Assembly (NCBI GenBank): GCA_003244145.1
Contig: QHBM01000041.1
Location: 1 to 33,938, forward strand
Length of the DNA stretch: 33,938 bases
Reading direction: 5' to 3'
Origin: Chthoniobacterales bacterium
GTDB taxonomy: Bacteria > Verrucomicrobiota > Verrucomicrobiia > Chthoniobacterales > UBA10450
The notes under the pieces were generated by a model that saw only the letters and a program-made list of their open reading frames with translations, did no database searches and was not told the DNA's origin. A program made the position numbers and the translations under genes. Positions 1 to 33,938 of the stretch are shown in pieces (the stretch's first letter is position 1; each line of letters starts with the position of its first letter).

Positions 1-100
1 GGGAAACGAGTGTGGCGCGATTCGAGCGCCTTCTTCACGTTTTCTTCGAAACTTTCCTCGAGATCGAGGAACACCACCTCGCCCGCCACACTCGTTTCCC
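1..100. repeat. Fold-back inverted repeat at the window edge
   Basis: Bases 1-17 are the exact reverse complement of bases 84-100, enclosing 66 bases. Reading the enclosed bases 83 down to 18 on the minus strand gives 22 codons that begin [12 protein letters not shown] and end KKALES. These join in frame to RHTRFP encoded from base 84, and are what a CorC/HlyC-type protein should have at this point. The segment is therefore present in inverted orientation relative to its gene. The repeat begins exactly at base 1, so a chimeric or assembly fold-back at a contig end is the likeliest cause; a real small invertible segment is less likely. Confidence 0.85.
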
Positions 101-674
101 ACTCTGCCGCGGCCATCTCGATAACACCGTCGGTCTCATTCACATCAAGGAGCTGGTGCCGATGATGCGCGATCCGCAGCCCGATCTGCTCCGGATCAAG
201 CGCGACCTCATCCCGGTGCCGGAGATGATGTCGCTGGAAAAACTGCTCAACCTTTTTCTAAACAAACACGCGCACCTCGCCATCGTGGTGGATGAATACG
301 GCGGCACCGTGGGCATGGTGACGCTGGAAAATGTTCTCGAGGAAATCGTGGGCGATATCCAGGATGAGTTCGACACCGAGAAGGCGGAGTTTCGCAAAAT
401 CAACGAGGACGAATTCTCGATCGACGGCGCGGTCGGGCTCTACGAATTACGCGACCTGGCCGGCTTGGAATTGGAAAGCGCCGATGTCAGCACCATCGGC
501 GGGTATGTGACGCATTTGCTGGGACACCTGCCGAAGCAAGGTGAACAGGTGCAGATTGAAAATTATCTCGTCACCATTTCGCAGACGGACGGACGGCGCG
601 TGGGCCAATTGCATTTCCGCAAAATGGACGGGGCGGCGCCGGGCACGCCCCAGAAATCCGGCGCTGCGGTTTAA
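84..674 (+). CDS. CBS-pair / CorC_HlyC-domain membrane-associated transporter protein, 5'-truncated
   Basis: This is the C-terminal 196 residues of a hemolysin C/CorC-type protein (UPF0053 family), linked in other bacteria to divalent cation or Na+ efflux. After RHTRFPLC and VGLIHIKEL (end of the first CBS motif), the second CBS motif contains [20 protein letters not shown] and [12 protein letters not shown], both highly typical. The last ~80 residues fit the CorC_HlyC transporter-associated domain ([32 protein letters not shown]). The membrane DUF21 domain lies outside the window. A GTG at 12 could extend the frame upstream, but bases 12-83 are an inverted piece of this same gene, so that N-terminus is spurious. 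The gene ends convergently with the receiver protein, overlapping it by 4 bases. Confidence 0.85.
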
Positions 675-1159
675 TCCGGCTGCGCCGTGAGCTGGTCGAT
701 CGCTTCCTGGAGGCGCTCGATGCTGACCGGCTTGGTCAGGTGATCGAAGAAGCCGGCGTCACGACTTCTCAGCACGTCCTCGTCCATTCCAAAACCGCTG
801 ACGGCGATGGCCTTGACGCTGCGCGTTTTTCGAATTCGTCTGATGAGTTCGTGACCGCTTCCATCCGGCAACCCAATGTCGCTTAGGAGAAGATCGAATT
901 GTTCCAGGCCGGCGAGGCGAAGTGCGTCGGTCATATTTTCGGCGCTCAATACTTCATAGCCGAGGCGCGTGAGGAGAAGCTTCAGAGATCGGAGCGTATC
1001 CTGATGATCATCCACGACGAGAATTCGAAGCGGGCGGGCAATGGTCGCGTCGCGCCTGCGTGCAGGCTGGGTTGCGATGGGAGATTCTTTTGCGGCTACT
1101 GCGAAGGAGAAGAGAGACCAATCCGACAGTGGATTGAACAGGCTGGCGGTGGCTTCCAT
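671..1159 (-). CDS. Response-regulator receiver (REC) domain protein
   Basis: The 162-residue product is essentially one CheY-like receiver domain. The acidic pair is D50-D51 in ILVVDDHQ, the phospho-acceptor is D94 in [13 protein letters not shown], the switch Ser is S121 in AVSGFG, and the conserved Lys is K143 in LTKP. There is no DNA-binding or enzymatic output domain. The ATG at 1159 is preferred because longer versions would run antisense through the CPXCG gene at 1256-1441. The ~45 residues before the receiver are low-complexity and resemble the linker of a hybrid histidine kinase, so this may be a stand-alone receiver or the surviving tail of a hybrid kinase. No histidine kinase lies nearby. 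The start is uncertain, the domain is not. Confidence 0.8.
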
Positions 1160-1255
1160 TACGAGAACTGAAGAGCCGGCGATCGGTTTCCGTATCGTCG
1201 AGAACGGTGATACTAGAGGGCTGAAGGAGACAGCGGTCAACGGCCGCTTCGGCCA

Positions 1256-1441
1256 TTGGAACTGATTCTCGAAACCGACATCGTTTGTCCTCACTGCGGC
1301 GAGGCATTCCCGCTGCAAGTGGATACGTCGCAATCTCAGCAAACCTTGGTGGAGGATTGCACCGTTTGCTGCCGTCCCATCCTGCTTACGATCCATTGCC
1401 GGCCGGGTGAAATTGAAAGCGTTTCCGAAACCGCCGGATGA
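1256..1441 (+). CDS. CPXCG-motif cysteine-rich small protein
   Basis: A 61-residue protein with two cysteine pairs: CPHCGE near residue 11 and CTVCCRPI near residue 39, with VEDC just before the second. This matches the Cys_rich_CPXG family (about 60 residues, CPxCGE...VEDCxVCCRPI), a presumed zinc-binding protein of unknown role. The start is TTG at 1256 ([14 protein letters not shown]); no ATG is available close by and no clear ribosome binding site is visible. It ends 4 bases before the convergent FGGY kinase stop, and reads divergently from the receiver gene. Confidence 0.85.
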
Positions 1442-1445
1442 GCGG

Positions 1446-2909
1446 TCATGTTTTCGCCAGCAATTTCTCCAGCGCGATTTGCCGCTGTTGGCGGAGGCGA
1501 TGTTTCGCCGCGAGCGCGGGAACGTGCTTCACCATTTTTGCAGCGCGCAACGGCGCCGCTTTGGAACCGAGTTGTTCCAAAACATAAACGGCGGCGCCAC
1601 GAAGTGACGCCTCCGCTTCGGGCGAGACGTGAAGATCGCGTCCGAGCGCGTCGGCCAGCAGCCGAAGCGACGCGATCGAATGCAAGATCCCGCCGGAAAC
1701 GATGATCGCTTGGGCAGGTCCCGCGTTCCGTTCGATGATCTCGAGAATTTGGCCCAGGCGATAATAGACGGCGCAGGAGGTGGCGCGGAGGATTTGCACC
1801 GCGGAGCTGGCCTGAATCAGACCCACGATGGCGCCTCGCAGATTCTCCGGCCAGGTCGGCGCTCGCTCGCTCACCCAAAATGGCAGCACGGTGATTTCGT
1901 CAGTCGCCGCGGCGACACGTGAGAACGCTTTGCGTTCAGCGCGCGGAGTGTCGTTGAGTCGAAGCTCGCGCAGACACCACCGGCGCAGATTTCCGGCGTT
2001 GCTGACGGCGCCGCCGAGGACCGCGCGCTCGCGATCGACCACGTAGCGAAATAAGCCGAACGGCGTCAGGTTCCCCGAGTCTTGCCCGCACATCATTCGC
2101 ACCGCGGCGCTCGTGCCGATGTTAATGGCGATGCGCCGACTGACATCGGCGCCGCAACCGAGATTGCCCGCGGCGCCATCGCCGATCGCCGTGAAAAACT
2201 TCGTCTCGCGCAATTCCGGAAAGGTGGATCGGCTTGTTGTGGCGACGTCAGAGAGAGGGCCGAGCTGACTTACGTCGATTCCGCAGGTTGCGCACAAAGC
2301 GGTGTCCCAGCTTTTCCGACGCAGATGGTAGAGGCCGGTGGCGCTGGCCATCGAAGGATTGCATCCGGCGGCGCCAAAGAGTTCTTCGAAAATCCATTCA
2401 GCAGGAGAAACCCAGCGGCGCACACCGCGGAAAAGTCGCGGCCGTGTCCGGCGAAGCCAGCGCAGTTTTGCCGGCCAAAAAGAGGCGCGCAACATGCAGC
2501 CGGTGCGCGCGTGCACTCTTCTTTCATTGAGTTCGCTCCGGAGTTGTGCTGCATCCGGTGCGCACCGCGAGTCGGACCACATGAAAATCCGAGTGATGGT
2601 GCGGCCTCGACGGTCGAGTCCCAGCAGGCTATGCCAGAACGCGGAAGCGCCCGCCGCGGCGATGGGAATCTTGCGCAAGGAAGGAGAGCCGTGCCGCGCG
2701 CGCAAGGTTTCTCGCAAGCAAGCTTGAACTGATCCTCGCAGCAGCGCGGGGGAAAGTTCCGCGCTTCCATCGGCGGTGTAATCAACGGCATACTCGCGGC
2801 TAGCCGGCGTTTCCGACAAGACGCGCCCCTTGTCATCGAACAGCGCCGAACGTGAGGACGAGCTTCCAATGTCCATCGCGAGAACGAGGAAATCCGGGCG
2901 CCGGGGCAT
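1446..2909 (-). CDS. FGGY-family carbohydrate kinase (gluconokinase-like)
   Basis: The 487-residue product has the normal length of FGGY kinases, which phosphorylate sugars or polyols with ATP. The N-terminal ATPase-fold signature is AMDIGSSSSRSALFD at residues ~11-25. The mid-protein IGDGAAGNLGCG and INIGTSAAVR (start of the C-terminal domain) and the late VSGGILHS and ASLRGAAVYV motifs fit the second half of the fold. Substrate cannot be assigned from sequence alone; the N-terminus and IFMWSDSRC (in place of the usual W.D.R) remind me most of gluconokinases. It starts at ATG 2909, 47 bases downstream of mntR on the same strand, and may share a transcript with it, though no functional link is evident. 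Confidence 0.85.
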   Translation of the reverse strand: MPRRPDFLVLAMDIGSSSSRSALFDDKGRVLSETPASREYAVDYTADGSAELSPALLRGSVQACLRETLRARHGSPSLRKIPIAAAGASAFWHSLLGLDRRGRTITRIFMWSDSRCAPDAAQLRSELNERRVHARTGCMLRASFWPAKLRWLRRTRPRLFRGVRRWVSPAEWIFEELFGAAGCNPSMASATGLYHLRRKSWDTALCATCGIDVSQLGPLSDVATTSRSTFPELRETKFFTAIGDGAAGNLGCGADVSRRIAINIGTSAAVRMMCGQDSGNLTPFGLFRYVVDRERAVLGGAVSNAGNLRRWCLRELRLNDTPRAERKAFSRVAAATDEITVLPFWVSERAPTWPENLRGAIVGLIQASSAVQILRATSCAVYYRLGQILEIIERNAGPAQAIIVSGGILHSIASLRLLADALGRDLHVSPEAEASLRGAAVYVLEQLGSKAAPLRAAKMVKHVPALAAKHRLRQQRQIALEKLLAKT

Positions 2910-2956
2910 GGTTCGCCATTAAACGCAGTTCGCCTCGGGGCGAAAAGCTTTTTGGC

Positions 2957-3376
2957 TCAATTCAACCGCGCCAGCAACGCGGGGCGGCGCTTGAGCTGCG
3001 CCGTCAACCCTTCGATCGCCCGCAAGGTCGACGGGCTGATGTGGTGCTCCATGCCCTCGACATCGTGCTCGATCACGCGCTCGTCGACGCCGAGCAGCTT
3101 CAGGAAATCGGTGAGGAGTTGATGACGGCGCGCGATATTGCGCGCGAGCGTTTCCCCGGCGGTGGTCAGGACCAGGCCGCGATATTTTTCGTAATTGAGC
3201 AGTCCTTCTCCGTCCAGCCGCTGCACCATGTTCGTCACGCTCGCCTGCGAGATGCCGAGGCTGGTGGCGATATCGACGACGCGGGCGTAGCCCTTGGTGT
3301 TGATCAGCTCGAGGATGCGCTCGAGATAATCCTCGACGGCGGCGGAGCTGCGAACAGCGTTCGTTTTCACCGGCAT
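2957..3376 (-). CDS. mntR: MntR-like manganese-dependent transcriptional repressor (DtxR/MntR family)
   Basis: The 139-residue product (ATG at 3376) carries the family's N-terminal winged helix (VEDYLERILELI, GYARVVDIA, QASVTNMVQRL, YEKYRGLVLT) and metal-binding dimerisation half (ARRHQLL, HDVEGMEHHI). Aligned by eye with Bacillus subtilis MntR, all six manganese ligands are kept: D16, E19, H85, E107, E110 and H111. The Asp at the D8-equivalent position argues for Mn rather than Fe specificity. There is no SH3-like third domain, as in MntR. It is divergent from mntH, which by family precedent it should repress when Mn(II) is abundant. A start 20 codons upstream (3436) is possible but gives a hydrophobic leader alien to the family. 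Confidence 0.92.
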   Translation of the reverse strand: MPVKTNAVRSSAAVEDYLERILELINTKGYARVVDIATSLGISQASVTNMVQRLDGEGLLNYEKYRGLVLTTAGETLARNIARRHQLLTDFLKLLGVDERVIEHDVEGMEHHISPSTLRAIEGLTAQLKRRPALLARLN

Positions 3377-3429
3377 GCCGACAAGAAGGAGCAGGCAGGG
3401 TAATTGGTCAAACAAAAAATCATTTCCAG

Positions 3430-3457
3430 TTGACACATTAATAGTAATCGATAAAGA
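3430..3457 (+). promoter_or_regulatory. Possible sigma-70 promoter of mntH
   Basis: A perfect TTGACA lies at 3430-3435. Sixteen bases later TAAAGA (3452-3457) is a mediocre -10. The surrounding DNA is the most AT-rich in the neighbourhood, and the element sits just upstream of mntH and of the inverted repeat at 3457-3476. The -10 is weak and the start of transcription would fall almost at the start codon, implying a very short or leaderless mRNA. Confidence 0.35.
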
Positions 3458-3476
3458 AGTTAGCCATGCCTAACTT
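3457..3476. promoter_or_regulatory. Inverted repeat, candidate MntR operator overlapping the mntH start codon
   Basis: Perfect 7-base arms AAGTTAG and CTAACTT flank a 6-base centre CCATGC. The ATG in the centre (3466-3468) is the mntH start codon. The half-site resembles the TTAG...CTAA half-sites known for DtxR/IdeR/MntR repressors, and an mntR gene lies divergently 81 bases away. Binding is inferred, not shown. Confidence 0.55.
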
Positions 3477-4824
3477 GGATTCCGGCCCAATTCACACCGA
3501 GGCCGGCTTCCATTCGCAGCCGGCTTTGCCGAGCTTGTCCGAGGTCCACCGCAGCCTGGTCGTGCCGCCCACCGCCAGTTTTTTCCGCAAGCTCTTCGCT
3601 TTCGCCGGTCCCGGCTTCCTGGTCGCGGTGGGATACATGGACCCCGGGAATTGGGCCACGGATTTGGCGGGCGGCTCGAAATACAATTTCGCGCTCCTCT
3701 CGGTCATCATGATGTCCAACCTCATGGCCATCCTCCTCCAGGCCCTTTCTCTCAAGCTCGGCATCGCCACCGGTCGGGACCTGGCCCAGGCCTGCCGCGA
3801 TCATTACAGCCGGCCGGTCTCGTTTTTCTTGTGGGTAATTTGCGAGCTCGCCATCGCGGCTTGCGACCTGGCGGAGATCATCGGTTCGGCCATCGCGTTG
3901 AATCTGCTCTTCGGCCTGCCGCTGCTGGTTGGTGTTTGCATCACCGGACTCGATGTCCTGATCGTTCTGTTTCTTCAAAACAAAGGCTTTCGTTATATCG
4001 AGGCGCTGGTGATCGCGCTCATCTTTGTCATTGGCGGCTGCTTCGCCTGGGAACTGGTGGTTTCTCATCCCGATCTGCTCGGAATCGCCAAGGGCTTTGT
4101 GCCGTCGTCGAAAATCATTACCGATCCCGGCATGCTTTACATCGCCATCGGCATCCTCGGCGCGACGGTCATGCCGCATAATCTTTATCTCCATTCCTCG
4201 ATCGTGCAGACGCGTCGTTACGAATTGAATTCGGCCGGCAAACGCGAAGCAATCAAGTTCGCCACGATCGATTCGACCCTGGCTCTGATGTTCGCGCTCT
4301 TCATCAATGCCGCGATCCTGATTGTTTCGGCCGCGACCTTCTACACGCGCGGCCGCAACGACGTCGCCGAAATCCAGGACGCCTACAAACTTCTCTCGCC
4401 TCTGCTCGGGGTCACGGGCGCGAGCACTCTTTTCGCGCTGGCCCTGCTCGCGTCGGGACAAAACTCAACCCTGACCGGGACCCTGGCCGGGCAGATCGTG
4501 ATGGAAGGGTTCCTCAATATTCGGATTCGGCCGTGGCTGCGGCGTTTGATCACGCGTGCGATCGCCATCATTCCGGCGATCATCGTCACGATCATCTCGG
4601 GAGAGCAAGGGACCACGAATCTGCTCGTGCTCAGCCAGGTAGTGCTGAGTTTGCAACTGAGTTTTGCGGTCTTTCCGCTGGTCATGTTTACGAGCGACAA
4701 ACTGAAGATGGGCGAATTTGCGAATGGGCTAATGGTGAAATGTCTCGCATGGTTCGTCGCGATAGTGATCGCTACTCTCAACGCCTGGCTGCTGGTGCAA
4801 ACGCTTCGGGGTTGGTTCGCCTAA
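3466..4824 (+). CDS. mntH: Nramp-family Mn(II)/divalent metal transporter MntH
   Basis: A 452-residue multi-spanning membrane protein with the Nramp signatures. DPGN (D59-N62, within GYMDPGNWATDLAGG) lies in transmembrane helix 1, and AxxMPHNLYLHS (from residue ~233) in helix 6; these supply the metal ligands Asp, Asn and Met. It is expected to import Mn(II), and possibly Fe(II), with protons across the cytoplasmic membrane. An extended ~40-residue hydrophilic N-terminus precedes the first helix. It is divergent from mntR with an inverted repeat across its start codon, and is followed after 6 bases by a universal stress protein. Only a weak AAGAAG precedes the start. Confidence 0.95.
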   Translation: MPNLDSGPIHTEAGFHSQPALPSLSEVHRSLVVPPTASFFRKLFAFAGPGFLVAVGYMDPGNWATDLAGGSKYNFALLSVIMMSNLMAILLQALSLKLGIATGRDLAQACRDHYSRPVSFFLWVICELAIAACDLAEIIGSAIALNLLFGLPLLVGVCITGLDVLIVLFLQNKGFRYIEALVIALIFVIGGCFAWELVVSHPDLLGIAKGFVPSSKIITDPGMLYIAIGILGATVMPHNLYLHSSIVQTRRYELNSAGKREAIKFATIDSTLALMFALFINAAILIVSAATFYTRGRNDVAEIQDAYKLLSPLLGVTGASTLFALALLASGQNSTLTGTLAGQIVMEGFLNIRIRPWLRRLITRAIAIIPAIIVTIISGEQGTTNLLVLSQVVLSLQLSFAVFPLVMFTSDKLKMGEFANGLMVKCLAWFVAIVIATLNAWLLVQTLRGWFA

Positions 4825-4830
4825 ACGCCC

Positions 4831-5256
4831 ATGTATAAAACGATCCTCGTTCCAGTCGAAAATCGCGAGACGGACAAAACCATTCTCAAGCACATCCGCG
4901 AGCTGGCGGCGTTGACGCAGGCCAAATTAATTCTGGTCCACGTCGCCGATGGCTGGGCGGCGCGGAACTTCGAGCGCTTTCAGCTTCAGGAAAGCGAGGA
5001 GATGAAACAGGACCGCGCCTATCTCGCCGCGCTCTCGGAGGAATTGCGCACGGAAGGTTTCGCCGTGACGGCAGTGCTCGCGATGGGCGAGCCCGCGAAC
5101 GAAATCATCAAGCTGGCCCGCCGCGAAACCGTGGACCTGATCGCGATGACAACGCATGGCCACCGCCTGATTAGTGATCTGCTTTATGGCAGCACCGCCG
5201 ACAAGGTTCGGCACGAGGTCGATGTGCCCGTGCTGCTGCTCAAGGCGCAAAAGTGA
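4831..5256 (+). CDS. Universal stress protein (UspA family)
   Basis: A 141-residue single-domain Usp protein. The start MYKTILVPVEN, the central DLIAMTTHGH, and the end LLYGSTADKVRHEVDVPVLLLK are standard. The usual ATP-binding pattern is G-x2-G-x9-G-S/T; here the first Gly is replaced by Thr (TTHG) while the second Gly and the GST are present, so ATP binding is plausible but not certain. The gene starts 6 bases after mntH and is almost surely cotranscribed with it. Nramp-Usp pairs suggest a link between metal uptake and stress, but the role is unknown. Confidence 0.9.
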   Translation: MYKTILVPVENRETDKTILKHIRELAALTQAKLILVHVADGWAARNFERFQLQESEEMKQDRAYLAALSEELRTEGFAVTAVLAMGEPANEIIKLARRETVDLIAMTTHGHRLISDLLYGSTADKVRHEVDVPVLLLKAQK

Positions 5257-5298
5257 AATCTGCGTGCGCTTCCATGCGCCCGCGTTTAAGAAAGCATC

Positions 5299-6507
5299 GT
5301 GAAGACACTCTTCCTCACGAACGAATATCCGCCCTACGTTTATGGCGGCGCGGGCGTGCACGTCGAGTATCTGTCGCGCGAGCTTGCCAAAACGATGCCG
5401 ATCGAAGTGCGATGTTTTGGTGACCAACAAGAGACGAAAGGGAATCTCGCGGTCCGCGGTTTCGAGCTGGATGCCTCAACCTTCACTTGCCCCAAGCCGC
5501 TCCGCTCCGTCTTTGGCGCGATCCGGCGCTGCACTGATTTCAACGCCACCAACATCGATGCCGACCTCGTCCATTGCCACACGTGGTACAGCCATTTCGG
5601 CGGCATTCTCGCGAAAATAAATTACGGCATCCCGCTCGTCATCACGGTCCATTCCCTCGAACCGCTTCGCCCATGGAAACGGGAACAGCTCGGCGGCGGT
5701 TATGACTTCAGCGTTTGGATCGAGAAGACCGCGCTGGAAATGGCCGATGCCGTGATTGCGGTTTCCGCCCAGACCAAGGCCGATGTCGAGCGGCTCTTCA
5801 AGGTCGAGTCGGACCGTTTGCACATCGTCTATAACGGAATTGATCTGGAGGAATATCGGAAAACAAATTCCGCCGCCGCGCTGACGCGATACGGAATCGA
5901 TCCCGCCAAGCCGTTCCTCCTTTTCGTCGGACGAATCACGCGCCAGAAAGGCATCGTCCATCTCGTCCGCGCGATCGAATACATGGACGCCGGTTTTCAG
6001 GTCGTGCTTTGCGCCGGCGCGCCGGACACGCCGGAGATCGGCGCTGAAATGAAAGCAGCGGTCGAGAGGTTGAAGGCCAAACGGCCCGGCATCGTTTGGA
6101 TCGACGAGATGGTGGATAAGGAAACCGTGCGCGAACTCTATTCGCATGCCGCCGTTTTTTGCTGCCCTTCAATCTACGAGCCCTTTGGAATCATTAATCT
6201 TGAAGCGATGGCCTGCGAAACCGCGGTGGTGGCGACAGCCGTGGGCGGGATAAAGGAAGTCGTGGTGGACAACGAGACTGGATTTCTGATTCCGATCGAT
6301 CAGATGGAGCAGAGCCCATTCGAGCCACGCGATCTGGAGAAGTTTGCGCGCGACCTGGCGGCGCGGATCAATCAGTTGATGGCCGACCCCGGCCTTTGCG
6401 AAAAGTTCGGCCGGGCCGGACGCAAGCGAGCGGAAGAAAAATTCAGTTGGTCGGCAATCGCCGCACAAACTAAAGCGCTCTACGAACAACTCCTGGCCAA
6501 GCGTTGA
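5299..6507 (+). CDS. GT4 glycosyltransferase, actinobacterial-type glycogen synthase-like
   Basis: A 402-residue GT-B enzyme. The N-terminus LFLTNEYPPYVYGGAGVHVE is characteristic of the GT4 glycogen synthase / maltose-1-phosphate synthase family (GlgA/GlgM of Corynebacterium and Mycobacterium type). The C-terminal half has FVGRITRQKG and the E-x7-E signature EPFGIINLEAMACE. It would transfer glucose from a nucleotide sugar to an alpha-glucan or glucose-1-phosphate. The start is GTG at 5299, which gives the family's exact N-terminus. No other glycogen genes are present in the window, so the specific donor and acceptor remain inferred. A 9-bp hairpin follows 10 bases after the stop. Confidence 0.85.
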   Translation: MKTLFLTNEYPPYVYGGAGVHVEYLSRELAKTMPIEVRCFGDQQETKGNLAVRGFELDASTFTCPKPLRSVFGAIRRCTDFNATNIDADLVHCHTWYSHFGGILAKINYGIPLVITVHSLEPLRPWKREQLGGGYDFSVWIEKTALEMADAVIAVSAQTKADVERLFKVESDRLHIVYNGIDLEEYRKTNSAAALTRYGIDPAKPFLLFVGRITRQKGIVHLVRAIEYMDAGFQVVLCAGAPDTPEIGAEMKAAVERLKAKRPGIVWIDEMVDKETVRELYSHAAVFCCPSIYEPFGIINLEAMACETAVVATAVGGIKEVVVDNETGFLIPIDQMEQSPFEPRDLEKFARDLAARINQLMADPGLCEKFGRAGRKRAEEKFSWSAIAAQTKALYEQLLAKR

Positions 6508-6517
6508 GTAATTTGGA

Positions 6518-6585
6518 GATGGCCTGCCCACAGGCCATCGCGCAGGCGTGACGCCACGCGCCACTAACCGGCGCGAGGGCGCGCC
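6518..6585. repeat. Intergenic GC-rich hairpin cluster
   Basis: A perfect hairpin at 6518-6539 has 9-bp arms GATGGCCTG / CAGGCCATC around CCCA. A second at 6570-6585 has arms GGCGCG / CGCGCC around AGGG. Between them is GGCGT-GACGCC. There is no T-tract, so this is a poor intrinsic terminator by E. coli rules. It sits in the 160-base gap between the glycogen-synthase-like gene and obg, and may be a transcript 3'-end structure or a REP-like genomic repeat. Confidence 0.55.
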
Positions 6586-6667
6586 GCTCCAGTTACGCGG
6601 CTCGGGATGACAAGCGCGTAGCATAGTGGCACCTTGGCACCGGCATTTCCGCGCGAAGCGCCCCCAT

Positions 6668-7804
6668 ATGTTTGTCGATCGCATCAAAGTTTTTGCCCAG
6701 GCCGGTGACGGCGGACGCGGCTGCGTAAGTTTCCGCCGGGAAAAATTCGTCCCACGCGGCGGGCCGGACGGTGGAGATGGCGGCCGCGGCGGCGACATCA
6801 TTCTGCGCGCCGATGTTCACACCGATAATCTCTCGAATCTTTTTTACGAGCCGATCATCAAGGCGAAAAGCGGCGTTCATGGGCAAGGCAAGAAGAAGCA
6901 CGGCCGGGCCGCGCTTCCGAAGATCGTCAAGGTCCCGGTCGGCACCATCGTCTATCCCGCACCCGCGCCGGTGCCGCGGAATGAAGATGATTTTGATGAG
7001 ACTCCACCGGCTCCCGAAATCGTGAAGTCAAACAACGATGCGAAGACGGAGGTGGCGCGTCCGATCGCCGATCTCGCGCACGACGGTGAGGAATTTGTTC
7101 TGTGCAAAGGCGGAGGGGGCGGGAAGGGGAATGTTCACTTCAAGAGTTCGCGCAATCGCGCCCCGGTCCAATACACGGAAGGGGAGGAGGGCGAGCAGGG
7201 GCATTTCCTGCTCGAGCTGCGGACCATCGCCGACGCCGCCTTGGTCGGCTACCCCAACGCGGGGAAGTCGACGCTGCTCGGCAAAATCTCCGCCGCGCAT
7301 CCGAAAGTCGCGTCGTATCCTTTCACGACGCTTCATCCCGTTGTCGGTGTGATCGACTTCGATGGCTATCGCCGTGCGGCAATCGCAGACATTCCCGGCC
7401 TGATCGAGGGAGCGCATCGCAACGTCGGGCTCGGTCACGATTTCCTGCGGCACATTACGCGCTGCCGAATTCTGCTTTTCATTCTGGATATCGCGGGAAG
7501 CGAAGGCCGGTCGCCCATCGCGGATCTGCAAAACCTGCGGCGCGAGATTGACCTCTACGACCCGCGGCTTTCCGCGCGGCCGTGGTATGTGGTCGCGAAC
7601 AAAATGGATCTGCCCGATGCGACCGAAAATCTTCGGGCCCTGAAGCAACGCTTCCCTGGCCTGGAGGTTCTTCCGATCTCCGCTGAGCAATCGGAGGGTC
7701 TCACGGAATTGAAGGATGCGCTCGAGCGCTGGTTTTTTGCCGGGCAACCGGCGGAATTTCGGGAACAAGCAGCGCAAACAGCCGCCGCGGCGCGTTGTGA
7801 ATAA
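6668..7804 (+). CDS. obg: GTPase Obg (ribosome assembly / stress GTPase)
   Basis: The 378-residue product has the glycine-rich Obg fold (FVDRIKVFAQAGDGGRG, PRGGPDGGDGGRGGD, CKGGGGGKGN) followed by the G domain. G1 is GYPNAGKST, the switch region ASYPFTTLHP, G3 DIPGL, G4 NKMD and G5 PISA. The ATG at 6668 gives the canonical N-terminus; a start at 6626 would add an unrelated basic tail. An insertion of roughly 30 Pro/Asp-rich residues (after VPVGTIVYP) sits in the Obg domain where a short turn is usual. The C-terminal OCT domain is absent, as in many phyla. The next gene starts 3 bases after its stop. There is no recognisable ribosome binding site. Confidence 0.95.
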   Translation: MFVDRIKVFAQAGDGGRGCVSFRREKFVPRGGPDGGDGGRGGDIILRADVHTDNLSNLFYEPIIKAKSGVHGQGKKKHGRAALPKIVKVPVGTIVYPAPAPVPRNEDDFDETPPAPEIVKSNNDAKTEVARPIADLAHDGEEFVLCKGGGGGKGNVHFKSSRNRAPVQYTEGEEGEQGHFLLELRTIADAALVGYPNAGKSTLLGKISAAHPKVASYPFTTLHPVVGVIDFDGYRRAAIADIPGLIEGAHRNVGLGHDFLRHITRCRILLFILDIAGSEGRSPIADLQNLRREIDLYDPRLSARPWYVVANKMDLPDATENLRALKQRFPGLEVLPISAEQSEGLTELKDALERWFFAGQPAEFREQAAQTAAAARCE

Positions 7805-7807
7805 CAG

Positions 7808-9076
7808 ATGGACAACTTACGTAACCTCACTGAGAATCGCCACTCCTCCATGGGCAAACGAGTTGTAGCCAGTTATTGCACGACGTTCCTCAAACCAGAG
7901 ATGTTGCACATCTACCGGCAGGTTCGGTCGCTCCACGAGTACGAAACCTTCGTCATGACGAAGGCGCTCCAGAACGGCGAGCTGTTCCCGTTCCGCGATA
8001 TCGAGATCATTCCCAAACCGCCGAGCAATCCGCTCCGACACTGCTGGCTCAAGTGGGTGAAACAAAAGCCGCCCATCGTTTATCGAGGCGAATACAAAAT
8101 GCTCTCGAACCTCCTGGAGCGGCGTGGCGCCGACCTGATGCATATTTATTTTGGACATACCGGCGTCCATTTGCTGCCGTTTATCGAGCGTTGGCACAAA
8201 CCGTGTGTCGTTTCCTTTCACGGCGCCGACGTCGCGCAGAAAAACGATATCCGCGATTACGGGCCGAAGCTGCGCAACTTGTTCGATGCGGTCCCGCTCG
8301 TGTTGGCGCGTTCCCGGTCGCTGGCCGAGCGGCTTTTGACGCTGGGCTGCCCCCCGGAGCGATTGCGCATCAATCGCACCGGCGTTCCGCTCCACGAATT
8401 TCCGTTCGTTCGCCGCGATGCGCCCTCGGAAGGCCGCTGGCGTTTCATGCAGGCCTGCCGGCTCATTCCCAAAAAAGGCGTAGCCACGTCCCTGTGCGCG
8501 TTTGCCATTTTCCAAAAGGAATTTCCCAACGCGCGGCTGGTCATTGCCGGCAAGGGTCCGTTGCAATCGCACTTGGAAGAGCTGGCCGAGGAGCTTGGCA
8601 TTTCCGCCAAGGTCCATTTCCGCGGTTTTCTTTCACAAGCCGAGCTCCTGGACCTTTACGCCAAGTCACATTTTTTCCTTCATCCGAGCGAAACTCCGCC
8701 CGATCAAAATCAGGAAGGGATTCCGAATTCCATCCTCGAAGCGATGTCGACTGGCCTGGCGGTTCTCGCGACTAAGCACGGCGGAATTCCCGAAGCGGTC
8801 GAGCACGGCCGCTCCGGTTTGCTCGTGGAGGAACGCGATTTCGAAGCGCTCGCCACCGCCATGAAAAACATAGTGCACTCACCTCTCGCGTTTCGCGAAA
8901 TGGGCGCGCTGGCCAGCGAATCGGTGGCGGCGAATTTCGAGCAGCGCGAGCAAATCCGGCAGCTCGAAGCGCACTACGATGAAGCGGTCGCCCTGGCCGC
9001 CGCGGAAGAGCGAGTTTCCCAGCAGGAAGTGCCTTTGGTCGAGGAGAGATTTCCCGAGCGGGTGCAGGTCAAGTAA
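7808..9076 (+). CDS. GT4-family glycosyltransferase (exopolysaccharide type, WcaL/AmsK-like)
   Basis: A 422-residue GT-B glycosyltransferase. HGADV follows the N-terminal domain. The C-terminal domain opens with MQACRLIPKKGV, followed by LVIAGKGP and the phrase SETPPDQNQEGIPNSILEAM, which contains the E-x7-E motif and is typical of the WcaL/AmsK/ExoL branch building extracellular polysaccharide or lipopolysaccharide. Donor and acceptor are unknown. The first ATG is 3 bases after obg, suggesting translational coupling; an internal ATG at 7850 (MGKRVVASY) fits the usual N-terminus of the family better. The last ~35 residues are Glu/Ala-rich and not part of the fold. Confidence 0.88.
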   Translation: MDNLRNLTENRHSSMGKRVVASYCTTFLKPEMLHIYRQVRSLHEYETFVMTKALQNGELFPFRDIEIIPKPPSNPLRHCWLKWVKQKPPIVYRGEYKMLSNLLERRGADLMHIYFGHTGVHLLPFIERWHKPCVVSFHGADVAQKNDIRDYGPKLRNLFDAVPLVLARSRSLAERLLTLGCPPERLRINRTGVPLHEFPFVRRDAPSEGRWRFMQACRLIPKKGVATSLCAFAIFQKEFPNARLVIAGKGPLQSHLEELAEELGISAKVHFRGFLSQAELLDLYAKSHFFLHPSETPPDQNQEGIPNSILEAMSTGLAVLATKHGGIPEAVEHGRSGLLVEERDFEALATAMKNIVHSPLAFREMGALASESVAANFEQREQIRQLEAHYDEAVALAAAEERVSQQEVPLVEERFPERVQVK

Positions 9077-9252
9077 CGTCGTCCCACATGTCGTTAGGGC
9101 GAGCGGACAAATTTCCCGAAAGTTTCTTGCCCTCGCCACAAAACACGCTTTGGTATGCGCGACGCAAGCGCCCCTTGTGTTGTGTGCATCGCTCCGCGGC
9201 GCCGCACCGACGGGAAAAAATCGGGCTGCTGCTTCTCCAAGAATAAATTTTC

Positions 9253-10164
9253 ATGGCCCGGCGTTTTTCCACCTTCATCCTCGTCGCGCTGGTTCTTTGC
9301 CTGTTTGGTAGCGTGACTACTTCTGCCTTCGCCGAGACGGCGGAGCACGCAGTGAAGGAAGAGCACGGGATCCCGCTCAAGCCGGATGTTTTGTTTCACG
9401 TCGGGCCACTCGCAGTGACCAACTCAATGGTGGTGACGTGGATCGTGGCGGCGGCAATTCTTGTCTGCGCGCAATTGGCCACGAGAAAAATCAAGCCGGT
9501 CCCGACTGGCCTTCAAAATTTCTGGGAGTGGCTGGTCGAGAGTCTCCACAATTTTCTCGAGAGCATTATCGGCCGCGATCTGGTGCGAAAGACGTTTTGG
9601 TTCTTCGCCACGATTTTCATTTTCATTTTGTTCGTGAACTGGTTCGGCCTCATTCCCGGAGTAGGTACCGTCGGCTGGGGACATCGTCTCGCGAACGGCA
9701 CGTTTCACGTCGATCGGCCGTTACTGCGCGGCGGCAACGCCGACCTGAACATGACGACGGCAATGGCAATGATCTTTTTCGTTTGCTGGACGATCTGGGC
9801 GATTCAAGCCAACGGCGTCGGCGGTTTTCTCATGCACATTTTTGGCCCGAAGGGCGATAGCAAAGGGATCATGAAGATTGCCATGGTCGGGATTTTCTTT
9901 GTCGTTGGACTACTCGAAATCGTATCGATCTTGTTCCGGCCCATTTCGCTGAGTTTCCGCCTTTACGGCAATGTTTACGCGGGCGAAACGATTCTCGAAT
10001 CAATGTCTACGATGGTGCCCGCACTTTCGTGGCTGATTCCGATTCCATTTTATTTCATGGAGCTGCTCGTCGGTCTGGTGCAGGCGATGGTCTTCATGCT
10101 TTTAACTGCGGTCTTTACCTTGTTGATCGCGCAACACGAGCCAGGACATGAGGCTCACCATTAA
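9253..10164 (+). CDS. atpB: ATP synthase Fo subunit a
   Basis: A 303-residue integral membrane subunit forming the proton half-channels against the c-ring. The essential Arg is R236 in LSFRLYGNVYAGE. Helices are evident at FFATIFIFILFVNWFGLIPG, MAMIFFVCWTIWA, IAMVGIFFVVGLLEIVSILF and near the C-terminus. The N-terminus (RRFSTFILVALVLCLFGSV, then TSAFAETA) looks like a cleavable signal peptide, giving a protein longer than the ~270-residue E. coli subunit. It is the first gene of the operon; no atpI precedes it. The 176 bases upstream hold no feature I can defend beyond presumed promoter DNA. Confidence 0.95.
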   Translation: MARRFSTFILVALVLCLFGSVTTSAFAETAEHAVKEEHGIPLKPDVLFHVGPLAVTNSMVVTWIVAAAILVCAQLATRKIKPVPTGLQNFWEWLVESLHNFLESIIGRDLVRKTFWFFATIFIFILFVNWFGLIPGVGTVGWGHRLANGTFHVDRPLLRGGNADLNMTTAMAMIFFVCWTIWAIQANGVGGFLMHIFGPKGDSKGIMKIAMVGIFFVVGLLEIVSILFRPISLSFRLYGNVYAGETILESMSTMVPALSWLIPIPFYFMELLVGLVQAMVFMLLTAVFTLLIAQHEPGHEAHH

Positions 10165-10233
10165 AAATTTGGCGGCTATGACCGTGGTTCCCGCGGAGGC
10201 TGCTGAGAAACACTAAACAAGAAAGACAAATAT

Positions 10234-10449
10234 ATGTTGTTACCAATACTCGCGGAACTCACTGGCAGCCTTCACGTAGGACTCGCGGCGCTCGGCGCGG
10301 CCATCGGCGTCGGTCTCATCGGCATGGGTGCTGCGTCCGCCGTCGGTCGCAATCCAGGCGCCGCTACTCCGATCCTCGTGCAGGCGATTCTCGCGATCGC
10401 ATTCGCGGAAGCGATTGTGTTCTACGCGCTCTACCTCGCGCCGAAATAA
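10234..10449 (+). CDS. atpE: ATP synthase Fo subunit c
   Basis: A 71-residue hairpin of two helices forming the rotor ring. Helix 1 carries the Gly/Ala packing motif GAAIGVGLIGMGAA, the loop is GRNPGA (R39-N40-P41), and helix 2 has the ion-binding E59 in AFAEAIVFYAL. The residues that mark Na+ specificity (Gln in helix 1, Ser/Thr directly after the Glu) are absent, so a proton-driven enzyme is inferred. The upstream A-rich AAGAAAG is the nearest thing to a ribosome binding site in the operon, in keeping with the high copy number needed for c. Confidence 0.95.
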   Translation: MLLPILAELTGSLHVGLAALGAAIGVGLIGMGAASAVGRNPGAATPILVQAILAIAFAEAIVFYALYLAPK

Positions 10450-10452
10450 TCG

Positions 10453-10992
10453 ATGATCGCGATGTTCTTCGCAGTTAGTGCGCTGGATTCAGCGAAGGAG
10501 ACACTCGAAACCTTCGGGTGGAATCCCTGGCTTTTCTTGTCGCAGGTTATCAGCTTCATGATCGTGGCGCTGTTGCTGCGGAAGTATGCCTACAAACCGA
10601 TTCTCGGCGTGCTCGAAGAGCGGCGTCAGCAGATCTCGGAAGCACAATCGAATGCGGAGAAGATCAAGCAGCAACTCGCAGAGGCGGAGCAGCGCTATCA
10701 GGAGATTCTCTCGAAGGCAAACGTGCAGGCGCAGAAGATGATTGACGACGCGCGGGAGAGCGCCGCGCACGTGGCCGAGCGCAAGCAACAGGAAGCGATC
10801 GTGGCCGCGGAACAAATCGTGACGAAAGCGCGCGAAGCGAGCGCGATCGAGCACGAAAAGACAATGGCCGAACTCAAACGCGAGCTCGGCCGGCTCGTGG
10901 TGAATACGACTGCGAAAGTCACCGGCAAAGTCCTGACTGCCGAAGATCAACGTCGTTTGCAGGACGAAGCGTCCCGGCAAATGGCCTCCTAA
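10453..10992 (+). CDS. atpF: ATP synthase Fo subunit b
   Basis: A 179-residue peripheral-stalk subunit. One N-terminal membrane helix (LFLSQVISFMIVALLLRKYAY) is followed by a long Glu/Gln/Ala-rich coiled coil from about residue 50 to the C-terminus (RQQISEAQSNAEKIKQQLAE onwards). It starts 3 bases after the atpE stop without a Shine-Dalgarno, indicating translational coupling. Only one b-type gene is present, so the stalk is presumably a homodimer. Confidence 0.93.
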   Translation: MIAMFFAVSALDSAKETLETFGWNPWLFLSQVISFMIVALLLRKYAYKPILGVLEERRQQISEAQSNAEKIKQQLAEAEQRYQEILSKANVQAQKMIDDARESAAHVAERKQQEAIVAAEQIVTKAREASAIEHEKTMAELKRELGRLVVNTTAKVTGKVLTAEDQRRLQDEASRQMAS

Positions 10993-11004
10993 AAATACAG
11001 CGCG

Positions 11005-11397
11005 ATGAAGATCAACAAAGAGACTCGGCAGCTTTCGAAGGAACTCCTGCGCGCGAGTTTCACGGACGGCCAGCTCGACAGCGGCCGGGTCGCGTCGCTG
11101 GTGAAATCGTTGATCGAAAAGAAGCCGCGCAATTACATCAAAGTGCTCGAGGCTTACAAACGCCTCCTGCGCCTCGAAGTGGAAAAGCGAAGCGCAACCA
11201 TCGAGACGGCGACAAATCTTTCGGCGGATGCGAGCGCGCAAATCGTGGCCAACCTCAAACGCAAATACGGCAGCGATCTCGCGGCCCGCTTTGTCGTGAA
11301 CGAAGAGCTGCTCGGCGGAATGCGCATTCGCGTTGGCAGCGACGTCTGGGACAGCACCGTGCGCAACCGCCTCCATCGCCTCCAGCAACAACTTTAA
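11005..11397 (+). CDS. atpH: ATP synthase F1 subunit delta (short form)
   Basis: A 130-residue OSCP/delta homologue placed between b and alpha as expected. The C-terminal half is clear: IETATNLSADA, then the typical ELLGGMRIRVGSDVWDSTVR and RLHRLQQQL. The usual length is ~175-180 residues; about 50 are missing, mainly from the N-terminal helical bundle that binds the top of F1. The ATG at 11005 follows atpF by 12 bases, so no longer N-terminus is available in frame without overlapping atpF. It is probably a lineage-specific short delta rather than a damaged gene. Confidence 0.88.
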   Translation: MKINKETRQLSKELLRASFTDGQLDSGRVASLVKSLIEKKPRNYIKVLEAYKRLLRLEVEKRSATIETATNLSADASAQIVANLKRKYGSDLAARFVVNEELLGGMRIRVGSDVWDSTVRNRLHRLQQQL

Positions 11398-11409
11398 CCA
11401 AACAATCCT

Positions 11410-12945
11410 ATGAGCAGTATCCTCGAAGAGATCGAAACGCAGATCGCCGGCCTCAAAACCACCACAAGCAAAAGCAACGTCGGCGTGGTCCGCGAAACCG
11501 GTGATGGGGTCGCGCGCATCGAGGGGCTCAGCGACGTCATGTTGAACGAGATGATCGAATTCTCGAGCGGCGTCTTTGGGCTCGCCCTCAATCTCGAGGA
11601 GACCGAAGTCGGCGCGATCCTGCTCGGCGACACGACCCAGGTCATGGAAGGCGACGAAGCCAAGACGACGGGCAAACTTTTGCAGGTGCCGGTGGGAAAA
11701 GCGTTGCTCGGCCGCGTAGTCAACACGCTCGGTCAGCCGCTCGATGGCAAAGGTCCGATCAAATCGGACGTGTCGTATCCGCTGGAAAAAATTGCGCCCG
11801 GCGTCATTAAGCGCAAAAGCGTCAGCCAACCGGTGCAGACCGGCATCATGGCGATCGATGCGATGATCCCGATTGGCCGCGGGCAGCGTGAGCTGATCAT
11901 CGGCGATCGCGCCACCGGAAAATCGACGATCGCGATCGACACGATCATCAGCCAGGCGCGCTTGAACAAGGCGGCCGAGGAAGGCCGGCTTAAGGACCAT
12001 CGTCCGCTCTATTGCATTTACGTTGCGATTGGTCAGAAGAATTCCAACGTCGCCCGCGCGCTCGCCATTCTGGAAAAGGAAGGCGCGATGCCATACACGA
12101 CGATCATCTCGGCGCCCGCCTCCGACACCGCGACAAACCAGTATCTCGCGCCATTCGCCGGCGCAGCGATGGGCGAGTGGTTCATGGATCACGGGATGGA
12201 CGCTCTTATTATATATGACGACTTGTCGAAGCATGCGGTGGCGTACCGCCAGGTTTCGCTGGTGCTCAAGCGCCCGTCCGGACGTGAAGCGTATCCGGGC
12301 GACGTTTTTTATCTTCACTCGCGGTTGCTCGAACGAAGCGCGCGCGTAACCGAAGAAGCGGGCGGCGGATCATTGACGGCGTTGCCGATCATCGAGACGC
12401 AGGCCGGCGACGTTTCGGCGTACATTCCGACGAACGTCATTTCGATTACCGACGGCCAGATTTATCTCGAGACCGATCTGTTTTATCAAGGCGTGCGCCC
12501 CGCGATCTCGGTCGGTCTCTCGGTCAGCCGCGTCGGTTCCGCCGCGCAGATCAAGGCGATCAAACAGGTGGCAGGCAAAATCAAACTGGACCTGGCGCAG
12601 TTCCGCGAGCTGGCGGCTTTCGCGCAGTTCGGTTCCGATCTGGATGCGGCGACCAAAGCGCGTCTCGATCGCGGTCAGCGCATTGTCGAGCTCTTCAAGC
12701 AAGTCCAATACAATCCGATTCCGGTTGAGGAACAGGTCGCAGTCCTGTGGGCAATGCAGAACGGCTATCTCGATTCCGTCCCCGTCGACAAGGTGAAGGA
12801 GTTCCAGCTCAAGCTGCAGGAGTATCTCAGCACGCGCAAAGAAAGCCTCCTTGCCGGCATCGTTTCCAAAGGGGCGCTCGACAAGGATCTAGAAGCGGAA
12901 CTCGCCGCCGCCCTGGACGAATTCAAAGCGACCAATCCCGTCTAG
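11410..12945 (+). CDS. atpA: ATP synthase F1 subunit alpha
   Basis: A 511-residue non-catalytic nucleotide-binding subunit of normal length. The P-loop GDRATGKST begins at residue 165, and the arginine finger R374 lies in [31 protein letters not shown] and [21 protein letters not shown] are family hallmarks. It starts 12 bases after atpH with no Shine-Dalgarno. It assembles with beta into the alpha3-beta3 hexamer. Confidence 0.97.
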
Positions 12946-12982
12946 AGCCGCAGCTCTCAACTAAACACTCTCAACTTTTTCA

Positions 12983-15297
<2,315 letters not shown>

Positions 15298-15312
15298 GTT
15301 ACAAAGAAAATC

Positions 15313-15723
15313 ATGGCCGCGACCTTGAAACTTGAAATCGTGACGCCGGAAGCGACGGCCTATTCCGAGGACGTGGAGATGGTCACTTTGCCAGGCGCCG
15401 AGGGGGAACTCGGCGTTTATCCGAATCACGTTCCGCTGCTGACGACGTTGAATCCGGGGGAGCTGCGCGTGCTCAAAGGCGGCAAGGAAACTTTCCTGGC
15501 CATCGGAGAAGGCTTTGTCGAGATCACGGGTAGTTCCGTTTCGGTGCTCACCGACATGGCGCTCGAGCCTTCTGTCATCGACGAAAGCGCGGCCGAGGCA
15601 GCCGTGGCCCGCGCGCAAGCCGCGATGAAAGAAGATCACGGCTCCGAAGAGGTCGCGGCAATCCAGGCTTCGCTGCAAAAGGCACTGGCGCAATTGCACG
15701 TCAAGCGCCGTCGCCGCAGTTAA
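15313..15723 (+). CDS. atpC: ATP synthase F1 subunit epsilon
   Basis: The 136-residue product has the N-terminal beta-sandwich (LKLEIVTPEATAYSEDVEMV, LPGAEGELGVYPNHVPLLTT) and the C-terminal helical arm (EAAVARAQAAMKEDHGSEEV). It links gamma to the c-ring and can inhibit ATP hydrolysis. It is the last gene of the ATP synthase operon, with an A-rich AAAGAAAA stretch before its ATG. Confidence 0.95.
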   Translation: MAATLKLEIVTPEATAYSEDVEMVTLPGAEGELGVYPNHVPLLTTLNPGELRVLKGGKETFLAIGEGFVEITGSSVSVLTDMALEPSVIDESAAEAAVARAQAAMKEDHGSEEVAAIQASLQKALAQLHVKRRRRS

Positions 15724-15737
15724 GCGCAGCGGCGCTT
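15722..15737 (+). terminator. Weak hairpin after atpC
   Basis: Arms AAGCGC / GCGCTT flank AGCG directly after the atpC stop. The downstream bases are GTGT, not a T-run. It may be a weak transcription end, or lpxI may be read through from the ATP operon. Confidence 0.25.
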
Positions 15738-15771
15738 GTGTCCACTGGCGCTCCATCGTTAGTCTCGCTTC

Positions 15772-16581
15772 GTGGAAATTCCAGACGCGCTCGGGATCAT
15801 TGCCGGCAACGGAGTTTATCCGCGGCTTCTCGCTGATGCCGCGCGGCTTGCGGGAGTGAAACGCATTGTTGCCGCCGCGTTCACGGATGAAACCGACGAT
15901 CGTCTTGCCGCCAAAGTCGATGAGATCGCCTGGATGCGAGTCGGGCAATTGGGGAAACTGATCGCCTGTTTCCGGAGCGCTGGAGTCACCAATGCGATTA
16001 TGGCGGGACAGATCGCGCCCAAGAACCTCTTCGATTTGCGGCCGGACTGGAGAACACTTCTCTTGCTGGCGCGATTGAAGCGGCGCAACGCCGAATCCAT
16101 CTTCGCCGCGATCGGCGATGAGTTGGCGCGTTCGGACATCGCGCTGTTGCCGGCGACTTCCTTTCTCGAGCATTGCCTTGCGCCCGCGGGACTGATCGCC
16201 GGCCGGAAGCTGACTCGGCGCGAAGAGGACGACGTCACTTTTGGTTTAGAAGTCGCGAGAGAAATCAGTCGGCTCGATATTGGCCAAACCGTCATCGTGA
16301 AAAATGGGACCGTGCTGGCCGTAGAAGGTTTCGACGGCACCAATGAAACGATTAAGCGCGGCGGCGCGCTGGGGGGCAAGAACGCGATCATGGTCAAGGT
16401 CGCGAAGCCAAGCCAGGACATGCGCTTCGATGTGCCGGTCATCGGTGTCGGGACGGTGGGCATTGCCGCCGAAGTTCATATCCGGGTCATCGCTGTAGAA
16501 ACCGAACGAACCCTTCTGCTCGAAAAGGAAGCGCTAATCGAATTAGCGGACCGCTCGAATATCTCAATCGTGGCGCGTTGA
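15772..16581 (+). CDS. lpxI: LpxI, UDP-2,3-diacylglucosamine pyrophosphatase
   Basis: A 269-residue protein of the LpxI (DUF1009) family, which hydrolyses UDP-2,3-diacylglucosamine to lipid X and UMP in lipid A synthesis, replacing LpxH in many Gram-negatives. It has the typical LGIIAGNGVYPRLLADAA start, IMAGQIAPKNLFDLRPD in the middle, and GQTVIVKNGTVLAVEGFDGT and GVGTVGIAAE in the C-terminal domain. The start is GTG at 15772, 48 bases after atpC. The 3' end overlaps the convergent nucleoside hydrolase by 18 bases. Its presence implies an LPS-bearing outer membrane. Confidence 0.93.
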   Translation: MEIPDALGIIAGNGVYPRLLADAARLAGVKRIVAAAFTDETDDRLAAKVDEIAWMRVGQLGKLIACFRSAGVTNAIMAGQIAPKNLFDLRPDWRTLLLLARLKRRNAESIFAAIGDELARSDIALLPATSFLEHCLAPAGLIAGRKLTRREEDDVTFGLEVAREISRLDIGQTVIVKNGTVLAVEGFDGTNETIKRGGALGGKNAIMVKVAKPSQDMRFDVPVIGVGTVGIAAEVHIRVIAVETERTLLLEKEALIELADRSNISIVAR

Positions 16582-17508
16582 CCGCGCCATTAATCTCCGC
16601 ATAACGAGCACCTTCACTTCCGGCGCATAGCCCGGACAATACCGCACGGGCCGGGCACCGTTCGTTAGGCGCGACGTCACCATCAGATTGCCCGCCTGAT
16701 CCATTCTCGCATACCGCTTCTCGACCGAGAGCAAGTCCGGCCTCGTCACCGGCATCATCGCCAGCGCATCGAAGATTGGCCCGCCATTTGTTCCGACGTA
16801 ATGCGTCCAGAACCAGAGCCAGACTCTGCTCCGGCGTGAAAGATAATTTCCCGCAGGTCCGCTCCTTTCGAGTTCGCGAAAGTCCGATTCATTGAGCAAA
16901 AGCTTCGCGCCGGTCGCGATCGGGACCAGCGTCAGGGAAATATTCGACCGCAGCACCGCTTCGGTCGCCGCCGGATCCTTGAACACATTCGCGTCGTGAA
17001 TGTGAAAAGATTGATTCGGCCCGAAGACGAGGCTGGCGCCCTGCGTTTGGCCGCCGACGCAGATGACGCGCTCAATCTGTTGCGCCGCCTCCGGATGGAG
17101 GCGCAGGAGGGTAGCGAGATTTGTGAGCGGTCCCATCGCGACATACGTGATTGTTTCTTTCCCCAACACCGCCGCCAGCGCATCGCTTGCCGCGCTTCGC
17201 CGGCCAAGATCAGACGCCGATCCGGCGCCGGAGAAAACATGATCGACCGTCAGGCCTCCGCTCTGACCAAATTTTTGCACCAAATCGCGCGCGACCCGGG
17301 TGGTCTGGCCGAGCGATGCATTTCCGTAGGTCGTGCTCAGGCCGGCGATCCGAATCTCGGGCGAATGAAAGGCGAGAACGAGCGCGAAGGCATCGTCCAC
17401 TTCCCGAATGGGCGAGCCGATGGAAATGTCGGTATCGATCCAAACGGTCCGGGCGGAAGCGATATGAACCGCGCAAAAGGCCGCGACGAGAAGGGCGGCC
17501 TTGCGCAT
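16564..17508 (-). CDS. Secreted inosine-uridine-preferring nucleoside hydrolase family protein
   Basis: A 314-residue protein with a Sec signal peptide (RKAALLVAAFCAVHIASA) and the IUNH fold. The calcium-binding N-terminal motif is stretched: WIDTDISIGSPIREVDDAFAL instead of the compact DTDxGxDD. YVAMGPLTNLATLL and ICVGGQTQGA match the family core. Near the C-terminus the usual HDPLA is FDALA, so the His that assists leaving-group departure in classical IUNH enzymes is replaced by Phe. It probably cleaves ribonucleosides or a related N-glycoside in the periplasm; substrate is uncertain. It lies 16 bases after the TonB-C gene on the same strand. Confidence 0.85.
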   Translation of the reverse strand: MRKAALLVAAFCAVHIASARTVWIDTDISIGSPIREVDDAFALVLAFHSPEIRIAGLSTTYGNASLGQTTRVARDLVQKFGQSGGLTVDHVFSGAGSASDLGRRSAASDALAAVLGKETITYVAMGPLTNLATLLRLHPEAAQQIERVICVGGQTQGASLVFGPNQSFHIHDANVFKDPAATEAVLRSNISLTLVPIATGAKLLLNESDFRELERSGPAGNYLSRRSRVWLWFWTHYVGTNGGPIFDALAMMPVTRPDLLSVEKRYARMDQAGNLMVTSRLTNGARPVRYCPGYAPEVKVLVMRRLMARSTRHD

Positions 17509-17524
17509 TCCACCTGGGAATCTC

Positions 17525-17911
17525 TTACCGAAGCCGGTTCACCGCCCACGAAACCGGCACTCGCACTCGGACGAACACACCCGGCTTGAATCGCCAGGTC
17601 AGGAATGTTTTGCGCGCAGCTTGGTCGAGCACCGGACTGCCACTGCTCTTTACGATTGCGACGCCCGTGGTCTTGCCGGACTTGTCTATTTGAAGTTCAT
17701 AAACGCCGCTGCCCGTGAGTTTCAACCGCTGAGCCTCTTCGGGATACCCCGGTCCCGGCGACGAGATCGCATAGCGCATCAATTCCTCGTCGGCGAGCGC
17801 GGACGTATGACCATCGCTCCAAACCGCGGTTGTCTTTTCGGCGGCGAGCGCGGCGAACGGACAGAGCGTTACTGCGATCGCGACGATCAGGCAAAATCGC
17901 AGAGCGAACAT
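17525..17911 (-). CDS. Small secreted protein with TonB C-terminal domain
   Basis: A 128-residue protein with a signal peptide (MFALRFCLIVAIAVTLCPFA, then ALAAE) and one TonB_C domain: GYPEEAQRLKLTGSGVYELQ, then IDKSGKTTGVAIVKSSGSPV and FLTWRFKPG. It lacks the proline-rich span and membrane anchor of true TonB, so it is a stand-alone periplasmic TonB-like domain. ATG at 17911 is chosen because it starts the signal peptide directly; an upstream ATG at 17941 adds ten polar residues. It is cotranscribed with the nucleoside hydrolase; the functional link is unknown. Confidence 0.82.
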   Translation of the reverse strand: MFALRFCLIVAIAVTLCPFAALAAEKTTAVWSDGHTSALADEELMRYAISSPGPGYPEEAQRLKLTGSGVYELQIDKSGKTTGVAIVKSSGSPVLDQAARKTFLTWRFKPGVFVRVRVPVSWAVNRLR

Positions 17912-17979
17912 GCCTTCAATGGTATGTGCGCGCACGGTCATTGCAACTCGGAGGTGGCGACGTTTCCCGAAGTTACCCG

Positions 17980-18008
17980 TTGCAAATCGCGAGGTGGCAT
18001 CCGAAAAT
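17980..18008 (+). promoter_or_regulatory. Candidate promoter of tRNA-Ala
   Basis: TTGCAA (17980-17985), a 17-base spacer and GAAAAT (18003-18008) each match four of six consensus positions. The predicted start lies about six bases before the mature tRNA 5' end at 18021. The stretch 17941-17961 is an imperfect copy of 17980-18001. Confidence 0.4.
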
Positions 18009-18020
18009 CAAGATTCTTCC

Positions 18021-18093
18021 GGGGTCTTAGCTCAGTTGGTAGAGCACCGCAATGGCATTGCGGGGGTCAGGGGTTCGAATCCCCTAGGCTCCA
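18021..18093 (+). tRNA. tRNA-Ala (anticodon GGC)
   Basis: A 73-base cloverleaf folds completely by hand. The acceptor is GGGGTCT / AGGCTCC with the G3-U70 wobble pair that identifies alanine. The D arm is GCTC/GAGC. The anticodon stem CCGCA/TGCGG holds loop ATGGCAT with anticodon GGC. The T arm is AGGGG-TTCGAAT-CCCCT and the discriminator is A. CCA is not encoded. Its 3' end (18069-18097) recurs at 25556-25584. Confidence 0.97.
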
Positions 18094-18097
18094 GGCC
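18069..18097 (+). repeat. Left attachment-site-like direct repeat (inside tRNA-Ala 3' end)
   Basis: Bases 18081-18097 (CCCCTAGGCTCCAGGCC) recur exactly at 25568-25584. Including the T-arm 5' strand AGGGG and the loop, 25 of 29 positions match. The copy here completes an intact tRNA, as expected for the attL side of an element integrated at a tRNA 3' end. Confidence 0.75.
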
Positions 18098-18169
18098 CTA
18101 CGGGCGGCTAACCCTGAAAGCGGTAGCTCGAGTTCTCTTGCGACGGTGAAGTGGCCCTGAGCTGCTAAA

Positions 18170-20929
18170 CTATCTCAACGCCGCATCGCAATTCGCAATG
18201 TCCCGCGCGACTTCGTCCGGCTTGTCGACCTCAACGCGACTAAGCGTTCCTTTGCTTTTCAGGTTTCGCCAGATGTCGAAGCTTTTGTGATACCAATTTT
18301 TCGCTTCGTGCCAGCGCTCCTCTTGCTGGATGACGAAGGTTCCTGGTTTGCTTGCCAACATCGCGCTGTATTTGCCGAGTTGAAGATAAGAGAGTGCCAA
18401 GATGGTACTGGCGCCGTTGTTATCAGGGCCGATTGCGACAAGCGCTTCTCCGATTCTGACCGCTTCAAGAGCCTTTTCAATCGACCCAGGGATGTCGCCG
18501 ATGTTGGACAAGAATGTACTGAATTTCAGACAAGTTTGAGCCTGCTGGTAACTAACAAAAGCATTCATCGGATCTTTGGCGGACAGTTCCTGAAAAATTT
18601 GCAAAGCCTTCTCGAAATTCGCGCGCGCCCCGGCAGGATCATCGTTCTTGGCGAGTGAAGTGGCGAGAACGCAGTATCCAACGGCAGAATCCCTATGAAC
18701 GTACGCGTCGGCTGGATCGGTGGCGACTAGTGCTTCCCAAATAACAACGGCTTTGCGGCAATACTCAAGAGCTTCCTTCAAATCATTGCTCGCAATTAAC
18801 GCGTCGCCGATGTTTCCATATTGCACGGCGAGTTGACGCCGGTAGAGAGTGTTCACGGGATTTTCTTTCACCAAGTCTTCGTCGAGAGCTAATGCTTTTC
18901 GGTTGCTCGCCAAAGACTCTGCTTGATTGCCGTCTGCTGCTTGCACCTGAGCAATGTTGCTGTAGTCCGCGCCCAACACTTGCCGAAATGTCGGCGTTGC
19001 TGGATTTTCGGCGGCCAACGCCTCATTCCCATCGATCGCTTTCTGAAGATTCTCCAAAGCGTCGCGCGTATCGCCAAGGTTTGGGATGGTTGGCACGCCC
19101 ATGACGCGGCCAATCGCGAAATAAACGCTGTAGAACTTTGTTCGCATGGACTTGCTTGATGCATCGGCCGCAAGCAATTTCTCGGCAATCGGTAACGCGC
19201 TGCGGTAATAGTCAATGGCCTCGCGCGGCTTACCCAGCGTGACGCTGAGCTCGCCGAGTCGTACTATATTCGTTGCGTAATCCTCCTGAATATCCCTGTT
19301 GGACGGTTCCAGTTTTGCCAATCTTTCCCTCACCCCTAGCGCTTTTCGCAAACTCTCCAGCGCTCCCTGGGTGTCACCAAGATTCGAAAATGTTAAGGTG
19401 CCACCGCTTCGAGAAATCATGTTGACTCCCTGGATCTCGCCGATTCGCTGATAAGCGCTTCCGATCTCGCGTAGTAGAGAACGGTCGTTACTCGCCTCAT
19501 GAGCTAAACTATCCAGATATTTGAGAGAATCGTTTACCAGCCTCTGGCGCACTTTGGTCGATCCGGGAAGACTGGCTATCTCGTCGTGATAATCGAACAT
19601 CAATGCGTGGGCCAGCTTCCGCACCTCGTTGAACCGCCGCTCGGCCTTTGCCTTTTCAAGGCGTGCTTGATGTGCTTCCCATGCGGTGGTGATGCTACCA
19701 GCGATCAGTGCGAGCGCGACGAGCATTGCAGCGGAAACGCCGAGTTTGTGACGCTGGATGAACTTTGAGGCGCGATACGCCGATGTGACCTTGCGTGCGC
19801 GGACCGGCAAGCCTTCAAGGCGTCGGCGAATGTCTTCCGAGAATTGATCGACAGACGTATAACGGCGCTGCGGCTCCTTGCGTAGCGCCTTCAAGACAAT
19901 GTTATCCAAGTCGCCACGCAATTGTCGTCGGATTTTCTCAGCTCCGTCAGTCCGCTCAATATCGCGCGTGATTGCCGTGCTAGGTCGCTCTGGTTCTTGC
20001 TCGCAGATGGCCTTACTAATCTCATCTGCGCTGCGGCGCTTGAGCTTGTAAGGTCGCTCGTTTGTGAGTAGCTCATAAAGAAATACCCCCAGCGAGTAAA
20101 CATCGCTTACGGTGGTGACTGCTTCGCCCTTCACTTGCTCCGGGCTGGCGTACTCCGGCGTCATCACGCGCTGAATCGTGATAGTTACACTTTGCTGTTC
20201 GGAATCAGCTTCCTGAAGAAGTTTGGCAATGCCAAAGTCAAGCAGTCTTACTTCACCCTCCTTGGTTACAAGCACGTTACTTGGCTTGATGTCGCGATGG
20301 ATCACGAGATTCTGGTGGGCATAGCTTACTGCCCCACAAACCACTCGAAACAATTTCAGCCGCTCCGCGACCGATAATTCGTGTTCCCGAGCGAACTGAG
20401 TGATCGGTACTCCATCGACATATTCCATGACAAAGTAAGGCAAGCCGTCGTCGCTTGTCCCTCCATCGAGCAGTCGTGCGATGTTTGGATGATCCAATCG
20501 CGCCAGAATCTGCCGTTCCGCGTTAAACCGGCGAAGAATCTCGTCGGTGTCGGTGCCGCGCTTCAGGATTTTGATCGCGACTTGTTTTTCAAATACGCCG
20601 TCGGCCCGCTGCGCGAGATAAACCGCGCCCATTCCCCCGCGTCCCAGCTCACGCACGATCGCATAGGCGCCGAGGCGGAGGCCCGGAGCTAACGTGGATA
20701 TCTCGCGCCGCACCGACTCAGGGGCGTTCTGCGCGAAAGTTTCGAGCGAGCCGGTGGTTTGTTCGAGAAGCGATTCGACTTCGCGCAAAAGCTCCGCGTC
20801 CCTACCGCAACGATCCGCGACGAGAGCAGCGCGCGCCGTCGATGATTTTTCTTCAAGCGCGTCGCCCACAATGGCCTTGGCTTGCTGCCAGCGCTCAGCG
20901 GTGAGCTGCTCTGTCTTCTGCGATTTCAA
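18170..20929 (-). CDS. Transmembrane Ser/Thr protein kinase with C-terminal TPR-like repeats
   Basis: A 919-residue Hanks-type kinase. Residues ~85-370 form the kinase domain: glycine loop ELGRGGMGAVY (94-104), ATP Lys K120 in VAIKIL, catalytic HRDIKPSNV (211-219), DFG (231-233), and TPEYASPEQ in the activation segment. All catalytic residues are present. One membrane helix follows (~397-416, GVSAAMLVALALIAGS). About 500 residues of TPR-like helical repeats then extend, presumably to the periplasm, with recurring NLGDTxxALExLxKA and YxxxAVxYxxIGDALxA patterns. The start is TTG at 20929, immediately after the sigma factor stop and in the same frame. ECF sigma/kinase pairs of this kind are known in Planctomycetes, Acidobacteria and Verrucomicrobia; the signal sensed is unknown. 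Confidence 0.93.
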   Translation of the reverse strand: MKSQKTEQLTAERWQQAKAIVGDALEEKSSTARAALVADRCGRDAELLREVESLLEQTTGSLETFAQNAPESVRREISTLAPGLRLGAYAIVRELGRGGMGAVYLAQRADGVFEKQVAIKILKRGTDTDEILRRFNAERQILARLDHPNIARLLDGGTSDDGLPYFVMEYVDGVPITQFAREHELSVAERLKLFRVVCGAVSYAHQNLVIHRDIKPSNVLVTKEGEVRLLDFGIAKLLQEADSEQQSVTITIQRVMTPEYASPEQVKGEAVTTVSDVYSLGVFLYELLTNERPYKLKRRSADEISKAICEQEPERPSTAITRDIERTDGAEKIRRQLRGDLDNIVLKALRKEPQRRYTSVDQFSEDIRRRLEGLPVRARKVTSAYRASKFIQRHKLGVSAAMLVALALIAGSITTAWEAHQARLEKAKAERRFNEVRKLAHALMFDYHDEIASLPGSTKVRQRLVNDSLKYLDSLAHEASNDRSLLREIGSAYQRIGEIQGVNMISRSGGTLTFSNLGDTQGALESLRKALGVRERLAKLEPSNRDIQEDYATNIVRLGELSVTLGKPREAIDYYRSALPIAEKLLAADASSKSMRTKFYSVYFAIGRVMGVPTIPNLGDTRDALENLQKAIDGNEALAAENPATPTFRQVLGADYSNIAQVQAADGNQAESLASNRKALALDEDLVKENPVNTLYRRQLAVQYGNIGDALIASNDLKEALEYCRKAVVIWEALVATDPADAYVHRDSAVGYCVLATSLAKNDDPAGARANFEKALQIFQELSAKDPMNAFVSYQQAQTCLKFSTFLSNIGDIPGSIEKALEAVRIGEALVAIGPDNNGASTILALSYLQLGKYSAMLASKPGTFVIQQEERWHEAKNWYHKSFDIWRNLKSKGTLSRVEVDKPDEVARDIANCDAALR

Positions 20930-21517
20930 TTACTCAGCGGATCGTGATAGCTCTCGTTGCAGCCAGCGTTTGGCAATTGCCCATTCGCGACTGACGGTTG
21001 CAGGAGAAATTGACAGAGCTTCGGCGATCTCATCGATGGTTAATCCGCCAAAAAAGCGCATCTCGACGACCTTGGCTTGGGTCGGGTCGAGTTGCTCGAG
21101 GTTGCGCAACGCCTCATCAACTTCAAGCAGATTGATTTCCTGGTGGCTGTAGATTTCAAGATCGTCATCGAGAGTGATTCGGACCGCGTCTTTGCCACCG
21201 CGTTTTGCGGCGAAGCGGGCGCTGGCGTGATCGATCAAAATGCGCCGCATCATGCGAGCGAAGACGCCAAGCAAATGAGCGCGATTTTGCCAGGTCGATT
21301 GCCGTTGGTCTGCCAAGCGGAGATAAGCTTCGTGCACGAGCGCGGTGGGCTGGAGCGTGTGGTCCGGCCGTTCGTCATGCATGAATCCGGCCGCCACGCG
21401 GCGTAATTCATCGTAAACAGCCGGCAACATCCTGCGCAGTGTCACCGCGTCGGCTTCAGACATCGTCGATGTCAGATCATCGATGAGCGCCGGGGTGAGA
21501 ATTGAGGGCGCTGCCAT
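20930..21517 (-). CDS. ECF-type RNA polymerase sigma factor (kinase-associated subfamily)
   Basis: A 195-residue sigma factor. Region 2 is around residues 25-95 (YDELRRVAAGFM, LQPTALVHEAYLRL, FARMMRRILIDHA) and region 4 around 135-190 (EQLDPTQAKVVEMRFFGGLT, IDEIAEALSISPATVSREWA). The TALVHEAYLRL phrase is typical of the ECF subfamily found upstream of Ser/Thr kinases in soil phyla. No anti-sigma factor is nearby; control by the adjacent kinase, perhaps through phosphorylation, is a reasonable inference. It reads divergently from the secreted repeat protein, with 108 bases between their start codons. Confidence 0.92.
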   Translation of the reverse strand: MAAPSILTPALIDDLTSTMSEADAVTLRRMLPAVYDELRRVAAGFMHDERPDHTLQPTALVHEAYLRLADQRQSTWQNRAHLLGVFARMMRRILIDHASARFAAKRGGKDAVRITLDDDLEIYSHQEINLLEVDEALRNLEQLDPTQAKVVEMRFFGGLTIDEIAEALSISPATVSREWAIAKRWLQRELSRSAE

Positions 21518-21625
21518 TCCAGGATTTTACGCCTTTTCAAAGAAGCCGTCGAGCACGAAAGGTTTCTCAAGTTTTCTGAGGAGTTTCATCCGCTTTTGCC
21601 GCGTTGGTCAGTAAAGCCCAATATT

Positions 21626-24600
21626 ATGAAGCTCAAATCCTCCTCGTTATCAGTTCTCTGTTCGACACTCAGCGCGCTACTCGTCACCACGAGCATTTCG
21701 GCTGCCGGCGGAGCGACAGTAACGCTCTACAATACCGGAGTAAATAATGCTGGAGTTGCCCTGCCCGCCCTCTCTTCCGATCCGCATTGGACGGTCGTCA
21801 CGCCGAGCGGGCAAGGGCCCGGACCCTTTGTGAACAATTTCGGCGGATGGATCGCACCGCCGGCATCGGCGAACTGGATTTCGCCATTTACCAATCAGTT
21901 CGCCGATGGCCCAGAGGGAAATTACGTTTATTCGACGACGTTCAATGTGGCTAATGCCGACCTCGGAAATGTGACGATCACCGGTCAGGTCGCGGTCGAC
22001 AATATCGGCAGCATCCAGTTAAACGGCTCTTCGAATGGAATTACACTTTCGGACCAGCCTAACTTCGCGCATTACGCCACATTCACCATTAGTCCCACGG
22101 CGAACTTTGTGGCGGGCCCGAACACGTTCAGCGCGCTAGTCACAAATACCGCGGGCAGTGGCGCCAATCCCACTGGCGCGATTGTGGTGTTTACATCGGG
22201 TGTCAACACCAACAGTCCACCGCCGCATGGCGGCCTCTCGGCCACTATTTTCACGGTCAACGGTAGCTCCTCGCCAAGCAGTAACGTAGCTGACACGGTC
22301 CTGCGTTTCGCGGCGCAACAGAGCGGCACGCCGGCCGACTTGATCGTGCGTGTGCAGGCGACAACTACACCTGGCACTGAGAGCAGTTGGGCAGACCTAA
22401 CGAATGGAAACAACGGACGAATGACACTGGACCCAGCGGCGTTCCAATTTGTCCTTAACTCCAGCGACTACCCTTTGCAGAACGGCGTTTCCTTCCGCGC
22501 CATCTCCACTGCGTCGGGTTATCCAGACAGCATCTCGAATGTGGTCGGGCCGTTCAACCTCATCAGTGCTAAGTCTCATCTGGGCACAACGGCATTGTCT
22601 ATCACGGCTAACGGGACTATCGCCGATCTCTACTTTCGAGCTACCGAATCCACAGTCCCGGCCGGTATTTCCGTGCGCATCCAATCGACGACCACGCCGG
22701 CAGACCAAGCGAGCTGGGCTGATCTAAATGACGGCAACTCCGGGTATATGCAACAGAGCACCAACCCGAATCAGTTCCTTCTCCTGCTAAACAAGTACCC
22801 GGCCGGCCAGGGCCTTTATTTCCGGGCCGTCGCCAGTCTTTCCGGCTTCGTGGACAGCATCTCCAATCCGAGCGGACCCTTCAACCTGGTAGCCGACACG
22901 CCTCCTGTGGTGACGGTTCAACCGCCGACTGGGTTGGCTGGCAGCGGCGACGGGCACGATCTCGATCACCCCATCCTGGTGCAAGAAGGGTTTTTCACTT
23001 TCGGAGCTAGCGCCCAGAGCGACCGATCCATCAAGAGTCTCGCGCTGCAAATGGACGGTGAAACTCTCCGTAGTTTCCTAAATGGTGAGACAAATGGATC
23101 AGTAGTTACGATAAACGTCATTGGCGATCACGTCCTGGAGGCGATCGCGGTGGACGATCTAGGCGCTACCGCAAGGGCAGGGACTGGTGCCATCTACCTC
23201 CGTGTTATTCCAGCAAACAGCGCTCTTAAAGCAGAACGCGCAGGATCGGACAGAAGCGCTGCGGCTCAATCATCGCCCAAAGTTTACAATGCCGTCAGCG
23301 ATGGCTCATGGACTGATCCAACCACGTGGATAGATCAACATGGCAACAACGGTGTGCCGACAGCGGACGACTTCGTTACTATCGGCTCACATACGATATA
23401 CTTTGCCGGCATCAATGATGCCTTTGCTAAGTCCCTCACAATAAGTGGCGGGAAGTTATTCGCCCTTGATGGGGTCCTTCTTCACATCTCTGGCGAACTG
23501 ACCATCAATGCGTGTACAGTCGTCGCGAACCTGGCCTTCGTGGTTGAGAACGGTGCTTTTTGTAATTTCCTGAACGCCTCAGACATCCAGTTCACGTCCG
23601 ATTCCGACCCTCACAACCAGGGAACGGGATTCATAGTTAACAAAGGCACCCTGAATATTCACGGGAGCGGGGGCGTCCTTGGGGCAAGCCAGCTTGTCAA
23701 TCTTGGTACGATCAACTGGCTCCCGCCATTGCAGATTCCTCCGAATGCAGCAGTAGATCCCGCTGCCGCCGTCCGCCTAATCGATGCGATCTCAGTGTCA
23801 AACTTCGGGCTGACAACAGGGATTACCAGCTCACTCCTTACTAGTGACGGCGCGAGCCTTATTACAAGCGACGGCGCGAGCGTCATTTCGCAAGGAGGCG
23901 GTAATGTTATCTCACAGGGTGGTGGCAACGTTATATCTCAAGGAGGTGGCAACGTTATATCACAGGGTGGTGGAAACATCCTCTCCCACGATGGCGCCAC
24001 TGTTATCGCAACGGGTGGCGGAAACCTGATCGGCATAAAGGGGGGCAGCGCTGCCGGAGCCACTAGCGCGCACGCGGCGACAGCTCCCTCGGGTTACATC
24101 CAAACTGGCGGTGAGACGAATCTGACTTCGTTCAATATCGTCGGCCCGGTGACTCTCAATGGCGGCGTGCTGACCGGCTCTGGTCTTATTCAAGGCGACC
24201 TGACGAACAACGGCGGTTACATTTCCCCTGGCCATTCCCCGGGGCTCCTCGGTGTAACCGGCAATTTCACGCAGGGTGCGAACGGCACATTGGTGCTTGA
24301 GAAGGGCGGTAAATTCCCATCGCAGTTCGATCAGCTGCAAGTCGGTGGCGCGGCGAATCTGGGTGGCAAGCTCGATCTCAAAATGATCAACGGCTACACT
24401 CCGGACGCGGCGGATACATTCAGCCCGCTTGCTTATCGCTCCGCGAGCGGCTCCTTTTCGTCCGTCAGCTCGAACGCACAGGTCACAGTGAATGCAACAG
24501 GTTTGCTGACCACTGTTAATCCCAATGTGGCCTCACCTAAGAGCGGCCAACCGCTCAACATCGCAACGCGACTCGCCATTCAAAGCGGAGACAACGTGCT

Positions 24601-25309
24601 CATTGCCGGCTTCATCGTCACTGGACCAAGCGGTTCGACCAAGAAGGTGCTGATTCGCGGCCTGGGTCCCTCTCTCGCCGGCCTTGGCGTGCCGGGCACG
24701 ATTTCAGATCCTCTGCTCGAGTTGCATAACCCGGATGGGAGTGTTGTCATCAACGATAACTGGCAGCAAGGCGATACCAGCCAAATACCGGCCGGCTTCG
24801 CGCCGAGTGATCCGCGAGAGTCAGTCGTTGTGGCCACCCTCGGGCCGGGGAATTACACCGCCATCTTGAAAGGTGCTCACGGAGAGACCGGCGTAGGTCT
24901 CGCAGAGGTTTATGATCTCGATTCCGCGTCAGCAGCGCAGTTGGGCAACATCGCCACGCGCGGCTTTGTCAATACCGGCGACAACGTCTTGATCGGTGGT
25001 TTTATTATCGGCGGCACGGAACCGGCGAAAGTGGTCGTGCGCGCGATCGCTCCCTCGCTCGCCTCCATCTTGCCCGGCGTATTAAAGGCGACCACCTTAG
25101 AATTGCATGACGCTAACGGCAGCGTGATCAGCAACGAAGGCTGGCGCAATACCCAGGAGAGCGAAATCCTCGCGACGCAGCTTCAACCAGCCAACGATAA
25201 CGAAGCCGCGATCCTCGCCACACTCGTGCCGGGTAATTACACGGCTATAGTGCGCGGAAAAGACGACACGACGGGCATCGCGGTGGTGGAAGCTTATAAT
25301 TTGCAGTAG
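21626..25309 (+). CDS. Large modular secreted/surface protein with tandem octapeptide repeats
   Basis: A 1227-residue protein starting at ATG 21626 with a signal peptide (LSVLCSTLSALLVTTSISAA). Modules are: N-terminal beta-rich domain to ~195; two ~105-residue direct repeats (~198-311, ~317-422), each ending in a GPFNL motif; an Ig-like stretch (~423-540); a beta-helix-like region from ~555 (DGSWTDPTTWIDQHG onwards, as in G8-like or pectate-lyase-like folds); eight octapeptide repeats at 737-800; an autotransporter-like segment (GLIQGDLTNNGGYISPGHSP at ~847-866, then LDLKM); and two ~120-residue C-terminal copies of a GDNVLIGGFI...KVVVRAIAPSL module ending near 1097 and 1227. I recall the last module from many verrucomicrobial exported proteins. 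No membrane anchor, LPXTG or PEP-CTERM motif is visible. A surface adhesion or matrix role is inferred. Confidence 0.85.
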   Translation: MKLKSSSLSVLCSTLSALLVTTSISAAGGATVTLYNTGVNNAGVALPALSSDPHWTVVTPSGQGPGPFVNNFGGWIAPPASANWISPFTNQFADGPEGNYVYSTTFNVANADLGNVTITGQVAVDNIGSIQLNGSSNGITLSDQPNFAHYATFTISPTANFVAGPNTFSALVTNTAGSGANPTGAIVVFTSGVNTNSPPPHGGLSATIFTVNGSSSPSSNVADTVLRFAAQQSGTPADLIVRVQATTTPGTESSWADLTNGNNGRMTLDPAAFQFVLNSSDYPLQNGVSFRAISTASGYPDSISNVVGPFNLISAKSHLGTTALSITANGTIADLYFRATESTVPAGISVRIQSTTTPADQASWADLNDGNSGYMQQSTNPNQFLLLLNKYPAGQGLYFRAVASLSGFVDSISNPSGPFNLVADTPPVVTVQPPTGLAGSGDGHDLDHPILVQEGFFTFGASAQSDRSIKSLALQMDGETLRSFLNGETNGSVVTINVIGDHVLEAIAVDDLGATARAGTGAIYLRVIPANSALKAERAGSDRSAAAQSSPKVYNAVSDGSWTDPTTWIDQHGNNGVPTADDFVTIGSHTIYFAGINDAFAKSLTISGGKLFALDGVLLHISGELTINACTVVANLAFVVENGAFCNFLNASDIQFTSDSDPHNQGTGFIVNKGTLNIHGSGGVLGASQLVNLGTINWLPPLQIPPNAAVDPAAAVRLIDAISVSNFGLTTGITSSLLTSDGASLITSDGASVISQGGGNVISQGGGNVISQGGGNVISQGGGNILSHDGATVIATGGGNLIGIKGGSAAGATSAHAATAPSGYIQTGGETNLTSFNIVGPVTLNGGVLTGSGLIQGDLTNNGGYISPGHSPGLLGVTGNFTQGANGTLVLEKGGKFPSQFDQLQVGGAANLGGKLDLKMINGYTPDAADTFSPLAYRSASGSFSSVSSNAQVTVNATGLLTTVNPNVASPKSGQPLNIATRLAIQSGDNVLIAGFIVTGPSGSTKKVLIRGLGPSLAGLGVPGTISDPLLELHNPDGSVVINDNWQQGDTSQIPAGFAPSDPRESVVVATLGPGNYTAILKGAHGETGVGLAEVYDLDSASAAQLGNIATRGFVNTGDNVLIGGFIIGGTEPAKVVVRAIAPSLASILPGVLKATTLELHDANGSVISNEGWRNTQESEILATQLQPANDNEAAILATLVPGNYTAIVRGKDDTTGIAVVEAYNLQ
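23834..24025 (+). repeat. 24-bp minisatellite encoding eight octapeptides
   Basis: Eight in-frame 24-base units inside the secreted protein gene encode LLTSDGAS, LITSDGAS, four consecutive VISQGGGN, ILSHDGAT and VIATGGGN. The central four differ mostly at third codon positions, so the peptide is under constraint while the DNA has drifted. The pattern, hydrophobic pair then Ser/Thr then a turn of Gly/Asp/Asn, fits a narrow beta-solenoid or beta-roll. Confidence 0.92.
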
Positions 25310-25346
25310 GGAGGGGCGGCGACGTGCCGAATCCAGCGTAAACGGC

Positions 25347-25363
25347 GGCCCCGAAAAAGGGCC
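25347..25363 (+). terminator. Possible terminator of the secreted protein gene
   Basis: GGCCC and GGGCC arms flank CGAAAAA, 38 bases after the stop, followed by ATTTA. The stem is only 5 bp and the T-run is poor. Confidence 0.25.
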
Positions 25364-25388
25364 ATTTAACAGGATTTCCTGCCAGATA

Positions 25389-25550
25389 ACAAAAGGTGCC
25401 GGAGGGGGATCCGACTTGGAGAAGTCAACGTTTCGCGAGCTCGTTTCTTCGACAAATTAGGCGAATCACAAAAGAGTGCCGGAAGGGGATCCGACCCTAG
25501 AGAAATCAGCACTTTCGGAGCGGTTTTCTTGGCCAAATTAGGCGAATATC
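25389..25550. repeat. Two tandem imperfect repeats of 79 and 83 bases
   Basis: Unit 1 (25389-25467) and unit 2 (25468-25550) share the start ACAAAAG, then GTGCCGG, GGGGATCCGAC, and the end CAAATTAGGCGAAT. A third ACAAAAGGGG starts at 25551 and runs into the tRNA-Ala 3'-end copy. The reverse complement of each unit start (GGATCCCC...CCGGCAC) looks like the 3' end of a leucine-type tRNA, so the units may be old attachment-site scars or integrase arm sites. Confidence 0.75.
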
Positions 25551-25555
25551 ACAAA

Positions 25556-25584
25556 AGGGGAACGGAACCCCTAGGCTCCAGGCC
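25556..25584 (+). repeat. Right attachment-site-like copy of the tRNA-Ala 3' end
   Basis: AGGGG, a 7-base loop, then CCCCTAGGCTCCAGGCC. The last 17 bases are identical to 18081-18097; the loop differs at 4 of 7 positions (AACGGAA versus TTCGAAT). There is no other tRNA sequence upstream of it, so it is a 3'-end fragment, as expected at attR. Confidence 0.75.
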
Positions 25585-25651
25585 TTCGCTATTGCGCCGT
25601 AAACCATGTGTGCTGGTCAGGCACTGCCGCGCTCGCTAAGATTAAAGAGTT

Positions 25652-28558
25652 ATGATTGGAAAATCGCGATTACTGATTTCGTTTCTTTTCCTCGCGTTCG
25701 TCGCGCCTGCATTCGCCGACGAAGCCGCTCAGGAATCGCGCTTTCTCACCAATACGCGGCAATTGATCTTTGAAGGGCGCCGAAGTGGCGAAGGTTATTT
25801 CTCGCCCGATGGGGGCAAGATCATTTTCCAGAGCGAGCGCGAAGAGGGAAATCCGTTTTATCAGATTTACGCCGTCGATCTGAACAGCGGCGACACCACG
25901 CGCATCTCGCCCGGAACAGGCAAGACGACCTGCGCGTTTTTCCAGCCGGGCAGCGATCGCGTGCTCTTCGCTTCGACCCACGCTGATCCGGACGCGCGCG
26001 CGAAACAAAAAGCCGAGCTGGATTTTCGCGCCAGCGGCAAGCAACGCCGCTACTCGTGGGATTACGATGAGGCGTTCGACATCTATTCGGTCCGGCAAGA
26101 TGGGAGCGACCCGGTCAACCTCACTCATTCGCCCGGCTACGATGCCGAGGGATCATTCTCGCCGGATGGCAACCAGATCGTTTTCTGTTCGCTTCGCGCC
26201 GCTTTTCCGCTCGAAAAACTTTCGCCGGAATTACGCGCCGCCTACGACAAGGATCCCTCGTTCTTCGGCGATATCTACCTGATGAACGCGGATGGCTCGA
26301 ATGTGCGCCGCCTTACCGACGCGCCCGGTTACGACGGCGGCCCCTTTTTCTCGCCGGATGGTCAGCGAATCATTTGGCGGCACTTCGAAGAAAACGGAAT
26401 GATCGCCGATGTCTGGACGATGAAGCTGGACGGCTCCGACAAGCAGCGCCTCACCGATTTCAAATCGATGTCCTGGGCGCCGTTTCTTCACCCAAGCGGC
26501 AAGTATGTCATCTTCACCTCGAACAAACTCGGGTTCGAAAACTTCGAACTCTTCCTGGTCGACGCTCAGGGCGAACGCGAACCGGTGCGCGTGACTTTCA
26601 CGCCCGGCTTCGATGGTTTGCCGGTGTTTTCTCCCGACGGGAAAAAGCTTTGCTGGACCTCGGGGCGCACGAGCGACGGGAAATCGCAGCTCTTCCTCGC
26701 TGATTGGAATGACGAAGCGGCGCGGGCGGCGTTGGCCGCAGCACCGAAACGATCGAAAGCGACGAGCGGAAACGCGAATTTCGCGCCGGAGATTACCGAC
26801 GCCGATCTGCGACGCGAAGTGGAATGGCTGGCCGATCCGGCCCGCGACGGACGAATGACAGGCACGCCGGGCGCGCAGGCCTCCGCGAGTTGGCTCGCCG
26901 AATATTTTCGGCAGAACGGACTGCAATCGTTCACCGAGAATTTTTCGATGCCGTTCCAGTTCAACGCCGGCGAAAAAGTTCTGCCCGAGAAAAGGCGCCT
27001 TGAGATCGCGACCGGCGATTCGAAATCACAAAGCGTGACGGCGAAGCTCGATCAGGATTTCCGGCCGCTGCCGTTTAGCCAGGCCGGCGAAGCGAGCGGC
27101 GAAGTGGTGTTTGCCGGCTACGGGCTCGTCGCGCCCGGCGATGCCGGCGTGCGCTACGATTCCTATGCGGGGCTCAATGTGAAAGACAAAGTCGTTCTCA
27201 TCCTTCGCTACGTCCCGGAGAAGGTGGAGCCGGCGCGGCGCGCGCAACTCAATCGTTACGCCGGGCTGCGCTATAAGGCGATGCTGGCGCGGGAGCGCGG
27301 CGCGAAAGCTGTGCTCATCGTCACAGGACCGAACTCGCCGAATGCCGGCGAACTCGTTCCGTTGACCAACGACTTCAGCAACGCAGAGAGCGGCGTCGTT
27401 TCCGCATCGATCAGTGGGAAAATGGTGGACGCGCTCCTCGCGCCGGGCGGAAAAAATCTGAAGGAATTGCAAAGCGCGCTCGACAATGAAAACCCGCACG
27501 CGGAAACCGGCTTCACTCTGCCGAAAGCGAAAGTGACGCTCGCCTGCGCCGTCGAGCATTTGAAAAAAAGCGATTCCGATATCGTCGGCTATCTTCCGCC
27601 CGCGCAAAAATCGGCGAGTGCTGAATACGTTGTCGTCGGCGCGCATTACGATCATCTCGGCCACGGTGGCACCAGCTCGCTCGACCGGTCGGGGGAGGAA
27701 AACAAAATTCATCCGGGCGCCGACGATAACGCATCGGGCACGGCGTGGGTCATGGAGCTGGCCGCGTCGCTCGCGAAAGAGCGCGCCGAACATCCAGAGA
27801 AATTCCGGCGCGGCGTGATCTTCGCCTGCTGGTCGGGCGAAGAGATTGGGATCATCGGGTCGGCCGCGTTCTGCGAGCACCCGCCCGTTCCGCTCGATAA
27901 GATTGTCGCTTACGTCAACGCCGACATGATCGGCCGCATGCGCGAGAACAAGCTCACGCTCCAGGGAGTCGGCTCGTCACATGCCTGGCGGCGCCTGATC
28001 GAAAAGCGAAATGTCAGTGCTGGATTCAACCTCTCGCTCCAGGACGATCCGTATCTTCCGACGGACGTGACCAGTTTCTACACCAGGAATGTTCCGGTCT
28101 TGAATCTGTTCACTGGCGCTCACGACGATTATCACCGGCCGACCGATACCGCCGACAAACTCAACTACAAGGACCTCGAACGGATCACGAAGTTCTCGCG
28201 TGAGATCGTTCTCGATCTGGCCCAAGCCGCCGAGCGTCCCGATCTCGCGAAGGTGGAAAGAAGCAGTCAGGGCAGCAGCGCGCGCGAGACCTTGCGCAGT
28301 TATCTCGGCACGATCCCGGATTACACCACCGAAGTGAAAGGTGTGAAACTAAGCGGCGTACGCGGCGACAGTCCCGCGGAAAAGGGCGGCCTCAAAGGCG
28401 GCGATGTGATCGTGGAATTGGGCGGCCAGAAAATTACGAACATCTACGATTACACCTACGCGCTCGATGCCGCGAAAATCGGCGAGCCCACTCGCATCAT
28501 CGTGGAACGCGACAGCCAGCGCGTTATGCTCACCGTTACGCCCGAAGCGCGAAAGTAA
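25652..28558 (+). CDS. Secreted TolB-like beta-propeller / M28 zinc peptidase / PDZ protein
   Basis: A 968-residue exported protein (signal LLISFLFLAFVAPAFADE). Residues ~40-370 hold repeated PD40 blades (GEGYFSPDGGKIIFQSE, EGSFSPDGNQIVF, GGPFFSPDGQRIIW, LPVFSPDGKKLCW). A PA-like region follows (~485-640). The M28 catalytic domain retains the co-catalytic zinc site: H665 and D667 in HYDHLG, D691/D692 in GADDNASG, E730/E731 in SGEEIG, D758 in NADMIGR and H828 in DDYHRPTDT. A C-terminal PDZ domain (~890-960, GVRGDSPAEKGGLKGGDVIV) completes it. It is an active aminopeptidase by motif, probably periplasmic. Fusion of propeller, M28 and PDZ suggests substrate capture and delivery. It begins 67 bases after the island boundary. 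Confidence 0.93.
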   Translation: MIGKSRLLISFLFLAFVAPAFADEAAQESRFLTNTRQLIFEGRRSGEGYFSPDGGKIIFQSEREEGNPFYQIYAVDLNSGDTTRISPGTGKTTCAFFQPGSDRVLFASTHADPDARAKQKAELDFRASGKQRRYSWDYDEAFDIYSVRQDGSDPVNLTHSPGYDAEGSFSPDGNQIVFCSLRAAFPLEKLSPELRAAYDKDPSFFGDIYLMNADGSNVRRLTDAPGYDGGPFFSPDGQRIIWRHFEENGMIADVWTMKLDGSDKQRLTDFKSMSWAPFLHPSGKYVIFTSNKLGFENFELFLVDAQGEREPVRVTFTPGFDGLPVFSPDGKKLCWTSGRTSDGKSQLFLADWNDEAARAALAAAPKRSKATSGNANFAPEITDADLRREVEWLADPARDGRMTGTPGAQASASWLAEYFRQNGLQSFTENFSMPFQFNAGEKVLPEKRRLEIATGDSKSQSVTAKLDQDFRPLPFSQAGEASGEVVFAGYGLVAPGDAGVRYDSYAGLNVKDKVVLILRYVPEKVEPARRAQLNRYAGLRYKAMLARERGAKAVLIVTGPNSPNAGELVPLTNDFSNAESGVVSASISGKMVDALLAPGGKNLKELQSALDNENPHAETGFTLPKAKVTLACAVEHLKKSDSDIVGYLPPAQKSASAEYVVVGAHYDHLGHGGTSSLDRSGEENKIHPGADDNASGTAWVMELAASLAKERAEHPEKFRRGVIFACWSGEEIGIIGSAAFCEHPPVPLDKIVAYVNADMIGRMRENKLTLQGVGSSHAWRRLIEKRNVSAGFNLSLQDDPYLPTDVTSFYTRNVPVLNLFTGAHDDYHRPTDTADKLNYKDLERITKFSREIVLDLAQAAERPDLAKVERSSQGSSARETLRSYLGTIPDYTTEVKGVKLSGVRGDSPAEKGGLKGGDVIVELGGQKITNIYDYTYALDAAKIGEPTRIIVERDSQRVMLTVTPEARK

Positions 28559-28633
28559 TCGGACATCAGACTCGGGTCTGCACTTGCTTTTCGGAGTCTT
28601 GCTCCTTTGGGAACGCAGCACGATACTCGGTGC

Positions 28634-28840
28634 ATGGAAATTGTTTTTACCGTGACGCAGGACGCCGATGGCGGTTTCGTGGCCGAATGCCTCTCGCACG
28701 ACATTTTCACCCAAGGCGAGACTTGGGAGCAATTGCGGGCAAACGTGCGCGAGGCAGTGACGGGTTACTTTTTTGATCAGCCAAAACCGTCCGCGGTCCG
28801 CTTGCACCTCGTTCGCGATGAAGTGCTGGCCGTCGGATGA
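28634..28840 (+). CDS. hicB: HicB-family antitoxin (single domain)
   Basis: A 68-residue protein with the HicB partial RNase-H-like fold: FTVTQDADGGFVAECLSHDI, then TQGETWEQLRANVREAV. It has no C-terminal helix-turn-helix or ribbon-helix-helix, so it should neutralise HicA but may not bind DNA itself. ATG 28634 is chosen over an upstream alternative at 28607 because it starts the conserved first strand. It overlaps hicA by ATGA. Confidence 0.9.
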   Translation: MEIVFTVTQDADGGFVAECLSHDIFTQGETWEQLRANVREAVTGYFFDQPKPSAVRLHLVRDEVLAVG

Positions 28841-29076
28841 AGTTGCCGCGCGATCTCAACGGCGCGGAGTTGATCAAGCTGCTCTGCAAGCATTACGGCT
28901 ATGTCCGCGTTAATCAGGAAGGTAGCCACGTCATTCTCGAAACGAACAGTCCGCGACCGCACCGCATTTCCATTCCCGATCATTCGCCGCTTAGAATCGG
29001 AACGCTCAACGCGATCCTGAGGGCAATCGGAAAGGTGCAGGGCGTGGAAAGGGAAGAGATTTTGAGGCGCTTGTGA
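28837..29076 (+). CDS. hicA: HicA-family mRNA interferase toxin
   Basis: A 79-residue dsRBD-like toxin, slightly longer than the ~60-residue E. coli HicA. The catalytic His is H31 in EGSHVILET, with IPDHSPLRIGTLNAILR typical of the C-terminal half. It cleaves mRNA when free of HicB. The antitoxin-first gene order is the reverse of E. coli hicAB but common in this sub-family. Stop/start overlap indicates coupled translation. Confidence 0.9.
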   Translation: MKLPRDLNGAELIKLLCKHYGYVRVNQEGSHVILETNSPRPHRISIPDHSPLRIGTLNAILRAIGKVQGVEREEILRRL

Positions 29077-29126
29077 GTTTCGAAATCAGGCACGTTTTTT
29101 CTCTCTTGGGCTGAGCATTTCAAGCC

Positions 29127-30173
29127 ATGAACATTTGCTTCACCGAAACCGAAACCGAATCGCAGGAGTTTCTGGCGCGGCATCTCAGCGATCACAAACT
29201 CAGTTTTGTCTCCGATCTGGAAAGCGTCCCGCCGGAGGTCGAAGTTCTTTCGATCTTCATTAATACGCGGATCGACCGCGCCCTTCTCGCGGCCCATCCG
29301 CGGCTCCGCTTCATCGCGACTCGGTCGACGGGACTGGACCACATCGATCTGGAAGCGTGTGCGGAGCGGCAGGTCACGGTGAGCTTTGTTCCCAATTACG
29401 GGGAGAACACGGTCGCGGAGCATACCTTCGCGCTGCTCCTGGCGGTCTCGCGCCGGCTGCGGCAGGCGATGAGCGCAAAACGCGACGGCAAATTTTCGTT
29501 CGAGGAATTGCGCGGCTTCGATCTGAAAGGAAAGACGATCGGCGTAGTCGGCGCGGGACGCATCGGGCTGCACGTCATTCGCATTGCCAAGGCCTTCGGC
29601 ATGGAAGTAATCGCGACCGACATCAGCCGAACCGACACGCTTTCCGAAGTGCTCGGCTTCGAATATGTTTCGTTCGACGAACTTTTGGAGCGCAGCGACA
29701 TCATCTCTCTCCATGTTCCGCTCACGCCGGTGACGGTTCATTTGCTGAATCGCGAGACATTCGCGAAATGCCGGCGCGGCATCGTCGTCATCAATACTTC
29801 GCGCGGCGGTCTCATCGAGACCGACGCGCTCCTGGAGGCGCTCCGCTCTGGGGCTGTCATCGGCGCCGGTCTCGATGTCCTTGAAGACGAGCGATTGTTT
29901 CGGTCCCAGGCTCCGCGGCTGATGACCGAGGAAATCGTCAAGCACCTCCAGCAAATTTCGTCGCCCGAAGAACTACACTTGCGTCATCCGGAACGGCTGG
30001 CCGAGATTCAGCAGCTTAGTGCGAACGAAGCCCTGCTCGCGCAACCCAACGTAATCTTCACCCCGCACATCGCGTTCAACAGCGTGGAGGCCGTGGAGCG
30101 GATCAACCAAGTGACAGTGGAAAACATTCTCGCGTTCGCTCGGGGCGAGCCGGTGAACGTGGTCCCGCTGTAG
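29127..30173 (+). CDS. D-isomer-specific 2-hydroxyacid dehydrogenase (D-lactate dehydrogenase-like)
   Basis: A 348-residue NAD-dependent dehydrogenase. The Rossmann motif is GVVGAGRIGLHV near residue 140, and the catalytic triad is R226 (NTSRGG), E255 (LEDE) and H314 (TPHIAFNS). Between E255 and H314 an extra helical stretch of ~40 residues (TEEIVKHLQQISSPEELHLR onwards) is present, which I associate with D-lactate-type rather than phosphoglycerate-type members. It reduces a 2-keto acid such as pyruvate to the D-hydroxy acid. It is 50 bases after hicA and convergent with the DUF4256 relic. Confidence 0.9.
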   Translation: MNICFTETETESQEFLARHLSDHKLSFVSDLESVPPEVEVLSIFINTRIDRALLAAHPRLRFIATRSTGLDHIDLEACAERQVTVSFVPNYGENTVAEHTFALLLAVSRRLRQAMSAKRDGKFSFEELRGFDLKGKTIGVVGAGRIGLHVIRIAKAFGMEVIATDISRTDTLSEVLGFEYVSFDELLERSDIISLHVPLTPVTVHLLNRETFAKCRRGIVVINTSRGGLIETDALLEALRSGAVIGAGLDVLEDERLFRSQAPRLMTEEIVKHLQQISSPEELHLRHPERLAEIQQLSANEALLAQPNVIFTPHIAFNSVEAVERINQVTVENILAFARGEPVNVVPL

Positions 30174-30187
30174 AAGAGCAGAAGGAA

Positions 30188-30400
30188 CTACACCCTGAGC
30201 GAGCCGCGGAATCCCCGACCGCTGTAGTAAGACTCCGCGCCGTTGTACCCGACGAAGACGCGCCCGTAGCGTTTATCGCAGTAGAGCGCGCCACCGAGCT
30301 TTCTGATCTCAGCCGGCGTCTTTACCCAGCTCGATCTTTTCGTATCGAATTCTTCCACCTTCTGCCGTGCAAAATATTCTTGTTCGGTCGGAAGCGGGCA
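30188..30400 (-). pseudogene. 3' remnant of a DUF4256-family gene
   Basis: About 65 codons in frame to the stop at 30188 encode TEQEYFARQ, then FDTKRSSWVKTPAEIRKLGG, ALYCDKRYGRVFVGYNGAES and YYSGRGFRGSLRV. This is the nearly invariant C-terminus of DUF4256 (~190 residues, function unknown). The N-terminal two-thirds are missing: upstream of ~30398 the frame is antisense-free but belongs to the MerC-like gene in another frame. A deletion appears to have joined the two genes. Confidence 0.75.
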
Positions 30401-30833
30401 TTGTCTCTTCAGCGCGGTGTCCACACTGTGGGCAAGTAATGATCGATTGCAACAGTGGCGAGTTGTGATGACGGCGGCGCGAACAGAGGTGATTCCAAAC
30501 CGTGGCAGCCAGTAAGCCGAACAACCCACCGTATAACGTAACCACCTGAAATGAGCGGTAAAACGTGTAGGCCAAGAGCGCGACGCTCACGAAGCCGAGG
30601 ACGAGGGGACCGACGCGCCGATGCTGGCGGAAAGCGAGTGCGAGACCAAGAAGAGAAAGCAACGCGAAGGCCTGAAAGAGGTAGAGGACGACGGTCTCGT
30701 AACGACCAAGCGCGCCCAAACCCAACGCCGCCGCTACGGCGGCGAAGAGCGGAAAGCAGCATGGCGCTGCGACAGCCGCCACCAACGCACCGATCGCGCC
30801 AACGCGATCAAGTAAGGTTAAATCGCGTCTCAT
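30309..30833 (-). CDS. MerC-like four-helix membrane protein with broken zinc-ribbon tail
   Basis: The 174-residue frame begins with a MerC-type module: four hydrophobic helices and a metal-binding PCCFPL in the first (GAIGALVAAVAAPCCFPLFA), as in mercuric ion uptake proteins. After ~125 residues comes LLQSIITCPQCGHRAEETMP, the start of a GDCCVxC-type domain often found with MerC. From ASDRTR on (about 30400 downward) the protein no longer matches; the same DNA in another frame is the DUF4256 C-terminus. The gene therefore has lost the end of its ribbon, and the last ~30 residues are out-of-frame nonsense. The membrane part may still work. A 10-bp palindrome lies 62 bases upstream. Confidence 0.7.
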   Translation of the reverse strand: MRRDLTLLDRVGAIGALVAAVAAPCCFPLFAAVAAALGLGALGRYETVVLYLFQAFALLSLLGLALAFRQHRRVGPLVLGFVSVALLAYTFYRSFQVVTLYGGLFGLLAATVWNHLCSRRRHHNSPLLQSIITCPQCGHRAEETMPASDRTRIFCTAEGGRIRYEKIELGKDAG

Positions 30834-31371
30834 GATACAATGTGCACTGCGATAAGGATGGTTTCTGCTCCCGCGCGAATGACATCTAACAGAATATAGA
30901 CGCCAAAATGGCGTCTATAAAGGCGTCATTTGGGCGTCTATCTCCGAACATCTCGGCGGAGCGATATCCCAAGGGTCATTGGCCGACGGTAGCCGGCGCG
31001 CGCTTTCGGTTCGAAACTGCGTGCACTTGCCAGCGCGGCTGACTCCGCAACATCGATTCCGCCCGAGGATTCCTTAACCGAGCCCGCGGATGGATTCACA
31101 GTCGCGCCGGATTTTCCAGCGCTGTCCGGCTAACGCGCATCCGCATCCGGCGAGATCGCGCTTCAATCACACCATACCGCCATCAAATCCTGCGATATGA
31201 CTGTTCCAGCCCGTGACAATGCGAACGCATCCCGGCCGAGTGCGCGCAAATCCGGCGATAATGCGACCGATTCCAGAAATCAGCGCTCATTCCCGGAATA
31301 ATGGGCTATTCCTGACGGTTTCGGCGTGTTTCGATCCCATGTGTTCAACAATGTGGCAACGCACGTTACCT
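30834..31371. other. 538-base region without a recognisable gene
   Basis: It holds a perfect palindrome with extra GGCGTC repeats (30895-30938) and a smaller inverted repeat GGAATA...TATTCC (31295-31312). The rest has scattered short GC-rich repeats (TCCGGC, AATGCG) and no coding sequence or gene remnant I can identify on either strand. A longer plus-strand frame from 31213 is antisense to the next gene and is rejected. Confidence 0.6.
30895..30938. promoter_or_regulatory. Perfect palindrome with downstream GGCGTC iterations
   Basis: TATAGACGCC (30895-30904) and GGCGTCTATA (30910-30919) form a perfect 10-bp inverted repeat around AAAAT. GGCGTC recurs at 30922 and, as GGGCGTCTAT, at 30932, giving four half-sites in 44 bases. 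It lies upstream of the MerC-like gene, where a metal-responsive operator would be expected. No regulator gene is adjacent. Confidence 0.5.
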
Positions 31372-32370
31372 TCACCAATCCAAGCCATCGACATGAAAAG
31401 TCATAACCCGCGACCCGTCTTGGAAGAAGTCTGCCTCTATCACCACTTTCTTGGAATGTTTCAGCTGATTCACGAACTTCTCGTAAGGCTCGACAAAAAC
31501 AACGTTGGGCTTGAAGTTGGCAGCCTCAGCGCCGCTGAAGTTCTGAATAGCGCCGTTATCGAAACGGACTGAAACTTTGCAACCGTTAAAACTGGAGCAG
31601 CTAAACTGTCCTCGTTCAATCGCGAGCATGACTCCCTTCCCATACTTGGGCGATTTTTGGAGACGCAAAGATGCGTGCTGCTCGCCGGAGTATGGGAAAG
31701 CAAAACTAAGCAGGTTGTCTGATTCGACAGTAGCAAATTTGGAGATCCCTCGACCCATTTCATCGGGCTGTTCAGTGTACATCCACCGGGATGCCGCTCG
31801 TTTCGCAGCGCTCTGCTCCTCTTTCTGAGCTGCATCAAGGTAAGCTTCGATTTGAGGCATCAATTGCTGAATCTCTGCATAACGACGACTGCTCGCTGGA
31901 ACGTTTAGTAGTTCTGCTCTTATCTTCTTCAATTCATCCGAGCTTACCAACCACATCACTTTTCCCTTTGCCTTCATTAGGTCTTTCGCCTTGTCGATAA
32001 GAGAGTCCACTGAGACGGCAGTCGGAGCAGGCGATGGTTCGGACGAGGAAGGCGAGGCTGTTGGACGCACTGCTGGCGGTGACGGTAGCGGTGTCGGGCT
32101 CCGAAATGAAACTTGGGGGGAAACAGTCGCCATCCTTGCCAAAAACGCTACCGGCGGAATGATGATACACGCTAAAAGCAAGCTGACGCCTCCTGCGACG
32201 CGGCGCTGCGACATCGACACGATGCTCAGAACGAATGCTGCAATGAGCAGCGGCACGGCAACCGCTAGGGCACAACCCGACAGCAGAATGAAGAGCATCC
32301 CGACTCCAAAGCACACCCATCCGCCAATCAGTGCGCCTTGTTTTACGTTTGTCTCGATCTGCGGGGCCAC
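31372..32370 (-). CDS. Uncharacterised membrane-anchored protein with Pro/Ser linker and C-terminal beta-rich domain
   Basis: The 332-residue protein has two to three N-terminal helices (GGWVCFGVGMLFILLSGCAL, VPLLIAAFVLSIVSM, GVSLLLACIIIPPVAFLA), then a Pro/Ser/Thr linker (residues ~88-120), a helical segment with Lys/Glu-rich KIRAELLNVPASSRRYAE, and a soluble domain: LLSFAFPYSGEQHASLRLQK, GQFSCSSFNGCKVSVRFDNG with two cysteines, and KKVVIEADFFQDGS. I recognise the final domain as recurrent in hypothetical proteins of several phyla, without a known function. The DNA is visibly AT-richer than the left half of the window, suggesting acquisition. Confidence 0.75.
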   Translation of the reverse strand: MAPQIETNVKQGALIGGWVCFGVGMLFILLSGCALAVAVPLLIAAFVLSIVSMSQRRVAGGVSLLLACIIIPPVAFLARMATVSPQVSFRSPTPLPSPPAVRPTASPSSSEPSPAPTAVSVDSLIDKAKDLMKAKGKVMWLVSSDELKKIRAELLNVPASSRRYAEIQQLMPQIEAYLDAAQKEEQSAAKRAASRWMYTEQPDEMGRGISKFATVESDNLLSFAFPYSGEQHASLRLQKSPKYGKGVMLAIERGQFSCSSFNGCKVSVRFDNGAIQNFSGAEAANFKPNVVFVEPYEKFVNQLKHSKKVVIEADFFQDGSRVMTFHVDGLDW

Positions 32371-32438
32371 GAGAAGTCAGGCTAAATATGGGCGGCAGGA
32401 TTGTCCAGTGTGAGGAAGACAGCGCTTCGGATCAGACT

Positions 32439-33122
32439 TCATCCCTCAATCACTGGAAACATCTCATACTCGTCCGCGATTTTCGCTAACCTTTGAAGGT
32501 GCATGTCCTGTCGATGTGAAAATACGAATTCATCACACGAAGCAAACACCATCGCGTTAAAGTAATCTTCGATCGCTATTTCAAACTGCGGTCGCTCTTG
32601 GCGCGCTGAAAACCACAATAGAATCTTCGGAGATACAGCAAAACAACGCAGATAGTCAGTTCCCTCAAGAGGATGCAACTCTACCACGGGGTGATCGGAC
32701 GTGATGAAAAAGCGATCTGTGTTCGACTCATACCTATCCACGATGGGGTAACGTTGCCGCGATAGTTTCAATTCCTTATCGAATTCTGACACGAATCTTT
32801 TATTGTAATCTTCGTTTGACCCAAAGAACTCACGTCTGCTCTTCCTATTTCGGATAAGATGCAAAACGGCCCATTCGGTGATGGCGATGTATTCTCTTTC
32901 ATCCCACCTCCCTAACTTCTTAAAAGCTGGCGCGGCCCGCGTTTCAATCTTCTGCTGAAAGGATTCTAAGGCAGGCGTTTGAAAATCCGATTCCGTGGTG
33001 ATCTTGCTGGCAGGAAGCGGAAACGGCTTATCGCCGCCTCTTGGGTGAAGCCAGATCTTTCGGAGGTGCGGATCTTCAAACAGCTTCAGCCGCGCCTCTT
33101 GGTAGTTGTGTAGCTCCATCAA
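32439..33122 (-). CDS. DUF4238-like hypothetical protein, possibly 5'-truncated
   Basis: A 227-residue soluble protein. RFFITSDHPVVELHP and the later ISPKILLWFSA-type strand (VSPKILLWFSARQERP) resemble the C-terminal part of DUF4238 proteins, as does the helical EREYIAITEWAVLHLIRNRK. The usual N-terminal HYVPxxYLR...F motif of that family is missing, so the gene may have lost its 5' end, or it may be a divergent short form. It is AT-rich relative to its surroundings and lies 68 bases upstream of the membrane-anchored gene on the same strand. Family assignment is from memory of motifs and is tentative. Confidence 0.6.
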   Translation of the reverse strand: MMELHNYQEARLKLFEDPHLRKIWLHPRGGDKPFPLPASKITTESDFQTPALESFQQKIETRAAPAFKKLGRWDEREYIAITEWAVLHLIRNRKSRREFFGSNEDYNKRFVSEFDKELKLSRQRYPIVDRYESNTDRFFITSDHPVVELHPLEGTDYLRCFAVSPKILLWFSARQERPQFEIAIEDYFNAMVFASCDEFVFSHRQDMHLQRLAKIADEYEMFPVIEG

Positions 33123-33179
33123 GTGATTGCCTCTAACCGATATCGGTTTTGCTCAAGAACAAACTCATAGCATCTGGTC

Positions 33180-33317
33180 TCACTCCTCGCGCGTGAGTTT
33201 GGATGGATCAACGGCAAGCGCGAGCAGGGCTGGAAGGACGGACGCGGCAAGGCCCAGCAGCGCCATCGTTAGCACCGCTCCGCCCACGACCACGGGATCC
33301 CGCGGTTTCGCCCCGCC
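33180..33317 (-). pseudogene. Remnant of an ABC-transporter permease (MacB/FtsX type) C-terminus
   Basis: About 45 codons ending at 33180 read GAKPRDPVVVGGAVLTMALL, then GLAASVLPALLALAVDPSKL and TREE. This matches the last helix and tail of FtsX/MacB-type permeases (xxDPxxxxxxxxLLxxVxLLAxxLPARRAxxVDPxxALRxE). Nothing of the remaining ~360-760 residues is present; the upstream frame overlaps the small membrane protein gene. It is a relic, not a gene. Confidence 0.5.
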
Positions 33318-33322
33318 GCTGT

Positions 33323-33493
33323 CTACAGCTTGCCGGTCACCAGCAGGATGATCAGGATGACAACGAGCAATCCACCCGGGCCGTAGTAGTAGCCGCCGCC
33401 GGCGTATCCGCCGCCACCGAGGGCAAGGATCAAAAGAACGATCAGGATGATTCCGAGAGTGCTGATTCCGAGTGTGCGACGTGCGAGCTTCAT
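33323..33493 (-). CDS. 56-residue glycine-rich two-helix membrane protein (DUF3309-like)
   Basis: ATG at 33493 to TAG at 33323 encodes a polypeptide with a basic start (MKLARRTLGIST), a hydrophobic helix (LGIILIVLLILAL), a Gly/Tyr loop (GGGGYAGGGYYYGPGG) and a second helix (LLVVILIILLVTGKL). Size and layout match small DUF3309 membrane proteins, whose function is unknown. It lies head-to-tail after the prolyl oligopeptidase gene with a ~97-base gap. Confidence 0.75.
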   Translation of the reverse strand: MKLARRTLGISTLGIILIVLLILALGGGGYAGGGYYYGPGGLLVVILIILLVTGKL

Positions 33494-33590
33494 GCCTCGT
33501 CATTTCTCAGAAGGGCGTGGCCGTGTCAATCCCTTCCCGGCGGCGATTGCCGGCGGCGAATCGCACCTTGATCCCAGACTGGCCGACAGA

Positions 33591-33938
33591 TTAAGGAATC
33601 TTCATTCCGAGGCTCTTGACCAGGAAGGCCCACTGATCGGTCGTTTCTTCGATGACTTTGCTGGTCGGCTTGCCCGCGCCATGGCCCGCGCGCGTTTCAA
33701 TCCGGATCAGGATCGGCGCCGGTCCGGCCTGCGCGGCTTGCAGGGTGGCGGCGAACTTGAAACTGTGACCCGGGAAAACGCGATCGTCGTGATCGGCGGT
33801 GACCACCAGGGTTGGGGGATATTTGGTTCCTGGCTTGATGTTGTGCAGCGGCGAATACTTATAGAGGGCCGCGAACTCATCGGCGTTTTCGGATGAGCCG
33901 TAATCGGAGGTCCAAGCCCAGCCGATGGTGAACTTCTG
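33591..33938 (-). CDS. Prolyl oligopeptidase family serine peptidase, C-terminal part
   Basis: The last 115 residues of an S9 prolyl oligopeptidase-type enzyme; the N-terminal propeller and catalytic Ser lie beyond the window. FTIGWAWTSDYGSSE, YKYSPLHNIKPGTKYP and TADHDDRVFPGHSFKFAATL are highly conserved, and the catalytic Asp (DHDDRV) and His (TRAGHGAGKP) are both present. The frame is open to the window edge on the minus strand. The enzyme cleaves short peptides after proline, generally in the periplasm of this type of bacterium. Confidence 0.95.
   Translation of the reverse strand, partial: QKFTIGWAWTSDYGSSENADEFAALYKYSPLHNIKPGTKYPPTLVVTADHDDRVFPGHSFKFAATLQAAQAGPAPILIRIETRAGHGAGKPTSKVIEETTDQWAFLVKSLGMKIP

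Follow-up and report, generated by a model that had tools for sequence, protein, structure and literature searches.

What placed a copy of a tRNA 3' end about 7.5 kb downstream of an intact tRNA-Ala(GGC) gene, and do the three genes between the two copies travel as a unit? The locus lies in a window of 33,938 nucleotides (the whole stretch of DNA analysed) on contig C146 of G000, the draft genome (3.63 Mb in 173 contigs, 88% complete) of a soil bacterium of Verrucomicrobia. A sequence-only reading had proposed a self-contained sense-and-display module, integrated at the tRNA without a visible integrase. The repeat itself is confirmed, and that interpretation is partly supported. The locus falls within a known kind, its new parts being a shared end element, the cargo of that element and remnants of integron integrases that lie close to two repeats in one relative. 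We consider it fairly probable that positions 18094–25580 are a cargo-only cassette, inserted site-specifically at the 3' end of tRNA-Ala(GGC) and carrying a kinase–sigma–secreted protein unit.

The repeated tRNA end and the element that carries it

The intact tRNA-Ala(GGC) gene (18021–18093, forward strand; ARAGORN and Rfam RF00005) forms the target side. Pairwise comparison aligned its T-arm and acceptor 3' end plus GGCC (18069–18097, forward) with a second copy at 25556–25584 (forward), with 25 of 29 bases identical and the last 17 all identical, as first described. The 17-mer CCCCTAGGCTCCAGGCC has just two exact occurrences across the draft genome, both at this locus, so the suspicion of a common dispersed repeat does not hold in G000; allowing up to three mismatches added two places, and a reversed control pattern gave four. 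Past the shared GGCC, the sequences after the tRNA and after the second copy are unlike (17 of 60 bases equal). A short spacer (18098–18169, no strand assigned; defined from the sequence) separates the tRNA from the kinase stop codon and would be the left arm of the cassette. The 3' end of this tRNA was also followed as a 13-mer, CCCCTAGGCTCCA, in 24 genomes, with copies inside tRNA genes set apart from extra ones. Non-tRNA copies were present in only four genomes (one in G000, four in G001, 13 in G004 and five in G007), and the reversed control gave none in all 24.

The right copy is not free-standing but the 3' end of an element of about 113 bp, also present in relatives, whose last 13 bases are the tRNA-Ala(GGC) 3' end. 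It occupies approximately 25466–25580 on the forward strand (model match 25477–25580, E 1.5e-22), and the model search found a truncated copy (model positions 5–90) at 25391–25474 on the same strand. Five of the eight genus genomes carry the element, which was not found in G003, G005 and G006. A model search of 39 relatives detected it in eight, and a second search over 83 family genomes, with stricter filters, in 14; elsewhere in the family, matches were weak. Recognition of the element as a known RNA was rejected: Rfam over 17900–25800, at E up to 1, returned the tRNA only. Strong folding was rejected too: the right-hand region has a DNA z-score of 0.18, and a consensus fold of 14 copies contained 16 pairs, only one of them with a two-sided change.

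Downstream of the same tRNA, and on the same strand, elements occur at 4.6 kb in G004 and at 5.6 and 13 kb in G007. They delimit cassettes, several of which encode giant secreted proteins, and this recurrence of the 13-mer together with the element supports site-specific insertion at the tRNA. Neighbouring repeats no more than 25 kb apart on one contig share their orientation in 12 of 12 pairs, partial matches left out; a G004:C40 pair 181 kb apart is in opposite orientation, as is a weak partial match (G001:C1:209028–209096) relative to its neighbour. After the core, the sequence downstream of the tRNA recurs behind an element in both G004 (92% over 150 bp) and G007 (83% over 148 bp). In the window, end comparison places the start of the next segment at 25581–25651 (no strand assigned). 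In it, AGGCCTTCGCT resembles by eye the G007 sequence after the tRNA, AGCCTTCGCT, with no match at E 0.001, and neither the sequence after the tRNA nor that after the element found a match elsewhere in the set of 54 ends. Secreted-protein C-terminal domains were counted near repeats 17 times against 6.3 expected, an expectation drawn from unscored first-look counts at sites that are not independent.

All seven congeners lack a module after tRNA-Ala(GGC), with downstream sequence of only 0.7–5.6 kb in four of them (G001, G002, G003 and G004). The predicted empty site joining 18097 to 25585 was not found in relatives' tRNA loci because what lies to the right of the tRNA varies from one relative to the next. 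A chromate transporter gene lies 0.87 kb after the tRNA in G005, and the matching gene of G006 8.3 kb after it; in G004 it is 23 kb from an element located at the start of contig C40, and in G000, G001, G002, G003 and G007 it is on a different contig from the tRNA. An M28 gene, present in seven of the eight genus genomes, was rejected as a conserved right flank, its neighbours differing among the loci compared. Across five loci, G005 and G006 have common neighbours, as do G001 and G002; the two pairs differ from each other, and G007 and the window differ from both. The window's M28 gene adjoined tRNA-Ala(GGC) in none of 17 relatives' tRNA loci fetched; in G013 another M28-family gene (30% over 117 residues) lies at the tRNA locus.

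The kinase, the sigma factor and the secreted protein

As the sequence-only reading held, three genes fill the enclosed segment. A Ser/Thr protein kinase with a C-terminal TPR region (18170–20929, reverse strand; Pfam PF00069 at 2.9e-49, plus TPR families) has a single predicted membrane helix, read by eye. Adjoining it is the gene of an ECF sigma factor (20930–21517, reverse), for which TIGR02999 is the best model and which matched nothing in the PDB by sequence at 0.001. In region sigma2.2, the motif QPTA (with Thr58 in this factor) replaces DAED in all ten module sigma factors aligned. The Ser/Thr kinase gene adjacent to the sigma gene and the absence of DAED with a Thr at the place of EcfK T51, the placement against EcfK being by motif only, are both ECF43-like features.

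A divergent intergenic region (21518–21625, no strand assigned), a candidate shared promoter, separates the sigma gene from that of a giant secreted protein (21626–25309, forward). Six aligned modules keep the blocks GTCGAG (21548–21553) and TTTGCCGCGT (21595–21604) in this region. The open reading frame of the secreted protein opens at TTG 21596, but this codon falls inside a conserved block, so ATG 21626 is probably the start, judging from the alignment. The protein has a signal peptide, read by eye, and no match in Pfam or NCBIfam. Its C-terminal domain (24536–25306) is common to many paralogues and 95% identical to that of one paralogue within G000; a PDB sequence search with it returned weak matches only, the best (E 0.0017) to a chain named SAKe6FR.

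Four genomes between them carry nine further divergent three-gene units, spread over five other places, of which two are tandem arrays. They bear out the idea of a self-contained kinase–sigma–surface module and loosen its proposed tie to the tRNA site: the stretches fetched around them contain no 113-bp element, so the module does not need it. DNA similarity between modules starts at 18171 and ends near the coding-region limits.

Insertion, regulation and competing explanations

Under the favoured explanation, site-specific recombination would insert the cassette at the 3' end of tRNA-Ala(GGC), leaving the tRNA whole at the left boundary. At the right boundary would stand the 113-bp element, which ends in a copy of the tRNA end and probably carries recombinase binding sites. 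The recombinase would work in trans, or may have been lost, and the cassette may be excisable. The TPR part of the membrane kinase would sense an envelope signal, and the kinase would phosphorylate Thr58 of QPTA, perhaps with further sites, a step that the motif makes likely. This phosphorylation could then bring in the negative charge that the QPTA motif lacks for binding RNA polymerase, whereupon the sigma factor would transcribe the divergent gene from a promoter in 21518–21625, possibly along with its own operon. The proposed control of the surface gene by the sigma factor is hinted at by the conserved block in the intergenic region, and the secreted protein is presumably located at the surface.

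The absence of a visible integrase stands: a genome search for the tyrosine-recombinase domain PF00589 found none on contig C146, its four matches in G000 being on C92, C151, C126 and C71, and Pfam detected no recombinase in the three cassette genes. Within these searches, the segment resembles a cis-mobilizable (CIME-like) cargo island, with att-like flanking repeats and no integration or transfer genes. It matches a tRNA island in the direct repeat opposite an intact tRNA, and lacks the tyrosine integrase that such an island would carry inside.

The element could instead be a small transposable repeat (MITE- or REP-like), derived from a tRNA 3' end and inserted by chance downstream of the tRNA and beside secreted-protein genes, with the three-gene module an ordinary resident of a variable region. 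We regard this as unlikely, though deserving attention: copies occur at many places away from the tRNA, the element's two ends are able to form an imperfect inverted repeat, the nine other modules have no element in the stretches fetched and the two flanks in the window are unlike. Against it, G000, G004 and G007 all have copies behind this tRNA and on its strand, neighbouring copies share orientation in 12 of 12 pairs with partial matches left out, and a tRNA and an element have post-core sequence in common in G004 and G007. Repeats of the tRNA end also occur without the element, as in G019, where two extra copies lie no more than about 210 bp from the tRNA end. Still less plausible is that the right-hand repeat is a stray tRNA fragment and that ordinary homologous rearrangement involving further module arrays, for instance G000:C115, brought the genes here. 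The near-identical C-terminal domain in the same genome and the duplication of modules elsewhere agree with this, yet DNA similarity to the remaining modules breaks off close to the coding-region ends, and those modules lack the flanks that reach to the tRNA and the element; we give it very little weight.

That the segment belongs to an integron-type array, with an integron integrase moving cassettes and the element a divergent attC, is improbable. Integron integrases do occur in this genome and its relatives (six of seven recombinases tested exceed the TIGR02249 cut-off), and G000 has the integrase that an integron calls for (C151, 471 bits), on a different contig from the window. In G004, remnants of integrase are found some 0.2 kb away from a tRNA-end repeat on C9 and some 6.6 kb away from an element on C32. 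A GTTRRRY core follows within 15 bases at five of 34 listed sites, and three of 23 attC-like sites fall in element-bearing loci (L245, L250 and L261). But in the stretch scanned, RYYYAAC before and GTTRRRY after were never found together around an element copy; the only site with both is the G004:C9 tRNA-end repeat, which is not an element. For this lack of paired cores we rejected the element as attC. The attC-like sites of these genomes, 17 of the 23 being in four integrase loci, also look different from the element.

Beyond the favoured site-specific insertion, we can only speculate about a cassette-shuffling system in its own right. Small units, holding anything from a single gene to a few, often for giant secreted proteins and sometimes with kinase–sigma regulators, would each end in a structured 113-bp element mimicking the tRNA-Ala end, and would be gathered in series at the tRNA and elsewhere by a trans-acting recombinase, perhaps a relative of the integron integrases whose remnants lie near two repeats in one relative. 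If true, it would serve as a reservoir of surface proteins that can be swapped, some of them bringing a sensor switch of their own. The locus suggests how soil Verrucomicrobia may vary their outer display, through whole sense-and-display units that are duplicated in arrays and, at this locus, sit at a tRNA and finish in a small cassette end, and Thr58, 21518–21625 and the 113-bp element are its concrete points.

Comparison with known systems

Among the titles that literature searches of openly licensed PMC papers returned, none names such arrays in Verrucomicrobia. Original work on tycheposons was reportedly done in Prochlorococcus. As portrayed in PMC10872708, these too are cargo elements beginning at a tRNA, but with a tyrosine recombinase (xerD), of which there is none here. 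Islander-type tRNA/tmRNA genomic islands, as outlined in PMC4383910, likewise have an intact tRNA at one end and a displaced 3' fragment at the other; here, by contrast, no tyrosine integrase lies inside, the displaced end sits in a longer 113-bp element common to islands and no empty site was seen.

The sigma–kinase pair recalls ECF43 factors with Hanks-type kinases (EcfK/PknS and EcfP/PknT), where a sigma gene also lies beside a membrane Ser/Thr kinase gene and no anti-sigma gene is part of the unit (PMC13147305, PMC8999054). There, DAED is replaced by the consensus QTTA, whose Thr is phosphorylated, against QPTA here (PMC13147305). An EcfK T51A mutant still works, a linker Thr sufficing (PMC13147305), which leaves room here for switches besides Thr58. 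The present factor differs in its best model, TIGR02999, and in its likely target, a giant secreted protein rather than a type VI system or a polymyxin-resistance regulon (PMC13147305, PMC8999054).

Integrase-less cargo at an RNA gene, first taken to be new, has a precedent in the Dehalococcoides ssrA islands, 15 of which are described without an integration module and may move by accretion (PMC3146451). Like the cassettes here, they are cargo-only, bounded by copies of the RNA gene's 3' end (20 bp there), and stand several in series downstream of one RNA gene (PMC3146451). Integrase-bearing members, with a serine recombinase, are known there, whereas none was seen here among the genes searched (PMC3146451). 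The 113-bp end element and the secreted-protein cargo set the present locus apart from the ssrA islands as described in the pertinent parts of PMC3146451.

The tRNA-Ala(GGC) locus and its right flank

The window covers all of C146, one contig of a 3.63-Mb draft genome (G000), and carries tRNA-Ala(GGC) at 18021-18093 and a right-hand repeat at 25556-25584, in which 25 of 29 bases equal the copy at the tRNA end, as the sequence-only reading had described. The 17-mer of this repeat occurs twice in the genome, with two further places at up to three mismatches versus four for a reversed control. Three genes lie between the repeats. One encodes a TPR-containing Ser/Thr kinase, the next an ECF sigma factor (TIGR02999, 199.8 bits), and the third a secreted protein that had no match in Pfam or NCBIfam; the signal peptide and membrane helix were assigned by eye, without a prediction program. 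In-frame 24-nt repeats at 23838-24024 of the secreted-protein gene encode a Gly-rich NVISQGGG-type stretch. The region of its C-terminal domain (24536-25306) is 95% identical to that of a same-genome paralogue (L112:8864-9634), which resembles the outcome of gene conversion; identity to the other 17 aligned domains is 45-81%.

The module was absent to the right of the tRNA from all 17 tRNA-Ala loci retrieved from relatives (matches of at least 60 bits, with short sequence in several), and a weak kinase match (64.7 bits) lay 12.6 kb from the tRNA in G016. Among the congeners (G001 to G007), the module was missing after the tRNA in seven of seven, with the flanks unjoined. The M28 peptidase gene (25652-28558), considered as the right flank of an empty site, stood beside the tRNA in none of the 17 relatives' loci; it occurs in seven of the eight genus genomes and has different neighbours elsewhere. 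In G013, of a different genus, an ORF for a distantly related M28-family peptidase (30% identity over 117 residues; L044:5132-6553) starts right after tRNA-Ala. The two window flanks, after the tRNA and after the element, are unlike (17 of 60 bases equal), and neither matches any other among 54 ends compared. Also in G013 (L117:4774-9205, C87), a homologue of the secreted protein adjoins a 2-hydroxyacid dehydrogenase related to window 29127-30173.

A 113-bp end element linked to tRNA-Ala

A DNA search of the eight genus genomes with window 25310-25640 gave matches in five (G000 itself, G001, G002, G004 and G007). The aligned copies form an element of about 113 bp that starts near GACAAAAtGGGTCCGGAGGGGGTTCGACCC and ends in GACAAAAGGGGAACGGACCCCCTAGGCTCCA, its final 13 bases equalling the 3' end of tRNA-Ala. 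When 14 copies were turned into a sequence model, this matched in 8 of 39 relatives and, under stricter filters than in that search, in 14 of 83 family genomes; copies beyond the genus were weaker (best in G016, 70 bits), and within it the model found no element in G003, G005 or G006. In the window, the model matches a nearly full copy at 25477-25580 and, ahead of it, a truncated one at 25391-25474. An exact 3'-end pattern, which misses variant copies, was run against 84,980 species genomes and returned 34 stretches, plus 6 viral ones. The model recognizes 18 of the 40 loci. Sixteen of the 18 belong to records named Spartobacteria bacterium palsa_1379, 1395, 1413 and 1414, and the remaining two score low (19.4 and 16.4 bits). 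The palsa isolates come from Stordalen Mire. One copy in G002 (L260, C18:1997-2106) ends in CCCCCTCCGGGCC rather than the tRNA-Ala end, through either decay or a different target.

Across 24 genomes, the exact 13-mer CCCCTAGGCTCCA had extra-tRNA copies only in G000 (1), G001 (4), G004 (13) and G007 (5); both copies in G028 fall inside tRNA-Ala matches, and the reversed 13-mer occurred in none of the 24. Elements lie downstream of the tRNA at 5.6 and 13 kb in G007, 4.6 kb in G004 and 7.5 kb in the window, always on the tRNA's strand. Orientation was equal in all 12 neighbouring repeat pairs (at most 25 kb apart on one contig, partial matches excluded); it differed in a pair 181 kb apart on G004:C40, and on G001:C1 one weak partial match is oriented opposite to its neighbour. 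In two genomes the stretch directly past the core is shared by the tRNA and an element, at 92% over 150 bp in G004 and 83% over 148 bp in G007, which is what one would expect of a left arm brought in by successive insertions. In G019, of another genus, two additional copies of the tRNA-Ala 3' end lie at most about 210 bp from the tRNA (L037:13790-14035).

Directly after the tRNA, G002 and G007 share one cassette (a secreted protein and an Lnt-like gene). The tRNA of G004 is followed by a different one, which encodes a TPR protein as well as a secreted protein. G004:C36 starts with a tRNA-end repeat followed by the secreted-protein/Lnt-like cassette and ends inside the Lnt-like gene, while the end of G004:C32 holds the remainder of an Lnt-like gene and then an element; we infer that these two contigs join, as do C22 and C18 in G002. 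A further Lnt-like gene with an element lies on G004:C40. In G003 (L033:674-5854, C30), such a pair sits 5' of tRNA-Ala, the reverse of G007 and G002, reflecting either inversion or misassembly.

Segments adjoining repeats often encode proteins that share their C-terminal domain with the window's secreted protein. Counted up to 5 kb from each of 32 sites, of which four are the tRNAs themselves, domain-bearing regions numbered 17 versus 6.3 expected; the expected value derives from unscored first-look counts, and the sites are interdependent. Of the 32, 19 had such a region at that distance. Kinase-like genes occur on two other repeat-bearing contigs, G004:C37, which also has an ECF gene with an in-frame TGA, and G001:C1 (kinase-domain match at 34%).

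The kinase-sigma module as a unit

Searching for the three-gene set at other loci, as the earlier reading had proposed, recovered nine further divergent sigma-kinase/secreted-protein units at five places: G002:C10 (three), G004:C17 (three), G004:C41, G003:C213 and G000:C115. The kinase is visible in eight, the ninth being interrupted by a contig end. No element was found in the regions retrieved around these units, and DNA similarity to the window module ends near the coding-region ends; the module is therefore a conserved unit by itself, and the window copy is one located at a tRNA.

According to two accounts (PMC13147305; PMC8999054), EcfK and EcfP have the acidic region 2.2 motif replaced (ECF43 consensus QTTA) and are activated by phosphorylation of that Thr; per the first, EcfK T51A is still functional and a linker Thr can substitute. 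The motif LQPTALVHE is present in all ten sigma factors aligned (the window's and nine others), which makes it likely that the kinase activates the sigma factor and that Thr58 is one target site. Blocks conserved across six modules lie between the divergent genes, in an intergenic region on which the sigma factor may act. Since one block spans the TTG start of the listed secreted-protein ORF, ATG 21626 appears the likelier start.

Integron-like features and comparison with known islands

Integron integrases are encoded in G000 (L263:5883-6920, C151; TIGR02249, 471 bits) and in relatives, and the repeats and element may be connected with integrons. A simple attC search over 1.07 Mb gave 23 candidates, as against a single one in a shuffled control. 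Four integrase loci hold 17 of the 23 and element-bearing loci three; integrases of relatives have attC-like sites in their vicinity. G004 has two C-terminal remnants of integron integrase: the one on C9 (L244:1333-1575) is roughly 0.2 kb away from a repeat of the tRNA-Ala 3' end, and the one on C32 (L245:14490-14741) roughly 6.6 kb away from an element. Of 34 sites, 5 have a GTTRRRY core no more than 15 bases beyond their end, but in the stretch scanned no copy of the element had cores on both sides. The integron-like core CGTTAGGC, or a variant one base off, occurs up to 60 bases past the tRNA-end repeat, or past a variant of it, in several places (L035:10330-10360, L115:6711-6740, L244 near 1127, L248:7209-7240, L283, L288 and L289).

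Islands that carry cargo alone and follow one another at an RNA gene are already known from Dehalococcoides (PMC3146451). The lack of an integrase in a tRNA-targeted cargo, put forward earlier as new, is thus not new by itself. As far as the literature searched shows, what is new is the shared 113-bp end element, the cargo of secreted proteins and kinase-sigma genes, and the host group.
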